Source: Neisseria bergeri
GTDB taxonomy: Bacteria > Pseudomonadota > Gammaproteobacteria > Burkholderiales > Neisseriaceae
Length of the DNA stretch: 64,000 nucleotides
Assembly: GCA_003044455.1 (NCBI GenBank)
Contig: POWY01000003.1
Span: 124,001 to 188,000 of the forward strand
Direction of reading: 5' to 3'
The notes under the pieces were generated by a model. It had not been told where the DNA came from. It did not search any database and saw nothing but the letters and a program-made list of their open reading frames with translations. How positions within the stretch are numbered: position 1 is the stretch's first letter; every line of letters starts with the position of its first letter. Below are positions 1-64,000 of the stretch, piece after piece. The position numbers and the translations under genes are program-made.

Positions 1-229
1 CAGCCTGGAAACGCCCGGGGACGCCTGCTGTTGCTTTTTTTGCACCACGCCACAACAGGAAGCTGCCAATTACGCCCAACAGGACGGCAAAAAAGACGGC
101 ATCAAGGTTAATAAACGAAAAATCAGCAATGTTTTTCAGTCCCTGACCCTGAGTAACATCCGACAAACTGGTCAAGCTCTGCAAGTGGTGCTTGATGTAG
201 TCGGCAGCGGTAATGGTTTCACCTGCCAT
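1..229 (-). CDS. atpB: ATP synthase F0 subunit a, N-terminal part (cut by window edge)
   Basis: This is the first 76 codons of the proton-channel subunit a of the F1F0 ATP synthase, an inner-membrane protein. The product starts MAGETITAADYIKHHL and passes into a hydrophobic stretch (INLDAVFFAVLLGVIGSFLLW), the first membrane helix. The start codon is complement 227-229 and overlaps the end of atpI by 11 bases, as is usual for translationally coupled atp genes. The rest of the gene lies beyond base 1. The assignment rests on the N-terminal sequence and on its place directly after atpI. Confidence 0.9.
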   Translation of the reverse strand, partial: MAGETITAADYIKHHLQSLTSLSDVTQGQGLKNIADFSFINLDAVFFAVLLGVIGSFLLWRGAKKATAGVPGRFQA

Positions 230-572
230 AATCTTTCACTCTCAACAATACTAAAAAAACCAGATGGCTGACACCGAGTAGCCCCATCAGAAACGGGGCG
301 AACACCAGCGATTGATGCCATATTGCAAATACGGCGAACATGGACAACAGCGACAGCACTACTTTTAAAATCTCTCCGAAGACGAACATCCTGCTTTGCA
401 GAAAGGGGTTTCCCCTGAAAAGTTTTAAAAGTAAAACTGCAACAAACGTGGGAAGCAGATAGGACAAACCGCCCCCGACCGCCGAAAGGAATCCGGCAAA
501 ACCCCATACGGCAAAGGCAACTGCGGCGCATATGGACAATACGGCGGATTGTAGGATGATAATCTGCTTCAT
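219..572 (-). CDS. atpI: ATP synthase assembly protein AtpI
   Basis: The 117-residue product is very hydrophobic, with about four membrane helices (for example AVLSICAAVAFAVWGFAGFL near the N terminus and LVFAPFLMGLLGVSHLVFLVLL near the C terminus). Its size and position as the first gene of the atp operon identify it as subunit I, a helper for c-ring assembly and possibly Mg2+ supply. It overlaps atpB by 11 bases. A good sigma-70 promoter lies just upstream (complement 610-638). The sequence of AtpI is weakly conserved, so position carries much of the call. Confidence 0.85.
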   Translation of the reverse strand: MKQIIILQSAVLSICAAVAFAVWGFAGFLSAVGGGLSYLLPTFVAVLLLKLFRGNPFLQSRMFVFGEILKVVLSLLSMFAVFAIWHQSLVFAPFLMGLLGVSHLVFLVLLRVKDYGR

Positions 573-609
573 AAAGGGAATGTTTCCGCCTCGGATTTGA
601 GGCGCGGCT

Positions 610-638
610 AATATAATTTAGAAGCCTTATTACGTCAA
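610..638 (-). promoter_or_regulatory. Predicted sigma-70 promoter of the atp operon
   Basis: On the minus strand there is a -35 box TTGACG (complement 633-638), a 17-base spacer and a -10 box TATATT (complement 610-615). It points into atpI, whose start is about 40 bases downstream. It is the best promoter match in the 230 bases between parB and atpI, so the atp genes probably do not depend on read-through from parB. Confidence 0.65.
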
Positions 639-781
639 GCGACAGTTAATCTTTGTGAAACAACGTATCCCAATCCGCCGCGCCCGCCGCCTGAATAACG
701 GCAGCAGGTGTTATTCTAACACACATTACATATAATTACAGATTATTGGAAAGTTTGTCCGAATTTCTTTACGTTTTATGT

Positions 782-793
782 TTCAGACGGCAT
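782..793. repeat. Single DNA uptake sequence downstream of parB
   Basis: One inverted AT-DUS (TTCAGACGGCAT) lies immediately after the parB stop codon. No second copy is close enough to form the usual terminator hairpin. The 230-base parB-atpI gap otherwise holds the atp promoter and AT-rich sequence without a gene. Confidence 0.8.
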
Positions 794-804
794 ATCCCGC
801 AAAA

Positions 805-1665
805 TTAAGGCCGGTAATCTATGCCCAACTGCTTCAAAATGTGGTCGAAGGTTTCGGGCGTGTCGAAATGCAGGACAATTTTGCCTTTTTTGTGGTTGGC
901 GGTTTTGATTTCGGCGTTGACACCCAGTTTTTCAGTCAGCAAATCATTCAGGCGGCCGAGGTCGGCGGCGGCAGTTTTTTTGGGCTCGGGACGTTTGTTT
1001 TGAAGGGCGGCTTGGCTGCGGCGTTCGACTTCGCGCACCGACCAGCCGTTTTTAACGGCCTTTTGCGCCAACTCGAGCTGTTCTACGACGGGGAGGGTCA
1101 GCAACGCACGGGCATGCCCCATTTCCAGGCGGCGTTGGTAAAGCATTTCCTGCACGGGTTCGGGCAGGCTTAAAAGGCGCAGGCTGTTGGAAATCGCGCT
1201 TCGGCTTTTGCCGACGGCTTTGGCTATGGTTTCGTGGGTCAGCCCGAACTCGTCGGCAAGGCGTTTCAAGCCTTGTGCTTCTTCGATGGGGTTGAGGTTT
1301 TCGCGCTGGAGGTTTTCAATCAAACCCATTGCCAGCGCGGTTTCGTCGCTGATGGTTTTGATAACGGCGGGGATTTCGGACAGGCCGGCAATCTGTGCGG
1401 CGCGCCAACGGCGTTCGCCTGCAATCAGTTCGTATCGGGACAGTCCGTGTTCGCGCACGATGACGGGTTGTATCACGCCTTGCGCCTTAATCGAATCCGC
1501 CAGCTCCTGCAAGGCTTCGTCATCGATTTGAACACGCGCCTGATAGCGGCCGGGCCGGATATCTTTAACCGCAACCGCAGTCAGCCGGTCGCCGCTGCTG
1601 TTGTCCGCGCCGTTGGCGAGCAGCGAATCCAATCCGCGCCCCAATCCGCCTTTTACTTTTGCCAT
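805..1665 (-). CDS. parB: Chromosome partitioning protein ParB
   Basis: ParB binds parS centromere sites near the origin and, as a CTP-dependent clamp, loads onto DNA for segregation with ParA and SMC. The 286-residue product has the typical N-terminal motif GLGRGLDSLL (about 7-16), the CTP-binding box GERRWRAA (83-90), a helix-turn-helix around 130-160 (LTHETIAKAVGKSRSAISNSLRLL) and a C-terminal dimer domain. It is followed by atpI, a common gene order, but no parA is found upstream; ubiX is divergent there. I did not find a parS palindrome in this window. Length and motifs match the family. Confidence 0.95.
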   Translation of the reverse strand: MAKVKGGLGRGLDSLLANGADNSSGDRLTAVAVKDIRPGRYQARVQIDDEALQELADSIKAQGVIQPVIVREHGLSRYELIAGERRWRAAQIAGLSEIPAVIKTISDETALAMGLIENLQRENLNPIEEAQGLKRLADEFGLTHETIAKAVGKSRSAISNSLRLLSLPEPVQEMLYQRRLEMGHARALLTLPVVEQLELAQKAVKNGWSVREVERRSQAALQNKRPEPKKTAAADLGRLNDLLTEKLGVNAEIKTANHKKGKIVLHFDTPETFDHILKQLGIDYRP

Positions 1666-1750
1666 ACCGCCCTCCCGTGCCTATTCAGATAGGATGTTAA
1701 ATCGGGTATTTTATCGGATATTGGGTGTTGCCGACAATTTGTATCCGTGT

Positions 1751-1779
1751 TTATCGGATTTCTGTTTTTTCACTATAAT
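1751..1779 (+). promoter_or_regulatory. Predicted promoter of ubiX
   Basis: A perfect -10 box TATAAT (1774-1779) is preceded at 17 bases by a weak -35 (TTATCG, 1751-1756). It lies 43 bases ahead of the ubiX start in the divergent parB-ubiX gap. Confidence 0.5.
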
Positions 1780-1821
1780 AGCCGGTTTGCCGTTGCAGGC
1801 GGTTTTATGGGGGAGGCGGAG

Positions 1822-2391
1822 ATGGTACGGCGTTTGATTGTCGGCATCAGCGGGGCGAGCGGTTTCCAATACGGCGTAAAGGCTTTGGAACTTTTGCGCG
1901 CGCAGGGAGTCGAAACGCACCTTGTGGTGTCAAAAGGGGCGGAGATGGCGCGCGCTTCGGAAACGGCTTATGCGAAAGACGAAGTGTATGCCTTGGCGGA
2001 CGTTGTCCACCCTGTCGGCAATATCGGGGCGTGCATTGCCAGCGGTACGTTTAAAACGGACGGGATGCTGGTCGCCCCCTGTTCGATGCGGACGCTTGCC
2101 TCGGTCGCGCACGGCTTCGGCGACAACCTCTTGACGCGTGCGGCGGATGTGGTTTTGAAGGAAAGGCGGCGGCTGGTGCTGATGGTACGCGAAACGCCGC
2201 TGAACCTTGCCCATTTGGACAATATGAAGCGGGTAACGGAAATGGGCGGCGTGGTGTTTCCCCCTGTTCCTGCGATGTACCGCAAGCCGCAGACGGCGGA
2301 CGACGTGGTGGCGCACAGTGTCGCACACGCTTTGTCGCTTTTCGGAATCGATACGCCGGATTCGGCGGAATGGCAGGGAATGGCGGATTAA
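1822..2391 (+). CDS. ubiX: Flavin prenyltransferase UbiX
   Basis: UbiX joins a dimethylallyl group to FMN to make the prenylated flavin cofactor used by the decarboxylase UbiD in ubiquinone synthesis. The 189-residue product opens with [20 protein letters not shown], the family's FMN-binding start, and keeps the internal [42 protein letters not shown] block and the C-terminal [11 protein letters not shown] block. I chose the ATG at 1822 because GGGAGG stands six bases ahead of it; an in-frame ATG at 1807 would add five residues. UbiD is not in this window. The gene ends ten bases before a DUS-pair terminator. Confidence 0.93.
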
Positions 2392-2400
2392 AGGACAAAA

Positions 2401-2435
2401 ATGCCGTCTGAACACGGATACGGTTCAGACGGCAT
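2401..2435 (+). terminator. DUS-pair terminator after ubiX
   Basis: ATGCCGTCTGAA (2401-2412) and its inverse (2424-2435) form a 12-bp stem with an 11-base loop. Inverted DUS pairs behind genes are a known neisserial terminator type and also serve DNA uptake. Confidence 0.85.
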
Positions 2436-2534
2436 TTGCCCGTCCTTGTTTGATTGGAAACGGCAGCAAACCCAACCTTCCGGATTTCTGCCTTTTCGGG
2501 AATGGCGAAAGTGTGCTTGCGGTTCGGCCGGATA

Positions 2535-2689
2535 TATAGTGGATTAACAAAAATCAGGACAAGGCGACGAAGCCGCAGACAGTACAGATAGTACGGAACC
2601 GATTCACTCGGTGCTTCAGCACCTTAGAGAATCGTTCTCTTTGAGCTAAGGCGAGGCAACGCCGTACCGGTTTTTGTTAATCTACTATA
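2535..2689. repeat. Full-length Correia element (CREE)
   Basis: A 155-bp element with ends TATAGTGGATTAAC and (inverted, one mismatch) GTTAATCTACTATA, containing the characteristic internal block with GTGCTTCAGCACC and AGAATCGTTCTCTTT. It sits between the convergent genes ubiX and metQ, so it separates two terminators and interrupts nothing. Correia elements are MITE-like neisserial repeats that can carry promoters, IHF sites and RNase III sites. Confidence 0.95.
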
Positions 2690-2726
2690 AAACCCTCTTC
2701 TGCAAAATTGCCGCCGCATTCAAAAA

Positions 2727-2755
2727 ATGCCGTCCGAACTGTGTTCGGACGGCAT
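2727..2755 (-). terminator. Terminator of metQ built from variant DUS
   Basis: A 13-bp stem (2727-2739 with 2743-2755) with a three-base loop. Both arms carry the same one-base DUS variant GCCGTCCGAA, so the stem stays perfect. On the minus strand it is followed by a T run (TTTTTTG), giving a good intrinsic terminator for metQ. Confidence 0.8.
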
Positions 2756-2776
2756 TTTTCACGCACCGTTTCCGAT

Positions 2777-3643
2777 TTATTTGGCTGCGCCTTCATTCCA
2801 TGCGGCAGGGTATTTGTAGCCCTCGAAGCGTTTGTGCGCGTAGGCTTTGAACGCGTCGGAGTTGTAGGCCTCGGTTACGTCTTTAAGCCATTGGCTGTCT
2901 TTGTCGGTGGTTTTTACGGCAGACCAGTTGACATAGGCAAAGCTCGGTTCTTGGAACAGGGCTTCGGTCAGCTTCATGCCGCTGCTTATGGCGTAGTTGC
3001 CGTTGACGACGGCAAAATCCACGTCGGCGCGGCTGCGCGGCAGTTGCGCGGCTTCAAGCTCGACGATTTTGATGTTTTTCAGGTTTTCGGCAATATCCGC
3101 TTTGGATGCGGTCAGCGGATTGATGCCGTCTTTGAGTTTAATCCAACCCAGTTCGTTCAGCATCACCAAGGCGCGTGCGAAGTTGGACGGGTCGTTGGGC
3201 GCGGATACGGTGCTGCCGTCTTTGACTTCTTCCAGCGATTTCAGCTTGCCCGGATACAATCCCAAAGGTGCGGTCGGCACTTGGAAGGCTTCTGTAATGT
3301 CCAGATTGTGTTCTTTTTTGAAATCGTCAAGATAGGGTTTGTGTTGGAAGATGTTGATGTCCAACTCGCCCTCCGCCAATGCCAGATTCGGGCGCACATA
3401 GTCGGTAAATTCAACCAGTTTGACGGTATATCCTTTTTTCTCCAGCTCGGCTTGGATTTGCTCTTTGACCATATCGCCGAAGTCGCCGACGGTCGTGCCG
3501 AAGACGATTTCTTTTTTCTCCGCGCCGTTGTCGGCAGAAGGAGCGGCGGCAGAGGCTGCGGGCGCGCTGTCCTGTTGGCCGCCGCAGGCGGCGAGGATGA
3601 GCGCGAGTGCGGCGGCGGAAAGGGTTTTGAAGAAGGTTTTCAT
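2777..3643 (-). CDS. metQ: Methionine ABC importer substrate-binding lipoprotein MetQ (GNA1946 family)
   Basis: MetQ captures methionine and passes it to MetNI. The 288-residue product has a lipoprotein signal (MKTFFKTLSAAALALILAACGG, lipobox cysteine 20), a short Ala/Ser linker and the NlpA-family fold with EIVFGTTVGDFGDMVKEQI and the ligand-region sequence NIFQHKPYLDDF. The start at complement 3643 is chosen because the lipoprotein signal begins there; the open frame extends 11 codons further. It is the last gene of metN-metI-metQ. In the 158 bases between metI and metQ there is a GC-rich hairpin (about 3681-3701) followed by TTTTT on the minus strand, which could lower or separate metQ expression. 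Two DUS lie in the same gap. Confidence 0.95.
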   Translation of the reverse strand: MKTFFKTLSAAALALILAACGGQQDSAPAASAAAPSADNGAEKKEIVFGTTVGDFGDMVKEQIQAELEKKGYTVKLVEFTDYVRPNLALAEGELDINIFQHKPYLDDFKKEHNLDITEAFQVPTAPLGLYPGKLKSLEEVKDGSTVSAPNDPSNFARALVMLNELGWIKLKDGINPLTASKADIAENLKNIKIVELEAAQLPRSRADVDFAVVNGNYAISSGMKLTEALFQEPSFAYVNWSAVKTTDKDSQWLKDVTEAYNSDAFKAYAHKRFEGYKYPAAWNEGAAK

Positions 3644-3801
3644 ATTTTCTCCTGATGTTGTGGCGGTTTCAAACAAAAATGACGGGCAGGAAACCCTGCC
3701 GTCCGGATTCGGCGTTCAGACGGCATTTGCCGTGAGAAGTGGGATTTTATAGCATTTTTGGGATAGCGGTGGAGGTTTTGGCGTTCAGACGGCATTCGGG
3801 T

Positions 3802-4488
3802 TCAACGCTTGTCGAGTTTCCGCGCCAACGCGTTGCCGGTGCTTTGAATCAGGATGACCAGCAGCACGAGGAGGGCAACGATGAAGACGATGACTTCGGT
3901 TTGGTAGCGGTAGTAGCCGTAGCGGATGGCGAGGTCGCCCAAGCCGCCGCCGCCTATCATGCCTGCCGCCGCGCTGTATGACAAAAGCCCGATGGCAAGG
4001 ACGGTGATGCTGGAAACCATACCCGCGCGCGCTTCGTTTAAGAGGACTTTGCGGACGATGGCAACCGGAGGCGCACCCATCGCGGCGGCGGCTTCAATCA
4101 CGCCTTTGGGGACTTCGCGCAGGTTTTGTTCTACCAGTCGGGCAAAATAAAACAATCCTGACACGCTCAACACCAGCGAAGCGGCAACCGGGCCGATGGT
4201 GCTGCCGACGATGGCGCGGGTCGCAGGTATCATCGCAATCATCAGGATGACGAAGGGGAAGGCGCGCATGAGATTGACGAGGTTGTCGAGCAGGAAGTTC
4301 ACCGGCTTGTTGTAATGCAGTTGGCGGCTGGAAGTTACGAAAAGCAACACGCCCAGCAGCGTGCCGAAAACGACGGCGAATGTGGTGGACAAGCCGACCA
4401 TCACGAAGGTTTCGCCCAAGGCGCGGACGATTTCGCCTTTCATACCGATGATGTTGGCGGCGGCTTGTTGGAAGGTCAGGTCTGCCAT
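3802..4488 (-). CDS. metI: Methionine ABC importer permease MetI
   Basis: This is the inner-membrane permease of the methionine importer. The 228-residue product has five predicted membrane helices and the ABC-permease coupling region around EAAAAMGAPPVAIVRKVLLNEA (about 135-160). It starts one base after the metN stop codon, so the two are translated together. Length and order match the metNIQ systems of other bacteria. Confidence 0.93.
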   Translation of the reverse strand: MADLTFQQAAANIIGMKGEIVRALGETFVMVGLSTTFAVVFGTLLGVLLFVTSSRQLHYNKPVNFLLDNLVNLMRAFPFVILMIAMIPATRAIVGSTIGPVAASLVLSVSGLFYFARLVEQNLREVPKGVIEAAAAMGAPPVAIVRKVLLNEARAGMVSSITVLAIGLLSYSAAAGMIGGGGLGDLAIRYGYYRYQTEVIVFIVALLVLLVILIQSTGNALARKLDKR

Positions 4489-4489
4489 T

Positions 4490-5227
4490 TCAGTCCTCTC
4501 TGATGAGTTCGCGCCCGATTTCCGATTGGGCGTGGATTTGGTTGCCGCGTACTTCGACGATTTCGACGACTTTGCCTTTGTCCAAGAGGGCGGCGCGGTC
4601 GCACAGTCGTCTGATGACGCTCATTTCGTGGGTTACGATGACGATGGTTACGTTGAATCGTTTGTTGATGTCTTCCAAACATTCCAAGACGCTGCGCGTG
4701 GTGGCGGGATCGAGGGCGGAAGTGGGTTCGTCGGCGAGGATGACTTGGGGTTTGGACGCGAGTGCGCGGGCGATACCGACGCGCTGTTTTTGTCCGCCGG
4801 AGAGTTGAGCGGGGTAGTGGCCGGCGCGTTCGGTCAGGCCGACGATTTCGAGGCATTCTTTGACACGCGCTTTGATTTTTTCAGACGGCCAACCGGCGAT
4901 TTCCAACGGGAAGGCGACATTGTCGGCAACGGTGCGGTTGCTCAAAAGATTAAACTGCTGAAACACCATGCCGATATTCTGCCGCGCCTGACGCAATGCG
5001 GCGGCATCGAGCGCGGTCAGCTCTTGTCCGCAGACGTTGACCTTGCCCGTGTCGGGACGTTCCAACAGGTTAATCAGCCGCAACAGGGTGGATTTGCCCG
5101 CGCCGGAATAGCCCATCAGCCCGAAAATTTCGCCGTCGCGGATTTCGAGGCTGGTCGGCTCGACGGCGGCAAAACGGGTCTTGTCGCGCGTTTGGTAATG
5201 CTTGGAAACCTTGTCCAAAATAATCAT
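4490..5227 (-). CDS. metN: Methionine ABC importer ATPase MetN
   Basis: MetN powers the methionine importer. The 245-residue product has Walker A GYSGAGKST (39-47), the signature LSGGQKQR, Walker B VILADEPTSALD and the switch histidine in VTHEMSV. It ends near the normal C terminus of the ABC domain, so it lacks the C-terminal regulatory ACT-like (C2) domain that closes E. coli MetN when methionine is high; transinhibition is therefore not expected. The start at complement 5227 (MIILDKV) is preferred, but an in-frame ATG four codons upstream (MGKTMIIL) cannot be excluded. First gene of metNIQ. Confidence 0.93.
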   Translation of the reverse strand: MIILDKVSKHYQTRDKTRFAAVEPTSLEIRDGEIFGLMGYSGAGKSTLLRLINLLERPDTGKVNVCGQELTALDAAALRQARQNIGMVFQQFNLLSNRTVADNVAFPLEIAGWPSEKIKARVKECLEIVGLTERAGHYPAQLSGGQKQRVGIARALASKPQVILADEPTSALDPATTRSVLECLEDINKRFNVTIVIVTHEMSVIRRLCDRAALLDKGKVVEIVEVRGNQIHAQSEIGRELIRED

Positions 5228-5605
5228 TGTCTTTCCCATAAAACAAAGCCCGATGTCGGACACAACGGGCGCGGAAGATAAAGCTGAAATTGTCGGAACG
5301 CTTTAGCTGTTATGCCCGCAAGCTGTGTCAAATCGGCAGGTTAATTTTCGTAGGATATTATCGGGAAAGCGTTTTTTTGTCAATAAAGCAGGAAGCGGGC
5401 AACCATTTCGGACAATGCCGTCTGAAACGGAAAGCGGCAGCGGCACGCGTCCAAACGGTAAATTATTGAAAAATATATTTTATAACGGAAAAGCGTTCCA
5501 AAGGCGGTGCAGTTTCGGCATATAATTCGGGCAAACACCTGTTCAGACGGCATTTTGTCTTTTCCAACCCTGACCGTTCAGGGTTCCGATTCTTAAGGAA
5601 ATCCG

Positions 5606-7453
5606 ATGTACCTACCCTCTATGAAGCATTCCCTGCCGCTGCTGGCGGCCCTGGTGCTTGCCGCGTGTTCTTCGACACACGCGCCCGGCGGCAAGACCCC
5701 GGCAGACAATATAGAAACTGCCGGTCTTTCGGCAAGCGTTCCCACCCGCCCTGCCGAACCCGAAGGAAAAACGCTGGCAGATTACGGCGGCTACCCGTCC
5801 GCACTGGATGCAGTGAAACAGAAAAACGATGCGGCAGTCGCCGCCTATTTGGAAAACGCCGGCGACAGCGCGATGGCGGAAAATGTCCGCAACGAGTGGC
5901 TGAAGTCTTTGGGCGCGCGCAGACAGTGGACGCTGTTTGCACAGGAATATGCCAAACTCAAACCTGAAGGACGCGCCCAAGAAGTCGAATGCTACGCCGA
6001 TTCAAGCCGCAACGACTATACGCGTGCCACCGAACTGGTTAAAAATACGGGCAAACTGCCTTCGGGCTGCACCAAACTGTTGGAACAGGCAGCCGCATCC
6101 GGCTTGTTGGACGGCAACGATGCCTGGAGGCGCGTTCGCGGACTGTTGGCCAACAGCCAAACCACGGACGCACGCAATCTGTCGGCCGCATTGGGCAGCC
6201 CGTTTGACGGCAGCACACAAGGTTCGCGCGAATACGCCCTGTTGAACGTCATCGGTAAAGAGGCGCGTAAATCGCCGAATGCCGCCGCCCTGCTGTCCGA
6301 AATGGAAAGCAGTTTAAGCCCCGAACAGAGCAGTTTCGCGTGGGGCGTATTGGGGCATTATCAGTCGCAAAACCTCAATATACCCGCCGCCTTAGACTAT
6401 TACGGCAAAGTTTCCGACCGCAGACAACTGACCGACGACCAAATCGAATGGTACGCCCGTGCCGCCATGCGTGCCCGACGTTGGGACGAACTAGCTTCCG
6501 TTATCTCGCATATGTCCGAAAAACTGCAAAAAAGCCCGACCTGGCTCTACTGGCTGGCACGCAGCCATGCTGCGCTGGGCAACTTGCAGCAGGCAGCAAA
6601 ACTCTATGAACAGGCAGCCGCAACAGGTAGAAATTTTTATGCCGTACTGGCAGGGGAAGAGTTGGGTCGGAAAATCGATACGCGCAACAATGTTCCCGAT
6701 GCCGATACAAACAGCGTCCGCCGCATGTCGGAAGACGGTGCAGTCAAACGCGCACTGGTATTGTTCCAAAACAGCCAATCTGCCGGCGATGCAAAAATGC
6801 GCCGTCAGGCTCAGGCGGAATGGCGTTTTGCCACACGCGGCTTCGATGAGGACAACCTGCTGACCGCCGCGCAAACCGCGTTCGACCACAAGTTTTACGA
6901 CATGGCGATCAACAGCGCAGAACGCACCGACCATAAACTCAACTACACATTGCGCTACATTTCTCCGTTTAAAGACACGGTAATCCGCCACGCGCAAAAT
7001 GCCGATGTCGATCCGGCGTGGGTTTACGGCCTGATTCGTCAAGAAAGCCGTTTCGTCATGGGCGCGCAATCAGGCGTGGGCGCGCAGGGGCTGATGCAAG
7101 TCATGCCTGCCACCGCGCGCGAAATCGCCGGCAAAATCGGTATGGATGCCGCACAACTTTACACCGCCGACGGCAATATCCGTATGGGGACGTGGTATAT
7201 GGCGGACACCAAACGCCGCCTGCAAAACAACGAAGTCCTCGCCACCGCAGGCTATAACGCCGGCCCCGGCAGGGCGCGCCGATGGCAGGCGGACACGCCC
7301 CTCGAAGGCGCGGTATATGCCGAAACCATCCCGTTTTCCGAAACGCGCGACTATGTCAAAAAAGTGATGACCAATGCCGCCTACTACGCCTCCCTCTTCG
7401 GCACGCCGCACATACCGCTCAAACAGCGTATGGGCACCGTTCCTGCACGCTGA
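5606..7453 (+). CDS. ltgA: Lytic murein transglycosylase LtgA (Slt70 family, lipoprotein)
   Basis: LtgA cleaves peptidoglycan glycan strands to give 1,6-anhydro-muropeptides, the inflammatory fragments released by Neisseria. The 615-residue product has a lipoprotein signal (lipobox LAAC, cysteine 21), a long alpha-superhelical domain typical of Slt70, and a C-terminal lysozyme-like domain with IRQESRF (catalytic Glu about 480), GAQGLMQVMP and AGYNAGPGRARRW. AAGGA seven bases ahead supports the ATG at 5606 over the in-frame ATG at 5621. It stands alone between the divergent met operon and a DUS-pair terminator. The 340-base gap before it holds two DUS and a TATAAT box near 5520. Confidence 0.95.
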   Translation: MYLPSMKHSLPLLAALVLAACSSTHAPGGKTPADNIETAGLSASVPTRPAEPEGKTLADYGGYPSALDAVKQKNDAAVAAYLENAGDSAMAENVRNEWLKSLGARRQWTLFAQEYAKLKPEGRAQEVECYADSSRNDYTRATELVKNTGKLPSGCTKLLEQAAASGLLDGNDAWRRVRGLLANSQTTDARNLSAALGSPFDGSTQGSREYALLNVIGKEARKSPNAAALLSEMESSLSPEQSSFAWGVLGHYQSQNLNIPAALDYYGKVSDRRQLTDDQIEWYARAAMRARRWDELASVISHMSEKLQKSPTWLYWLARSHAALGNLQQAAKLYEQAAATGRNFYAVLAGEELGRKIDTRNNVPDADTNSVRRMSEDGAVKRALVLFQNSQSAGDAKMRRQAQAEWRFATRGFDEDNLLTAAQTAFDHKFYDMAINSAERTDHKLNYTLRYISPFKDTVIRHAQNADVDPAWVYGLIRQESRFVMGAQSGVGAQGLMQVMPATAREIAGKIGMDAAQLYTADGNIRMGTWYMADTKRRLQNNEVLATAGYNAGPGRARRWQADTPLEGAVYAETIPFSETRDYVKKVMTNAAYYASLFGTPHIPLKQRMGTVPAR

Positions 7454-7460
7454 CGTACCG

Positions 7461-7497
7461 ATGCCGTCTGAAACCCGCCCGGCCTTTCAGACGGCAT
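7461..7497 (+). terminator. DUS-pair terminator after ltgA
   Basis: ATGCCGTCTGAA (7461-7472) pairs with its inverse (7486-7497), followed by TTTTA. It is eight bases behind the ltgA stop. Confidence 0.85.
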
Positions 7498-7562
7498 TTT
7501 TATCCCGAACGGCATTGACGGCGAACCATAAATATAAGACAATCCGAAAATTGTTTTTCCTG

Positions 7563-7742
7563 CTTTCTCAAGCAGCTTGACACGGCATAAGCCGACCCGT
7601 TAGGAGGTGATGTTTCCGTCACGGCGCGTATCCCGCCCGCCGAAAGGCACAGCGATACGGAAAACCTACAACACCGTCTGCCCTACCCTTTCCACCGATA
7701 TGATGGGCAGATGCAACAACCGAATTTATTAAAGGAAATAAA
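7563..7742 (+). promoter_or_regulatory. Leader region of rpsU with possible RNA hairpins
   Basis: The 245-base gap before rpsU contains a TTGACA (from about 7577) and three short inverted repeats in a row: CTGCTT...AAGCAG near 7560-7575, GTGA...TCAC near 7606-7622, and CGTATC...GATACG near 7626-7659. This could be a structured mRNA leader. No known riboswitch class was recognised, and the structure is inferred by eye only. Confidence 0.35.
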
Positions 7743-7955
7743 ATGCCTGCAATCCGCGTAAAAGAGAATGAACCATTTGAAGTCGCTATGCGCCGTTTCA
7801 AACGCGCCGTAGAAAAAACCGGCCTGCTGACCGAGCTGCGCGCCCGCGAAGCCTACGAAAAACCGACTACCGAACGCAAACGCAAAAAAGCGGCAGCCGT
7901 AAAACGCCTGCAAAAACGCCTGCGCAGCCAACAACTGCCGCCCAAAATGTACTAA
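7743..7955 (+). CDS. rpsU: 30S ribosomal protein S21
   Basis: S21 is a small basic protein at the anti-Shine-Dalgarno platform of the 30S subunit. The 70-residue product [27 protein letters not shown]... has the family's N-terminal motif and its Lys/Arg-rich tail. AAAGGA precedes the start. In many bacteria it lies in an rpsU-dnaG-rpoD operon; here it is followed by a hairpin terminator and then a yqeY-like gene. Confidence 0.97.
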
Positions 7956-7997
7956 ACGTTCAAGTACAGATTACAGGTCAGCCCTGTGATATGAGGA

Positions 7998-8029
7998 CAC
8001 ACCGCAAGACCTGCTCTGCGGTGTGTTTT
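7998..8029 (+). terminator. Intrinsic terminator after rpsU
   Basis: CACACCGCA (7998-8006) pairs with TGCGGTGTG (8017-8025), followed by TTTTG. This is a non-DUS hairpin and lies 42 bases behind the rpsU stop. Confidence 0.75.
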
Positions 8030-8086
8030 GCTTTTCAGACGGCATCGAAACCCGCCGTTTCCATCCGACATCCCAGCGAGGACATT

Positions 8087-8533
8087 ATGAGCCTGAAAAT
8101 CCGCCTTACCGAAGACATGAAAACCGCGATGCGCGCCAAAGACCAAGTTTCCCTCGGCACCATCCGCCTTATCAACGCCGCAGTCAAACAGTTTGAAGTG
8201 GACGAACGCACCGAAGCCGACGATGCCAAAATCACCGCCATCCTGACCAAAATGGTCAAACAGCGCAAAGACAGCGCGAAAATCTACACTGAAGCCGGCC
8301 GCCAGGATTTGGCAGACAAAGAAAACGCCGAAATCGAGGTACTGCACCGCTACCTGCCGCAAATGCTCTCCGCCGGAGAAATCCGTACTGCGGTCGAAGC
8401 CGCCGTTGCCGAAACCGGCGCGGCAGGTATGGCGGATATGGGCAAAGTGATGGGCGTATTGAAAACCCGTCTCGCCGGCAAAGCCGATATGGGCGAAGTC
8501 AACAAAATCCTGAAAGCCGTACTGACCGCCTGA
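8087..8533 (+). CDS. YqeY / GatB-tail-like protein
   Basis: The 148-residue product (MSLKIRLTEDMKTAMRAKDQVSLGTIRLINAAVKQFEVDER...) belongs to the YqeY family, which resembles the C-terminal tRNA-binding tail of GatB. Such proteins often lie between rpsU and dnaG/rpoD, as the neighbour rpsU suggests here. The exact role is unknown; an aid to tRNA amidation or tRNA binding has been suggested for the fold. The start at 8087 is supported by GAGG seven bases upstream. It ends before a DUS-pair terminator. Confidence 0.85.
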   Translation: MSLKIRLTEDMKTAMRAKDQVSLGTIRLINAAVKQFEVDERTEADDAKITAILTKMVKQRKDSAKIYTEAGRQDLADKENAEIEVLHRYLPQMLSAGEIRTAVEAAVAETGAAGMADMGKVMGVLKTRLAGKADMGEVNKILKAVLTA

Positions 8534-8553
8534 TTGCCCGAATATCGGACAAA

Positions 8554-8591
8554 ATGCCGTCTGAAGCCCGTATCGCAGGTTCAGACGGCAT
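8554..8591 (+). terminator. DUS-pair terminator after the YqeY-like gene
   Basis: ATGCCGTCTGAA (8554-8565) and its inverse (8580-8591) followed by TTTTC. Confidence 0.85.
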
Positions 8592-8708
8592 TTTCATGGT
8601 TTGATGATATTTATAAAAATTTTGCAACACGCTCATGCGCAGCAACTGCCGCTGCTCGTTGGCGTTCTCCTGTTACAATGACCTTGATGGGTCTGTAACA
8701 ATCTGACA

Positions 8709-8734
8709 CCCTGTTGCTACTAGCAACAGGGTTT
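8709..8734 (+). terminator. Strong hairpin with T run ahead of a small ORF
   Basis: CCCTGTTGCTA (8709-8719) and TAGCAACAGGG (8721-8731) are a perfect 11-bp inverted repeat separated by one base, followed by TTTT. It ends 17 bases before the ATG of the small ORF at 8751, with GGAG between. It could terminate upstream transcription or act as an attenuator or stabilising stem for the small ORF's mRNA. A second inverted pair, TGTTACA...TGTAACA, lies just upstream near 8671-8698. Confidence 0.6.
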
Positions 8735-8750
8735 TCCACAGGAGTATTTG

Positions 8751-8912
8751 ATGAATTTTTTTTCAGCACTTTTTGACTCAATTGTTGATTTCATTGTTGA
8801 TTTAACAGAGTTCAAACCTTGGAAAGAAAATGGTATAAAGAGAAAACTAAAAAACTTTTTAACCGTTTTAGTAATTACAGTACTGGGATTTATTTTTTAT
8901 CTTATTATGTAA
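8751..8912 (+). CDS. Small predicted membrane peptide, 53 residues, unknown function
   Basis: The ORF reads MNFFSALFDSIVDFIVDLTE, then a charged middle (KPWKENGIKRKLKN) and a hydrophobic end (FLTVLVITVLGFIFYLIM), that is, one C-terminal membrane segment after an amphipathic start. GGAG lies eight bases before the ATG. The base composition is clearly AT-richer than the neighbouring genes, suggesting acquired DNA. I recognise no family. Alternatives are a chance ORF or a remnant of a mobile element; small hydrophobic peptides of this shape also occur as type I toxins, but no antisense RNA was identified. Confidence 0.5.
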   Translation: MNFFSALFDSIVDFIVDLTEFKPWKENGIKRKLKNFLTVLVITVLGFIFYLIM

Positions 8913-8918
8913 TTCTCG

Positions 8919-9060
8919 CTATCCAATACCCAAACCTATACTCTGCTTCTGCCGCTGTATCTGCCGCTCTGCTTGGCGTTGCTGCTCTATCGCTTGGTTA
9001 GCTGCACCATAATTGCACTCTGATGCTGATGCAATAATGTCCCAATATCGAATCGGCAGG
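8919..9060 (-). pseudogene. Possible fragment of a Gln/Arg-rich coding sequence
   Basis: On the minus strand the stretch reads SECNYGAANQAIEQQRQAERQIQRQKQSIGLGIG before a stop. The biased Q/R/A composition resembles the tail of a real coiled-coil or secreted protein rather than chance sequence, but there is no credible start: upstream it runs into intergenic sequence and a DUS. I treat it as a possible gene remnant beside the small ORF. The rest of 8913-9132 shows nothing identifiable. Confidence 0.25.
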
Positions 9061-9132
9061 GGCAACACGGTTCCGATACGCCGAAACGGGTTTTGCCGAT
9101 AAACGGATTCCGTTTGCGCCCCATCGGACAAA

Positions 9133-9167
9133 ATGCCGTCTGAAACACGATTCCGTTCAGACGGCAT
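9133..9167 (-). terminator. DUS-pair terminator after sspB
   Basis: ATGCCGTCTGAA (9133-9144) pairs with its inverse (9156-9167). It lies four bases behind the sspB stop on the minus strand and is followed there by TTTTG. Confidence 0.85.
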
Positions 9168-9171
9168 AGAT

Positions 9172-9564
9172 TTATTTGACCAATTTCAAGCCTTTTTTGG
9201 CGGGCCTGGGCGCGGTTTCGGCAGAGGTGTTTTCAGACGGCGCGTCGGGGCGGTACTCCTCCAATTCAAACCCCATACCTTCGCCGGTCTCCCGTGCGAA
9301 AAGGCTGAGGACGTGTCCGACAGGTATCCATATGTCGTGCGCCTGTCCGCCGAAACGGGCGGAAAAACTGATCCAATCGTTGTCGATTTGAAGGTTTTGC
9401 GTGGCGGTCGCGCCGATGTTGAGCATAATTTCGTTGTCGCGGACATACTGCATAGGAACGCGCGTGTGTTCGTTGACCCGGACAAGGATGTGCGGTGTGA
9501 GGCTGTTGTCGCTGCACCATTCGCAAAGTGCGCGGAGGATATAGGGTTTGGTGGAAGTAGTCAT
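9172..9564 (-). CDS. sspB: ClpXP protease specificity-enhancing factor SspB
   Basis: SspB delivers ssrA-tagged and other substrates to ClpXP. The 130-residue product begins MTTSTKPYILRALCEWCSDNSLTPHILV and contains MLNIGATATQNLQIDNDWISFSARFGGQAHDIWIPVGHVLSLFARETGEGM, the substrate-binding core. The C-terminal tail ends KKGLKLVK, matching the short motif that docks SspB to ClpX. GGGGAG four bases ahead fixes the start at complement 9564. It follows sspA on the same strand, the usual order. Confidence 0.95.
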   Translation of the reverse strand: MTTSTKPYILRALCEWCSDNSLTPHILVRVNEHTRVPMQYVRDNEIMLNIGATATQNLQIDNDWISFSARFGGQAHDIWIPVGHVLSLFARETGEGMGFELEEYRPDAPSENTSAETAPRPAKKGLKLVK

Positions 9565-9632
9565 AATGCTCCCCATAATGTGCCTGAATATAGAAATGCC
9601 TGAAACCGTCAGGTTTTACAGGCATTTCAAAC

Positions 9633-10238
9633 TTATTTGCGCATCGCCTTTTCCGCAGGTGTCAGCGCGTCGATAAAGGCTTCGCGTTGGAAGATGCGCT
9701 CGGCGTATTTGAGCAGCGGCGCGGCACTTTTGCCCAGTTTGACATCGTAGTGGTCGAGCCGCCACAGCAGCGGGGCCAGGGCGACATCAATCATAGAAAA
9801 ATCTTCGCCGAGAATGTATTTGCTTTTGCTGAACGAAGGGGCGAGCATGGTCAGACCGTTGCCGATGGCTTCGCGCGCTTTTGCCTGTTCCTTGTTGGTG
9901 GCGGCGGGGTTTTCCAACACTTGGACGTGGTTGAACAATTCTTTTTCCATACGGTACAGCACCAGCCGGCCCCGGCCGCGCATAACGGGATCGCCGGGCA
10001 TAAGCTGCGGATGAGGGAAGCGTTCGTCGATGTATTCGTTGATGATGTTGGACTCGTGCAGCACCAAATCGCGCTCGACCAGCACAGGGACTTGGTTGTA
10101 CGGGTTCATGACGGCGAGGTCTTCGGGCTTGTTGTAAATATCGACATCTTTGATTTCAAAATCCATACCTTTTTCGTACAAAACGAAGCGGCAGCGGTGG
10201 CTGAAGGGGCAGGTAATGCCGGAATAGAGGGTCATCAT
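9633..10238 (-). CDS. sspA: Stringent starvation protein A (GST fold)
   Basis: SspA binds RNA polymerase and alters transcription in stress; it has a glutathione-S-transferase fold but no transferase activity in E. coli. The 201-residue product shows the thioredoxin-like N-terminal domain (MTLYSGITCPFSHRCRFVLYEKGMDFEI), the NPYNQVPVLVERDLVLHESNIINEYIDERFPHPQLMP block typical of SspA, and the helical C-terminal domain. It lies 68 bases upstream of sspB, with a hairpin (9595-9627) between them that may reduce read-through. Either of two adjacent ATG codons may start it. Confidence 0.95.
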   Translation of the reverse strand: MMTLYSGITCPFSHRCRFVLYEKGMDFEIKDVDIYNKPEDLAVMNPYNQVPVLVERDLVLHESNIINEYIDERFPHPQLMPGDPVMRGRGRLVLYRMEKELFNHVQVLENPAATNKEQAKAREAIGNGLTMLAPSFSKSKYILGEDFSMIDVALAPLLWRLDHYDVKLGKSAAPLLKYAERIFQREAFIDALTPAEKAMRK

Positions 10239-10339
10239 AATAATTGTCGCTCCTGTGTGATGCCTGTAAAACGGCTGATTTATAAAGGTTTAATCGCGTA
10301 ATTATACGCGATTTCCGGCACTTAATCCAGAAATTCGGC

Positions 10340-12016
10340 TCAATCTGTTGTTTTTAATATATTTTCCCCGGTTTTCCGTATCAGTGCGAACTTACTGTCT
10401 TTGTTGCGCGGGCGCGCACCCTGCCAAACCGTCTGCCAGCCTTGCAGCGCATCCGCGTTTTGGGGCAGGCGGACGATGCGGTAGCGGCATTGTACATCGC
10501 CGACGCGGTGCGGCAATGTGCCGTACTGCGTCCAAACAATCCGCGTGTGCAGGTCGCCGCTGTCTATGCCGATACACTCGATGCCGTCTGAAAGCTCCCA
10601 TTTCAATTCCGGGGAAAGCGATGCCTCCATACTCCGGACGACGGGCGCGTGGCTTTTCGCCGCGTCCAGCCACGGCAGGAACAGCGTCATCAGCAAAGCC
10701 CAGGTCAGGGTAACGCCTGCCGCCCAGTTGGTAACCGCCTGCCTGCCGCGTATGTTTTTCCGGGTAATCGCCCACAGCCACAAGGGTGTGAACAGTACGG
10801 CAACCGCCATCGGAATGGGATCGATATCAGGAACATAATACGGGCTGAAATAGGCGGCACGTTCGGCAAGCTTGGCGGGCCAGCCGTAATTCATCGCAAA
10901 AAAGCCCGTCCACAGGAACACGGCAAACAGTCCGAACGCCATAATGCCGAACCAGTTGACAAACGCCGCCGCGCCGCGCCTCAGGCTGTCCAGTTGCGCC
11001 GCGCCGAACAGGGCGAGCGGCGGCAGCAGCCAAACGAGGTTGTCCTGAAAACGCTGCGGATTGGCGGCGAGCAGCACCAAAACGGCAAGCATCCACACAA
11101 CGCCCAAAATCCCCCAGTCGGTCGAAAACAGGCGCGTGCGGCAAACCGTCCAAACCGCCAGCGGCAGCGCAGGCAATGCAAACCAAAGCAGGTTTTTCAG
11201 ATAGTAAAACAAACTAAATGCCGTCTGAACGTGCCGCACGCCGCCGAACGTACCGAAAACGTGATAGTCGAGCCATTGCGCGAACAGCGCGGGCTGCGTT
11301 TTTGCCAACAGCAGCGGGTAAACGGTCATAAGCGGCAGGGCAAAGGCAAGCGAGGCGACTGCCGTCAACATCAAACGCCTGCTTTGCCACGGACGGAAAA
11401 ACATCAGTACGGGCAAGGGCAGCATCAGGGCAAATACTGCCGGATAAGCTGCCGCCAGCGACATCAGCGTCCAACCCGTACCGAGCAAGAAAGAGGCGGC
11501 AATCACGCGCCGGCGTACCAGCGAGTAGCCGTGCAGCACCAGTCCGGCGGCGGCAAAGGCGGCGGCAGCGGGATTGAGGAAATGGGCAACCGGAATCAGC
11601 CCGATACAGCCGATAAGGATTAAAACAACGCTGCGCCCGTGGTGTCTGCCCAAAAAGTTGAAACCGGCAAAGCCGCAGGAAGTCAGCCCGACAACGGCGA
11701 AAAACACGCCGGCAAAGCGTGCGGCATCATACGGGTCGGCAGCCCACGGCGACAGCAAATGTTTGAACGCGGCGGCAACCCAAAGATACACGGGCGGTAT
11801 GCCGAAATCGGCATTCCCGAACAGATGGGCAACCAAGGGGGTGGGGCTGCCTGCCAATGCTTCGACGGCGGTATAGACGGCAGGTTCGTCAGGATTCCAC
11901 AAATCGTGGGAAAACACGCCGGGCCACAACCAGGCAAACGCCATCAACAGCAGCAGCCACGGCTTTTCGTGGGTTTTGGCGGGCGGGCGGGCATCGGGCG
12001 GGGTATAGGTCAGCAT
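10340..12016 (-). CDS. Membrane glycosyltransferase of the ArnT/PMT superfamily
   Basis: The 558-residue product is a polytopic membrane protein with about 12 hydrophobic segments. Its first periplasmic loop, SHDLWNPDEPAVYTAVEAL (about 35-55), carries the Asp-Glu pair typical of the lipid-linked-sugar-using PMT/ArnT (GT-C) superfamily, and its C-terminal part is a soluble domain. The donor and acceptor are unknown; an ArnT-type role on lipid A is not shown by the sequence. The start (MLTYTPPDARPP, complement 12016) is the most plausible methionine, but its ribosome-binding site is poor. The cadD unit lies directly upstream and may have displaced the native promoter. Confidence 0.75.
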   Translation of the reverse strand: MLTYTPPDARPPAKTHEKPWLLLLMAFAWLWPGVFSHDLWNPDEPAVYTAVEALAGSPTPLVAHLFGNADFGIPPVYLWVAAAFKHLLSPWAADPYDAARFAGVFFAVVGLTSCGFAGFNFLGRHHGRSVVLILIGCIGLIPVAHFLNPAAAAFAAAGLVLHGYSLVRRRVIAASFLLGTGWTLMSLAAAYPAVFALMLPLPVLMFFRPWQSRRLMLTAVASLAFALPLMTVYPLLLAKTQPALFAQWLDYHVFGTFGGVRHVQTAFSLFYYLKNLLWFALPALPLAVWTVCRTRLFSTDWGILGVVWMLAVLVLLAANPQRFQDNLVWLLPPLALFGAAQLDSLRRGAAAFVNWFGIMAFGLFAVFLWTGFFAMNYGWPAKLAERAAYFSPYYVPDIDPIPMAVAVLFTPLWLWAITRKNIRGRQAVTNWAAGVTLTWALLMTLFLPWLDAAKSHAPVVRSMEASLSPELKWELSDGIECIGIDSGDLHTRIVWTQYGTLPHRVGDVQCRYRIVRLPQNADALQGWQTVWQGARPRNKDSKFALIRKTGENILKTTD

Positions 12017-12122
12017 AAGCGTGAGAAGAAATGGACGGATTGCCAAGTGTAGCAAATATTCGCACAAAGGTCGTGCAGAGACTGCTTCAGACGGCATCAG
12101 ACACAAAAAGACCGGCAACAAA

Positions 12123-12145
12123 AAAGACTGCACAGGGCAGTCTTT
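12123..12145 (-). terminator. Intrinsic terminator of cadD
   Basis: On the minus strand AAAGACTGC and GCAGTCTTT form a 9-bp stem with a five-base loop, followed by TTTTTTG. It is 17 bases behind the cadD stop. It is not built from DUS, unlike most terminators here. Confidence 0.8.
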
Positions 12146-12161
12146 GCAGATACTATCTTTT

Positions 12162-12791
12162 TCATAATATTTTTTCCCGGCCCAACACAGTCCATAGCAT
12201 ATCAAAACTGTTGTTTCCAATCAGGATATATATCCCCAATCCTAAATAAACAACGGCAACAAACCATCTGCTATATTTTTCCAAAGTTTCTCCGACAGAA
12301 GGGACTTGTGCCAATTTTTGGGCAGAAAAAACCAAGAGATAAATCATGACTAGAAAGGTAAGTAAAGCCACTATCAAATTCGCTAAATTTAAGGTAGTAA
12401 AATATGGGACAAAGACACCAATATTGTCAGCACCACAACTTGCAAAAGTAATCATAGCGACTAGAAAAATCAGGTTTTTATTATCTTTGCGCAAACCCTC
12501 TTTGGCAATAGCCTCTCCATCAGAATCTCCTAAAAGCAAAACTTTGATGCCTAGGAAAATTGGAATAAAGCCGAGCAAACCTAAAATCTCTTTACTAGGA
12601 ATATAATCTAAGACAAATGCAAAAAGCAAACTTAGCAATATCAGACTAACAGAGCCTAGAAATTGTCCTAAATAGATGTTAATGATGTCTTTTCTGCTTT
12701 TTCTTTTGGCAAAAAATAACATTAGGATAATAAGTAAGTCTACGGCTGTCCCAGAATACAGGATTATTGAAGTAACGACATTTTGAATCAT
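12162..12791 (-). CDS. cadD: CadD-family cadmium resistance transporter
   Basis: CadD proteins are small membrane transporters that confer cadmium resistance in staphylococci and streptococci. The 209-residue product has five or six membrane segments with MIQNVVTSIILYSGTAVDLLIILMLFF at the start and the family block LIFLVAMITFASCGADNIGVFVPYF (about 110-135, with a metal-suited Cys). The coding sequence is much richer in A and T than its neighbours and lacks DUS. It carries its own promoter, a CadC-like operator and its own terminator, but no cadC/cadX regulator. Together this indicates transfer from a Gram-positive donor. The start at complement 12791 is favoured; an ATG four codons upstream is possible. 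Confidence 0.85.
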   Translation of the reverse strand: MIQNVVTSIILYSGTAVDLLIILMLFFAKRKSRKDIINIYLGQFLGSVSLILLSLLFAFVLDYIPSKEILGLLGFIPIFLGIKVLLLGDSDGEAIAKEGLRKDNKNLIFLVAMITFASCGADNIGVFVPYFTTLNLANLIVALLTFLVMIYLLVFSAQKLAQVPSVGETLEKYSRWFVAVVYLGLGIYILIGNNSFDMLWTVLGREKIL

Positions 12792-12801
12792 AAAACATCT
12801 C

Positions 12802-12821
12802 ATTCAAATATATTTTTGAAT
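12802..12821. promoter_or_regulatory. CadC/CadX-like operator of cadD
   Basis: ATTCAAA (12802-12808) and TTTGAAT (12815-12821) are perfect inverted arms six bases apart, with a further ATTCAAA at 12825-12830 nearby. The pattern and its place between promoter and start match the operators bound by ArsR/SmtB-family cadmium sensors of Gram-positive cad operons. This is inference from motif resemblance. Confidence 0.6.
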
Positions 12822-12823
12822 GT

Positions 12824-12852
12824 ATTCAAACATTAAACCTTGTAGATGTCAA
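12824..12852 (-). promoter_or_regulatory. Sigma-70 promoter of cadD
   Basis: Perfect -35 TTGACA (complement 12847-12852), 17-base spacer, -10 TTGAAT (complement 12824-12829). The -10 box abuts the inverted-repeat operator, so a bound repressor would block initiation. Confidence 0.65.
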
Positions 12853-12869
12853 CTTCAACCCCGTCAAAA

Positions 12870-13024
12870 TATAGTGGATTAACAAAAACCAGTACGGCGT
12901 TGCCTCGTCTTAGCTCAAAGAGAACGATTCTCTAAGGTGCTGAAGCACCAAGTGAATCGGTTCCGTACTATTTGTACTGTCTGCGGCTTCGTCGCCTTGT
13001 CCTGATTTTTGTTAATCCACTATA
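12870..13024. repeat. Full-length Correia element, inverted relative to the 2535 copy
   Basis: A 155-bp CREE with intact TATAGTGGATTAAC and GTTAATCCACTATA ends. It lies between the cadD promoter and the rpmE terminator, so it marks one edge of the cadD insertion. Confidence 0.95.
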
Positions 13025-13056
13025 TAGATAAGAAGTCAGTGTGCCAAATATTAAAA

Positions 13057-13085
13057 AGCCCTGCCATCGAAATGATGGCAGGGCT
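13057..13085 (-). terminator. Intrinsic terminator of rpmE
   Basis: AGCCCTGCCATC (13057-13068) and GATGGCAGGGCT (13074-13085) form a 12-bp GC-rich stem; on the minus strand it is followed by TTTTTAAT. Confidence 0.9.
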
Positions 13086-13105
13086 TAATTCTTGCAAAGC
13101 GGCAA

Positions 13106-13321
13106 TCAGCGTTTGAACAGGTTGCCGAATTTGTTGTTGAATTTGTCCACGCGGCCGGTGGTATCGACGATTTTTTGGGTGCCGGTATAGAACGGGTGGC
13201 ACAGGGAGCAAACCTCGATGTTGAAGTTTTCTTTTTCCATCGCGGATTTGGTTACAAATTTGTTGCCGCAAGAGCAGGTAACGTTAACTTCGTGGTAGTT
13301 CGGGTGAATACCTTGTTTCAT
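13106..13321 (-). CDS. rpmE: 50S ribosomal protein L31
   Basis: L31 bridges the two ribosomal subunits. The 71-residue product [47 protein letters not shown]... keeps the zinc-binding cysteines (CSCG and CSLC), so it is the zinc-containing C+ form that can release zinc when replaced by a C- paralogue. No paralogue is in this window. The start is set at the family's MKQGIHP; GGAAATCAA precedes it. Confidence 0.97.
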
Positions 13322-13456
13322 TTGATTTCCTTTCAAAAAAGCGGGCATAGGGGATGTACCTATGCTACAGACAAGTTCGACATTCTCTCTATTTTCTGTT
13401 GTTACGTCAAGAGTATATTCGATAAAATGCAAAAAGGTTACTCTGAAGGAGGTTTT

Positions 13457-13972
13457 ATGAGGGTGAAGTTTTTTTCCCTGCTGCTGCGCTTCGCCGGTTC
13501 CCTATTGCCGCCGTCTCATATGCGCGGCATCGGCATCATCGGCAAAAGCGTACGCGTATTTCTGGCACGGCGGGTTTCTCCGCATATCGGACGCGGAGTC
13601 AATATCGAACGCGGGGCGTATGTGTTTCCGGATACGGTTTTGGGCGACGGCTCGGGCATCGGGGTAAACTGTGAAATCTGCCGTGGGCTGGTGGTTGGCA
13701 AAAATGTGATGATGGGGCCGGAATGCCTGTTCTATTCAACCAACCACAAGTTTGACCGTGAAAACAAACGCTTTGAGGGCTACACGGAAATCCGTCCGAT
13801 TACGTTGGAGGACGATGTCTGGCTGGGGCGCAGGGTGATTGTGATGGCGGGCGTAACCGTCGGACGCGGTTCGGTCGTGGGCGCAGGCGCGGTGGTTACA
13901 AAAGACATTCCGCCCTACTCTTTGGCGGCAGGCAATCCGGCAGTGGTGAAAAAGAATCTGCTGGATGATTAA
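13457..13972 (+). CDS. Hexapeptide-repeat acyltransferase (LacA/NodL/WcaF type)
   Basis: The 171-residue product folds as a left-handed beta helix: [32 protein letters not shown] and [46 protein letters not shown] are classic hexapeptide repeats of O-acetyltransferases. The catalytic-type His is present in [11 protein letters not shown]. The acceptor is unknown; surface polysaccharide or LOS modification is possible but not shown. AAGGAGG six bases ahead of the ATG at 13457 is one of the best ribosome-binding sites here. It is divergent from rpmE and is followed by a lone DUS and a CREE. Confidence 0.85.
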
Positions 13973-14003
13973 ATGCCGTCTGAACGTGTCGGGGCGGATA
14001 ATC

Positions 14004-14147
14004 TATAGTGGATTAACAAAAATCAGGACAAGGCGATAAAGCCGCAGACAGTACAAATGATTTACTTGGTGCTTCAGCACCTTAGAGAATCGTTCTCTTT
14101 GAGCTAAGGCGAGGCAACGCTGTACTGGTTTTTGTTAATCCACTATA
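14004..14147. repeat. Correia element with small internal deletion
   Basis: A 144-bp CREE with intact ends. Compared with the other full copies here, the block around GTACGGAACCGATTCAC is shortened by about 11 bases. It stands between the acyltransferase and the convergent tlpA. Confidence 0.93.
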
Positions 14148-14197
14148 AAAAAACAGGAACATCGTTCCTGCTTTTTTTTGCGCTTCAGACGGCATCG

Positions 14198-14686
14198 CTA
14201 TTGTGCCAGCGCGGTATCGATTTCTTGGTAGAGTTTGCCGAAATCGGGTTCGCCGACATAAGTTTTGAGAATTTCTCCTTTTTTGCCGATAAGGACGGAA
14301 GTTGGATAAACCTGTGTGCCGAACGCCTGTCCGACGGCTTTATCCGCATCATACATGACGGCAAACGGCAAACCGTAGTCTTTGACATATTGGCGGACGC
14401 TTTCTATCGGATCGATGGGCTGGGCAACGGCGAGGACTTGGAAATCTTTATTTTTGTAGTCGTTTGCCGTTTTGATGACTTTGGGCATTTCGCTCACACA
14501 ACCCGGACAGGAGGGAAACCAAAAATTAATCAGGGTTACTTTGCCTTGCAGGTCGGCGTTGGAAACGGTTTTTCCGTGCAGGTCGGGCAGGGAGAAGGCG
14601 GGCGCGGTTTTGCTGTCGGGGGTGAGGACGATGGCAAGGAGGATGCCGATCAGTGCGACGGCGGCGGCGGTGAGTATTTTTTTCAT
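14198..14686 (-). CDS. tlpA: TlpA-type thiol:disulfide protein
   Basis: The 162-residue product has an N-terminal membrane anchor (MKKILTAAAVALIGILLAIVL) and a periplasmic thioredoxin domain with the active-site pair FWFPSCPGC (Cys 60 and 63) and the cis-proline loop VYPTSVLI. TlpA/ResA-like proteins reduce disulfides in the periplasm, for instance in cytochrome maturation or for MsrAB. It overlaps the thioesterase gene upstream by four bases (ATGA), so it ends a three-gene unit. The extension of the open frame upstream lies inside that gene and is ignored. Confidence 0.88.
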   Translation of the reverse strand: MKKILTAAAVALIGILLAIVLTPDSKTAPAFSLPDLHGKTVSNADLQGKVTLINFWFPSCPGCVSEMPKVIKTANDYKNKDFQVLAVAQPIDPIESVRQYVKDYGLPFAVMYDADKAVGQAFGTQVYPTSVLIGKKGEILKTYVGEPDFGKLYQEIDTALAQ

Positions 14687-15066
14687 TCGGACAAGGCTTC
14701 CAGTGCGCGGGCAAGGGTGGCGGGCAGGCTGACGGTGCGTTGTGTGGCGGCGTGGACGGGCATCAGGGTGATGTCGGCTTCTGCGGCGGTTTTGCCGTTT
14801 GGCAGTGTAATCTTCTGAGTCAGCACAATGCGGCGCGTACCCGGGGTTTTCAGACGGCATGAAAACTGCAATACGTCGCCTTCGACGGCGGGACGGCTGT
14901 ATCGGATGTCGATGCGGGCGACAATCAGTATGAGGCCTGCCAACTCGTGCAGCAGTCCGCGTTCTTCAAAAAACGCCCAGCGCGCTTCTTCGAGAAATTC
15001 GAGGTAGCGCGCATTGTTGACATGACCGTAGCCGTCGAGATGGTAGTTGCGGACGGTCAGCTTCAT
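14683..15066 (-). CDS. YbgC/4HBT-type acyl-CoA thioesterase
   Basis: The 127-residue product has the hotdog-fold 4-hydroxybenzoyl-CoA thioesterase pattern: VRNYHLDGYGHVNNARYLEFLEEARWAFFEERG at the N terminus, where the catalytic Asp/His/Asn cluster sits, and DIRYSRPAVEGDVLQFSC in the middle. It probably hydrolyses acyl-CoA or acyl-ACP thioesters; the substrate is unknown. Its start overlaps the stop of the preceding gene by one base (TGATG) and its end overlaps tlpA by four, so all three are coupled. Confidence 0.85.
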   Translation of the reverse strand: MKLTVRNYHLDGYGHVNNARYLEFLEEARWAFFEERGLLHELAGLILIVARIDIRYSRPAVEGDVLQFSCRLKTPGTRRIVLTQKITLPNGKTAAEADITLMPVHAATQRTVSLPATLARALEALSE

Positions 15067-15428
15067 CAGTTCAGGTTGATGGGTTGGAAGGCTTCGCGGG
15101 CAAGCGGTTCGTGTTCGAGGTCGGTGATGACGGTAGAAAGCTGGATGTCGAACCATTCGTTGAAAATGTCGGCATCGAGCGCAGGCCACTCGCGTTCGTC
15201 TTCGCACCAGTCGGCAAGTTCGGCGGCGAAAATGTCTTCAAAACGGGCTTCGATTTCGTCCCATACTTCGTCGGCGGTTTCACACGGGCGGACAAGGTAG
15301 GAATTGGCATCGGCTTGGATGTCTTCGAGGGTCAGTCCGTCGAGGTGGTTGCCCGGCAGGGTTTGCAGCCAGTTCCAGAAGGGTTCAAGCGGAATGAGGA
15401 CGAATACGCTGCGGTTGACTTCGTACAT
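15066..15428 (-). CDS. Conserved acidic protein of unknown function, 120 residues
   Basis: The product (MYEVNRSVFVLIPLEPFWNWLQTLPGNHLDGLTLEDIQADANSYLVRP...) is strongly acidic, rich in Trp and Glu/Asp, and has no signal peptide or membrane segment, so it is likely cytoplasmic. I do not recognise a named family with certainty. It is the first gene of the unit with the thioesterase and tlpA, and a DUS-pair terminator separates it from mlaA upstream. GGAAAAACC ahead of the ATG at complement 15428 is a usable ribosome-binding site. Confidence 0.75.
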   Translation of the reverse strand: MYEVNRSVFVLIPLEPFWNWLQTLPGNHLDGLTLEDIQADANSYLVRPCETADEVWDEIEARFEDIFAAELADWCEDEREWPALDADIFNEWFDIQLSTVITDLEHEPLAREAFQPINLN

Positions 15429-15516
15429 GGTTTTTCCTTTGCTGTCGCGCGGTATGCGCAAAAAAGGGATTATAGCCCAATCTGTAGTGTCGGACTGTCC
15501 GTTCCGACAGAAGGGA

Positions 15517-15548
15517 ATGCCGTCCGAACACGGATTTTCAGACGGCAT
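15517..15548 (-). terminator. DUS-pair terminator after mlaA
   Basis: A DUS arm with one variant base (ATGCCGTCCGAA, 15517-15528) and a perfect arm (TTCAGACGGCAT, 15537-15548) form a stem with one G-T pair, just behind the mlaA stop on the minus strand. Confidence 0.8.
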
Positions 15549-15552
15549 GGCT

Positions 15553-16380
15553 TTAGGGTTGTGTTCCGGGTTGCGTTTCGGCTTCCCCTGCTGCTTCTGC
15601 CTGTGTTTCGGATACGGAATCTTCTTGAACGGCAGTTTCCGCCGCCCCGGTTTCGGCACTTTCGACCAATTCGTCGATGTCGATGTTATCTTCCGTACCT
15701 TCGGCAGGTGTTGCACCGGTCTGCCGCGCGCGGACCTTCATATAGAAATCGCGCATATAACTGTATTTGTCGATGGCGGCATCATCAAGGCTGTCGGTCA
15801 AATCGAGCAGGCCTTCGCGGGTGCTGACGGCGGAGGCGGCAGCCGTACCCCAACGTCCGGCGGGGGTGCGGAAGACGATATTCTTGGGCGGGTAAACGGA
15901 GGTAATGCCCGTGCCGAGCGCGTCGCGGACGGTGGACGGCCCTAAGACGGGCAGCACGAAATAATTGCTGTTTTTCCATCCCCACGAGGCAAACGTGTCG
16001 CCCAAAGTGTTTTTATTGTCGGGAACGCCGCCCGCGCCGGCGATGTCGATCAGTCCGCCCAAACCGAAGGTGGTATTGATGCCGACGCGAACGAGGTCTT
16101 CGCTTGCGCGTTTGATGTCCAAGCGCAAGATATTGCTGCCGAAGCTGACCACATCGCGCAGGTTGTTAAAAAAATTGGACACGCCGGCGCGGACGGGTTT
16201 CGGCGTGACTTTGCGGTAGCCGCGCGCGGCAGGAGCAAAAATGTAGCGGTCGGCGCGGTCGTTAAACTTGCTGACGGCGCGGTTGTAGCCTTCATAAGGG
16301 TCGGCAGGACGGGTTTCTGCAAATGAAGGGGCAGAAGCGAACCCGATCAGCAGGAGGACGGCGTAGGCGGTTTTTTTCAT
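15553..16380 (-). CDS. mlaA: Outer-membrane lipid asymmetry protein MlaA (VacJ)
   Basis: MlaA sits in the outer membrane and extracts misplaced phospholipids for retrograde transport. The 275-residue product contains the family core DPYEGYNRAVSKFNDRADRYIFAPAARGYRKVTPKPVRAGVSNFFNNLRDVVS and GVPDNKNTLGDTFASWGW...YFVLPVLGPSTVRDA. The N terminus is a type I signal (ending SFAE), not a lipobox: there is no cysteine near the cleavage site, unlike E. coli MlaA, which is a lipoprotein. A long Glu/Ala/Thr-rich tail follows the core. It overlaps mlaB by four bases and ends the mla operon. Confidence 0.93.
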   Translation of the reverse strand: MKKTAYAVLLLIGFASAPSFAETRPADPYEGYNRAVSKFNDRADRYIFAPAARGYRKVTPKPVRAGVSNFFNNLRDVVSFGSNILRLDIKRASEDLVRVGINTTFGLGGLIDIAGAGGVPDNKNTLGDTFASWGWKNSNYFVLPVLGPSTVRDALGTGITSVYPPKNIVFRTPAGRWGTAAASAVSTREGLLDLTDSLDDAAIDKYSYMRDFYMKVRARQTGATPAEGTEDNIDIDELVESAETGAAETAVQEDSVSETQAEAAGEAETQPGTQP

Positions 16381-16655
16381 GATTTCAACCAGTCTTTGAT
16401 TTCGTACAGTTCGGACAGCGCGCGCACGGATTCGGGAATGCCGGTCAGCCTGACGCTGCCTTTGCAGCCGCGCAGCACTTCGAGCAGCAGCGACACGCAG
16501 GCGGAATCGGCACGTTTGACACCGCCGAAATCGACGGCAATGGTTTCTTTCAGACGGCATTGCTGCCGGAAACGCTCAAATGCGTCCCCGGTCAGGGTTT
16601 TGACGGTTATGTCGCCGCCGATGTGCAGTGTTCCGTTGTTGAGTTCTGTATGCAT
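16377..16655 (-). CDS. mlaB: STAS-domain protein MlaB
   Basis: MlaB is the small cytoplasmic STAS-domain subunit of the MlaFEDB transporter and binds the ATPase MlaF. The 92-residue product has the STAS pattern AVDFGGVKRADSACVSLLLEVLR, including the conserved Asp-Ser-Ala region. It lies between mlaC and mlaA and overlaps mlaA by four bases, fitting the operon. Confidence 0.88.
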   Translation of the reverse strand: MHTELNNGTLHIGGDITVKTLTGDAFERFRQQCRLKETIAVDFGGVKRADSACVSLLLEVLRGCKGSVRLTGIPESVRALSELYEIKDWLKS

Positions 16656-16705
16656 AGCGTTTGCTCGGAAAACCCATACCGCCCTCGGACGGTATGGTTT
16701 GTCGG

Positions 16706-17296
16706 TTATTTGCCGCCGTTTTTGGCTTTCAACTCGGCAATCAGCCCGTCGATGCCTTTCGCTTTGATGATTTCGCCGAATTGGTTGCGGTACACGGTAA
16801 CCAGGCTCGCTCCTTCGATGGCGACGTTGTAGGCACGGTATTTGCCGCCGTTTTGGTAGGTGGTGAAGTCCATATTGACGGCTTGCTGCCCGGAAAGCCT
16901 GATTTCGGCGCGGACGATGATTTCTTTGCCGCCTTTATTGACGACGGGGTTGTCTTTGATATTGACGTTGGCGTTTTTGAATTTCAGCATCGTGCCGGAA
17001 TAGGTGCGGATCAGCAGGGTTTGAAATTCTTTGGCCAACGCTTGTTTTTGCGCGTCGGACGCGGTGCGCCAAGGGTTGCCGACCGCCAGTGCGGTCATGC
17101 GTTGGAAATCGAAATAAGGGGTCGCGTAGGCTTCGGCTTTTTGGCGGGCGGTAACGGCATCGCCGCTTTTTAAGATACTCAATACCTGGGTGGCGTTTTG
17201 ACGGATTTGGTTTACCGCGTCAGCAGGGGCGGCAACCGCCATACCGATGCTCAAAATACCGATGCACAGTGCGCCGATAAGGGAGGTTTTTTTCAT
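16706..17296 (-). CDS. mlaC: Periplasmic phospholipid shuttle MlaC
   Basis: MlaC carries phospholipid between MlaA and MlaD across the periplasm. The 196-residue product has a signal peptide (MKKTSLIGALCIGILSIGMAVAAPADA) and the family blocks FDFQRMTALAVGNPWRTASDAQKQALAKEFQTLLIRTYSGTM and KGIDGLIAELKAKNG at the end. It lies between mlaD and mlaB with short gaps. Confidence 0.93.
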   Translation of the reverse strand: MKKTSLIGALCIGILSIGMAVAAPADAVNQIRQNATQVLSILKSGDAVTARQKAEAYATPYFDFQRMTALAVGNPWRTASDAQKQALAKEFQTLLIRTYSGTMLKFKNANVNIKDNPVVNKGGKEIIVRAEIRLSGQQAVNMDFTTYQNGGKYRAYNVAIEGASLVTVYRNQFGEIIKAKGIDGLIAELKAKNGGK

Positions 17297-17329
17297 GATT
17301 CAGTGTCCTATAAATATGGTGTTGTACGT

Positions 17330-17827
17330 TTATTCGGCGGTTTTTGCCGCATCGTTGCCGCCCGCCGCGTTTTTCTCGGCGAAGCCGGTCATGAATTTGC
17401 CGATCAGGTTTTCCAAAACAATGGCGGAGCTGGTAACGGAAATGGTATCGCCTGCGGCAAGATTCTCGGTGTCGCCGCCTTGTTGCAGACCGATATATTG
17501 TTCGCCCAATAGGCCGGAAGTCAGGATTTGTGCGGAAACGTCGCTGCTGAACTGATATTTGCCGTCCAAATCGAGGCGGACTTTCGCCTGATAGGATTTC
17601 GGATCAAGCCCGATAGCGCCGACGCGTCCGACCAATACGCCTGCGGATTTGACGGGGGCATTGACCTTCAAACCGCCGATGTCGCCGAAATCGGCATAAA
17701 CGGCGTAGGTTTTGTCCGAACCGCCGAACGCCGCGCCGCCCGCCACGCGGAAAGCGAGGAAGGCAACCGCCGCCGCGCCGATCAGGACGAACAGTCCGAC
17801 CCAAAATTCCAATACGTTCTTTTTCAT
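17330..17827 (-). CDS. mlaD: MCE-domain lipid transporter subunit MlaD
   Basis: MlaD is anchored in the inner membrane and forms a hexameric periplasmic ring through its MCE domain. The 165-residue product has one N-terminal membrane helix (EFWVGLFVLIGAAAVAFLAFRVAGG) and the MCE core GDIGGLKVNAPVKSAGVLVGRVGAIGLDPKSYQAKVRLDLDG, then LLGEQYIGLQQGG. The start is complement 17827 (MKKNVLEF). A DUS of the AG dialect (AGGCCGTCTGAA, complement 17865-17876) lies in the short gap to mlaE. Confidence 0.93.
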   Translation of the reverse strand: MKKNVLEFWVGLFVLIGAAAVAFLAFRVAGGAAFGGSDKTYAVYADFGDIGGLKVNAPVKSAGVLVGRVGAIGLDPKSYQAKVRLDLDGKYQFSSDVSAQILTSGLLGEQYIGLQQGGDTENLAAGDTISVTSSAIVLENLIGKFMTGFAEKNAAGGNDAAKTAE

Positions 17828-17877
17828 TAAAGTTCCTTGAATATCCGATGTTCCGCGTTTCGTCTTCAGACGGCCTG

Positions 17878-18654
17878 TCAATCTGTAAACATCCACGCGG
17901 TCAATATAAAATCGACCGCCAAAATCGTCAGGGCGGACGAAACCACCGTACGCGTGCTGGCGCGCAAAATGCCTTCCGAGGTCGGGACGCAGTGGAAGCC
18001 CTGATGCACGGCAATCAGCGTTACCGCCACGCCGAACGCGGCGGACTTAATCAGACCGTTGATTACGTCGTAGTGTATCGTAATGTTGTTCTGCATTTGC
18101 GACCAGAAAATACCGCTGTCCAAGCCCAGCCAGCTCACGCCGACCAGATACGCGCCGAAGATGCCCGCCACGTTAAAAATCGAAGCCAAAAGCGGCATAG
18201 AGAACACGCCCGCCCAAAAGCGCGGGGCAACCACGCGGGCGACGGGGTTTACCGCCATCACGTTCATCGCTTCGAGCTGTTCGGTCGTTTTCATCAAACC
18301 GATTTCGCTGGTCATCGCACCGCCCGCGCTGCTGGCAAACAAAATCGCCGCCAACACGGGACCCAGTTCGCGCAACAGCGAAGCCGCGACCATATAGCCC
18401 AAAATATCGGCGGATTTGAATTTCGACAACTGCGTATAGCCCTGCAAACCCAAGACCATGCCGACAAACAGCCCCGAAACGGCAACAATCAGCACCGACA
18501 GCACGCCGGCGAAATACACTTGGCGCACGCTCAGGCGCGGACGGACGAAAGCCGTACCGGATTTCGCCAGAATATTCAGCAGAAACAGCGTGATACTGCC
18601 GAGAGATTGAATAAGGCCGAGGGTTTTCGCCCCGACGGAACGGATAAAATTCAT
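17878..18654 (-). CDS. mlaE: ABC lipid transporter permease MlaE
   Basis: MlaE is the membrane core of the MlaFEDB lipid transporter. The 258-residue product has about six membrane helices and the family's block LLRELGPVLAAILFASSAGGAMTSEIGLMKTTEQLEAMNVMAVNPVARVVAPRFWAG. In meningococci homologous genes have also been described as a glutamate uptake system (gltT/gltM); the sequence itself is of the MlaE type. Confidence 0.92.
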   Translation of the reverse strand: MNFIRSVGAKTLGLIQSLGSITLFLLNILAKSGTAFVRPRLSVRQVYFAGVLSVLIVAVSGLFVGMVLGLQGYTQLSKFKSADILGYMVAASLLRELGPVLAAILFASSAGGAMTSEIGLMKTTEQLEAMNVMAVNPVARVVAPRFWAGVFSMPLLASIFNVAGIFGAYLVGVSWLGLDSGIFWSQMQNNITIHYDVINGLIKSAAFGVAVTLIAVHQGFHCVPTSEGILRASTRTVVSSALTILAVDFILTAWMFTD

Positions 18655-18701
18655 AAATTTCTATATGTAAAGTTCAACTGTTTCAGACGGCATCAACTCA
18701 T

Positions 18702-19502
18702 TTATCCCAACAGGTCCTGATGTAACGACGTTTGCGCCGGATAACGGTATGCTACGGGGCCGTCTGCCAGCCCGCCGACAAACTGGCGCACCCAAGGCGA
18801 ATCCAGTTCGCGCATTTCCTGCGGCGAGCCGGAGAACATAATTTCGCCGTGCGCCAAGAAAATCACCTGATCGACGATTTCCAAAGATTTTTCAATGTCG
18901 TGCGTTACCATAATACTGGTCGAACGCAAAGCCTTGTTGACGCGGCTGATCAAGTGGGCAATCACGCCCAAGGAAATCGGATCGAGGCCGGTAAACGGCT
19001 CGTCGTACAACATGATTTCAGGGTCGAGTGCAATCGTGCGGGCAAGCGCGACGCGGCGCGACATCCCACCGGACAACTCGGACGGCATCAGGTTTTCCAC
19101 ACCGCGCAGACCGACCGCGTTCAGTTTCAACAAAACCAAATCTCGAATCACCGCTTCCGGCAGTTGCGTCAGTTCGCGCATCGGAAAAGCAATATTGTCA
19201 AATACAGACAAATCGGTAAACAGTGCGCCGTGTTGGAACAACACACCCATACGGCGGCGGTGTTCATACAACTCGTCAGCCGAAAAGCCCGCCAAATCCC
19301 GTCCTTCAATCAAAACCTGCCCGGACTGCGGACGAATCTGTCCTGTAATCAGCCTCATCAGCGTGGTTTTGCCGCTGCCCGAACCGCCCATTACGGCAGC
19401 AAAATTGCCTTGCGGAATACTGAAATTGATGTTCTTCAGAATCGGGCGGTCGCCATACGCAAAGGCGACATCTTTCATTTCGATAAAAGGGAAGGGACTC
19501 AT
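18702..19502 (-). CDS. mlaF: ABC lipid transporter ATPase MlaF
   Basis: MlaF drives the Mla lipid transporter. The 266-residue product has Walker A GGSGSGKTT (39-47), signature LSGGMSRR (the M in place of Q is typical of the Mla subfamily), Walker B IMLYDEPFTGLDP and the switch His in VTHDIE. The C-terminal tail SPWVRQFVGGLADGPVAYRYPA is typical of MlaF. It is the first gene of the mlaFEDCBA run; a DUS lies in the gap to mlaE. Confidence 0.93.
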   Translation of the reverse strand: MSPFPFIEMKDVAFAYGDRPILKNINFSIPQGNFAAVMGGSGSGKTTLMRLITGQIRPQSGQVLIEGRDLAGFSADELYEHRRRMGVLFQHGALFTDLSVFDNIAFPMRELTQLPEAVIRDLVLLKLNAVGLRGVENLMPSELSGGMSRRVALARTIALDPEIMLYDEPFTGLDPISLGVIAHLISRVNKALRSTSIMVTHDIEKSLEIVDQVIFLAHGEIMFSGSPQEMRELDSPWVRQFVGGLADGPVAYRYPAQTSLHQDLLG

Positions 19503-19638
19503 GTGCAGGCAAAACGATAGGTTTGACGGCGTGTATTTTAAGGCTTATCGGAAAGACGGGCAATTTTCAGACGGCATACGGACGGTAAGTGTTGTGAAAA
19601 TGCCGTGCCCCGGCAGCGGATTGTTTACCGAAGTGAAA

Positions 19639-19667
19639 AATGTTATCTTTCAAATGATAATTTTTCT
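19639..19667. promoter_or_regulatory. Possible Fur box of mpeR
   Basis: The AT-rich sequence TGTTATCTTTCAAATGATAA, with TTTTTCTC after it, directly precedes the mpeR start and resembles a degenerate Fur site (GATAAT hexamers). mpeR is known to be iron- and Fur-controlled in gonococci. The match is imperfect. Confidence 0.4.
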
Positions 19668-19679
19668 CAAGAAATAACC

Positions 19680-20594
19680 ATGGCAGAAGAATATTTGAAC
19701 AGCAGCCAATTCGTCAACCTGGTTAACAGCGGGGGCGGAGATTATGTCGAAGGCAGCTACCGTTTCGATACTTTGTCCAACGGCATTTCCATCCACGGCG
19801 GCACGGTAACAGCACGGTGTGATTTTTGCAGCAGCCGCCTCACCGAACCTTATGTGTCGTTCGTGCTTTTGCTGGAAGGCTCTTTGAACTTCGGCATCAA
19901 CCGGAGCCGATTCCAAATCGATGCGGACGGCGGCAAGGTCATCCTGATTTCAGTCGGGGAAGAAGTCCTGTTCAGCCGCTATCTTTATCGCGGCGGCAAA
20001 ACGGTCAAAATGACAATTAAAGGTATGGAGCAATGGCTACTGCGTCCGGAGTATGCGGGTTTTACACCCATACTTTACCGCGAACCGGTCAGAATATGGG
20101 ATTTGTCACCAAATCTGCGCGGCTTGGCAGCATCTTGCCTGCAACCTGCCCCAAGGGGGCATTTGGGCGAAACATTGCGCCGCGAGGCAGACGTTTTGCG
20201 GCTGCTGTCGGATTTGTGGAACATGGTGTCGGACAGCATCGGGCCGGCAGCAGGAGAAACGGCGGAAGTAAACACCATGCCGTCTGAAAACTTCAGCCGT
20301 ATCCTGAACGGGGCATTTGCCAACGGCGCACACCATGTCAACCGGCTGACAGATGCGCTGAACATCAGCGAAAGGACGCTGCAACGCCGCATGCGCGACC
20401 ATTTCGGCATTACCGCAAGCGAGTGGCTGCACCACAAACAAATGCAGCACGCGCTCTATCTGTTGCAAAACGGGGGGAAAAGCATAGGCGAAACCGCATA
20501 TTTATGCGGCTACCGCCACGTTTCCAGCTTTACTCAGGCATTCAGGCAATATTTCGGCAGCACGCCTGCGGAAACCAAAAAAGAAAACCGGTAA
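19680..20594 (+). CDS. mpeR: AraC-family transcriptional regulator MpeR
   Basis: The 304-residue product has a ligand-sensing N-terminal half and a C-terminal AraC DNA-binding domain with two helix-turn-helix motifs (VNRLTDALNISERTLQRRMRDHFGITASEWLHHKQMQHALYLLQNGGKSIGETAYLCGYRHVSSFTQAFRQYFGSTPAE). It matches neisserial MpeR, which in gonococci represses mtrF/mtrR and activates the xenosiderophore receptor gene fetA under iron limitation. fetA lies in the same window at 52 kb. The start at 19680 (MAEEYLNSS) is preferred over an in-frame ATG 25 codons earlier, which would run through the putative Fur box. An internal DUS (around 20278) encodes MPSE. Confidence 0.88.
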   Translation: MAEEYLNSSQFVNLVNSGGGDYVEGSYRFDTLSNGISIHGGTVTARCDFCSSRLTEPYVSFVLLLEGSLNFGINRSRFQIDADGGKVILISVGEEVLFSRYLYRGGKTVKMTIKGMEQWLLRPEYAGFTPILYREPVRIWDLSPNLRGLAASCLQPAPRGHLGETLRREADVLRLLSDLWNMVSDSIGPAAGETAEVNTMPSENFSRILNGAFANGAHHVNRLTDALNISERTLQRRMRDHFGITASEWLHHKQMQHALYLLQNGGKSIGETAYLCGYRHVSSFTQAFRQYFGSTPAETKKENR

Positions 20595-20701
20595 GCCGCA
20601 TTTAATTTAAAACCCGAAATCTGCATGTAAAGAAACTTGTACGGTAATTTATTTGGGAATAAACTAAAACTACATCTGACTACAAAACTGGAGAACCCTA
20701 A

Positions 20702-22144
20702 ATGAAACAATTGGCCATGTACATCAACGGACGCTTTGAAAACGACTTCAACGGCGAATGGCGCGACGTATTGAACCCATCCACCGAAGAAACCATCGCC
20801 CGCGAACCCAAAGGCGGCAAAGCGGACGTTGACCGCGCCGTAGCGGCGGCGCGTGCGGCGCAACCGGCATGGGAGCGTCTGCCTGCGGTCGAACGCGGCG
20901 CGTATTTGCGCAAAATCGCCCAAGGCATACGCGGACGCGCCGACGAGCTGACCGACACCATCGTTGCCGAAGGCGGCAAAACCAAAGACTTGGCGCGCGT
21001 GGAAGTGATGTTCACCGCCGACTATCTCGATTACCAAGCCGAATGGGCGCGCCGTTACGAAGGCGAAATCATCCAAAGCGACCGCCCGCGCGAAAACATT
21101 TTATTGTTCAAACGTCCGCTGGGCGTCGTGGCAGGCATTTTGCCGTGGAACTTCCCCTTCTTCCTGATTGCCCGCAAAATGGGCCCGGCTTTGGTAACGG
21201 GCAATACCATCGTCGTCAAACCCAGCAGCGTAACCCCGATCAACTGCCACATCTTCGCCGAAATCGTCGATGCGGTCGGACTGCCCGCAGGCGTGTTCAA
21301 CGTAGTGAACGGTCCGGGTGCGGAAATCGGCAATGCCTTGTCCGCCCATCCGCAAGTCGATATGGTCAGCCTGACCGGCTCCGTCGAAGCAGGCCGCCAA
21401 GTGATGGAAGCCGCTTCTACCAACATCACCAAAGTTTCGCTGGAACTCGGCGGCAAAGCCCCCGCCATCGTGTTGAAAGACGCGGATTTGGACTTGGCGG
21501 TGAAATCCATCTTGGCTTCTCGCGTCGGCAACACCGGTCAAATCTGCAACTGCGCCGAGCGCGTCTATGTCCACAGCAGCCTGAAAGACGCGTTTATCGA
21601 AAAAATGACCGCCGCCATGAAAGGCGTGCGCTACGGCAACCCTGCCGAAGCCGAAGCAGGCGCGCTGGAAATGGGCCCGCTGATTGAAGAACGCGCCGTC
21701 AAAGCCGTTGCCGAAAAAGTGGAACGGGCAGTCAAACAAGGTGCGAAACTGGTCTGCGGCGGCAAACGCGCTGAAGGACGCGGCTATTTCTTCGAGCCGA
21801 CCCTGCTGACCGACACCGACAACAGTATGGACATTATGAAAGAAGAAACCTTCGGCCCCGTTCTGCCCGTTTCCGCTTTCGACACGCTCGACCAAGTCAT
21901 CGCACTGGCTAACGATTGCGAGTTTGGTCTGACCAGTTCTGTTTATACGACTAATTTAAACGAAGCCTTCTACGTTACCCGCCGCCTGCAATTCGGCGAA
22001 ACCTACATCAACCGCGAAAACTTTGAAGCGATGCAGGGCTTCCACGCCGGTTGGAAAAAATCCGGTATCGGCGGCGCGGACGGCAAACACGGTTTGGAAG
22101 AATATCTGCAAACCCAAGTCGTTTATCTGGAAACCGATATTTAA
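20702..22144 (+). CDS. aldA: Aldehyde dehydrogenase AldA (lactaldehyde/glycolaldehyde type)
   Basis: The 480-residue product is an NAD-dependent aldehyde dehydrogenase, very close to E. coli AldA over its whole length: YEGEIIQSDRPRENILLFKRPLGVVAGILPWNFPFFLIARKM, KVSLELGGKAPAIV (general base Glu 248) and GQICNCAERVYV (nucleophile Cys 284), ending GGADGKHGLEEYLQTQVVYLE. It would oxidise lactaldehyde or glycolaldehyde. The gene stands alone between mpeR and a DUS-pair terminator; GGAGAACCCTAA precedes the ATG. Confidence 0.93.
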   Translation: MKQLAMYINGRFENDFNGEWRDVLNPSTEETIAREPKGGKADVDRAVAAARAAQPAWERLPAVERGAYLRKIAQGIRGRADELTDTIVAEGGKTKDLARVEVMFTADYLDYQAEWARRYEGEIIQSDRPRENILLFKRPLGVVAGILPWNFPFFLIARKMGPALVTGNTIVVKPSSVTPINCHIFAEIVDAVGLPAGVFNVVNGPGAEIGNALSAHPQVDMVSLTGSVEAGRQVMEAASTNITKVSLELGGKAPAIVLKDADLDLAVKSILASRVGNTGQICNCAERVYVHSSLKDAFIEKMTAAMKGVRYGNPAEAEAGALEMGPLIEERAVKAVAEKVERAVKQGAKLVCGGKRAEGRGYFFEPTLLTDTDNSMDIMKEETFGPVLPVSAFDTLDQVIALANDCEFGLTSSVYTTNLNEAFYVTRRLQFGETYINRENFEAMQGFHAGWKKSGIGGADGKHGLEEYLQTQVVYLETDI

Positions 22145-22169
22145 TACCGCTTTGAAACCCCGATAGAAA

Positions 22170-22205
22170 ATGCCGTCTGAACCCGATTTCAAGTTCAGAC
22201 GGCAT
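22170..22205. terminator. Bidirectional DUS-pair terminator between aldA and ppk2
   Basis: ATGCCGTCTGAA (22170-22181) and its inverse (22194-22205), with T runs on both sides. It serves the convergent genes aldA and ppk2. Confidence 0.88.
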
Positions 22206-22225
22206 TTTTACAGTTTCACCGGTAA

Positions 22226-23155
22226 TCAGTCATGACCGATATCGATGGTTTTCTCTTTGTAACGCGTATCGGGAACAAGAACGATTTTATCGTCCACTTT
22301 GCCGATGGCTTTCACGTCTTTGCCCGGATAGTCAAGCTGATGCAGGAAGTAGCGGATACAGTTCAAACGGGCGCGTTTTTTGTCGTCGGAACGGATGATG
22401 ACCCAAGGCGCGTCGCCGGTGTGGGTATGAAAGAACATGGCGTTTTTAGCTTCGGTGTAGTCGTCCCAACGGTCGAGCGACTGGATATCCACGGGGGAAA
22501 GTTTCCAGTGTTTCAGGGGGTCGTCGCGGCGGGAGATGAAGCGGCGCAGTTGTTCTTCACGGGATACGGAGAACCAGAATTTAAACAGATGGATGCCACT
22601 GGCAACGAGCATACGCTCTAATTCGGGAGTTTGGCGCATAAAGAGCATATATTCGTTGGGTTCGCAGAAGCCCATCACGCGTTCTACGCCGGCACGGTTG
22701 TACCATGAGCGGTCGAAGAACACCATTTCGCCTGCAGTCGGCAGATTTTGAACATAGCGTTGGAAATACCATTGTCCGCGTTCGGTAGTGGTTGGTTTCT
22801 CCAAAGCAACCACGCGCGCGCCACGCGGATTTAAATGTTCCATAAAACGTTTGATGGTACCGCCCTTACCTGCCGCGTCCCGGCCTTCAAACAGACTGAC
22901 GATGCGTTGGCCGGAATCTTTAACCCAGCTTTGCACTTTCAGCAGCTCGATTTGCAGTTTGGCTTTTTCGGCTTCGTATACGGCACGGCGCATACGTTTG
23001 CGGTAGGGGTAGTTTTCGGGCAGCGGGGCTGTGCCGGAATCTTCGGCAGAACCTTTGCCTTCATGTTCCAAAACAGCTTTTTCAAATACTTGGAGCTGGT
23101 CTTGCTTTTCGCCCAATTCCACACTTTCAAACGGTTGCAGCTGGTGGTCTGTCAT
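22226..23155 (-). CDS. ppk2: Polyphosphate kinase 2
   Basis: PPK2 enzymes transfer phosphate between polyphosphate and nucleotides. The 309-residue product has Walker A GRDAAGKGG (91-99), the lid segment and the second motif VFFDRSWYNRAGVERVMGF, then FKFWFSVSREEQLRRF and the WKLSPVDIQSLDRWDDYTEAKNAMF block of the single-domain PPK2 family. The first 55 residues are a charged extension. Whether it prefers GDP or ADP cannot be told from sequence alone. It is divergent from pabBC. Confidence 0.92.
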   Translation of the reverse strand: MTDHQLQPFESVELGEKQDQLQVFEKAVLEHEGKGSAEDSGTAPLPENYPYRKRMRRAVYEAEKAKLQIELLKVQSWVKDSGQRIVSLFEGRDAAGKGGTIKRFMEHLNPRGARVVALEKPTTTERGQWYFQRYVQNLPTAGEMVFFDRSWYNRAGVERVMGFCEPNEYMLFMRQTPELERMLVASGIHLFKFWFSVSREEQLRRFISRRDDPLKHWKLSPVDIQSLDRWDDYTEAKNAMFFHTHTGDAPWVIIRSDDKKRARLNCIRYFLHQLDYPGKDVKAIGKVDDKIVLVPDTRYKEKTIDIGHD

Positions 23156-23322
23156 AAAGGTCTCCTTATTGTATTTCAGGTTGGAAATCGAAATTTGTTT
23201 TCACAATTTTACACCTTCGCCCCCACTTTCTCTACATAAAATTACATTTTGCCGATATTTGCCGAATCGTCTAAAAATATGTGTAAAAAGGGCGTATAAT
23301 CAAACCATTTGACTGAACCGCC

Positions 23323-25209
23323 ATGCCCTATTTCGCCCTATTTGACGATGCCGTAAGCGGCCGCGCAAAACGCTATCAAAATCATGTAGAAAGCCGTTTT
23401 TTCCGTCCCGAAGAACTCGATGCTTTGGACGGCGCGCTGCAAAAGGGCTGGCAAAAAGGGCTGCATGCCGTGTTGTTTGCAGACTACGAATTCGGTTTGC
23501 CGCTGACGGGGGTTGAGTCCGAGCGCGGCGGCAATCTTGCCCTGCATTGGTTTGCCGACTGCGCCGACATCGATGCCGCAAGCTGGCTTGCCCGACATTC
23601 AGACGGCCTCCCCGCCGGCATTTCCACGCCGCAATCCTCCGTATCCGAAACCGATTATCTCGACCGCATCCGCCAAATCCACGAAGCCATCCGGCGCGGC
23701 GACACCTATCAAATCAACTACACCACCCGCCTGCACCTGCAAGCCTACGGCAATCCCATCAACCTCTACCGCCGCCTGCGCCAGCCCGTCCCCTATGCCG
23801 TTTTGTCCCACCTGCCCGATGCGGAAGGGCAATCCGCGTGGACGCTGTGTTTCTCGCCCGAACTCTTCCTCAAAATCGGTTCGGACGGCATCATCAGCAC
23901 CGAACCGATGAAAGGCACCGCGCCGATTTTGGGCGACGGACAAGACGAACGCCGCGCCGCCGAGTTGCAAGCCGACCCGAAAAACCGCGCCGAAAACGTG
24001 ATGATTGTCGATTTGCTGCGCAACGACCTCGGCAAAATCGCCCAAACCGGCAAAGTATGCGTACCCGAGCCGTTTAAAGTGTCGCGTTTCGGCAGCGTTT
24101 GGCAGATGACCAGCACCATCCAAGCCCAAGCCTTGCCGCACATCACCGTCGCCGACATCCTCCGCGCCGCCTTCCCCTGCGGCAGCATCACCGGCGCGCC
24201 CAAAAAAATGAGTATGCAGATTATCGAAACGCTCGAAACCGAAGCGCGCGGACTTTATACGGGCAGCATCGGCTATTTGAACCCGTGTTCCGGCGGCTTG
24301 GGGTTTGAAGGCATATTCAACGTCGTTATCCGCACCTTGTCGCTCAAACCCGCTTCAAACCCGGCTTCAGACGGCATTGTTTCAGGCATCGGCAGCCCAG
24401 ATTCAAACGTGCAAGCCCGAACGGCAGGGCAAGGCGGGGCAACGCCGTACCGGTTTCAAGTTCATCCACTCTATCAAGGGGTGTACGGTGTCGGTTCCGG
24501 CATCGTCATCGACAGCGACCCCGCCGCCGAATATCGGGAATGCGGCTGGAAAGCCCGTTTCCTCAACGAATTGCGCCCCGATTTCGGCATCTTCGAAACC
24601 ATGCGCGCGGAAAACGGACGCTGCACCCTGCTCGACCGCCACCTATGCCGTCTGAAAACCTCCGCCCAAGCACTCAACCTGCCCCTGCCCGACGGTTGCG
24701 AAAATCAAATCAAACAATACATTGCCGACTTGCCCGACGGCGCGTTCCGCATCAAAGCCCTGCTCGCTTCAGACGGCATCAGCCTGTCCCGCGCCGTTTT
24801 AAACCATTTGGCTGACAAACAACGCGTCATCATTTCGCCTACCATCCTGCCCGTACAAAACTACCTGCGCCGCTTCAAAACCACCCACCGCCCCCTCTTC
24901 GACCAAGCGTGGCAAACCGCCGAAACACAAGGCGCGTTCGACAGCCTGTTTTTCAATTCAGACGGCATCCTGCTCGAAGGCGGCAGAAGCAACGTGTTCG
25001 TCAAATACCAAGGACAATGGCTTACGCCCTCTTTAGATTTAGACATTTTAAACGGCATAATGCGCCAAGCCGTGTTGGACGAACCGCAAAAATATTTGCA
25101 AACAAATCAAGTGATCGAAACACACATCACACAAAAAACACTGCAAGAAGCCGAAGAAATCCGCCTCTCCAACGCCTTGCGCGGCGTATTTGCCGCCGCC
25201 CTTGCCTGA
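23323..25209 (+). CDS. pabB: Fused aminodeoxychorismate synthase component I and aminodeoxychorismate lyase (PabB-PabC)
   Basis: The 628-residue protein combines two steps of p-aminobenzoate synthesis for folate. Residues 1 to about 385 are the chorismate-binding PabB part (TDYLDRIRQIHEAIRRGDTYQINYTTRLHL, STEPMKGTAPILGDG, MIVDLLRNDLGKI, AFPCGSITGAPKKMSMQIIE). Residues from about 410 are the PLP-dependent lyase PabC (FGIFETMRAENGRCTLLDRHLCRL, IKALLASDGI, FDSLFFNSDGILLEGGRSNVFV). In the PabB end, between FNVVIRTL and GVYGVGSGIV, there is an extra segment of about 45 residues coded by a DUS and by the end of a Correia element. Several DUS are read in frame as SDGI. A TATAAT box lies at 23295. 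Confidence 0.93.
   Translation: MPYFALFDDAVSGRAKRYQNHVESRFFRPEELDALDGALQKGWQKGLHAVLFADYEFGLPLTGVESERGGNLALHWFADCADIDAASWLARHSDGLPAGISTPQSSVSETDYLDRIRQIHEAIRRGDTYQINYTTRLHLQAYGNPINLYRRLRQPVPYAVLSHLPDAEGQSAWTLCFSPELFLKIGSDGIISTEPMKGTAPILGDGQDERRAAELQADPKNRAENVMIVDLLRNDLGKIAQTGKVCVPEPFKVSRFGSVWQMTSTIQAQALPHITVADILRAAFPCGSITGAPKKMSMQIIETLETEARGLYTGSIGYLNPCSGGLGFEGIFNVVIRTLSLKPASNPASDGIVSGIGSPDSNVQARTAGQGGATPYRFQVHPLYQGVYGVGSGIVIDSDPAAEYRECGWKARFLNELRPDFGIFETMRAENGRCTLLDRHLCRLKTSAQALNLPLPDGCENQIKQYIADLPDGAFRIKALLASDGISLSRAVLNHLADKQRVIISPTILPVQNYLRRFKTTHRPLFDQAWQTAETQGAFDSLFFNSDGILLEGGRSNVFVKYQGQWLTPSLDLDILNGIMRQAVLDEPQKYLQTNQVIETHITQKTLQEAEEIRLSNALRGVFAAALA
24431..24474. repeat. Correia-element end fragment inside the pabBC coding sequence
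   Basis: The bases AAGGCGGGGCAACGCCGTAC and the following CGGTTTCAAGTTCATCCACTCTAT line up with the right end of the CREEs in this window (AAGGCGAGGCAACGCCGTAC, then CGGTTTTTGTTAATCCACTATA) with few changes. It is translated in frame as a linker in PabB. Confidence 0.7.
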
Positions 25210-25219
25210 ATATGCAAAA

Positions 25220-25258
25220 ATGCCGTCCGAACCTGTTTCCACAAGGTTCAGACGGCAT
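25220..25258. terminator. DUS-pair terminator between pabBC and slam2
   Basis: A variant arm (ATGCCGTCCGAACC) and the perfect inverse arm (GGTTCAGACGGCAT) form a 14-bp stem serving the two convergent genes. Confidence 0.85.
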
Positions 25259-25269
25259 TATCCCACCAT

Positions 25270-26787
25270 TCAAAACCGCCAATCCGCCGACACAAACACC
25301 TCGCTGTTGCGGCGTTTCGCATACGGCACATTACTTTCCGTCCTGCCGAAACGATAATTTAACGCCGGCACGATACCTTTGTACGACAACTTGTCGTGGC
25401 TCAAAGCCAGCGAGACATTCCATTCGCGGTTGCGTTGCGCCTCTGTCGAGAAAGCCGCAACGCCCTTATAGTTGCGGCGGGCGTAAGACGCGGAAACCCG
25501 ACTGTTCAAACCGCCCAACTGCCGCCACTCCTGCGCCCAACCGGCATAAACACCGTTGCGCCGGTAGGCGGCATTATTGACCGCGCCGCCCACCGTTTCG
25601 CGTTTCGGCACAAACCGCACAAACTGCCAGCCGCCGAACACAGTTGCCGATTCGCCCAAACGTTTTGCCGACGAAACATAAAACCCGTCCTGCCTGCCGT
25701 TATTGTATTCCGCCCTATCCTGTTCGCGGTAGCGTTGGCGGTAATGTTCCAGCGCGACCGAAAATTGCCATCCCGGGTTTGGGCGGTAAGTATGGGACAG
25801 CTGCACGCCGACTCCGTGCGCCAGCATATACGGCGGCAGGCGGCGGTTGTTTACCCGTTTTGTTTTCGCATCAAAGCCGTCGCTGCCCGACAACTGCACC
25901 TGATAAAACGGCAAAATCCCCGCCGTCTGCCGCGCATTTTTATACTGCCAACCCAAATACGCCCTGCCGAACCCGTCATCATAAGCCGATTTTTTACTGA
26001 AATAATAGCTTGTGCCGCTGATATTGGAACGGAACAACAAATAATGATTGTCCGCCAACGCCGTCAGCTTTTCCGCCTCGATTTCATAATTCAAGCCTGC
26101 CGCCCGCTCCGCCCGGCTGACACTGCATATCTGACTGCCTCCGTCTTGCCGGCAATATTGCGGCGCGGCATTATTGGCGTTTTGATTGACCGCCGGGCTG
26201 ATACCGCCCGAAAAACGCCAGCCCGTCAGCCCCTCCGCTTTTTTCCGAAAACGCCCCACATTTTCCAAAACCGGCGCCGGCAAATCCAATTTTTCCGCCT
26301 CGGCAAAATGCCTTTCTGCCGACTTCAGCCGGAAATCGTCAAACTCCGCCGCCGCCAAATCCAGCAAAATCCGCTCGTCTGCCGCATTTTCCCCGTGCAG
26401 TTCCCGATACCGCGCCACCGCCTCCGCCGGCCTTCCCGCCAATTTCGCCAGCAAAGCCCGCGCCCTGCCGTACAAAACCGCGTCATAATCCGGCAGCTTG
26501 GCATACAAATCCGCCAACGAAGCGATTAAATCCGCCTGATTGCCGTTGAGCGCGTCGCGCAAACTATGTTCCAACATTTTCGGATGTGCCAACAAAAAAT
26601 CCCCGTCAACCACACGCGGGGCATCATTTTCAACTTTCCAATCCGATTCCGCCCACTTATCCGACACCGACCGCTGCACCTGCAACAATGCCTTGTCATC
26701 CAAAATCGCGGGCGCATCCGCCCCATAGGCAGCAGAAACACCTGCCGCACACCAAACAACCAAAAAACCGTATCTGAAATACAACAT
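25270..26787 (-). CDS. slam2: Surface lipoprotein assembly modulator Slam2
   Basis: Slam proteins are outer-membrane devices that move surface lipoproteins to the cell surface; Slam2 is the one associated with HpuA. The 505-residue product has a signal peptide (ending YGADAP), an N-terminal helical TPR-like domain (about 30-200: LADLYAKLPDYDAVLYGRARALLAKLAGRPAEAVARYRELHGENAADERILLDLAAAEF) and a C-terminal 14-strand-type barrel (DUF560) that ends in FVSADWRF, a normal BAM signal with terminal Phe. It is divergent from hpuA, the lipoprotein it would export. The gene appears intact. Confidence 0.9.
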   Translation of the reverse strand: MLYFRYGFLVVWCAAGVSAAYGADAPAILDDKALLQVQRSVSDKWAESDWKVENDAPRVVDGDFLLAHPKMLEHSLRDALNGNQADLIASLADLYAKLPDYDAVLYGRARALLAKLAGRPAEAVARYRELHGENAADERILLDLAAAEFDDFRLKSAERHFAEAEKLDLPAPVLENVGRFRKKAEGLTGWRFSGGISPAVNQNANNAAPQYCRQDGGSQICSVSRAERAAGLNYEIEAEKLTALADNHYLLFRSNISGTSYYFSKKSAYDDGFGRAYLGWQYKNARQTAGILPFYQVQLSGSDGFDAKTKRVNNRRLPPYMLAHGVGVQLSHTYRPNPGWQFSVALEHYRQRYREQDRAEYNNGRQDGFYVSSAKRLGESATVFGGWQFVRFVPKRETVGGAVNNAAYRRNGVYAGWAQEWRQLGGLNSRVSASYARRNYKGVAAFSTEAQRNREWNVSLALSHDKLSYKGIVPALNYRFGRTESNVPYAKRRNSEVFVSADWRF

Positions 26788-26894
26788 ACCCTGTCATTTA
26801 CCTTTCCGGCAAACACGCCGCCGAAACACGTCAAACCATCCGAAAACAGGCAGAAAACCGTGAAAACCGGTTTTTGCATCGGCCCACAAAACAG

Positions 26895-26938
26895 TTGACA
26901 TCATATAACATTTAAACTGATAATCAAAACTATTATTA
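26895..26938 (+). promoter_or_regulatory. hpuAB promoter with Fur box
   Basis: TTGACA (26895-26900) is followed after 18 bases by GATAAT (26919-26924). The stretch TGATAATCAAAACTATTATT over and beyond the -10 resembles a Fur box, fitting known iron repression of hpuAB. The hpuA start is 40 bases downstream. Confidence 0.6.
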
Positions 26939-26963
26939 ACACATCATCAAGATTGAGTATGCG

Positions 26964-27992
26964 ATGAAATACAAAGCCCTGTCCTTACTGCCGCTTGCCG
27001 CCGCCCTTGCCGCCTGTGCCGGGGGGGGGGTAGCCGAACCGCACGTCCCCTTCTCCATTCCCACCGCCACGCCGCTGCCCGCCGGCGAGGTAACGTTATC
27101 AAGCGATAGCAGCAACATCGAAAACATCAACACCGCCGGCACAGGAAGCACATCCGGTATTTCCATTCAGCAGCGGGAAGTAGAAAAAGAACCTTTCCCC
27201 GGCTACAAAACCAAAGAAACATCATTCATCTTCCAAACACCCGGCGGCGCGCAATACACCCTTTCATCCTACTCCGACCCCATTGTCCCCAGCTATTCCT
27301 CCCCCGACTACAAAATTCCCGACCGCTACGCCGGACAGCGGCTTGCCGACGGCAGCCGTATCTTTATCTGTTGCAGCGACTCAGGGGCAACCGGAGAAGC
27401 GGAAATTACCAAACAAGATTATATGAAATTCGGGGCGTGGATAGGCCCCAACGGCGAAATCGACCTCTTCGCCGGCGGCTTCCCCGTCGGCAAAACGCCG
27501 CCTCCTGCGTTCTCCTGGGGCAGCTCCACGACCGAAACCGCATTGTCAAAAGGCAAAATCACTTATCAGGTTTGGGGCATCCGCGTCAAAGACGGGCAAT
27601 TTGTTACTTCCTCTTATACGCCGCCCAAAGGCAGCTCTTTTACCGGTTACACCAACACCCCCGTCCGTTCCTTTATCACCGCCAATTTCAACACCCAAAA
27701 ACTAGCAGGCGAAATCATCGGCAACAGCGATTACGGGCCGAGTGTAGAAATTAAAGAAGCAGCGATTAACGGATTATCCTTTTCCGGCGATGCCACGTCC
27801 GGCGGCAAAACCGGCAAATTGGACGGCAAGTTTTTTGGCAAATTCAACGGCAGCTACGGCAACACCGAAACCAGCATAGGCGGCAAAATCACCTTTGACG
27901 GCGACCGCTCCCTCGATACCGTATTCGGCGGCGTGAGTTATGAAAAAAAACTTGATGACACCACTCAAGATACCAACCATCTCAAAAAATAA
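26964..27992 (+). CDS. hpuA: Haemoglobin-haptoglobin utilisation lipoprotein HpuA
   Basis: HpuA is a surface lipoprotein that binds haemoglobin and its haptoglobin complex and feeds HpuB. The 342-residue product has a lipobox (LAAC, cysteine 18), directly followed by a poly-G tract of ten (27021-27030) that is read as three glycines plus part of Val. The tract switches expression by slipped-strand mispairing; with ten G the frame is open, so hpuA and the downstream hpuB should be ON. The product has the two-domain HpuA layout ending in an eight-strand-type beta barrel ([41 protein letters not shown]). It is 30 bases ahead of hpuB. Confidence 0.95.
27021..27030 (+). repeat. Phase-variation tract G10 in hpuA
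   Basis: Ten consecutive G directly behind the lipobox codons. The present length keeps hpuA open; gain or loss of one G would end translation early and, through coupling, reduce HpuB. Confidence 0.95.
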
Positions 27993-28022
27993 TAATCCAT
28001 CCGCTTTTAAAAAGGTTTTCTT

Positions 28023-30455
28023 ATGCACATCCCCTTCAAGCCCGTATTGGCTGCCGCCGCCATCGCCCAAGCGTTTCCCGCCTTTGCGGCAGACCCCGCG
28101 CCGCAGTCCGCCCGAACGCTGAACGAAATCACCGTTACCGGCACGCACAAAACCCAAAAACTCGGCGAAGAAAAAATCCGCCGCAAAACCTTAGACAAGC
28201 TCTTGGTCAACGACGAACACGACCTGGTGCGCTACGACCCCGGCATTTCCGTCGTCGAAGGCGGCAGGGCGGGCTCCAACGGCTTTACCATACGCGGTGT
28301 CGATAAAGACCGCGTCGCCATCAATGTGGACGGACTGGCACAAGCAGAAAGCAGGTCGTCTGAAGCCTTCCAAGAATTGTTCGGCGCATACGGCAACTTC
28401 AATGCCAACCGCAATACTTCCGAACCCGAAAACTTCTCGGAAGTTACCATCACCAAAGGCGCGGACTCGCTCAAATCCGGCAGCGGCGCATTGGGCGGCG
28501 CAGTCAATTATCAGACCAAATCCGCAAGCGACTATGTTTCCGAAGACAAGCCCTACCATTTGGGGATAAAGGGCGGCAGCGTCGGCAAAAACAGCCAAAA
28601 GTTCAGCAGCATCACCGCCGCCGGCCGGCTCTTTGGTTTGGATGCCTTATTGGTTTATACCCGCCGCTTCGGCAAAGAAACCAAAAACCGCTCGACCGAG
28701 GGCGATGTCAAAATTGAAAACAAGGGGTATGTTTTCAGCCCAACCCAACCATTCAGCAAGTACCAGACCTATGTTGCCACAGGGGTTGCGCGCTCCCGAC
28801 CCGACCCGCAAGAATGGGTAAACAAAAGCACCCTGTTCAAGCTGGGCTACAATTTCAACGACCGCAACCGCATCGGCTGGATTTTTGAAGACTCGCGCAC
28901 CGACCGTTTTACCAACGAGCTGTCTAATTTGTGGGTGGGTACAATTTACTCTCCCGCGACGGGCGACTACCGCCACCGCCAAGACGTGAGCTACCGCCGC
29001 CGCACCGGCGTCGAATACAAAAACGAATTGGAACACGGCCCGTGGGACAGCCTCAAGCTGCGTTACGACAAACAACGCATCGATATGAACACTTGGACTT
29101 GGGACGTCCCGAAAAATTACGATACAAACGGCATCAACGGCGAGGTTTACCATTCGTTCCGGCACATCCGCCAAAACACCGCGCAATGGACTGCCGATTT
29201 TGAAAAACAACTCGACTTTTCCAAAGCTGTTTGGGCGGCGCAATACGGCTTGGGCGGCGGCAGGGGGGACAATGCCAACTCGGATTACAGCTATTTCGCA
29301 AAACTGTACGACCCCAAAATCCTCACGTCCAACGATGCCAAAATCACGATGCTGATCGAAAACCGGTCGAAATATAAATTTGCCTATTGGAACAATGCGT
29401 TTCACTTGGGCGGCAACGACCGCTTCCGCCTGAATGCGGGCATACGCTACGACAAAAACAGCAGCAGCGCGAAAGACAATCCGAAATACACCACCGCCAT
29501 CCGAGGGCAGATTCCCCATTTGGGTTCGGAACGCGCGCACGCCGGCTTCAGCTACGGCACGGGGTTCGACTGGCGGTTTACCAAGCATCTGCACTTGTTG
29601 GCAAAATACAGCACCGGCTTCCGCGCGCCGACTTCGGACGAAACCTGGCTCTTATTCCCGCACCCCGATTTCTACCTGAAAGCCAATCCCAACCTTAAAG
29701 CCGAAAAAGCCAAAAACTGGGAATTGGGTCTGGCGGGCAGCGGCAAGGCGGGCAACTTCAAGCTCTCGGGCTTCAAAACCAAATACCGCGACTTTATCGA
29801 ATTGACGTATATGGGCGTTTCGTCAGATGATCCGAACAAACCCACCTACGCCCCGCTTTCAGACGGCACGGGCACGGCATTGGTCAGCTCGCCCGTCTGG
29901 CAAAACCAAAACCGCACCGCCGCCTGGGTGAAAGGCATAGAGTTTAACGGCACTTGGAACCTCGACAGCATCGGGCTGCCCAAAGGTTTGCACACCGGCC
30001 TCAACGTCAGCTACATCAAAGGCAAGGCAACGCAAAACAACGGCAAAGAAACGCCCATCAACGCGCTTTCGCCGTGGACGGCAATTTACAGCTTGGGCTA
30101 TGACGCGCCTTCCAAACGCTGGGGCATCAACGCCTACGCCACGCGCACCGCCGCCAAAAAGCCGTCCGACACCGTGCACAGCAACGACGACTTGAACAAC
30201 CCCTGGCCTTATGCCAAACACAGCAAAGCCTATACGCTGTTCGACCTTGCCGCCTACCTCAATATCGGCAAACAGGTAACGCTCCGCGCCGCCGCGTACA
30301 ACATTACCAACAAGCAGTACTACACTTGGGAATCTTTACGCAGCATCCGCGAGTTCGGCACGGTCAACCGCGTCGACAACAAAACCCACGCCGGCATCCA
30401 ACGCTTTACCTCGCCGGGCAGGAGCTACAACTTCACGGTTGAAGCCAGGTTCTGA
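28023..30455 (+). CDS. hpuB: TonB-dependent haemoglobin-haptoglobin receptor HpuB
   Basis: HpuB is the outer-membrane TonB-dependent transporter that removes haem from haemoglobin. The 810-residue product has a signal peptide (ending AFAADPAP), a TonB box region (LNEITVTGTHK), the plug domain (DLVRYDPGISVVEGGRAGSNGFTIRGVDKDRVAINVDGLAQ and EVTITKGADSLKSGSGALGGAVNYQT), and a 22-strand barrel ending YNFTVEARF. It is co-transcribed with hpuA. A DUS of the N. mucosa dialect (AGGTCGTCTGAA, 28353-28364) lies within the plug-coding part. Confidence 0.95.
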   Translation: MHIPFKPVLAAAAIAQAFPAFAADPAPQSARTLNEITVTGTHKTQKLGEEKIRRKTLDKLLVNDEHDLVRYDPGISVVEGGRAGSNGFTIRGVDKDRVAINVDGLAQAESRSSEAFQELFGAYGNFNANRNTSEPENFSEVTITKGADSLKSGSGALGGAVNYQTKSASDYVSEDKPYHLGIKGGSVGKNSQKFSSITAAGRLFGLDALLVYTRRFGKETKNRSTEGDVKIENKGYVFSPTQPFSKYQTYVATGVARSRPDPQEWVNKSTLFKLGYNFNDRNRIGWIFEDSRTDRFTNELSNLWVGTIYSPATGDYRHRQDVSYRRRTGVEYKNELEHGPWDSLKLRYDKQRIDMNTWTWDVPKNYDTNGINGEVYHSFRHIRQNTAQWTADFEKQLDFSKAVWAAQYGLGGGRGDNANSDYSYFAKLYDPKILTSNDAKITMLIENRSKYKFAYWNNAFHLGGNDRFRLNAGIRYDKNSSSAKDNPKYTTAIRGQIPHLGSERAHAGFSYGTGFDWRFTKHLHLLAKYSTGFRAPTSDETWLLFPHPDFYLKANPNLKAEKAKNWELGLAGSGKAGNFKLSGFKTKYRDFIELTYMGVSSDDPNKPTYAPLSDGTGTALVSSPVWQNQNRTAAWVKGIEFNGTWNLDSIGLPKGLHTGLNVSYIKGKATQNNGKETPINALSPWTAIYSLGYDAPSKRWGINAYATRTAAKKPSDTVHSNDDLNNPWPYAKHSKAYTLFDLAAYLNIGKQVTLRAAAYNITNKQYYTWESLRSIREFGTVNRVDNKTHAGIQRFTSPGRSYNFTVEARF

Positions 30456-30484
30456 TACAAGGCGGCAGAAGCTCCCGATAATGC

Positions 30485-30511
30485 AAAAGGCGGATTCACA
30501 TCCGCCTTTTT
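30485..30511 (+). terminator. Intrinsic terminator after hpuB
   Basis: AAAAGGCGGAT (30485-30495) and ATCCGCCTTTT (30500-30510) followed by TTCG. Stem of 11 bp, 30 bases behind the hpuB stop. Confidence 0.85.
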
Positions 30512-30566
30512 TCGCCTGCCGCACCCTTTCGAGCCTGTACCAAGCCCAATCCCACGGCTCTCCGTC

Positions 30567-31148
30567 ATTCCCACGAAAGTGGGAATCTAGAAACGCAAAG
30601 CTGCAAGAATTTATCGGAAATGACTGAAACTCAACGAACCTGGATTCCCGCCTGCGCGGGAATGACGAAGCCATCCGCACGGAAACCTGCACCACGTCAT
30701 TCCCACGAAAGTGGGAATCTAGTTCGTTGAGTTCCAGTTATTTAAAATAAATTTTGAAACTTTAATCCCGTCATTCCCGCAAAAGCGGGAATCTAGGACG
30801 TAAAATCTAAAGAAACCGTTTTCCCGATAAGTTTCCGTGCCGACGGGGCTGGATTCCCGCCTGCGCGGGAATGACGGCGGAGCGGTTTCTGTTTTTTCCG
30901 ATAAATTCCTAAAACTTAAAATTTCATCATTCCCACAAGAACAGAAAACCAAAAACAGAAACCTAAAATTCGTCATTCCCGCAAAAGCGGGAATCCAGTT
31001 CGCTGAGTTTCAGTTATTTAGAATAAATTTTGAAACTTTAATCCTGTCATTCCAGCGAACGCGGGAATCTAGGACGTAACATCTAAAGAAACCGTTTTCC
31101 CGATAAGTTTCCATGCCGACGGGGCTGGATTCCCGCCTGCGCGGGAAT
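30567..31148. repeat. Neisserial intergenic mosaic array with dRS3 units
   Basis: Seven dRS3 units (ATTCCC-N8-GGGAAT) begin at 30567, 30644, 30699, 30773, 30853, 30975 and 31129, plus a degenerate one at 31049, separated by RS-type spacers such as CTAAAGAAACCGTTTTCCCG, which recurs. The array fills most of the 900-base gap between hpuB and mnmE. Such arrays drive recombination around surface-protein genes. The remainder, 31150-31373, shows no gene. Confidence 0.92.
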
Positions 31149-31373
31149 AACGATATTTCAGTTTTCTGTTTTTGATTTTTTGTTTTTACAGAAATGACGG
31201 TCTTTTCATATCGAAAAAAGTTGCCGTACCGCGCCGATAATTTCCGCCTGCGCGGAATGAAGATTTAAGCGTTGCCCGAAATTCAAAAAAACCAAAACCG
31301 AACGGATCGGATTTCCGTTTTTATGGGATAACGGAATGTTCAGCCGGACACCGCCACGATGCCTCCGACCCGC

Positions 31374-32720
31374 TTATTTTCCGATGCAGAACCTCGAAAA
31401 AATCACGCCGAGCAGGTCGTCCGCCGTAAACTCGCCCGTGATTTCGCCGCACGCGACCTGAGCCAAGCGCAAATGTTCCGCAAGCAGCTCGATTTGATGG
31501 TTGCCGCACAATGCCGCCAGCGACAATTCTTCCTGCGCTGCTTTGAGTGCGTTGACGTGCCGCGTCCGCGCCAAAAACAGCCCTTCGCTTTCGCCCTGCC
31601 AACCGGCCTCGCGCAACAACGTCCGTTTCAGCGCGTCCAAGCCGTCGCCAGTTTTCGCCGACAGCGCGATGACGGTTTCCGCACCCGTACCGAACCCGCC
31701 TGCCGCGTGTGCATGCAAATCGGATTTGCTATGGATTTCGATGCGTTTCAACTCCGACGGCAGCACGTCCAAAATCGCCCGTGTCTTGTCGTTCACGCCT
31801 TCGCGCGGATCGACCAACACCAGCGCGACATCGGCTTCGGATACGGCTTTGCGGCTGCGTTCGATGCCGATGCGTTCGACCACGTCGTCCGTCTCGCGCA
31901 AACCTGCCGTATCGACAATATGCACCGGAACGCCGTCAATCAGGATACGTTCCCTGACTGCGTCGCGCGTCGTTCCGGCAATATCGGTAACAATCGCCAC
32001 TTCGTCGCCCGCCAACGCGTTCAGCAGGCTCGACTTGCCCACATTCGGCGCGCCGACCAATACGACATTCAGACCTTCGCGCAAAATCACGCCCTGCTGC
32101 GCGTTGGCAAGCACATCATCCACGGCGCGGCGCAAGCCGTCCAGTTTGCCGCGTGCGTCCGCCGCTTCGAGAAAATCAATGTCTTCCTCAGGAAAATCTA
32201 ATGTCGCTTCGACCAGCACCCGCAAGGTAATCAAATCTTCGACCAAACCGTGTATCCGCCGCGAAAAATCGCCCTTGAGCGAGCGCAACGCCAGACGCGC
32301 CGCCGAACGGCTGGATGCGTCAATCAAATCCGCCACGCCTTCCGCCTGTGCCAAGTCCAGTTTGTCGTTCAAAAACGCACGCTTCGTAAACTCGCCCGGT
32401 TCGGCAAGGCGCGCGCCCAATTCCAAACAGCGGTTCAGCAGCATATCCATCACCACCGGCCCGCCGTGTCCCTGAAGCTCGATGACATCTTCACCCGTAA
32501 AACTTGCCGGTGCGGCAAAAAACAGCAAAAGCCCGCTGTCGATTGCCTGTCCGTCCGCGTCCGTAAAATCAGCATAGGTTGCCACGCGCGGCTTGGGCGT
32601 TTTCCCGCACAAAGCCTGCGCCATCGGCAGCAGGTTTTTCCCCGATATGCGTATCACGCCCACGCCGCCGCGCCCTGGTGCGGTAGCGACTGCCGCAATC
32701 GTTGGAACGTTATCCGACAT
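31374..32720 (-). CDS. mnmE: tRNA modification GTPase MnmE
   Basis: MnmE, with MnmG, modifies the wobble uridine (position 34) of certain tRNAs. The 448-residue product shows the N-terminal tetrahydrofolate-binding domain ([21 protein letters not shown]), the inserted G domain with G1 GAPNVGKSS (223-231), [13 protein letters not shown] and the C-terminal CIGK whose Cys is essential. The G4 motif reads SKSD instead of NKxD, a small deviation. It is a single gene; no partner lies nearby. Confidence 0.95.
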
Positions 32721-32850
32721 AAAACCCCCGAAAATTCAAAACAGCCGCGATTATAGCAAATGCCGTCTGAAGTCCGACGGTTCGGCTTTCAGACGGCATA
32801 AAACCGCAAAAATGCTTGATAAACCCGTCCGCCTGACCTAATATAACCAT

Positions 32851-33006
32851 ATGAAAAAACGAAACGCATACGCCCTCCTGCTCGGTATAGGCTCGCTGTT
32901 GGGCCTGTTCCATCCCGCAAAAACCGCCATCCGCCCCAATCCCGCCGACGATCTTAAAAACATCGGCGGCGATTTTCAACGCGCCATAGAGAAAGCGCGA
33001 AAATGA
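32851..33006 (+). CDS. Small exported or membrane protein, 51 residues, unknown
   Basis: The ORF MKKRNAYALLLGIGSLLGLFHPAKTAIRPNPADDLKNIGGDFQRAIEKARK starts with a positively charged end and a hydrophobic segment, that is, a signal peptide or membrane anchor, and ends in a charged helix. It overlaps the next gene by four bases (ATGA), which argues that both are real and coupled. No family was recognised. A DUS pair lies just upstream (from 32760). Confidence 0.65.
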   Translation: MKKRNAYALLLGIGSLLGLFHPAKTAIRPNPADDLKNIGGDFQRAIEKARK

Positions 33007-33435
33007 CCGAAAACGCACAGGACAAGGCGCGGCAGGCTGTCGAAACCGTCGTCAAATCCCCGGAGCTTGTCGAGCAAATCCTGTCCGACGAGTACGTGCA
33101 AATAATGATAGCCCGGCGTTTCCATTCGGGATCGTTGTCGCCGCCGTCCGACTTGGCGCAATACAACGACATTATCAGCAACGGGGCAGACCGCATTATG
33201 GCAATGGCGGAAAAAGAACAAGCCGTCCGGCACGAAACCATATGGCAAGACCAAACCTTCAACAGGCGCGGGCAACTGTACGGCTTCATCAGCGTCATCC
33301 TGATACTGCTTTTTTGCCGTCTTCCTCGTATGGGGCGGCTACCCCGCAACCGCCGCCTCCCTTGCCGGCGGCACAGTGGTTGCCTTGGCGGGTGCTTTCG
33401 TGATTGGAAGAAGCCGAGACCAAGGCAAAAATTAA
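33003..33435 (+). pseudogene. DUF2335-like membrane protein gene, frameshifted in a T6 run
   Basis: The frame from 33003 reads MTENAQDKARQAVETVVKSPELVEQILSDEYVQIMIARRFHSGSLSPPSDLAQYNDIISNGADRIMAMAEKEQAVRHETIWQD..., typical of DUF2335 proteins, which end in two membrane helices. At the T run 33310-33315 the frame leaves the expected sequence; removing one T restores AVFLVWGGYPATAASLAGGTVVALAGAFVIGRSRDQGKN and a stop at 33435, giving 143 residues. As sequenced, translation runs on to 33491 with an arginine-rich nonsense tail in place of the second membrane helix. This may be a mutation, a sequencing error or a switch. The start overlaps the 51-residue ORF upstream. Confidence 0.7.
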
Positions 33436-33569
33436 TTGCAAATCCTAGGGCGTGCTTCATATCCGCCCGACACGCCGAACCGCACATATAGGCACATCCC
33501 GTGCGCCGCCCGGAAGCGGAAGCCGCGCCCTCCCAAACAAACCCGAATCCCGTCAGATAAGGAAAAATA

Positions 33570-36500
33570 ATGAAAATAACCGACAAACGGACAACCGAAA
33601 CACACCGCAAAACCCCAAAAACCGGCCGCATCCGCTTCTCGCCCGCTTACTTAGCCATATGCCTGTCGTTCGGCATTCTGCCCCAAGCCCGGGCGGGACA
33701 CACTTATTTCGGCATCAACTACCAATACTATCGCGACTTTGCCGAAAATAAAGGCAAGTTTGCAGTCGGGGCGAAAGATATTGAGGTTTACAACAAAAAA
33801 GGGGAGTTGGTCGGCAAATCAATGACAAAAGCCCCGATGATTGATTTTTCTGTGGTATCGCGTAACGGCGTGGCGGCATTGGTGGGCGATCAATATATTG
33901 TGAGCGTGGCACATAATGGCGGCTATAACAATGTTGATTTTGGTGCGGAGGGAAGCAATCCCGATCAGCACCGTTTTTCTTACCAAATTGTGAAAAGAAA
34001 TAATTATAAGCCTGACAATTCACACCCTTACAACGGCGATTACCATATGCCGCGTTTGCATAAGTTCGTAACCGATGCAAAACCTGTCGAAATGACGGGT
34101 GACATGAGGGGGAATACCTATTCCGATAAAGAAAAATATCCCGAGCGTGTCCGCATCGGCTCAGGACACCACTATTGGCGTTATGATGATGACAAACACG
34201 GCGATTTATCCTACTCCGGCGCATGGTTAATTGGCGGCAATACACATATGCAGGGTTGGGGAAATAATGGCGTAGTTAGTTTGAGCGGCGATGTGCGCCA
34301 TGCCAACGACTATGGCCCTATGCCGATTGCAGGTGCGGCAGGCGACAGCGGTTCTCCAATGTTTATTTATGACAAAACAAACAATAAATGGCTGCTCAAC
34401 GGAGTTTTGCAAACGGGCTACCCTTATTCCGGCAGGGAAAACAGTTTCCAGCTGATACGCAAAGATTGGTTCTACGATGACATTTACAGAGGCGATACAC
34501 ATACCGTCTTTTTCGAACCGCGCAGTAACGGACATTTTTCCTTTACATCCAACAACAACGGTACGGGTACGGTAACAGAAACCAACGAAAAGGTTTCCAA
34601 TCCAAAGCTTAAAGTACAGACAGTCCGACTGTTTGACGAATCTTTGAATGAAACTGATAAAGAACCAGTTTACGCGGCAGGGGGTGTTAATCAGTACCGT
34701 CCAAGGTTAAACAACGGTGAAAACCTTTCTTTTATCGATTACGGCAACGGCAAACTCATCTTATCAAACAACATCAACCAAGGCGCGGGCGGTTTGTATT
34801 TTGAAGGAAACTTTACCGTTGCACCCGAATCCAATCAGACTTGGCAAGGCGCGGGCGTTCATATCAGTGATGGCAGTACCGTTACTTGGAAAGTAAACGG
34901 CGTGGCAAACGACCGCCTGTCCAAAATCGGCAAAGGCACGCTGCACGTTCAAGCCAAAGGGGAAAACCAAGGCTCGATCAGCGTGGGCGACGGTAAAGTT
35001 ATTTTAGATCAACAAGCAGATGAAAATAATAAAAAACAAGCCTTTAGTGAAATCGGCTTGGTCAGTGGCAGGGGGACGGTGCAACTGAATGCCGATAATC
35101 AGTTCAACCCCGACAAACTCTATTTCGGCTTTCGCGGCGGTCGTTTGGATTTAAACGGGCATTCGCTTTCGTTCCACCGTATTCAAAATACCGATGAAGG
35201 GGCGATGATTGTCAACCACAATCAAGACAAAGAATCCACCGTTACCATTACAGGCAATAAAGATATTGCTACAACCGGTAATAACAACAGCTTGGATAGC
35301 AAAAAAGAAATTGCCTACAACGGTTGGTTTGGAGAGAAAGATTCAACCAAAACGAACGGTCGGCTCAATCTGAATTACCAACCGACAGAAGCGGATCGCA
35401 CTTTACTGCTTTCCGGCGGAACAAATTTAAACGGCAACATCACGCAAACAAACGGCAAACTGTTTTTCAGCGGCAGACCGACACCGCACGCCTACAATCA
35501 TTTAGGAAGCGGGTGGTCAAAAATGGAAGGTATCCCACAAGGAGAAATCGTGTGGGACAACGACTGGATTAACCGCACATTTAAAGCGGAAAATTTCCTG
35601 ATTAAAGGCGGACAGGCGGTGGTTTCCCGCAATGTTGCCAAAGTGGAAGGCGATTGGCATTTGAGCAATCACGCCCAAGCAGTTTTCGGTGTCGCACCGC
35701 ATCAAAGCCACACAATCTGTACACGTTCGGACTGGACGGGTCTGACAAATTGTGTCGAAAAAACCATTACCGACGATAAAGTGATTGCTTCATTAACCAA
35801 TACCGACATCAGCGGCAATGTCAGCCTTGCCGATTACGCTCATTTAAATCTCACAGGGCTTGCCACACTCAACGGCAATCTTAGTGCAAATGGCGATACA
35901 CGTTATACAGTCAGCCACAACGCCACCCAAAACGGCGACCTTAGCCTCGCGGGCAATGCCCAAGCAACATTTAATCAAGCCACATTAAACGGCAACACAT
36001 CGGCTTCGGGCAATGCTTCATTTAATCTAAGCAACAACGCCGCACAAAACGGCAGTCTGACGCTTTCCGACAACGCTAAGGCAAACGTAAGCCATTCCGC
36101 ACTCAACGGCAATGTCTCCCTAGCCGATAAGGCAATATTCCATTTTGAAAACAGCCGCTTTACCGGACAAATCAGCGGCGGCAAGGATACGGCATTACAC
36201 TTAAAAGACAGCGAATGGACGCTGCCGTCGGGCACGGAATTAGGCAATTTAAACCTTAACAACGCCACCATTACACTCAATTCCGCCTATCGCCACGATG
36301 CAGCAGGCGCGCAAACCGGCAGTGCGGCAGATGCGCCGCGCCGCCGTTCGCGCCGTTCCCTATCATCCGTTACACCGCCAACTTCGGCAGAATCCCGTTT
36401 CAACACGCTGACGGTAAACGGCAAATTGAACGGTCAGGGAACATTCCGCTTTATGTCGGAACTCTTCGGCTACCGCAGCGACAAATTGAAGCTGGCGGAA

Positions 36501-38594
36501 AGTTCCGAAGGCACTTACACCTTGGCTGTCAACAATACCGGCAACGAACCCGTAAGTCTCGAGCAATTGACGGTAGTGGAAGGGAAAGACAACAAACCGC
36601 TGTCCGAAAATCTTAATTTCACCCTGCAAAACGAACACGTCGATGCCGGCGCGTGGCGTTATCAGCTTATCCGCAAAGACGGCGAGTTCCGCCTGCATAA
36701 TCCGGTCAAAGAACAAGAGCTTTCCGACAAACTCGGCAAGGCGGGAGAAACAGAAGCCGCCTTGACGGCGAAACAGGCGCAACTTGCCGCCAGACAACAG
36801 GAGGAAGAAGAAAAGGTGCGCTTGAAAAAGGCGGCAATTTCCGAGGCTGTGCCGTCTGAAAGCGAATTGAACCGCCTCAATGCCGAACTTGAAGAGGCAA
36901 AAAAACAAACCGCCGCCGCCCAAGCCGCACAGGCGGAAAAAGAAGCCGCGTGGGCGCAGGCAAAAACGGCGGCAGCCGAAGCAGGCAGACGCGCCGAAGA
37001 AGCCGATGCCGGCTACCGGCGCGGCAACACCTTGGAAGGTGCGGAAAATGCGGACGCGGCAAACCTTGCGCTGGCGAAGGCGCAAATTGCCGAACAAACC
37101 GCCAAAATCGATTTAGCAGAAGCCAAATTGACGCGCCTGAACCGAATCAGGGACGAACGTGAAAAAGCCGTTGCCGCCGCCGGGGAGGCAAAAGCCCTTG
37201 CCGACAAAATCGCGGAAACGGCGAAAGAAAAACAAGATTTGCAATCAATGGTGCTTTCACTGGCGAACGTGAAGGAAGAGCTGGTTATAACGGAGGCGGA
37301 ACTGCAAAACGCCAAAGCCGAACGCGCAGGGCTGGAGGCAAAACGGGCATTGTTGGAACGCAGGCAGTCCGATAAAGCGCAAAAAGAACAGGAGGCGCAA
37401 ACCGCCCTAACCGCCGCCCGGCAATCGGAAGCGGTGCGCGAAGACGCGGAGGAAGCCAAGAAACAGGCGGAAAAAGACAACGCGCAAAGCCTTGACGCGC
37501 TGAATGCAGCCGGGCGCGATGCCGCCGAAAAGGCAGAAAGCATTGCCGAACTGGCCCGGCAGGCAGGCGGGGAAAATGCCGGCATTATGCAGGCGGAGGA
37601 AGAGAAAAAACGGGCGCAGACGGATAAAGACACCGCCTTGGCGAAACAGCGCGAAGCGGAAACCCGGCCGGTTACCGCCGCCTTCCGCCGCGCACGCCGG
37701 GATTTGCCGCAACCGCAGCCCCAACCGCAGCGCGACCTGATCAGCCGTTATGCCAATAGCGGTTTGAGTGAATTTTCCGCCACGCTCAACAGCGTTTTCG
37801 CCGTACAGGACGAATTGGATCGCGTATTTGCCGAAGACCGCCGCAACGCCGTTTGGACAAGCGGCATCCAGGACACCAAACACTACCGTTCGCAAGATTT
37901 CCGCGCCTACCGCCAACAAACCGACCTGCGCCAAATCGGTATGCAGAAAAACCTCGGCAGCGGGCGCGTCGGCATCCTGTTTTCGCACAACCGGACCGAA
38001 AACACCTTCGACGACGGCATCGGCAACTCGGCACGGCTTGCCCACGGTGCCGTTTTCGGGCAATACGGCATCGGCAGGTTCGACATCGGCATCAGCGCGG
38101 GCGCGGGTTTTAGCAGCGGCAGCCTTTCAGACGGCATTGGAAGCAAAATCCGCCGCCGCGTGCTGCATTACGGCATTCAGGCACGATACCGCGCCGGTTT
38201 CGGCGGATTCGGCATCGAACCGCACATCGGCGCAACGCGCTATTTCGTCCAAAAAGCGGATTACCGCTACGAAAACGTCAATATCGCCACCCCCGGCCTT
38301 GCGTTCAACCGCTACCGCGCGGGCATTAAGGCAGATTATTCATTCAAACCGGCGCAACACATTTCCATCACGCCTTATTTGAGCCTGTCCTATACCGATG
38401 CCGCTTCGGGCAAAGTCCGAACGCGCGTCAATACCGCCGTATTGGCTCAGGATTTCGGCAAAACCCACAGTGCGGAATGGGGCGTAAACGCCGAAATCAA
38501 AGGTTTCACGCTGTCCCTCCACGCTGCCGCCGCCAAAGGCCCGCAACTGGAAGCGCAACACAGCGCGGGCATCAAATTAGGCTACCGCTGGTAA
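33570..38594 (+). CDS. app: Autotransporter serine protease App (adhesion and penetration protein), long variant
   Basis: App is an S6-family autotransporter adhesin and protease related to Haemophilus Hap and to IgA1 protease. The 1674-residue product has an extended signal peptide (to ARA-GHTY, about 42), the protease with His 115 (SVAH), Asp 157 and Ser 260 (GDSGSP), a long beta-helix passenger, RRRSRRS basic motifs, the SRFNTLTVNG region where self-cleavage is known in App, and a C-terminal barrel ending LGYRW. A coiled-coil region of about 310 residues (1055-1365) rich in Ala, Glu, Lys and Gln precedes the barrel; App of reference meningococci is near 1450 residues, so this is expanded and resembles the IgA protease alpha-peptide. 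Residues about 130-420 differ from the usual App. Confidence 0.88.
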   Translation: MKITDKRTTETHRKTPKTGRIRFSPAYLAICLSFGILPQARAGHTYFGINYQYYRDFAENKGKFAVGAKDIEVYNKKGELVGKSMTKAPMIDFSVVSRNGVAALVGDQYIVSVAHNGGYNNVDFGAEGSNPDQHRFSYQIVKRNNYKPDNSHPYNGDYHMPRLHKFVTDAKPVEMTGDMRGNTYSDKEKYPERVRIGSGHHYWRYDDDKHGDLSYSGAWLIGGNTHMQGWGNNGVVSLSGDVRHANDYGPMPIAGAAGDSGSPMFIYDKTNNKWLLNGVLQTGYPYSGRENSFQLIRKDWFYDDIYRGDTHTVFFEPRSNGHFSFTSNNNGTGTVTETNEKVSNPKLKVQTVRLFDESLNETDKEPVYAAGGVNQYRPRLNNGENLSFIDYGNGKLILSNNINQGAGGLYFEGNFTVAPESNQTWQGAGVHISDGSTVTWKVNGVANDRLSKIGKGTLHVQAKGENQGSISVGDGKVILDQQADENNKKQAFSEIGLVSGRGTVQLNADNQFNPDKLYFGFRGGRLDLNGHSLSFHRIQNTDEGAMIVNHNQDKESTVTITGNKDIATTGNNNSLDSKKEIAYNGWFGEKDSTKTNGRLNLNYQPTEADRTLLLSGGTNLNGNITQTNGKLFFSGRPTPHAYNHLGSGWSKMEGIPQGEIVWDNDWINRTFKAENFLIKGGQAVVSRNVAKVEGDWHLSNHAQAVFGVAPHQSHTICTRSDWTGLTNCVEKTITDDKVIASLTNTDISGNVSLADYAHLNLTGLATLNGNLSANGDTRYTVSHNATQNGDLSLAGNAQATFNQATLNGNTSASGNASFNLSNNAAQNGSLTLSDNAKANVSHSALNGNVSLADKAIFHFENSRFTGQISGGKDTALHLKDSEWTLPSGTELGNLNLNNATITLNSAYRHDAAGAQTGSAADAPRRRSRRSLSSVTPPTSAESRFNTLTVNGKLNGQGTFRFMSELFGYRSDKLKLAESSEGTYTLAVNNTGNEPVSLEQLTVVEGKDNKPLSENLNFTLQNEHVDAGAWRYQLIRKDGEFRLHNPVKEQELSDKLGKAGETEAALTAKQAQLAARQQEEEEKVRLKKAAISEAVPSESELNRLNAELEEAKKQTAAAQAAQAEKEAAWAQAKTAAAEAGRRAEEADAGYRRGNTLEGAENADAANLALAKAQIAEQTAKIDLAEAKLTRLNRIRDEREKAVAAAGEAKALADKIAETAKEKQDLQSMVLSLANVKEELVITEAELQNAKAERAGLEAKRALLERRQSDKAQKEQEAQTALTAARQSEAVREDAEEAKKQAEKDNAQSLDALNAAGRDAAEKAESIAELARQAGGENAGIMQAEEEKKRAQTDKDTALAKQREAETRPVTAAFRRARRDLPQPQPQPQRDLISRYANSGLSEFSATLNSVFAVQDELDRVFAEDRRNAVWTSGIQDTKHYRSQDFRAYRQQTDLRQIGMQKNLGSGRVGILFSHNRTENTFDDGIGNSARLAHGAVFGQYGIGRFDIGISAGAGFSSGSLSDGIGSKIRRRVLHYGIQARYRAGFGGFGIEPHIGATRYFVQKADYRYENVNIATPGLAFNRYRAGIKADYSFKPAQHISITPYLSLSYTDAASGKVRTRVNTAVLAQDFGKTHSAEWGVNAEIKGFTLSLHAAAAKGPQLEAQHSAGIKLGYRW

Positions 38595-38640
38595 GCAAAC
38601 AAAAGGGGTTATCATTAAAATAGAAAATAGCCATATCACC

Positions 38641-38868
38641 ATTCCCGCGAAAGTGGGAATCCGATTTTTTGAGTTTCGGTCGTTTCCGATAAATTCTTGC
38701 CGCTTTGAGTTTCCGGATTCCCGCTTTCGCGGGAATAACAAATTAAAAGTTACTCAAAACTTAAAAGAAACCGAAACCAAACGGACTAGATTCCCACTTT
38801 CGTGGGAATGACGAATTAAAAGTTACTCAAAGAAACCGAACAGACTCAATTCCCACTTTCGCGGGAAT
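38641..38868. repeat. dRS3 mosaic array downstream of app
   Basis: Four dRS3 units start at 38641, 38717, 38790 and 38849, with related spacers (AAAGTTACTCAAA appears twice). Confidence 0.9.
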
Positions 38869-38926
38869 GACGGCGGCAAGGTTTTTTCAGATAAGTTTCT
38901 GCAACATCAATGCGTCTCTTCCCAAT

Positions 38927-39014
38927 TCATACTCGGCCCACTGCCGCTATAATCTGCGGCAGTTTTTCTTTCGCCAAATCCAACTCGGCTTCAGGGACTT
39001 CCAACATCGGTTTG
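38927..39014 (-). pseudogene. C-terminal remnant of an unidentified gene
   Basis: On the minus strand a frame reads SAKPMLEVPEAELDLAKEKLPQIIAAVGRV and stops at complement 38927-38929. Its composition is that of real protein, and it is cut at its 5' side by a palindromic repeat element starting at 39015. I cannot name the parent gene. Confidence 0.3.
38941..38967 (+). terminator. Candidate intrinsic terminator
   Basis: CTGCCGC (38941-38947) and GCGGCAG (38956-38962) followed by TTTTTC. It may end transcripts from app after the repeat array. It overlaps the minus-strand gene remnant. Confidence 0.5.
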
Positions 39015-39154
39015 GCAGACCGGATTCTCGAATCCGACGGCTATTTGAGATGACAGGCTTTTGTCGGATACAAGTATCCAACAAAAGAACCGATGTTCAC
39101 ACATTGCAAAAATTCGGGAATGATTGAAATGTCGGATTCGAGAATCCGACCTAC
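39015..39154. repeat. About 140-bp element bounded by inverted palindromic repeats
   Basis: The left end (GACCGGATTCTCGAATCCGAC from 39018) and the right end (GTCGGATTCGAGAATCCGAC, 39131-39150) are inverted copies, each palindromic in itself, and a further inverted stretch lies at 39061-39080. This looks like a small mobile repeat. Confidence 0.5.
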
Positions 39155-39231
39155 ATGTCCTAAGAATTTTTTACCTACACCATGCCGATAGGTTGTGTGT
39201 GGCGGGGATGTGTTGCTACGTGTTTCGTATT

Positions 39232-39320
39232 GTTGTAGCATGGGCTTTGCCCACAATAATGGCGGGTAAAAGAGGTCGTCTGAAATTTTGGGTTTGATTC
39301 GTGGGCAAAGCCCGCGCTAC
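39232..39320. repeat. Inverted repeat pair with a N. mucosa-type uptake sequence
   Basis: GTAGCATGGGCTTTGCCCAC (from 39235) and GTGGGCAAAGCCCGCGCTAC (39299-39318) are inverted copies flanking AGGTCGTCTGAA (39273-39284), a DUS of the mucosa dialect. A related sequence, TAGCATGGGCTTTGCACAC, recurs at 40036 on the other side of the next two ORFs. Confidence 0.6.
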
Positions 39321-39394
39321 GGATTGGGCAGATTGGGTTGAAAACCAACAAAACCTGCATTATCTGCTTAAAAAATATCAATAAAGGGAAAATT

Positions 39395-39670
39395 ATGAAG
39401 CTGAATTATAGACAGCTTGCCTTAGAGCTGACTATGAAAATAATGGCAGTTACGGCTTTGAGTTATTTTATCAAAACCGTTTTAGAAAACTATATGATGA
39501 CGGGAAATCCAGTCGTATTACTGTTGTTGGTAGGGGAGTGTATTACGGTTTTTCTCGTGGTTTTCTCTAAATTTACGGAGACTCGAAATTTCTCTCTTTT
39601 ACCCGTATTGGCAACGATGGGGGCGACTTTTTATTTTTTTGCCATTGCGTTGGGGGGGGGGTCAAATTGA
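39395..39670 (+). CDS. N-terminal half of a phase-variable ICMT-like membrane methyltransferase (out of frame at G10)
   Basis: The 91-residue frame (MKLNYRQLALELTMKIMAVTALSYFIKTVLENYMMTGNPVVLLLLVGECITVFLVVFSKFTETRNFSLLPVLATMGATFYFFAIALGGGSN) consists of three membrane segments and stops just after a run of ten G (39652-39661). With eleven or eight G it would continue without a break into the next ORF, giving one protein of about 206 residues. AAGGG seven bases upstream supports the start. The region is AT-rich and flanked by foreign-dialect uptake sequences. I read the two ORFs as one gene in the OFF state. Confidence 0.7.
   Translation: MKLNYRQLALELTMKIMAVTALSYFIKTVLENYMMTGNPVVLLLLVGECITVFLVVFSKFTETRNFSLLPVLATMGATFYFFAIALGGGSN
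39652..39661 (+). repeat. Phase-variation tract G10 in the ICMT-like gene
   Basis: Ten consecutive G at the junction between the two halves of the gene. Tracts of this length switch genes on and off in Neisseria, as in hpuA in this window. Here ten G is the out-of-frame length. Confidence 0.85.
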
Positions 39671-40014
39671 TTTCCGATAATGTTGCATCTGTCTTGCTCG
39701 TTTTCGGCATCTGTTGGCAGATTTACGCCAAAATTTATCTGGGCAGGAGCTTCGGACTTTTACCTGCCTGTCGAACCGTGGTGGATACCGGCCCTTATCG
39801 CTTGGTACGGCATCCGATTTATTTCGGCTATTTCATCGGGCATATGGCATTTCTACTCAACAATTTCTCATTGTGGAATATTGAAGTGTTGACCCTATTG
39901 TATCTGCTTCAGTTTTTACGCATGAATTATGAAGAACAGGTGCTTAGCCGCAATGAGCAATACAGGGAATATAAATCGCGTGTGAAAAACAGGTTTATAC
40001 CGTTTTTGCTGTAA
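39667..40014 (+). CDS. C-terminal half of the ICMT-like methyltransferase (isoprenylcysteine carboxyl methyltransferase family)
   Basis: The 115-codon frame carries the family's catalytic half: GRSFGLLPACRTVVDTGPYRLVRHPIYFGYFIGHMAFLL and NYEEQVLSRNEQYREYKSRVKNRFIPFLL, that is, the RHPxYxG motif and the EE..L...YxxYxxxVxxRFIP motif that bind S-adenosylmethionine and close the active site. Its only possible own start is TTG at 39667, which overlaps the stop of the first half (TTGA), so weak coupled translation is conceivable; otherwise it is silent at G10. Bacterial members of this family are membrane-bound and mostly without a known substrate. Confidence 0.7.
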   Translation: MISDNVASVLLVFGICWQIYAKIYLGRSFGLLPACRTVVDTGPYRLVRHPIYFGYFIGHMAFLLNNFSLWNIEVLTLLYLLQFLRMNYEEQVLSRNEQYREYKSRVKNRFIPFLL

Positions 40015-40073
40015 ACCACACATAGTTAAAACCCCTAGCATGGGCTTTGCACACTGGGAGATTATTGCTAGTA

Positions 40074-40104
40074 AGGTCGTCTGAAAAGCGTTTTCAGACG
40101 ACCT
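40074..40104 (+). terminator. Terminator made of N. mucosa-dialect uptake sequences
   Basis: AGGTCGTCTGAA (40074-40085) and its inverse TTCAGACGACCT (40093-40104) form a perfect pair, followed by TTGG. It ends the methyltransferase unit. All other DUS-pair terminators here use the AT dialect apart from the fet-operon pair near 58367. Confidence 0.8.
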
Positions 40105-40179
40105 TTGGTTTTGATGGCGTAGATGGTAGAACCCACGCTATGCGGCTAATGACTTAACCCCCCCTTCGTAATACCTGCT

Positions 40180-42870
40180 TTACTTGAATTTCACTTCCTC
40201 CCCGAACACTTCCCGCCACAATTTCCTGACATTGCCGTAGTGGGACAGTAATTCGTCGCTTACTTCGGTTTTTGCCGCGTCGCGCAGTTTGGTGTTGTGT
40301 TGCTGCCGGCGGTAGAAGCGGTAGGCGGTGCGGCTTTGTTCGGCGAGGGTTTTGTCGATGAGGCCGCAGTCGGCGGCGATGTTCAAGAGGGCAATGTTGC
40401 CGTAGTTGTCCAAGAGTTGCGGATATTGGCGGGTATGGGCAAGTATCAGATATTGGACGATAAATTCGACATCGACCACGCCGCCGCGCGCGTATTTGAC
40501 GTTGCTGTCGGCAGGCGGATGGGTGGGGAATATTTTTTCGCGCATTTCGATGATTTCGCCTGCCAGGGCGGTTTGGTCGCGTTCGGCGGTAAGGATTTCG
40601 GTGCGGATGCGGTCGAATGCCGTCTGAATTTCGGGTGTGCCGCAGATGAAGCGGGCACGAGTAAGGGATTGGTGTTCCCACGTCCATGCGTTTTCACGCT
40701 GGTATTTTTCAAAGGCGGCGATGCTGTGGGCGAGGAAACCCGCGTCGCCGTTGGGGCGCAGGCGCAGGTCGGTTTCGTAGAGGCTGCCTGCGCCGGTGGC
40801 GGCGGAAAGCCAGTTGGTCAGGCGGCGGGCGAGCCGTCCGTAAATGTCGCCTGCTTCGGGATGGGGATCGTCGTAAAGATAGACTAAGTCGAGGTCGGAG
40901 GCGTAGCCGAGTTCTTTGCCGCCGAGTTTGCCGTAGCCGATGACGGCGAATTGCGGCGTGTCGCGGTGTTTTTTGGGCATATCCGCCCACACGCACGAAA
41001 GGGCGGCGGCAATGACGGTGTCGGCAAGGGCGGAGAGTTGGTCGGAGAGGGATTCTACCGTCCACAGTCCGGCGAGGTCTTGGACGGCGAGACGGAAGAC
41101 TTGGGCGTGCTGAAAGCGGCGCAGGGTGTCCATTTGCGCTTCGGTATCGCCGCCGCAGGCTTCGATGCCGTCTGAAAGGGTGGCGGCGAGTGCCTGCCAA
41201 TCAAACGCGGTATCCAAAAGCTGCGCGCTGATGAGTTCGTCCAACAAAATCGGATATTTGTTCAGATACGCCGCCACCCATGAGCTTTGGCTCATAATCT
41301 CTGCCAGTTGCGCCAAGGTTTGCGGATGTTCGTTGAGGAAGGCGAGATAGGCGGAGCGGCGGCTGATGTTTTCGAGGAAGTCAAACAGCCGCATCAGCGT
41401 ATCGGTCGGGTTGGGTTGCTCGGCCGCTGCTTGTACGAACAGCGGCACAATGGCGTCGAAACGCGGCTGGGCGTGTGCGGAAAGGTGGCGGTATTTATGG
41501 CCGTTGCGGATTTGGTCGAGCCGCGTGGCGATGGTTTCGGCATCAAACCCATATCCTTTCAGACGACCTTGCCGTTCTTCTTCGTCGGGCTTTTCCTGCC
41601 ATGCCCATTGCCATTCGCTGTTGCTTTGCGTTTGCTCTTCAGGTTCGCTCAAAATTTCGTTGAACAACCGATTGACTTTGTTCCGATACACATTGAGGCC
41701 GTCTGAAAAGGTGGCATAGCTGTCGAAACCCATGCTTTCGGCGAGCAGTTGTTGTTGTTCGGGCGAAGTGGGCAGGGCTTGGGTTTGCCGGTCGTCCCAG
41801 TATTGCAAGCGGTGTTCGACGTCGCGCAGGAAGCGGTAGGCGGCGAGCAGGGTTTCGACGTTTTCAGACGGCATGATGCCCAGCTCGGCAAGTTTTTTCA
41901 GCGTTTCCTGCGTACCTTTCAATTGCAGCGCGCGCATTTGCCCGCCGCGTATCATCTGGAAAATCTGGGCAATAAATTCGACTTCGCGGATGCCGCCCGC
42001 GCCGAGTTTGATGTTGTCCGCCATGCCTTTTTTGCTGACTTCGCTGCGGATTTGGCGGTGCAGGTTGCGCATTGCCTCATACGCGCTGTAATCCAGATAT
42101 TTGCGGAACACGAAAGGGCGCACCAGCGATTTGATGTCGTTCGGATACGGTGTAACCACGCGGCCTTTGCACCATGCGTAGCGTTCCCATTCGCGCCCCT
42201 GCGTAATCAAATATTGCTCCAGCGCGGTTTCGCTCAATACCAGCGCGCCCGAATCGCCGTCCGGCCGCAGCCGCATATCGACGCGGAACACTTGCCCGTC
42301 GGCGGTAATGTCGTTCAGCAGCGCAATCAGTTTTTGCCCGACTTTGGTGAAAAACTCCTGATTGCCCCGTTCGCGCCTGCCGTCGGTGTCGCCCGATTCG
42401 GGATAGACGAAAATCAAATCGATGTCGGAAGACACGTTCAACTCATAGCCGCCCGCCTTGCCCATCGCCACCACGCTCAAATGCTGCGGCGATTTGGTAT
42501 AACGCCCGATCGGCGTGCCGTACATATCCCGATAATAGGCGTAGGCAAAATCCAGCGCGGTATTGACGGCAAAATCGGCAAACAGCGTAATCGTACGGGT
42601 TACTTCGTTCAAATCGCTGATGCGGTTTATATCGCGCACGATAATCTGCGACACCACATAACGGCGCAACTCGCGCAACTGCCGCGCCAATTCTTCCTCG
42701 TTTTCTTCCGCGCGGATTTTGTCCCAGTCGGCAAAGGCTTGGAAATCCGCTTCGGTCAACACCTTGTCCAGCATGGGCAGGAAAATTTCGGGCTTGAGTT
42801 TGCCTGAATCAAGGTTGCGGGCGAGAAAAAGGGAATAACGGCGGGCGGTGTCGAGGAGTTTGTCGGACAT
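40180..42870 (-). CDS. glnE: Bifunctional glutamine synthetase adenylyltransferase/removase GlnE
   Basis: GlnE adds or removes AMP on glutamine synthetase under control of PII proteins. The 896-residue product has two nucleotidyltransferase domains: the N-terminal removase with SSDIDLIFVYPESGDTDGRRERGNQEFF...DMRLRPDGDSG, and the C-terminal transferase with GYGKLGGKELGYASDLDLVYLYDDPHPEA...DLRLRPNGDAG. The helical domain between carries GAGGIREVEFIAQ. The PII partner glnB is at 59.8 kb. A mucosa-type DUS (complement 41558-41569) and several AT-type DUS lie in the coding sequence. About 50 residues shorter than E. coli GlnE, at the N terminus. Confidence 0.95.
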   Translation of the reverse strand: MSDKLLDTARRYSLFLARNLDSGKLKPEIFLPMLDKVLTEADFQAFADWDKIRAEENEEELARQLRELRRYVVSQIIVRDINRISDLNEVTRTITLFADFAVNTALDFAYAYYRDMYGTPIGRYTKSPQHLSVVAMGKAGGYELNVSSDIDLIFVYPESGDTDGRRERGNQEFFTKVGQKLIALLNDITADGQVFRVDMRLRPDGDSGALVLSETALEQYLITQGREWERYAWCKGRVVTPYPNDIKSLVRPFVFRKYLDYSAYEAMRNLHRQIRSEVSKKGMADNIKLGAGGIREVEFIAQIFQMIRGGQMRALQLKGTQETLKKLAELGIMPSENVETLLAAYRFLRDVEHRLQYWDDRQTQALPTSPEQQQLLAESMGFDSYATFSDGLNVYRNKVNRLFNEILSEPEEQTQSNSEWQWAWQEKPDEEERQGRLKGYGFDAETIATRLDQIRNGHKYRHLSAHAQPRFDAIVPLFVQAAAEQPNPTDTLMRLFDFLENISRRSAYLAFLNEHPQTLAQLAEIMSQSSWVAAYLNKYPILLDELISAQLLDTAFDWQALAATLSDGIEACGGDTEAQMDTLRRFQHAQVFRLAVQDLAGLWTVESLSDQLSALADTVIAAALSCVWADMPKKHRDTPQFAVIGYGKLGGKELGYASDLDLVYLYDDPHPEAGDIYGRLARRLTNWLSAATGAGSLYETDLRLRPNGDAGFLAHSIAAFEKYQRENAWTWEHQSLTRARFICGTPEIQTAFDRIRTEILTAERDQTALAGEIIEMREKIFPTHPPADSNVKYARGGVVDVEFIVQYLILAHTRQYPQLLDNYGNIALLNIAADCGLIDKTLAEQSRTAYRFYRRQQHNTKLRDAAKTEVSDELLSHYGNVRKLWREVFGEEVKFK

Positions 42871-42926
42871 TTCGGATTCCGTTTGGAAGGATGACGGGAA
42901 TGGTATGGTGGTTTACCTTTGGATCA

Positions 42927-42968
42927 GGGCGAGGCAACGCCGTACCGGTTTAAAGTCAAGCCACTATA
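42927..42968. repeat. Correia-element end fragment upstream of glnE
   Basis: GGGCGAGGCAACGCCGTACC, then GGTTTAAAGTCAAGCCACTATA, matches the right end of the CREEs. The rest of the element is missing. It lies about 55 bases upstream of the glnE start and may hold part of its promoter region. Confidence 0.65.
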
Positions 42969-43030
42969 TCATAGCAACCTTCGATGCCGTCTGAAACCTT
43001 GCCCCGATATTCGGACGGATGCCTGCCGAT

Positions 43031-43054
43031 AAAAAACAGCGGCAAATGCCGCTG
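43031..43054 (-). terminator. Intrinsic terminator of the 70-residue ORF
   Basis: CAGCGGCA (43037-43044) and TGCCGCTG (43047-43054) form an 8-bp stem; on the minus strand it is followed by TTTTTTATC. Confidence 0.8.
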
Positions 43055-43061
43055 CCCTTGT

Positions 43062-43274
43062 TTAGCCTTCGCCACGTTCTTTCAGAACTTTGCGGGCAAT
43101 GGCTTTTTCTTGTGCCGTATTACCAAAAAAACCTTCGCTTTTTACGACACGGCGTAATTTTTCACTGGATTCCTGCTGATATTCGTTCTGCAATTTACGG
43201 CTTTTTTCGTTAAATCGCTTTACGCCTTCTCCTGCTTCTTTTACCAAATTTGCCGCGCTATCCCAAAAACCCAT
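43062..43274 (-). CDS. Small charged helical protein, 70 residues, unknown
   Basis: The product MGFWDSAANLVKEAGEGVKRFNEKSRKLQNEYQQESSEKLRRVVKSEGFFGNTAQEKAIARKVLKERGEG is likely one long amphipathic helix with no membrane segment. GGAGG eight bases ahead fixes the start at complement 43274. It has its own terminator, and a perfect 20-bp palindrome (43332-43351) lies about 60 bases upstream as a possible operator. I recognise no named family. Confidence 0.7.
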   Translation of the reverse strand: MGFWDSAANLVKEAGEGVKRFNEKSRKLQNEYQQESSEKLRRVVKSEGFFGNTAQEKAIARKVLKERGEG

Positions 43275-43331
43275 AATCATGTCCTCCAATCGTTTCAAAT
43301 AAATAAGGTCGTTGTTTCTGTCAAGAAATAA

Positions 43332-43351
43332 CGACAGTTTATAAACTGTCG
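43332..43351. promoter_or_regulatory. Perfect 20-bp palindrome upstream of the 70-residue ORF
   Basis: CGACAGTTTA followed by its exact inverse TAAACTGTCG, with no loop. It is not part of a DUS, CREE or dRS3. It could be an operator for a dimeric regulator of the small gene downstream on the minus strand. Confidence 0.4.
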
Positions 43352-43360
43352 GAAAACAAA

Positions 43361-43398
43361 ATGCCGTCTGAAGACAGATTCTGACTTTCAGACGGCAT
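43361..43398 (-). terminator. DUS-pair terminator after luxS
   Basis: ATGCCGTCTGAA (43361-43372) and its inverse (43387-43398), 12 bases behind the luxS stop, with TTTTG following on the minus strand. Confidence 0.85.
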
Positions 43399-43409
43399 TT
43401 CAAAACAGA

Positions 43410-43916
43410 TTAAGCGTTCAGCAGGCTTTCATCCAAAGCCAAATCGTCGTTTCGGTTAACCGCCACTTTGCGCGCCAACACGTTTTGCGCGATTTGCTGC
43501 GCTTCGGCAAGCGAGTGCATCAGATAGGTGCCGCATTGGTATTCGTTCAACTCGGGGATTTTGCTTTGGTCTTTGACATTCAAAACATCCTGCATCGAAG
43601 CCAGCCACGCATCGGCGACCTGCTGTTCGGAAGGCGTACCGATAAGGCTCATATAAAAACCGGTGCGGCAGCCCATCGGGGAAATGTCGATGATTTCCAC
43701 GCCGTTTCCGTTCAAGTGGTCGCGCATAAAGCCTGCAAACAAATGCTCCAGCGTGTGTATGCCTTTTTCGGGCAGGATTTCTTTGTTGGGAACGCAAAAG
43801 CGCAGGTCGAATACGGTAATGGTATCGCCTTTGGGCGTGGTCATGGTTTTCGCCACACGCACAGCGGGGGCGTGCATACGGGTGTGGTCGACTTTGAAAC
43901 TGTCTAACAGGGGCAT
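43410..43916 (-). CDS. luxS: S-ribosylhomocysteine lyase LuxS
   Basis: LuxS splits S-ribosylhomocysteine into homocysteine and DPD, the precursor of autoinducer-2, as part of the activated methyl cycle. The 168-residue product keeps the zinc ligands His 54 and His 58 (HTLEH) and Cys 128 (YQCGTYLM), and the catalytic Cys 83 in [10 protein letters not shown]. It is the last gene of a run with an unknown gene and cyaY. Confidence 0.97.
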
Positions 43917-43937
43917 TTTGTTATCCTTTTGAGTAGG

Positions 43938-44357
43938 TTATGTAGATTTCCGGGATAGGATTTTGTCCAGCAATTCATCGTCCAAGACGCGGTTTTCGAC
44001 TTTCACCCATTCGCCGCCTGCTTCAGGGAAGCCGTTGCGGCAATATCCTGCCTGTTCGACAAAATCATAGACGGCATGGATGTAGTCGTTGATGCACAAA
44101 GCTGCCAAAGTGCAGGCATCGTCCCATAAAATCAAAACATGATTAGGGATATGTTTGTCGGATACATCTTCGACATTGTAGATATGCAAAGCATCCAAAA
44201 TCCCATCTTTCGAGGAAGCATAAAAGTAGCCTGTGTCGCCGTCGTCTTCAAAGACGACGGCATAAGGGACATGTTCGAAAAATGATTGTAAAACTTCGGG
44301 CATGCCGACAGTAAAATTTTCGATTTCGGCAGTCCGATATAGAGGTAATTGTGCCAT
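43938..44357 (-). CDS. Conserved protein of unknown function, 139 residues (DUF2251-like)
   Basis: The cytoplasmic-looking product contains FFEHVPYAVVFEDDGDTGYFYASSKDGILDALHIYNVEDVSDKHIPNHVLILWDDACTLAALCINDYIHAVYDF, which recalls the DUF2251 family. No signal peptide or membrane helix is seen. It lies between cyaY and luxS with 22 bases to luxS, so it is probably co-transcribed; a shared role is not evident. The domain name is from memory and needs a profile search. Confidence 0.7.
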   Translation of the reverse strand: MAQLPLYRTAEIENFTVGMPEVLQSFFEHVPYAVVFEDDGDTGYFYASSKDGILDALHIYNVEDVSDKHIPNHVLILWDDACTLAALCINDYIHAVYDFVEQAGYCRNGFPEAGGEWVKVENRVLDDELLDKILSRKST

Positions 44358-44389
44358 TGGGTAACGCTCTCTTTGTGGGAATACTCAAA

Positions 44390-44713
44390 TTACAATTCGG
44401 CAATTTCCACCGCTTCGCCCGAAGCCGCGCTCAGGGCTTCGTTTAAAACATCATAAAAATCGCGGCTGTCGCGCGTTGCCAGCCATTTGCCGTTTTGCTC
44501 GGCGAAATGGTAGCCGCCGCTTTTTGCAGCAATCCACAATTCCTGATTGGGCGTGTGGCGGTTGACGATGATTTGCGTGCCGTCCGCCGCTTCGATGGTC
44601 AGGACGTTTCCGGCAAACTGGCAGTCGAAATCCCAGCCGTTTTCGTCGATTTGGTCTTCGATGTGTTCAAATAATGCTTCGCTCGCGCGGATAAACTCGC
44701 TTTCGGTCATCAT
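44390..44713 (-). CDS. cyaY: Frataxin homologue CyaY
   Basis: CyaY binds iron and tunes iron-sulphur cluster assembly on IscS/IscU. The 107-residue product has the acidic first helix ([30 protein letters not shown]) and the sheet block [50 protein letters not shown] that marks frataxins. It is divergent from the lptM-like gene and lysA, as in many proteobacteria. Confidence 0.95.
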
Positions 44714-44783
44714 AGCTTTTTGCGTGTTTTTTGTTTAAGATGCCGAATCTTGCCACATTCGCGCTTATGAAGGAAGTTTACCG

Positions 44784-44954
44784 ATGAAATACGGCGTATT
44801 TTTTGCGGCGGCAACCGCCCTCCTGCTTTCCGCCTGCGGTTACAAAGGCGACCTCTACCTGCCCAAAGAAGGCGACAAGGCGCGTTTCGGCGTAATCCAA
44901 ACCGGTTTGCAACTTCAAAGCAAACCGCAATCCGCTTCACAAACCCAAAAATGA
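44784..44954 (+). CDS. lptM: Small lipoprotein LptM (YifL family)
   Basis: LptM is a short lipoprotein that helps the LPS translocon LptD/E mature. The 56-residue product MKYGVFFAAATALLLSACGYKGDLYLPKEGDKARF has a lipobox (LSAC, cysteine 18) followed by GYKGDLYLP, the family's hallmark. It lies between divergent cyaY and lysA, ten bases before lysA, the conserved setting. AAGGA precedes the start. Confidence 0.88.
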   Translation: MKYGVFFAAATALLLSACGYKGDLYLPKEGDKARFGVIQTGLQLQSKPQSASQTQK

Positions 44955-44964
44955 AAACGAAAAC

Positions 44965-46185
44965 ATGACCTTATTTTGCGAACAAGTCCCCTACCCCCGC
45001 CTTGCCGAAGCATTCGGCACGCCGCTTTATGTGTACAGCCAATCCGCGCTGACCGAAGCATTTGAACACTACCAAACTGCCTTTGCCGAGCTCTCCCCGC
45101 TCGTCTGCTATGCGGTCAAAGCCAATGGCAACCTGAGCATCATCAAACACTTTGCTTCTTTGGGGAGCGGTTTTGACATTGTATCCGGCGGCGAATTGGC
45201 ACGCGTTTTGGCGGCGGGCGGCGATGCGGCGAAAACGATTTTTTCCGGTGTGGGCAAGAGTGAGGCAGAAATCGAGTTCGCGCTGAATGCAGGCGTGAAA
45301 TGCTTCAATATGGAAAGCATCCCCGAAATCGACCGTATTCAAAAAGTTGCTGCGCGTTTGGGTAAAACCGCGCCCGTCTCCCTGCGCGTCAACCCCGATG
45401 TCGATGCCAAAACCCATCCTTACATCTCCACCGGCCTGAAAGCCAACAAATTCGGCATCGTCTACGCCGACGCGCTCGAAGCCTACCGCCATGCCGCACA
45501 ACAGCCCAATTTGAAAATCATCGGCATCGACTGCCACATCGGTTCGCAACTGACCGACCTCAGCCCGCTGGTCGAAGCCTGCGAACGCATTTTGATTTTG
45601 GTTGACGCGCTTGCCGCCGAAGGCATTGTGTTGGAACACTTGGACTTGGGCGGCGGCGTCGGCATTGTTTACCAAGACGAAAAAGTGCCTAATTTGGGCG
45701 CGTATGCCCAAGCGGTTCAAAAACTGATCGGCACACGCCGTCTGAAACTCATTCTTGAGCCCGGCCGCAGTTTGGTGGGCAACGCAGGTTCGCTGCTGAC
45801 ACGCGTCGAGTTTGTCAAACACGGCGAAGAGAAAAACTTCGTCATGGTCGATGCGGCGATGAACGATTTGATGCGCCCCGCCCTATATGATGCCTACCAC
45901 CACATCGAAGCGGTAGAACCAAAAAACATCTCGCCGCTGACTGCCAACATCGTCGGCCCGATTTGTGAAACCGGCGACTTCCTCGGCAAAGACCGCACCA
46001 TCGCCTGCGAAGAAGGCGATTTGCTGCTTATCCGCAGCGCGGGCGCATACGGTGCCAGCATGGCGAGCAATTACAACGCGCGCAACCGTGCGGCGGAAGT
46101 GTTGGTTGACGGCGGCGGATACAAGCTCATCCGTCGGCGCGAAACCTTGGAACAACAAATGGCAAACGAACTCGCCTGCCTGTAA
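44965..46185 (+). CDS. lysA: Diaminopimelate decarboxylase LysA
   Basis: LysA converts meso-diaminopimelate to lysine. The 406-residue product is a fold-type III PLP enzyme: the PLP lysine in VCYAVKANGNL (about 53), LDLGGGVGIVY for phosphate binding, ILEPGRSLVGNAG, and the catalytic Cys in GPICETGDFLG. It follows lptM closely and ends before a DUS-pair terminator. Confidence 0.96.
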   Translation: MTLFCEQVPYPRLAEAFGTPLYVYSQSALTEAFEHYQTAFAELSPLVCYAVKANGNLSIIKHFASLGSGFDIVSGGELARVLAAGGDAAKTIFSGVGKSEAEIEFALNAGVKCFNMESIPEIDRIQKVAARLGKTAPVSLRVNPDVDAKTHPYISTGLKANKFGIVYADALEAYRHAAQQPNLKIIGIDCHIGSQLTDLSPLVEACERILILVDALAAEGIVLEHLDLGGGVGIVYQDEKVPNLGAYAQAVQKLIGTRRLKLILEPGRSLVGNAGSLLTRVEFVKHGEEKNFVMVDAAMNDLMRPALYDAYHHIEAVEPKNISPLTANIVGPICETGDFLGKDRTIACEEGDLLLIRSAGAYGASMASNYNARNRAAEVLVDGGGYKLIRRRETLEQQMANELACL

Positions 46186-46198
46186 GCCGAACATCAAA

Positions 46199-46225
46199 AT
46201 GCCGTCTGAAGCCTTCAGACGGCAT
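46199..46225 (+). terminator. DUS-pair terminator after lysA
   Basis: ATGCCGTCTGAA (46199-46210), three-base loop, inverse (46214-46225). Confidence 0.85.
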
Positions 46226-46389
46226 TGCCCGTTTAAAGTTACATCTTAGGACCGCATCGGCGGAATATTCAAACACAGCCTGTTTTCAAATGACGACGCA
46301 ACAAATCCCCGTCTCGCCCGGCTGACGAAGGGAATTGTTGAAAAAAATTACGCGCCCCTTTTATGGGGTGCAATATCTAAGGAATTGAA

Positions 46390-46821
46390 ATGAAGCACGC
46401 CCCGATTATCCTCCTGCTTGCCGCTTTGTCTGCCCTCCTTTCGGCGGGCTGCACCGCCCTTCCCTCCGACCGGCCGCCGCTTCACACCCTGCCGAAAAGC
46501 GCGCCCATCCGACCCGCCAACCCATACAGCCGGCCGCCTTCAGGCACGCCGGACGGCGCATTCAGCATCCGCGCCTCAAACGGGCGCGTCTTGAAAAGCA
46601 TCGTCAAAAACGGCGTGTTCGACCGCTTTGTCGATATTTACCATCCAAACGGCAAACTGCATTCGCACACGCCGGTTGAAAACGGCGTGGCGCAAGGCTG
46701 GTCGCAAGGCTATACCGAACAGGGCATATTGCGGACGCGCATCCTGTACCGGGACGGGCATATCGTCCGAGCGCAAACTTTGGATGCGTCGGGCAAGGTG
46801 GAACGCGAATGGCAGCCGTAA
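46390..46821 (+). CDS. Lipoprotein with YwqK/MORN-like repeats
   Basis: The 143-residue product has a lipobox (LSAGC, cysteine 21), a Pro-rich linker (about 25-55) and two or three short repeats of the MORN/YwqK type (DRFVDIYHPNGKLHSHTPVENGVAQGWSQGYTEQGILRTRILYRDGHIVRAQTLDASGKVE). Such repeats occur in membrane-associated and in toxin-immunity-like proteins; the function here is unknown. AAGGAATTGAA precedes the ATG. It stands alone between two DUS-pair terminators. Confidence 0.8.
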   Translation: MKHAPIILLLAALSALLSAGCTALPSDRPPLHTLPKSAPIRPANPYSRPPSGTPDGAFSIRASNGRVLKSIVKNGVFDRFVDIYHPNGKLHSHTPVENGVAQGWSQGYTEQGILRTRILYRDGHIVRAQTLDASGKVEREWQP

Positions 46822-46826
46822 AACAA

Positions 46827-46853
46827 ATGCCGTCTGAACAGTTCAGACGGCAT
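46827..46853. terminator. DUS-pair terminator between the lipoprotein gene and metS
   Basis: ATGCCGTCTGAA (46827-46838), three-base loop, inverse (46842-46853), then TTTTTA. It can serve both convergent units. Confidence 0.85.
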
Positions 46854-46871
46854 TTTTAACGCTCTAAAGGC

Positions 46872-46964
46872 TTACTCTTCCGGCAGCCTTAACAGGGAAA
46901 GCAGCAGCCCGCCCCAAATCACCGCGATGGCGGCAACCATCATCACAATGGCGGAAGTACTCAT
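46872..46964 (-). CDS. metS: Methionine/alanine transporter small subunit MetS
   Basis: A 30-residue peptide, [30 protein letters not shown], with a single membrane helix. This matches MetS, the small subunit that accompanies the sodium-dependent transporter MetP. It starts within the last codons of metP (four-base overlap), so the two are translationally coupled. It is too short for normal ORF calling. Confidence 0.85.
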
Positions 46965-48496
46965 TTTTCTCCTCCTTGTTCATGTTCGTGTTCGTCTTTG
47001 ACATTAAAATCCTGACCGTGCTTCCAAGGCAGCAGCGACAGCAGCAGCCCGAACACGATTAACGCCGCCGACATCCCCCAGCCGAAAATATTGAGGAAAC
47101 CATCCGGATAGTCGCCGTAGTTTTTCTCCAACAATCCGGCGGTGTCCTGATACAGCATATAGCCGAGCATCACGACAGTAAACACGACGCAGACCGTCCA
47201 CAAGCCGCCGACACGGATGGAGGACAAGGCGTTCAGATGCTTGCGTAATTCCGGCAGCCTGCCGCTGATGATGATGGCGGCAACATAAACAAAACCGGCG
47301 GCAACAATGCCGTAGGTGTTGACGAATTTGTCCAACACGTCCAAAACGGGAACGCCCGTAGTCGTACCGAACAGCAGGGTAGAAACGATGCCCATCGGAA
47401 TGCAGACAAGCAGCGTGGCGTTGACGCGGCCGATGTTCAGCTTGTCCTGAATGGCGGCGATGATGACTTCGAGGATGGAAATCATCGAAGTGATGCCCGC
47501 AAACACCAGCGAACCGAAAAACAATATGCCGATCAGCCAGCCCATCGGCGCTTGGTTGATAATGGTCGGAAAGGCGATAAATGCCAAACCGATACCGCTG
47601 GAGGCGACCTCATTAACCGCCTGCCCGTTTGCCTGCGCCATAAAGCCCAGTGCGGCAAACACGCCGATACCGGAGAGCAGCTCAAAGCTGCTGTTGGCAA
47701 AGCCGACCACCAGCCCCGTTCCGCCCAAGTCGGTTTTTTTCTTCAAATAAGAAGAATAGGTAACCATAATGCCGAAACAGATGGAAAGCGAGAAGAAAAT
47801 CTGCCCGTATGCCGCGACCCAGACCTTGGGGTCGGAGAGCTTCGACCAGTCGGGCGTAAACAGCGCGTCCAACCCCTTTGCCGCGCCCGGCAGCGTCAGC
47901 GAAATGCCGACCATAATCAAAAACATCACCAAAAGCAGCGGCATAAAGAACGACGATGCGCCCGCCACGCCCTTTTGCACACCCAAAGCCATAATGACGG
48001 AAGTAAAAATCCACACGCCGATCAGCGGACCGACAACTTTGCCGACAAAATCCAAGCCCAACGCGTCCGCGCCCGCCATTTGCAGGAAATCTTTAAAGAA
48101 GAAATCCTGCGGACTCGCACCCCAGGCGGCATCGAACGAATAATAGGCATAGCTTGCCGACCAGCCGATAATCACCGCGTAATAGATGCAGATGACGATA
48201 TTGGTCATCACGTTCCACCAGCCCACAGGCTCGAACCAGCGTCCGAGGCGGCGGAAGGCAAGCGGAGGAGAACCGCGATAACGGTGGCCAATGGCGTAGT
48301 CGAGCAGCAGCAGCGGAATACCCGCCGTCAGAAGCGCGACCAGATAGGGCAGGATGAATGCGCCGCCGCCGTTGTCGAAAGCAATGTAGGGAAACCGCCA
48401 GATGTTGCCCAAGCCGACGGCGGACCCGATGGCGGCAACCATGAACGCGCGGCGGCTGTTGAATGTGGCGCGTTCTTTCGTTTTGGAATCAGACAC
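46961..48496 (-). CDS. metP: Sodium-dependent amino-acid transporter MetP (NSS/SNF family)
   Basis: The 511-residue product is an NSS-family secondary transporter with 11-12 helices. The first helix has the substrate/Na+ motif [26 protein letters not shown], and helix 6 lies around [17 protein letters not shown]. With the metS gene behind it, it is of the MetPS type that moves methionine and alanine. I place the start at GTG (complement 48496; product [12 protein letters not shown]) because AAGAGG precedes it and the known family start begins there; the open frame extends further. It has a His/Glu-rich C-terminal tail (HEHEQGGEK). Confidence 0.88.
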
Positions 48497-48697
48497 GTTG
48501 ATACCTCTTGAATTATTTATTAAAAACAAGCCGTTATAGGCGAAATATATAGAAACAGCGTCTGACAGGGATAATGTCTTCTGAAAAAACAAACCGGCTT
48601 GTGGCCGATTGTTTACAATCTATGTGCTTATCGTAAAAAAATTTAACGCCGATGGCAAGCGGTGAAGGCTTGAAAACGAAAAAATTTTTTATCCAAA

Positions 48698-48852
48698 TAT
48701 AGTGGATTAACAAAAATCAGGACAAGGCAACGAAGCCGCAGACAGTACAAATAGTACGGAACCGATTCACTTGGTGCTTCAGCACCTTAGAGAATCGTTC
48801 TCTTTGGGCTAAGGCGAGGCAACGCCGTACTGGTTTTTGTTAATCCACTATA
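48698..48852. repeat. Full-length Correia element
   Basis: A 155-bp CREE with both terminal repeats intact. It lies 200 bases upstream of metP, next to a dRS3 array. Confidence 0.95.
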
Positions 48853-48930
48853 CAAAAACCACTCCATAAGAAACAACCGCCAACTTCCCCGTCATTCCCG
48901 CAACAACAGAAAAACAAAAACAGAAACCTA

Positions 48931-49271
48931 AAGTCCCGTCATTCCCGCGCAGGCGGGAATCCAGACCCCCAACACGGCAGGAATCTATCGGAAATAACCG
49001 AAACCGGACGAACCTAGATTCCCGCTTTCGCGGGAATGACGGCGGAGAGGTGCTGTTTTTCCAATAAATTTCTATGGTGGAATATTAAATTTCCGATACA
49101 TTCCTACAATATTTAAATTCGTCATCCCCACAAAAACAAAAAAACAAAAACCTAAAGTCCCGTCATTCCCGCGCAGGCGGGAATCCAGACCCCCAACGCG
49201 GCAGGAATCTATCGGAAATAACCGAAACCGGACAAACCTAGATTCCCGCTTTCGCGGGAATGACGGCGGAA
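48931..49271. repeat. dRS3 mosaic array with a direct duplication
   Basis: dRS3 units begin at 48941, 49018, 49165 and 49242. The segment 48931-49047 is repeated almost unchanged at 49155-49271 (offset 224 bases), each copy holding two dRS3 units and the spacer ATCTATCGGAAATAACCGAA. It sits between the CREE and the groEL terminator. No gene is seen in 48853-49417. Confidence 0.92.
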
Positions 49272-49425
49272 AGGTTGCTGTTTTTCCGATAAATTCCTGC
49301 CGCTCTTCGTTTTTAGGATGGCGGGAAATAAAACAAAAGCGTGCGTATCAAAAAACAACAATGCAAAGAACGGCGTTGGCAATTTTAAGGTTTGCGCCTT
49401 AGCTACACTTATTCGCAAAAAAAAA

Positions 49426-49447
49426 CCGCACGGCGTTGACCGTGCGG
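49426..49447 (-). terminator. Intrinsic terminator of groEL
   Basis: CCGCACGG (49426-49433) and CCGTGCGG (49440-49447) form a GC-rich stem; on the minus strand it is followed by a run of nine T. One DUS (complement 49463-49474) lies between it and the groEL stop. Confidence 0.88.
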
Positions 49448-49478
49448 CTTGTTGTCTGAAGGCTTCAGACGGCATTTC

Positions 49479-51113
<1,635 letters not shown>

Positions 51114-51206
51114 TTCAATTCTCCAAAAATCATTAAAACTGTCTGATAAAACCGTTTATGCCGTCTGAAGGCGGTTTGCCGTTGCAGACGGCATCATAAT
51201 TCGCAC

Positions 51207-51494
51207 TTATTCCACGATGCCGAAAATATCTTCTTCGCGCATTACCAACAGCTCTTCGCCGTCAGCTTTTACGGTTTGGCCGCTGTATTTGCCGAAGATG
51301 ATTTTGTCGCCGACTTTGACATCCAGCGGACGGCGCGCGCCGTCTTTACCGATTTTGCCCGCACCCACGGCGATGACTTCGCCCATATCGGGTTTTTCGG
51401 CGGCCGCACCCGGCAAAACGATGCCCGATGCGGTTTTTTCTTCAGCTTCCAAGCGTTTGACGACAACGCGGTCGTGTAAAGGACGGATGGTCAT
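51207..51494 (-). CDS. groS: Co-chaperonin GroES
   Basis: GroES caps the GroEL ring. The 95-residue product [47 protein letters not shown] has the mobile loop ([18 protein letters not shown]). The start at complement 51494 is the family start. In the gap to groEL lies an imperfect DUS pair (51158-51194) that may act as a partial terminator. A sigma-32 type promoter lies upstream. Confidence 0.98.
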
Positions 51495-51602
51495 ATCTAT
51501 GCTCCGATAAAATGGTTTGAAAACAATCATCTGCCCGAACGGTTCGGACAGATTGAAGTGGAAACCGGACAGCCGTCAGGCGGCTGCCCGTATAAGTCGG
51601 CA

Positions 51603-51631
51603 AAATTAGGGTGTGTGCGGGTAAATTCAAG
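51603..51631 (-). promoter_or_regulatory. Heat-shock (sigma-32/RpoH) promoter of groESL
   Basis: On the minus strand CTTGAA (complement 51626-51631) is followed after 14 bases by CCCTAATTT (complement 51603-51611), close to the sigma-32 consensus CTTGAA-N13-15-CCCCATNT. It lies 110 bases ahead of groES. No CIRCE element was seen. Confidence 0.6.
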
Positions 51632-51663
51632 TGAGGCGGAAAAAATTTATTTCCGCCGTTTTT

Positions 51664-51807
51664 TATAGTGGACTAACAAAAACCGGTACAGCGTTGCCTC
51701 GCCTTAGCTCAAAGAGAACGATTCTTTAAGGTGCTCAAGCACCAAGTGAATCGGTTCCGTACTATTTGTACTGTCTGCGGCTTCGTCGCCTTGTCCTGAT
51801 TTCTGTT
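51664..51807. repeat. Correia element, main part, split from its end
   Basis: The element begins TATAGTGGACTAAC at 51664 and follows the CREE sequence up to CCTGATTTCTGTT (51807). The last 17 bases of a normal CREE are not here but at 52138-52154, behind a dRS3 array. Confidence 0.88.
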
Positions 51808-52137
51808 CGTTTTCGGTTATTCCCGATAAATTACCGCCGTTTCTCGTCATTTCTTTAACCCTTCGTCATTCCCGCGCAGGCGGGAATCCAGTCTGTTCGG
51901 TTTCGGTTTTTTCCGATAGATTCCTGCCGCGTTAGGAGTTCTAGATTCCCGCTTTCGCGAGAATGACGCGGAAAAGTTGCTTTTCGTCATTCCCGCGCAG
52001 GCTTCGTCATTCCCGCGCAGGCGGGAATCTAGTTTTTTAAGTTCCAGTTGTTTCTGATAAATTCTTGCAGCTTTGAGTTCCTAGATTCCCGCTTTTGCGG
52101 GAATGACGCGGAAAGGTTGCTTTTCGTCATTCCCGCA
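51808..52137. repeat. dRS3 array inserted in the Correia element
   Basis: dRS3 units at 51868, 51945 (one arm degenerate), 52009 and 52085, half units at 51989 and 52129, and a short tandem duplication around 51985-52020 (TTCGTCATTCCCGCGCAGGC twice). It interrupts the CREE near its right end. Confidence 0.88.
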
Positions 52138-52154
52138 TTTGTTAATCCACTATA
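52138..52154. repeat. Detached right end of the Correia element
   Basis: TTTGTTAATCCACTATA, the 17-base CREE terminus, stands alone here; the remainder is at 51664-51807. Confidence 0.85.
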
Positions 52155-52230
52155 TTTCCGCCGTTTTTTACATTTCCGACAAAACCTGTCAACAAAAAAC
52201 AACACAATGCAAATAAAAACGATAATCAGC

Positions 52231-52292
52231 TTTGCAAAAATCCCCCCCCCCTGTTAATATAAATAAAAATAATTATTAATTATTTTTCTTAT
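52231..52292 (+). promoter_or_regulatory. Phase-variable fetA promoter with poly-C spacer and Fur-like site
   Basis: A -35 like TTTGCA (52231-52236) and a -10 TAATAT (52255-52260) are separated by 18 bases that include ten C (52242-52251). Slippage of this tract alters the spacing and hence FetA amount, as known for fetA. The following ATAATTATTAATTATTTTTC resembles a Fur site. MpeR is a further known activator in gonococci. Confidence 0.8.
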
Positions 52293-52351
52293 CCTGCCAA
52301 ATCTTAACGGTTTGGCTTTACTTCCCTTCATACACTCAAAAGGACGACTAA

Positions 52352-54463
52352 ATGAACGCCCCATTATTCCGCCTCAGCCTGCTCTCGCTCACACTTGCAG
52401 CCGGCTTTGCCCACGCGGCAGGCAACGCCAATGTCGCATTGGATACCGTTACCGTAAAAGGCGACCGCCAAGGCAGCAAAATCCGTACCAACATCGTTAC
52501 GCTTCAACAAAAAGACGAAAGCACCGCAACCGATATGCGCGAACTCTTAAAAGAAGAGCCCTCCATCGATTTCGGCGGCGGCAACGGCACGTCCCAACAT
52601 ATGACCTTGCGCGGTATGGGTCAGAACTCTGTCGACATCAAGGTGGACAACGCCTATTCCGACAGCCAAATCCTTTACCACCAAGGCAGATTTATTGTCG
52701 ATCCCGCTTTGGTTAAAGTCGTTTCCGTACAAAAAGGCGCGGGTTCCGCCTCTGCCGGTATCGGCGCAACCAACGGCGCGATTATCGCCAAAACCGTCGA
52801 TGCCCAAGACCTGCTCAAAGGCTTGGATAAAAACTGGGGCGTGCGCCTCAGCAGCGGCTATGCCTCTAATGACGGCGTAAACTACGGCGCAAGCGTATTC
52901 GGAAAAGAGGGCAACTTCGACGGTTTGTTCTCTTACAACCGCAACGATGAAAAAGATTACGAAGCAGGTAAAGGCTACACCAACCAATACGGTGCAAACA
53001 AAGTCTTAAAAAGCGGATTGGACAAACGCAGCTACCTCGCCAAAATCGGTGCAACCTTCGACGACCACCGCATTGTCTTAAGCCATATGCAAGATCAACA
53101 CCGTGGCGAACGCTTCATCCGAGAAGAATTCGGTTGGCAGACCTTTACCCGTCCGGACAACACGCTAGCTAAAAATACTCCCTCATACCGCGAAACCACT
53201 CAATCCAACACCAATTTGGAGTACACGGGTAAAAACCTGGGCTTTGTCGAAAAACTGAACGCCAACGCCTATGTATTGGAAAAGAAACGTTATTCCGCCG
53301 ATGACAAAGATAGCGGCTACGCAGGCAATGTAGAAGGCCCTAACCATACCCGAATCACCACTCGTGGTGCGAACTTCAACTTCGACAGCCGCCTTGCCGA
53401 ACAAACCCTGTTGAAATACGGTATCAACTACCGCCATCAGGAAATCAAACCGCAAGCGTTTTTGAACGGCGAATTTTCAATAAAAGATAAAGATAACGCA
53501 ACCGAGGAAGACCAGAAAAAGAACCGTGAAAATGAAAAAATTGCCAAAGCCTACCGCCTGACCAACCCGACCAAAACCGATGCCGGCGTATATGTTGAAG
53601 CCATTCACGACATCGGCGATTTCACGCTGACCGGCGGGCTGCGTTACGACCGCTTCAAGGTGAAAACCCACGACGGCAAAACCGTTTCAAGCAGCAACCT
53701 TAACCCGAGTTTCGGCGTGATTTGGCAGCCGCACGAACACTGGAGCTTCAGCGCGAGCCACAACTACGCCAGCCGCAGCCCGCGCCTGTATGATGCGCTG
53801 CAGACCCACGGTAAACGCGGCATTATCTCGATTGCTGACGGCACCAAAGCCGAACGCGCACGAAATACCGAAATCGGCTTCAACTACAACGACGGCACGT
53901 TTGCCGCAAACGGCAGCTACTTCTGGCAGACCATCAAAGACGCGCTTGCCAATCCGCAAAACCGCCACGACTCTGTCGCCGTCCGTGAAACCGTCAATGC
54001 CGGCTACATCAAAAACCACGGTTACGAATTGGGCGCGTCCTATCGCACCGGCGGCCTGACTGCCAAAGTCGGCGTAAGCCACAGCAAACCGCGCATTTAC
54101 GATACGCACAAAGACAATCTGTTGAGCAGCAACCCAGAGTTTGCCGTACAGACCGGCCGCACTTGGACGGCTTCCCTTGCCTACCGCTTCCAAAATCCGA
54201 ATCTGGAACTCGGCTGGCGCGGTCGCTACCTCCAAAAAGCCTCTGGTTCGGTACTGGTACGCGATACCGGTACAGTCGAACGCAAAGGTTTCGGTGTGAA
54301 CGATGTCTTCGCCAACTGGAAACCGCTGGGCAAAGACACGCTTAACGTCAACTTTGCCGTCAACAACGTGTTCAACAAGTTCTACTATCCGCACAGCCAA
54401 AAAGGCGAAACCCTGCCGGGCGTGGGCCGCGATGTGCGCTTGGGCGTGAACTACAAGTTCTAA
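52352..54463 (+). CDS. fetA: TonB-dependent ferric xenosiderophore receptor FetA (FrpB)
   Basis: FetA imports ferric enterobactin-like xenosiderophores and is a major meningococcal vaccine and typing antigen. The 703-residue product has a signal peptide (to AHA-AGNAN), TonB box (LDTVTVKGD), plug domain (IDFGGGNGTSQHMTLRGMGQNSVDIKVDNAYSDSQ) and a barrel ending VRLGVNYKF. The variable region used for typing lies around residues 370-395 (NGEFSIKDKDNATEEDQKKNRENEK). The segment GSVLVRDTGTVERKGF near residue 630 is shorter than in the alleles I remember. AAAGGA precedes the start. It ends before a DUS-pair terminator ahead of fetB. Confidence 0.95.
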   Translation: MNAPLFRLSLLSLTLAAGFAHAAGNANVALDTVTVKGDRQGSKIRTNIVTLQQKDESTATDMRELLKEEPSIDFGGGNGTSQHMTLRGMGQNSVDIKVDNAYSDSQILYHQGRFIVDPALVKVVSVQKGAGSASAGIGATNGAIIAKTVDAQDLLKGLDKNWGVRLSSGYASNDGVNYGASVFGKEGNFDGLFSYNRNDEKDYEAGKGYTNQYGANKVLKSGLDKRSYLAKIGATFDDHRIVLSHMQDQHRGERFIREEFGWQTFTRPDNTLAKNTPSYRETTQSNTNLEYTGKNLGFVEKLNANAYVLEKKRYSADDKDSGYAGNVEGPNHTRITTRGANFNFDSRLAEQTLLKYGINYRHQEIKPQAFLNGEFSIKDKDNATEEDQKKNRENEKIAKAYRLTNPTKTDAGVYVEAIHDIGDFTLTGGLRYDRFKVKTHDGKTVSSSNLNPSFGVIWQPHEHWSFSASHNYASRSPRLYDALQTHGKRGIISIADGTKAERARNTEIGFNYNDGTFAANGSYFWQTIKDALANPQNRHDSVAVRETVNAGYIKNHGYELGASYRTGGLTAKVGVSHSKPRIYDTHKDNLLSSNPEFAVQTGRTWTASLAYRFQNPNLELGWRGRYLQKASGSVLVRDTGTVERKGFGVNDVFANWKPLGKDTLNVNFAVNNVFNKFYYPHSQKGETLPGVGRDVRLGVNYKF

Positions 54464-54481
54464 AACGCATATCCCGAAAAA

Positions 54482-54510
54482 ATGCCGTCTGAAAACCTTT
54501 CAGACGGCAT
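54482..54510 (+). terminator. DUS-pair terminator between fetA and fetB
   Basis: ATGCCGTCTGAA (54482-54493) and its inverse (54499-54510). fetA and fetB are reported to be linked, so this stem may only partly stop transcription. Confidence 0.75.
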
Positions 54511-54614
54511 CTGTTCTGATAATTTGATATAGGTTATCATTTATCCTTTCTAAAGCCGTTCCGGTTTGTCCGACCGGCGGCTTTGCCCCAATATCCCCAT
54601 TTTGGAGACACCCT

Positions 54615-55580
54615 ATGTTGCGTTTGACCGCATTGACCCTCTGCACCGTCCTCGCCTTGGGCGCGTGTTCGCCGCAAAATTCCGACTCTGCCCCACAAGC
54701 CAAAGAACAGGCGGTTTCCGCCGCACAAACCGAAGGCGCGTCCGTTACCGTCAAAACCGCGCGCGGCGATGTTCAAATACCGCAAAACCCCGAACGCATC
54801 GCCGTTTACGATTTGGGTATGCTCGACACCTTGAGCAAACTGGGCGTGAAAACCGGTTTGTCCGTCGATAAAAACCGCCTGCCGTATTTAGAGGAATATT
54901 TCAAAACGACAAAACCTGCCGGTACGCTGTTCGAGCCGGATTACGAAACGCTCAATGCCTACAAGCCGCAGCTCATCATCATCGGCAGCCGCGCCGCCAA
55001 GGCGTTTGACAAATTGAACGAAATCGCGCCGACCATCGAAATGACCGCCGATACCGCCAACCTCAAAGAAAGTGCCAAAGAGCGTATCGACGCGCTGGCG
55101 CAAATCTTCGGCAAACAGGCGGAAGCCGACAAGCTGAAGGCGGAAATCGACGCGTCTTTTGAAGCCGCGAAAACTGCCGCGCAAGGCAAAGGCAAGGGTT
55201 TGGTGATTTTGGTCAACGGCGGCAAGATGTCCGCCTTCGGCCCGTCTTCACGACTGGGCGGCTGGCTGCACAAAGACATCGGCGTTCCCGCTGTTGACGA
55301 ATCGATTAAAGAAGGCAGCCACGGCCAGCCTGTCAGCTTTGAATACCTGAAAGAGAAAAATCCCGACTGGCTGTTCGTCCTTGACCGCAGCGCGGCCATC
55401 GGCGAAGAGGGTCAGGCGGCGAAAGACGTGTTGAATAATCCGCTGGTTGCCGAAACAACCGCTTGGAAAAAAGGACAAGTCGTTTACCTCGTTCCTGAAA
55501 CTTATTTGGCGGCCGGTGGCGCGCAAGAGCTGCTGAATGCAAGCAAACAGGTTGCCGACGCTTTTAACGCGGCAAAATAA
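54615..55580 (+). CDS. fetB: Periplasmic siderophore-binding lipoprotein FetB
   Basis: FetB receives the siderophore after FetA and hands it to the inner-membrane importer. The 321-residue product has a lipobox (LGAC, cysteine 18) and the FecB/CeuE-type binding fold (IAVYDLGMLDTLSKLGVKTGL, LFEPDYETLNAYKPQLIIIGSRAAKAFDKL, GWLHKDIGVPAVDE, NPDWLFVLDRSAAIGEEGQAAKDVLNNPLV). The ABC genes follow on the same strand. Confidence 0.93.
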   Translation: MLRLTALTLCTVLALGACSPQNSDSAPQAKEQAVSAAQTEGASVTVKTARGDVQIPQNPERIAVYDLGMLDTLSKLGVKTGLSVDKNRLPYLEEYFKTTKPAGTLFEPDYETLNAYKPQLIIIGSRAAKAFDKLNEIAPTIEMTADTANLKESAKERIDALAQIFGKQAEADKLKAEIDASFEAAKTAAQGKGKGLVILVNGGKMSAFGPSSRLGGWLHKDIGVPAVDESIKEGSHGQPVSFEYLKEKNPDWLFVLDRSAAIGEEGQAAKDVLNNPLVAETTAWKKGQVVYLVPETYLAAGGAQELLNASKQVADAFNAAK

Positions 55581-55597
55581 TGAAACGGCGGCATTCG

Positions 55598-55647
55598 ATG
55601 CCGTCTGAAACACGGATGCAAACCGCCTCCTGTGTTTCAGACGGCAT
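55598..55647 (+). terminator. Extended DUS-pair hairpin after fetB
   Basis: ATGCCGTCTGAAACAC (from 55598) and GTGTTTCAGACGGCAT (to 55647) form a 16-bp stem. No T run follows. Confidence 0.65.
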
Positions 55648-55663
55648 TGCCCGATACGGAGGC

Positions 55664-55710
55664 TTCAAACAAGGCTTTCCGCTCCGACGGTTCGGACTGC
55701 CTTGTTTGAA
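55664..55710. repeat. Perfect 12-bp inverted repeat ahead of fetC
   Basis: TTCAAACAAGGC (55664-55675) and GCCTTGTTTGAA (55699-55710) enclose a further small stem (CCGACGGTTCGG). It lies 34 bases before the fetC start and could be a terminator, attenuator or mRNA-processing site. Confidence 0.5.
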
Positions 55711-55743
55711 TCTTCTACGCCTTAACGCTTTTCCCTTCTGTTT

Positions 55744-56712
55744 ATGACTGCCAAACCTTTTTCCCTCAACCTGGCCAACCTCCTGCTGCTGGCGGTATTG
55801 TTTGCCGCCAGCCTGTCGGTGGGCGTTGCCGATTTCCGCTGGTCTGATGTGTTTTCGCTGTCGGACAGCACCGAACTGATGCTGGTCAGCCGCCTGCCGC
55901 GCACGTTTGCGATTGTGCTGACGGGCGCATCGATGGCGGTGGCGGGGATGATTATGCAGATTCTGATGCGTAACCGTTTTGTCGAGCCGTCGATGGCGGG
56001 CGCGGGTCAGAGTGCGGCTTTGGGTTTGCTTCTGATGTCCCTGCTGCTGCCTGCCGCGCCGCTGCCGGTCAAAATGTCGGTTGCCGCCGTTGCCGCGCTA
56101 ATCGGAATGCTGGTGTTTATGCTGCTGATCCGCCGCCTGCCGCCGACGGCGCAACTGATGGTGCCGCTGGTGGGGATTATTTTCGGCGGTGTGATTGAGG
56201 CGGTGGCGACGTTTGTCGCGTATGAGTTTGAGATGCTGCAAATGTTGGGCGTATGGCAGCAGGGCGATTTTTCGAGCGTGCTGCTGGGGCGGTACGAGCT
56301 GCTTTGGATTACGGGCGGTTTGGCGGTGTTTGCCTATCTGATTGCCGACCGGCTGACGATTTTGGGGCTGGGCGAGACGGTCAGCGTGAATTTGGGTTTG
56401 AACCGGACGGCGGTGTTGTGGTCGGGGCTGATTATTGTGGCTTTGATTACGTCGCTGGTTATCGTTACGGTCGGCAATATCCCGTTTATCGGGCTGGTCG
56501 TGCCGAACATCATCAGCCGCCTGATAGGCGACAAACTGCGCCAAAGCCTGCCTGCGGTGGCTTTGTTGGGTGCGTCTATGGTGCTGCTGTGCGATATTTT
56601 GGGACGCGTGATTGTGTTTCCGTTTGAAATTCCGGTCTCTACGGTTTTTGGTGTGTTGGGTACGGCGTTGTTTTTGTGGCTTTTATTAAGGAAACCTGCT
56701 CATGCCGTCTGA
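55744..56712 (+). CDS. fetC: Siderophore ABC importer permease FetC
   Basis: A FecCD/BtuC-family permease of 322 residues with about nine to ten helices. Family blocks include SRLPRTFAIVLTGASMAVAGMIMQILMRNRFVEPSMAGAGQSAALGLLL and IPFIGLVVPNIISRLIGDKLRQSLPAVALLGASMVLLCDILGRVI, which contacts the ATPase. It overlaps fetD by 11 bases. Confidence 0.93.
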   Translation: MTAKPFSLNLANLLLLAVLFAASLSVGVADFRWSDVFSLSDSTELMLVSRLPRTFAIVLTGASMAVAGMIMQILMRNRFVEPSMAGAGQSAALGLLLMSLLLPAAPLPVKMSVAAVAALIGMLVFMLLIRRLPPTAQLMVPLVGIIFGGVIEAVATFVAYEFEMLQMLGVWQQGDFSSVLLGRYELLWITGGLAVFAYLIADRLTILGLGETVSVNLGLNRTAVLWSGLIIVALITSLVIVTVGNIPFIGLVVPNIISRLIGDKLRQSLPAVALLGASMVLLCDILGRVIVFPFEIPVSTVFGVLGTALFLWLLLRKPAHAV

Positions 56713-57676
56713 AAAAAATATCGGTTTTATGGCAGGAAGCAGCCGTCCGTTGTGGGTTGCCTTTGCGCTGTTGCTGGTTTCCTGCGTCCTGTTTATGACG
56801 CTCAACGTCAAAGGCGATTGGGACTTTGTACTGCACCTACGTCTGACCAAACTTGCCGCACTGCTGATGGTCGCCTATGCGGTCGGCGTTTCCACCCAGC
56901 TTTTTCAAACGCTGACCAACAATCCGATTCTGACCCCTTCGATTTTGGGCTTTGACGCGCTGTATGTGTTTTTGCAGACGCTTTTGGTGTTCGCACTCGG
57001 CGGCACGGGCTATGCTTCCCTGCCGTTGACGGGCAAATTCGGCTTTGAATTGGTCGTTATGATGGGCGGCTCGCTGCTGCTGTTTTACACGCTCATCCGT
57101 CAGGGCGGACGCGATTTGCCGCGTATGATTTTAATCGGCGTGATTTTCGGGATTTTGTTCCGCAGCCTGTCGTCGCTGCTTTCGCGCATGATCGATCCTG
57201 AAGAATTTACCGCGGCGCAGGCGAATATGTTTGCCGGATTCAATACCGTCCACAGCGAGCTTTTGGGCATAGGCGCGCTGATCCTGCTCGTCAGCGCGGC
57301 GGTCGTTTGGCGTGAACGCTACCGCTTGGACGTACACCTTTTGGGGCGCGACCAAGCCGTCAATTTGGGCATCAGCTACACGCGCAACACCTTATGGATA
57401 CTGCTTTGGATTGCCGCGCTGGTGGCGACGGCGACCGCCGTGGTCGGTCCGGTGAGCTTTTTCGGGCTTCTCGCCGCCTCGCTTGCCAACCACTTTTCCC
57501 CGTCCGTGCGCCATTCCGTCCGCCTGCCGATGACTTTTTGTGTCGGCGGCATCCTCTTGGTCGGCGGACAGACCATATTCGAACACTTCTTGGGCATGAA
57601 GGCGGTATTAAGCGTGGTGGTCGAATTTGCGGGCGGACTCGTTTTCCTCTATCTCGTTTTAAAACACAAAAAATGA
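56702..57676 (+). CDS. fetD: Siderophore ABC importer permease FetD
   Basis: The second FecCD-type permease, 324 residues, pairing with FetC (FLHLRLTKLAALLMVAYAVGVSTQLFQTLTNNPILTPSILGFDALYVF; VVGPVSFFGLLAASLANHFSPSVRHSVRLPM). The likely start ATG at 56702 is the first base of a DUS, so the protein begins MPSE; AAGGA lies ten bases upstream. An in-frame ATG at 56729 is the alternative. The start lies inside the end of fetC. Confidence 0.92.
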   Translation: MPSEKNIGFMAGSSRPLWVAFALLLVSCVLFMTLNVKGDWDFVLHLRLTKLAALLMVAYAVGVSTQLFQTLTNNPILTPSILGFDALYVFLQTLLVFALGGTGYASLPLTGKFGFELVVMMGGSLLLFYTLIRQGGRDLPRMILIGVIFGILFRSLSSLLSRMIDPEEFTAAQANMFAGFNTVHSELLGIGALILLVSAAVVWRERYRLDVHLLGRDQAVNLGISYTRNTLWILLWIAALVATATAVVGPVSFFGLLAASLANHFSPSVRHSVRLPMTFCVGGILLVGGQTIFEHFLGMKAVLSVVVEFAGGLVFLYLVLKHKK

Positions 57677-57721
57677 CGGATGCCGTCTGAACGGCAGCCC
57701 GCCTCCGAAAGGACAAACCAT

Positions 57722-58348
57722 ATGACGAAAGAACGTTTACCCGAATTTTTCGACCGCGCCCCGACGCTGACCGTACAAGACCCGCTTGCCGCCTTTCTCG
57801 GCGCGGCCGAAAACGGCATCCTCACTTACCGCTACGCCGATGCCGTGCGCCTGTGCGGACATTCCTGCCCGACCGTCGCGGGCGCGTACCTGATGGTTAT
57901 CAAAGGTCTGAAAGCCCTTTACGGCGAAGAGCTGCCCGAACGCGGCGGCATCGAAGCCGCCATGCAGGGAACGCGCGACGAAGGCACGGTCGGCGTAACC
58001 GCGTCCGTCGTCCAACTCCTCACCGGCGCAGCCCCCGAAACCGGCTTCGGAGGCATCGGAATGCAGGGACGCTTTGCCCGCCGCAACCTCTTATCCTTTG
58101 GTGCGGGCGAAATCAACGGCACACTGACCCTGCGCCGCAAAGACAACGGCAAAACCGTCGCCGTCGGCCTCAACGCCGCCCTGCAACCCTTTGCACCCGA
58201 AATGCGCGAACTTATGCCCAAAGCCGTCAGCGGCAGCGCAAGCCCCGACGAACTCAAACAATTCGGCGAACTTTGGCAAGAACGCGTCCGCGCCTTCCTG
58301 ATTGACCAAGCCGACAACCCCGAATTTGTTACCGTCAGCGAAATCTAA
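57722..58348 (+). CDS. FmdE-like cytoplasmic protein encoded within the fet operon
   Basis: The 208-residue product lies between permease fetD and ATPase fetE. It has no signal peptide or membrane helix. It carries AVRLCGHSCPTVAGAYLMVIKGLKALYGEELPERGGIEAAMQGTRDEGTVGVTASVVQLLTGAAPETGF, where the GHxCP motif resembles the metal-associated FmdE family. A role in handling or releasing iron from the imported siderophore is inferred from position only; in the gonococcal literature an accessory gene of this operon is called fetF, and I cannot confirm it is this one. GAAAGGA precedes the start at 57722. Confidence 0.75.
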   Translation: MTKERLPEFFDRAPTLTVQDPLAAFLGAAENGILTYRYADAVRLCGHSCPTVAGAYLMVIKGLKALYGEELPERGGIEAAMQGTRDEGTVGVTASVVQLLTGAAPETGFGGIGMQGRFARRNLLSFGAGEINGTLTLRRKDNGKTVAVGLNAALQPFAPEMRELMPKAVSGSASPDELKQFGELWQERVRAFLIDQADNPEFVTVSEI

Positions 58349-58427
58349 CCACACAGGAATAAAATTCAGACGGCCTCATCATTTAAAGACCGTCTGAAAA
58401 CCCAATTTCCCATATTCGAATCCGCCT

Positions 58428-59186
58428 ATGATTACCATCCGCAACGTCAGCTTCCACATCGGCACCCGCCCCATTCTGGACAACATCAGCCTCGACATTC
58501 CCGAAGGCGGCATTACCGCGCTGATCGGCCCGAACGGCGCAGGCAAGTCCACCCTCCTCTCCTTTATGGCGCGGCTTCAGCCTCTGGTACACGGCAACAT
58601 CAGCTACGCAGGCAAAGACATCAAAACCACCCCCACCGCCGAACTCGCCCGCACGCTCTCCATCCTCACCCAAGAAAACAGCATCATGAGCCGCATTACC
58701 GTGCGCGACCTGCTCATGTTCGGCCGCTATCCCTACCACCAAGGCAGGCCGTCTGAAACGGATAAAACCATTGTCGAAGAAGCACTCGCCGAGTTCCACC
58801 TGCAAGACTTCGCCGACCGCTACCTGACCGAGCTTTCCGGCGGCCAACGCCAACGCGCCATGATTGCCATGGTATTCTGCCAGCGCACCGACTACGTTTT
58901 GCTGGACGAACCGCTGAACAACCTCGATATGTATCATGCCCGCTGCCTCATGCAAATCCTGCGCCGGCTGACCGATGAACACAAACGCACTACCGTCGTC
59001 GTATTGCACGACATCAACCAGGCCGCCGCCTACGCCGACCACGTCGTCGCTATGAAAAACGGCAAAGTCGCCCTGACCGGCACGCCCGAAGAAGTGTTCA
59101 CCGTACACAACATCAAAGAACTGTTCGACATGGACGTGGACGTACTCGACTACGAAGGCAAAAAACTCATCGTCCACCACATCTGA
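58428..59186 (+). CDS. fetE: Siderophore ABC importer ATPase FetE
   Basis: The 252-residue ATPase has Walker A GPNGAGKST (34-42), signature LSGGQRQR, Walker B YVLLDEPLNNLD and the switch His in VVLHDINQAA, typical of FecE/FepC-type siderophore importers. Behind the FmdE-like gene an AG-dialect DUS pair (one arm AGGCC, the other partial; about 58367-58399) forms a hairpin. An AG-type DUS also lies inside the gene (58747-58758). Confidence 0.93.
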   Translation: MITIRNVSFHIGTRPILDNISLDIPEGGITALIGPNGAGKSTLLSFMARLQPLVHGNISYAGKDIKTTPTAELARTLSILTQENSIMSRITVRDLLMFGRYPYHQGRPSETDKTIVEEALAEFHLQDFADRYLTELSGGQRQRAMIAMVFCQRTDYVLLDEPLNNLDMYHARCLMQILRRLTDEHKRTTVVVLHDINQAAAYADHVVAMKNGKVALTGTPEEVFTVHNIKELFDMDVDVLDYEGKKLIVHHI

Positions 59187-59218
59187 AGCTCAAAAAGGAA
59201 ATGCCGTCTGAAAAGGGG

Positions 59219-59692
59219 CTAACTTTCCCAGTCGATGCCGCATATGCCGCCGTCGGCGAACAGTTTGACGGCCAGTATTTCGTCGCTTTTTTCTCGGTCT
59301 ATCATGTAGTCCATCACAATCGAGTCGCAGTCTGGCAGTTCCTCCGTCCATAAAGAGATGCTCTCCAAACGCATGGCGCGGGCAAATTCTTCGGGGTTGT
59401 CGGGGTAGTCCGCATCTTCTATTTCAGTGATGTGGAAATTCAAATATTCGCCGTCTTCGGTTAAATATTCGGCAATGGCGGCTCGGGCCATTTTGTCCGC
59501 TTCTTCCAAACGCGCTAAAAACGCGGCGAATGCGTCTAATTTTTCGGCAGTCAGTTCATCGTCGCCGCCAGTCCATAAACAGACTTCGACGGTATCGCCG
59601 TTGACAGGCAGCTCGCGTTCCCAGCAAACGTCCGGTCCGTTTTCCGGGCTTCCTGCCGATAAGGTTTCAAAATAAGGATGTGAAACAGGCAT
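59219..59692 (-). CDS. Conserved acidic protein of unknown function, 157 residues
   Basis: The product MPVSHPYFETLSAGSPENGPDVCWERELPVNGDTVEVCLWTGGDDELTAEKLDAFAAFLARLEEADKMARAAIAEYL... is strongly acidic and probably cytoplasmic; it resembles DUF2004-type proteins, from memory only. Start at complement 59692 follows AAGGAAAACC. It is convergent with fetE and separated from glnB by a DUS-pair hairpin. Confidence 0.75.
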   Translation of the reverse strand: MPVSHPYFETLSAGSPENGPDVCWERELPVNGDTVEVCLWTGGDDELTAEKLDAFAAFLARLEEADKMARAAIAEYLTEDGEYLNFHITEIEDADYPDNPEEFARAMRLESISLWTEELPDCDSIVMDYMIDREKSDEILAVKLFADGGICGIDWES

Positions 59693-59732
59693 AATTGGTT
59701 TTCCTTGAATTATTGGCGGGGCAGTGTTTTCC

Positions 59733-59770
59733 TGCCGTCTGAAAAGGGGTATTCCGCCTTTCAGACGGCA
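59733..59770 (-). terminator. DUS-pair terminator after glnB
   Basis: TGCCGTCTGAAA and TTTCAGACGGCA pair over 11-12 bases and the stem can extend through AGG/CCT. Lies 17 bases behind the glnB stop on the minus strand. Confidence 0.8.
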
Positions 59771-59786
59771 CTTCCATTCCAAACGC

Positions 59787-60155
<369 letters not shown>

Positions 60156-60248
60156 CTACGGAAATTCTTGAGTCGACATCCTGCGGGGATTACTGTCCGA
60201 TAAAACAATGTGTTTGACATGCAAAACATACATATCAATGCTTCGTTG

Positions 60249-60587
60249 CTAAAATTGTTCGATTATGAACATTACAAAAGAAACAGCAGCCAAAAAGACG
60301 AAAATCCATGTCCAATACCGGTTGCGCAGAAAAAACAAGCTTGAGTTGTCTCTCACGCCGATTATTTCTCCTGTTTCATTGTCAGTATAGGTTTTTACTT
60401 TATCGGAAATAAACCACTTACTAAAGAAGTAGTTGCAAAGTGCAGCAATACAAAGGCTTAACATAAAAACGAAATTTGAGGAAATTGCATCTTTCAACCA
60501 ATCTCCCAAGGCAAAACCACAGATAACTCCGATAATCAGAGACAAAACAACCAAAAGCCCCTTCCCACTCCAAACAATAAACATTGC
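60249..60587 (-). CDS. Membrane protein of unknown function, 112 residues
   Basis: The product MFIVWSGKGLLVVLSLIIGVICGFALGDWLKDAISSNFVFMLSLCIAALCNYFFSKWFISDKVKTYTDNETGEIIGVRDNSSLFFLRNRYWTWIFVFLAAVSFVMFIIEQF has three membrane helices with a soluble loop between helix two and three. AAGGAG seven bases ahead fixes the start. The gene is AT-richer than its neighbours and has no DUS, hinting at acquisition. Family not recognised. Confidence 0.7.
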   Translation of the reverse strand, partial: AMFIVWSGKGLLVVLSLIIGVICGFALGDWLKDAISSNFVFMLSLCIAALCNYFFSKWFISDKVKTYTDNETGEIIGVRDNSSLFFLRNRYWTWIFVFLAAVSFVMFIIEQF

Positions 60588-60808
60588 ATAACTCCTTCTT
60601 AGCTTGTCCAAACAATTTCAAAAGCGGACGTGATTTTACTATATTCCAGAATATAAATCACATTTCTCAGAACGCGACTGACATGACAAAGGTTTTTACA
60701 TTGATTGTATTTGTAAAATTGTAAACATTTTTTCGCTTACACGCGCTAACGAAACCGTCCTTTTCGCGTATAATGACATTTTTCCAACCGCATTTGAGAG
60801 CCGAATCC

Positions 60809-63800
60809 ATGTCTGTCGTTTTGCCCTTGCGCGGCGTTACCGCCCTTTCCGATTTCCGTGTCGAAAAACTCTTGCAAAAAGCCGCTGCACTCGGCCTGCC
60901 CGAAGTCAAATTAAGCAGCGAATTTTGGTATTTCGTCGGCAGCGGAAACACACTTGATGCCGCGACTGTCGAAAAACTGCAAGCCTTGTTGGCAGCGCAA
61001 AGCGTTGAACAAACGCCCGAAGCGCGCGAGGGCTTGCATTTGTTTTTGGTAACGCCCCGTTTGGGTACGATTTCGCCGTGGGCTTCCAAGGCAACCAATA
61101 TCGCGGAAAACTGCGGTTTGGCAGGCATAGAGCGCATCGAGCGCGGCATGGCGGTGTGGCTGGAAGGTGCGCTTACCGATGAACAGAAACAGCAATGGGC
61201 AGCGTTGCTGCACGACCGCATGACAGAATCCGTGCTGCCCGATTTTCAGACGGCATCCAAATTATTCCACCATCTCGAATCCGAAACCTTCTCCAGCGTC
61301 GATGTTTTGGGCGGCGGTAAAGAGGCTTTGGTCAAAGCCAATACCGAAACGGGTTTGGCACTCTCCGCCGACGAAATCGATTATCTGGTTGAAAACTATC
61401 AGGCTTTGCAGCGCAATCCGTCCGATGTGGAGCTGATGATGTTCGCACAGGCAAACAGCGAACACTGCCGCCACAAAATCTTCAACGCCGATTTCATCCT
61501 CAACGGCGAAAAGCAGCCGAAATCCCTTTTCGGCATGATACGCGACACGCACAATGCACATCCCGAAGGCACGGTCGTTGCCTATAAAGACAATTCGTCC
61601 GTGATCGAAGGCGCGAAAATCGAGCGTTTCTATCCGAATGCGGCGGAAAACCAAGGCTACCGTTTCCACGAAGAAGACACGCACATCATCATGAAAGTGG
61701 AAACGCACAACCACCCGACCGCCATCGCGCCGTTTGCGGGCGCGGCAACAGGCGCGGGCGGCGAAATCCGCGACGAAGGCGCAACGGGCAAAGGTTCGCG
61801 TCCGAAAGCAGGCTTGACCGGCTTTACCGTGTCCAACCTCAACATCCCCGACCTCAAACAGCCGTGGGAACAAGATTACGGCAAGCCGGAACACATTTCC
61901 TCGCCGCTGGACATCATGATTGAAGGTCCCATCGGCGGCGCGGCGTTCAACAACGAATTCGGCCGCCCCAACCTCTTGGGCTACTTCCGTACCTTTGAAG
62001 AAAAATTTGACGGTCAGGTTCGCGGCTATCACAAACCGATTATGATTGCCGGCGGCTTGGGCAGCATTCAGGCGCAGCAGACGCATAAAGACGAAATCCC
62101 CGAAGGCGCGTTGCTGATTCAACTGGGCGGTCCGGGTATGCTTATCGGCTTGGGCGGCGGCGCGGCTTCTTCGATGGATACCGGCACGAACGACGCGTCT
62201 TTGGACTTCAACTCCGTACAACGCGGCAACCCTGAAATCGAACGCCGCGCGCAAGAAGTCATCGACCGCTGCTGGCAGCTTGGCGACAAAAACCCGATTA
62301 TCTCCATCCACGACGTCGGCGCAGGCGGTTTGTCCAACGCCTTCCCCGAACTGGTCAACGATGCCGGACGCGGCGCGGTATTCAAGCTGCGCGAAGTGCC
62401 GTTGGAAGAACACGGTTTAACGCCTTTGCAAATCTGGTGCAACGAATCGCAAGAGCGTTATGTCTTGTCGATTTTGGAAAAAGATTTGGACACCTTCCGC
62501 ACCATCTGCGAACGCGAACGCTGCCCGTTTGCCGTGGTCGGCACGGCGACCGACGACGGTCATTTGAAAGTGCGCGACGACTTGTTCTCTAACAATCCCG
62601 TCGACTTGCCGCTGAACGTCTTGCTCGGCAAACCGCCCAAAACCACGCGTACCGACAAAACGGTTACGCCGTCCAAAAAACCGTTTCACGCGGGCGATAT
62701 CGACATCACCGAAGCCGCCTACCGCGTTTTGCGCCTACCTACCGTAGCCGCCAAAAACTTCCTGATTACCATCGGCGACCGCAGCGTCGGCGGCATGACC
62801 CACAGCGACCAAATGGTCGGCAAATACCAAACCCCCGTAGCCGACTGCGCCGTGACCATGATGGGCTTCAACACCTATCGCGGCGAAGCGATGTCTATGG
62901 GCGAAAAACCGACCGTCGCCCTGTTTGACGCGCCCGCCTCGGGCAGAATGTGCGTCGGCGAAGCCATCACCAACATCGCGGCGGTCAACATCGGCGACAT
63001 CGGCAACATCAAACTTTCCGCCAACTGGATGGCGGCGTGCGGCAACGAGGGCGAAGACGAAAAACTCTACCGCACCGTCGAAGCTGTCTCCCAAGCCTGT
63101 CAGGCATTGGATTTGAGCATCCCTGTAGGCAAAGACAGCCTGTCGATGAAAACCGTGTGGCAGGACGGCGAAGAGAAAAAATCCGTTGTTTCGCCGTTGA
63201 GCCTGATTATCTCCGCGTTCGCGCCTGTCAAAGACGTACGCAAAACCGTTACGCCCGAATTGAAAAACGTCGAAGACAGCGTATTGCTGTTTGTCGATTT
63301 GGGCTTCGGCAAAGCGCGTATGGGCGGCTCGGCGTTCGGTCAGGTGTACAATAATATGAGCGGCGACGCGCCCGATTTGGACGATACAGGTCGTCTGAAA
63401 GCGTTTTACAACGTGATTCAGCAACTTGTCGCCGAAGACAAACTTTTGGCATACCACGACCGCAGCGACGGCGGCTTGTTTGCCACGCTGGCGGAGATGG
63501 CGTTTGCGGCACGGTGCGGGTTGAATGTGGATTTGACTTCACTGGTTGCCAGTCAAGCCGATGTCAACGAAGCCAGCATACGCGCATTGTTCAATGAAGA
63601 GCTGGGCGCAGTAATCCAAATCGCCAAACAAGATGTTGCGGCAGTAGATGCCTTGTTTAAAGCGGCTGCGCTGCCCTTGCATACCGTTGCCACCATCGGT
63701 TCTGACGAAAAAATCGTTATCCGCAATCAGGCAGGCATCGTGTTGGAACAAACCCGCGCCGACCTGCAACGCGCATGGCAGGAAACCAGCCACGCCATCC

Positions 63801-64000
63801 AACGCCTGCGCGACAACCCTGCCTGCGCAGACAGCGAGTTTGCCCTGATTGGCGACAACGACCGCAGCGCATTGTTTGCCGACGTGAAGTTTGATGTAAA
63901 CGAAGACATCGCCGCGCCCTTCGTCAACAGCGGCGCGAAACCCAAAATCGCCATCCTGCGCGAACAGGGCGTGAACGGGCAAATCGAAATGGCCGCCGCC
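60809..64000 (+). CDS. purL: Phosphoribosylformylglycinamidine synthase PurL (3' end beyond the window)
   Basis: PurL performs the fourth step of purine synthesis, turning FGAR and glutamine into FGAM with ATP. 1064 codons are present and the frame stays open to base 64000; the full protein in this family is near 1300 residues. Visible are the N-terminal domain ([16 protein letters not shown]), [46 protein letters not shown], the second AIRS-like half, and the start of the glutaminase domain ([21 protein letters not shown]), whose catalytic Cys lies beyond the edge. A -10 TATAAT is at 60769. The coding sequence holds one AT-type DUS (61246) and one mucosa-type DUS (63388-63399). Confidence 0.96.

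What the first reader, a model, noticed from the sequence alone, without database searches (positions are those of the whole stretch)
39395..40014. A phase-variable ICMT-like membrane methyltransferase, switched by G10 and OFF here
Two short ORFs meet at a run of ten G. Adding one G (or removing two) fuses them into a single protein of about 206 residues with N-terminal membrane helices and the complete ICMT motif set (RHPxYxG; EE..L...Y..Y...V..RFIP). Phase-variable genes in Neisseria are mostly surface-active or DNA-modifying; a membrane methyltransferase under such a switch suggests an on/off chemical change of a lipid, quinone or protein at the membrane. I do not recall it among the well-known phase-variable genes.
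Basis: partly seen in the sequence, partly recalled or inferred. Interest (0 to 1): 0.82.

Follow-up and report, generated by a model that had tools for sequence, protein, structure and literature searches.

The report
Switchable membrane methyltransferase, perhaps for pili
A Neisseria genome carries a probably acquired gene for a small membrane methyltransferase that a run of ten Gs puts out of frame here, probably as a reversible on/off switch, and several of its nearest intact relatives in other bacteria sit beside pilus genes, which suggests that it modifies pili.

Summary
Ten G at 39652-39661 separate two frames that match, in order, the two halves of intact ~205-residue relatives. The catalytic half is a clear PEMT/ICMT-superfamily membrane methyltransferase, and a relative's predicted structure has the ICMT fold; it is not an isoprenylcysteine methyltransferase by the curated model. 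G/C runs of ten or more are rare by chance (0.125 expected per 64 kb, 3 seen); the other two lie in an hpuA-like gene and just upstream of a fetA-like gene, both known phase-variable loci. So a slipped-strand contingency gene, out of frame here, is the best reading, but no second isolate or read set could be examined: switching is inferred.

New here: the gene is rare (1 of 46 Neisseria, 2 of 83 Neisseriaceae genomes) and looks acquired. In 31 of 80 intact relatives it lies near type IV pilin, Flp pilin or Tad-platform genes, on the same strand; the supported six-row clade with the window's gene holds three of them. Against this, 49 of 80 show no such neighbour, 0 of 10 relatives from a phylum sample are pilin-linked, and the window's copy is not beside a pilin. 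Best guess: a phase-variable, pilus-related inner-membrane methyltransferase; substrate unknown.

The parts
39395..39670 (+). N-terminal piece: 91 residues with membrane helices, ends at TGA just after the tract
   Evidence: frame; matches the N half of intact relatives L003, L004; aligned as a separate fragment; hydropathy
39383..39389 (+). ribosome-binding-site-like AAAGGGA, 5 bases before ATG 39395
   Evidence: read from the sequence
39652..39661 (+). ten-G tract in a Gly-coding stretch; maps to the loop before the helix that leads into the catalytic half (relative L034, residues 81-91)
   Evidence: loop placement
39667..40014 (+). C-terminal catalytic piece, 115 residues, PEMT/ICMT superfamily; its possible TTG start (39667-39669) overlaps the TGA of the N piece (39668-39670) by two bases
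39233..39326 (.). long inverted repeat with an AG-mucDUS (39273-39284) inside; near copies at several places in other Neisseria genomes
   Evidence: fold; query bases about 234-326 matched in G018, G021, G023, G026, G006, G039
40073..40105 (+). terminator-like hairpin made of two inverted AG-mucDUS (40074, 40093)

Best explanation
A horizontally acquired contingency gene. It encodes one ~205-residue inner-membrane, SAM-dependent methyltransferase with the ICMT fold. A ten-G tract in the loop before the catalytic half puts the two halves in different frames here, so this cell line should make no complete enzyme; slipped-strand changes of the tract would turn it on and off in a fraction of cells. 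Its nearest relatives are tied to pilus genes, so the enzyme most likely modifies type IV pilin, or a lipid or lipid-linked glycan used on pilin, from the cytoplasmic face of the membrane. Steps: one interrupted gene (shown, about 0.97); PEMT/ICMT superfamily and fold (shown by profile for the C piece and by a model of a relative, about 0.97); foreign origin (circumstantial, about 0.85); reversible switch (inferred, about 0.8); pilus-related substrate (inferred, about 0.45); which chemical group is methylated (open).
Against: No second isolate or read set: tract variation is untested. 49 of 80 relatives show no pilus neighbour in what was examined (some flanks are short; Pfam was run on 45 of 51 upstream and 39 of 53 downstream neighbours of the loci without a pilin motif). 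Of 10 further relatives in a phylum sample of 398 genomes, 0 have a pilin motif within 4 kb (Tad genes were not searched there). Two rows of the window's own clade, Eikenella L036 and Variovorax L052, are not pilin-linked. The window's copy lies between an App/Hap-like autotransporter gene and glnE, not beside a pilin. The tree's shuffle test compares kinds of neighbour among linked rows only; the 59 unlinked rows are not counted in it.
Confidence: 0.5

Rival explanations
1. It is a phospholipid N-methyltransferase: it methylates phosphatidylethanolamine head groups in the inner leaflet, and phospho-form transferases such as PptA could then place methylated phosphoethanolamine or phosphocholine on pilin. 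The switch would be an on/off switch of phosphocholine. (This overlaps with the best explanation.)
For: Best Pfam match is PEMT, 41.2 bits, and it is the only PF04191 member found in this genome. PMC4010543 (passages and the Discussion read) reports mono- and di-methylated PE on gonococcal PilE, infers a methyltransferase pathway, and says that no phospholipid N-methyltransferase orthologue was readily identifiable in neisserial genomes.
Against: The gonococcus-like genome G014 lacks this gene, so it cannot be the enzyme behind the gonococcal result. PEMT and ICMT profiles score alike, and a profile does not fix the substrate. The same paper notes that phosphatidylcholine was reported once in gonococci and not confirmed, and argues against control through the abundance of the donor or of the modifying enzyme.
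Confidence: 0.2
2. It is a decaying pseudogene or an assembly artefact: the tract is a fixed or mis-called homopolymer and nothing switches.
For: Single draft genome in 40 contigs; homopolymers are error-prone; sporadic presence fits a passing acquisition.
Against: No other lesion; 31 of 34 conserved columns kept, all 16 invariant ones among them; the tract has the length of the two other runs of the window, and the hpuA-like frame is open at that length.
Confidence: 0.17
3. The gene is not fully off: the ten-G slip site or the overlapping stop and start (TTGA, 39667-39670) allows ribosomal slippage or re-initiation, giving a low level of complete protein or a two-part enzyme.
For: The TGA of the N piece overlaps a TTG of the C frame by two bases.
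Against: I see no ribosome-binding site before that TTG (by eye); a bare C half would lack the first membrane helices.
Confidence: 0.08
4. It methylates a small lipophilic molecule (a quinone, a thiol, a lipid A phosphate) unrelated to pili.
For: Weak matches to LmtA (lipid A 1-phosphate O-methyltransferase) and MddA (methanethiol S-methyltransferase) models. Relatives without pilin neighbours, among them 10 of 10 in the phylum sample.
Against: Those models are missed by hundreds of bits (23.4 against 325, 22.7 against 270). Three of the five nearest relatives by tree are beside pilus genes.
Confidence: 0.2

Closest known systems
ICMT/PEMT membrane methyltransferase superfamily (Ma-ICMT 4a2n, PF04140, PF04191)
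   Same: profile scores above cut-off, conserved residues kept, same fold in a relative's model
   Different: far below the curated isoprenylcysteine methyltransferase model; substrate unknown; interrupted by a G tract
Neisserial simple-sequence contingency genes (hpuA, fetA, pptA, pgl genes)
   Same: G tract of 9 or more inside the frame, tract length as in the hpuA-like and fetA-like loci of this window
   Different: I did not see a membrane methyltransferase of this fold among them in the passages read; the supplementary gene lists could not be opened, and some listed genes are only called 'uncharacterized membrane protein'
Pilin-linked modification genes such as TfpO and TfpM
   Same: in several relatives the gene lies directly downstream of a pilin gene, mostly behind a terminator-like hairpin (hairpins seen by eye in the stretches printed); PMC12645811 says that such enzymes are often encoded near their substrate (passages)
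   Different: those are oligosaccharyltransferases; this is a methyltransferase, and in the window it is not next to a pilin

Membership tests
PEMT/ICMT membrane methyltransferase superfamily | profile match over the curated cut-off | tested here: met
   C piece: PF04191 41.2 against 25 bits, PF04140 35.4 against 24 bits; the N piece alone has no Pfam match
PEMT/ICMT membrane methyltransferase superfamily | ICMT fold | tested here: met
PEMT/ICMT membrane methyltransferase superfamily | SAM-dependent methyl transfer | not testable with these tools
   needs an assay
protein-S-isoprenylcysteine O-methyltransferase (NF040696) | curated equivalog cut-off of 160 bits (whole protein) | tested here: not met
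   36.5 bits for the C piece; 25.1 to 33.5 bits for six intact relatives
LmtA (TIGR04571) and MddA (NF045656) | curated cut-offs of 325 and 270 bits (whole protein) | tested here: not met
   23.4 and 22.7 bits for the C piece; at best 29.9 (LmtA) and 23.5 (MddA) in six intact relatives
simple-sequence phase-variable gene | hypermutable-class tract (G/C of 9 or more) whose length sets the frame | tested here: met
   G10 between two frames of one gene; the threshold of 9 is the one used in PMC5953494 (passage)
simple-sequence phase-variable gene | tract length varies between cells or isolates and expression follows | not testable with these tools
   one genome per species held; no reads
pilin-linked modification enzyme | encoded beside a pilin gene | tested here: not met
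   in the window the neighbours are an App/Hap-like gene and glnE; in relatives 25 of 80 have pilin genes nearby and 6 more a TadC-type neighbour
pilin-linked modification enzyme | modifies pilin | not testable with these tools
   needs intact-mass analysis of pilin

The most novel reading that the evidence does not exclude
A new class of pilus-dedicated membrane methyltransferase with the ICMT fold that serves both type IVa and Tad pili across proteobacteria, for example by methylating pilin at the cytoplasmic face (Tad prepilin peptidases lack the PilD methylase domain) or by methylating a lipid donor used on pilin, and that one Neisseria lineage has captured and put under a ten-G phase switch.
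Probability: 0.3. Interest if true: 0.82.

Novelty: new variant of a known kind. Interest (0 to 1): 0.56.

Why it matters
Phase-variable pilin decoration is a recurring way for Neisseria to diversify its surface, and the origin of methylated phospho-forms on neisserial pilin is an open question in print (PMC4010543). A switchable membrane methyltransferase whose nearest relatives include several wired to pilus loci gives a concrete candidate type of enzyme and a testable prediction: a methyl-sized mass change on pilin, or a new head group in the membrane, that follows the tract length. Independently of Neisseria, the pilin-linked part of this ICMT-fold family is a lead on unexplained pilin chemistry; in Tad systems the prepilin peptidase lacks the methylase domain (PMC10191384, passages).

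Tried and rejected
Viral and mobile origin: no relatives confirmed in two scans of viral contigs and none in phages; 32 plasmid records match, none of them Neisseria by the tool's count by genus. Rejected as a phage gene.

Isoprenylcysteine methyltransferase, LmtA or MddA as the exact family: rejected on curated cut-offs.

Gonococcal counterpart: in the gonococcal stretch L118 the gene next to glnE is one that I take for a helicase gene (by eye, not searched), and the record has no tblastn match to the C piece. Its glnE is 94.1% identical to the window's and 99.5% to that of G014, so G014 is gonococcus-like.

Species name: not settled. The genome has no match to PF02836 (beta-galactosidase type; 2 of 46 genomes do) and none to PF02563 (polysaccharide export; 36 of 46 do), so it is probably neither N. 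lactamica nor a capsulate meningococcus (the meaning of these markers is recalled).

Pilus linkage as a rule for the whole family: rejected; 0 of 10 in a phylum sample. Control: 0 of 17 distant superfamily members have a pilin motif, a weak control with at most 1.5 kb flanks. Near-gene comparison: 24 of 80 (69 of them with 1.5 kb on both sides) against 0 of 17, Fisher p 0.010, not corrected for relatedness. L066 has a prepilin-like motif on the other strand about 3.1 kb away and was not counted; L151 (partial match) was left out of the tree.

Literature: searches on phase variation with isoprenylcysteine, phospholipid methyltransferase, pilin, tad or TfpM listed no paper whose title or abstract start, or the passages that I opened, describes such a gene. 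PMC10203303 and the two papers were seen as listings only. Only open-licence PMC papers were searched; supplements could not be opened.

Full report
WHAT IS THERE. Ten G stand at 39652-39661. The upstream frame starts at ATG 39395 behind AAAGGGA and ends in TGA at 39668-39670; the downstream frame is open from 39667 to 40014. G or C runs of ten or more are expected 0.125 times per 64 kb (200 first-order Markov sequences, largest 2) and occur three times. The other two are at 27021-27030, inside an ORF that matches solved HpuA proteins and is open at this length, and at 52242-52251, just upstream of a TonB-receptor ORF that I take for fetA (name recalled, not searched). Phase variation of HpuAB by poly-G is stated in the abstract of PMC3786947 (seen in the listing); for FetA I saw a reference title in PMC5953494.

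ONE GENE. The N piece matches the N half of intact relatives L003 and L004 (pairwise E 6e-08 and 5e-10), the C piece the C half (46% and 45% identity). A scan of the genome-contig collection (one genome per species) found 125 relatives, of which the best 80 were kept. In 80 of 80 the open frame runs on for at least 87 codons upstream of the matched catalytic half. The longest G run inside these frames is eight (L040), and the five nearest rows, L034-L037 and L052, have no G or C run of six or more. Of 34 columns conserved in at least 80% of the 80, the window keeps 31, including all 16 invariant ones. The RHPIYxGY and WQI columns were search patterns and so are biased; R36, G42, Y44, N71, R85, E89, E90, L93, Y99 and Y102 are not. 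I see no second lesion.

WHERE IT COMES FROM. Among 46 Neisseria genomes (one per species) only this one has the gene; G043 has a weak match to a different family member (E 4.2e-4). Among 83 Neisseriaceae genomes there are 2 at E <= 1e-10: this one and G438, which is the Eikenella record L036. In 399 genomes of the order, 20 (this one included) have a match at E <= 1e-8, the other 19 at 29 to 49% identity. The two gonococcal chromosomes in the plasmid collection have no match. G+C of the gene is 41% against 53% for the window. Three of the window's six AG-mucDUS lie at 39273, 40074 and 40093, around the gene; the window has 55 AT-DUS. PMC3630211 (passages) gives AG-mucDUS as the prevalent repeat of N. 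mucosa ATCC 25996, N. sicca and N. macacae, and takes its occurrence in N. meningitidis MC58 as a sign of earlier transfer. No donor with the gene was found in the genomes held. The host is an unnamed Neisseria near the gonococcus (glnE 94.1% identical).

THE PILUS LINK. Reading the neighbours of 12 near relatives showed pilin and Tad genes. In all 80 kept relatives a type IV prepilin motif was found in 8, of which 7 are directly upstream or one gene away on the same strand: Acinetobacter L034, Moraxellaceae L037, Variovorax L038 and L042, Pseudomonas L043 and L061, Methylophilaceae L075. An Flp pilin motif was found in 18, all on the same strand. Of the 55 other loci, 51 had an upstream neighbour by my gene calling; 45 of these were scanned and 6 are T2SSF/TadC-type. 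I take these to be L035, L057, L069, L073, L079 and L093 from their mutual identity; L035 and L057 are confirmed by Pfam. Together 31 of 80. Pfam was run on six of the seven type IV pilins: five match the Pilin family and the N-methylation motif (L034, L037, L038, L043, L061), and L075 the motif alone. L034 also has a second pilin on the other strand and a PglL-type oligosaccharyltransferase nearby. Within 1.5 kb of the gene, 24 of 80 have a pilin motif.

The tree (91 rows: 80 kept, 9 of the 10 phylum-sample rows, L003, which is the same sequence as L087, and the window's C piece) places the window in a clade of six with support 99/93, with L034 and L037 (pilin), L035 (TadC), L052 and L036 (unlinked). 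Counted among the linked rows only, type IV, Flp and TadC neighbours need 3, 3 and 2 changes (at least 2 each by starred branches), so the kind of pilus neighbour changed more than once. The 59 unlinked rows are not in that count, so it does not test linked against unlinked. Against the link: 49 of 80 show none, and of 10 further relatives in a phylum sample of 398 genomes (E <= 1e-30) none has a pilin motif within 4 kb. The link is thus a property of parts of the family, including the part nearest to this gene, not of the whole.

HOW IT MOST LIKELY WORKS. Shown: one methyltransferase-family gene interrupted at a ten-G tract. Inferred: slippage of the tract switches it; the product sits in the inner membrane with its SAM site at the cytoplasmic face, as in ICMT (recalled); it modifies pilin or a lipid-borne precursor. 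Two chemical ideas are worth a test. First, pilin itself at the cytoplasmic face: Tad prepilin peptidases lack the methylase domain (PMC10191384, passages). Second, PE methylation feeding phospho-form transfer to pilin: PMC4010543 reports methylated PE on gonococcal PilE with no known enzyme. The gonococcus-like genome G014 lacks this gene but has another PF04191 member, so the gonococcal enzyme must be something else.

NOVELTY. In the listings and the passages read I saw no phase-variable gene of this fold and no pilin-linked ICMT subfamily. This is not proof of absence: supplements and subscription papers were not searchable, and PMC7371114 lists phase-variable 'uncharacterized membrane proteins' that I could not resolve.

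Noticed in passing
L133:2299-2808 (gonococcus-like genome G014) and L134:2324-2833: A 169-residue PF04191-family membrane protein, without a homopolymer tract, near an ORF that I take for cysT (by eye): a possible candidate for the unknown PE methyltransferase behind methylated phospho-forms on gonococcal pilin. PMC12323650 lists an ICMT-family gene right after cysT in a gonococcal transcriptome table (passage).
   Followed up: partly
27021-27030 and 52242-52251: G10 inside an hpuA-like ORF that is open at this length, and C10 just upstream of a fetA-like TonB receptor: the three G/C runs of 8 or more in the window are all exactly ten long.
   Followed up: partly
39273, 40074, 40093: Cluster of AG-mucDUS uptake sequences around the gene in a window otherwise rich in AT-DUS (55), suggesting DNA from the N. 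mucosa/sicca group.
   Followed up: partly
39233-39326: 94-base inverted repeat with an uptake sequence inside, near copies at several places in other Neisseria genomes.
   Followed up: no
L034, L037, L038, L042, L043, L061, L075 (pilin genes): Several linked pilins end in A/P/G- or S/T-rich tails, and by eye a terminator-like hairpin often separates the pilin gene from the methyltransferase gene.
   Followed up: no
alignment A3 (rows not identified): An S-adenosylmethionine synthetase gene is the upstream neighbour in 5 of the 45 loci scanned, probably Planctomycetes.
   Followed up: no
NZ_CP119140.1, NZ_CP119142.1: Two 2.17-Mb N. gonorrhoeae records, chromosome-sized, are filed as plasmids in PLSDB.
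   Followed up: no
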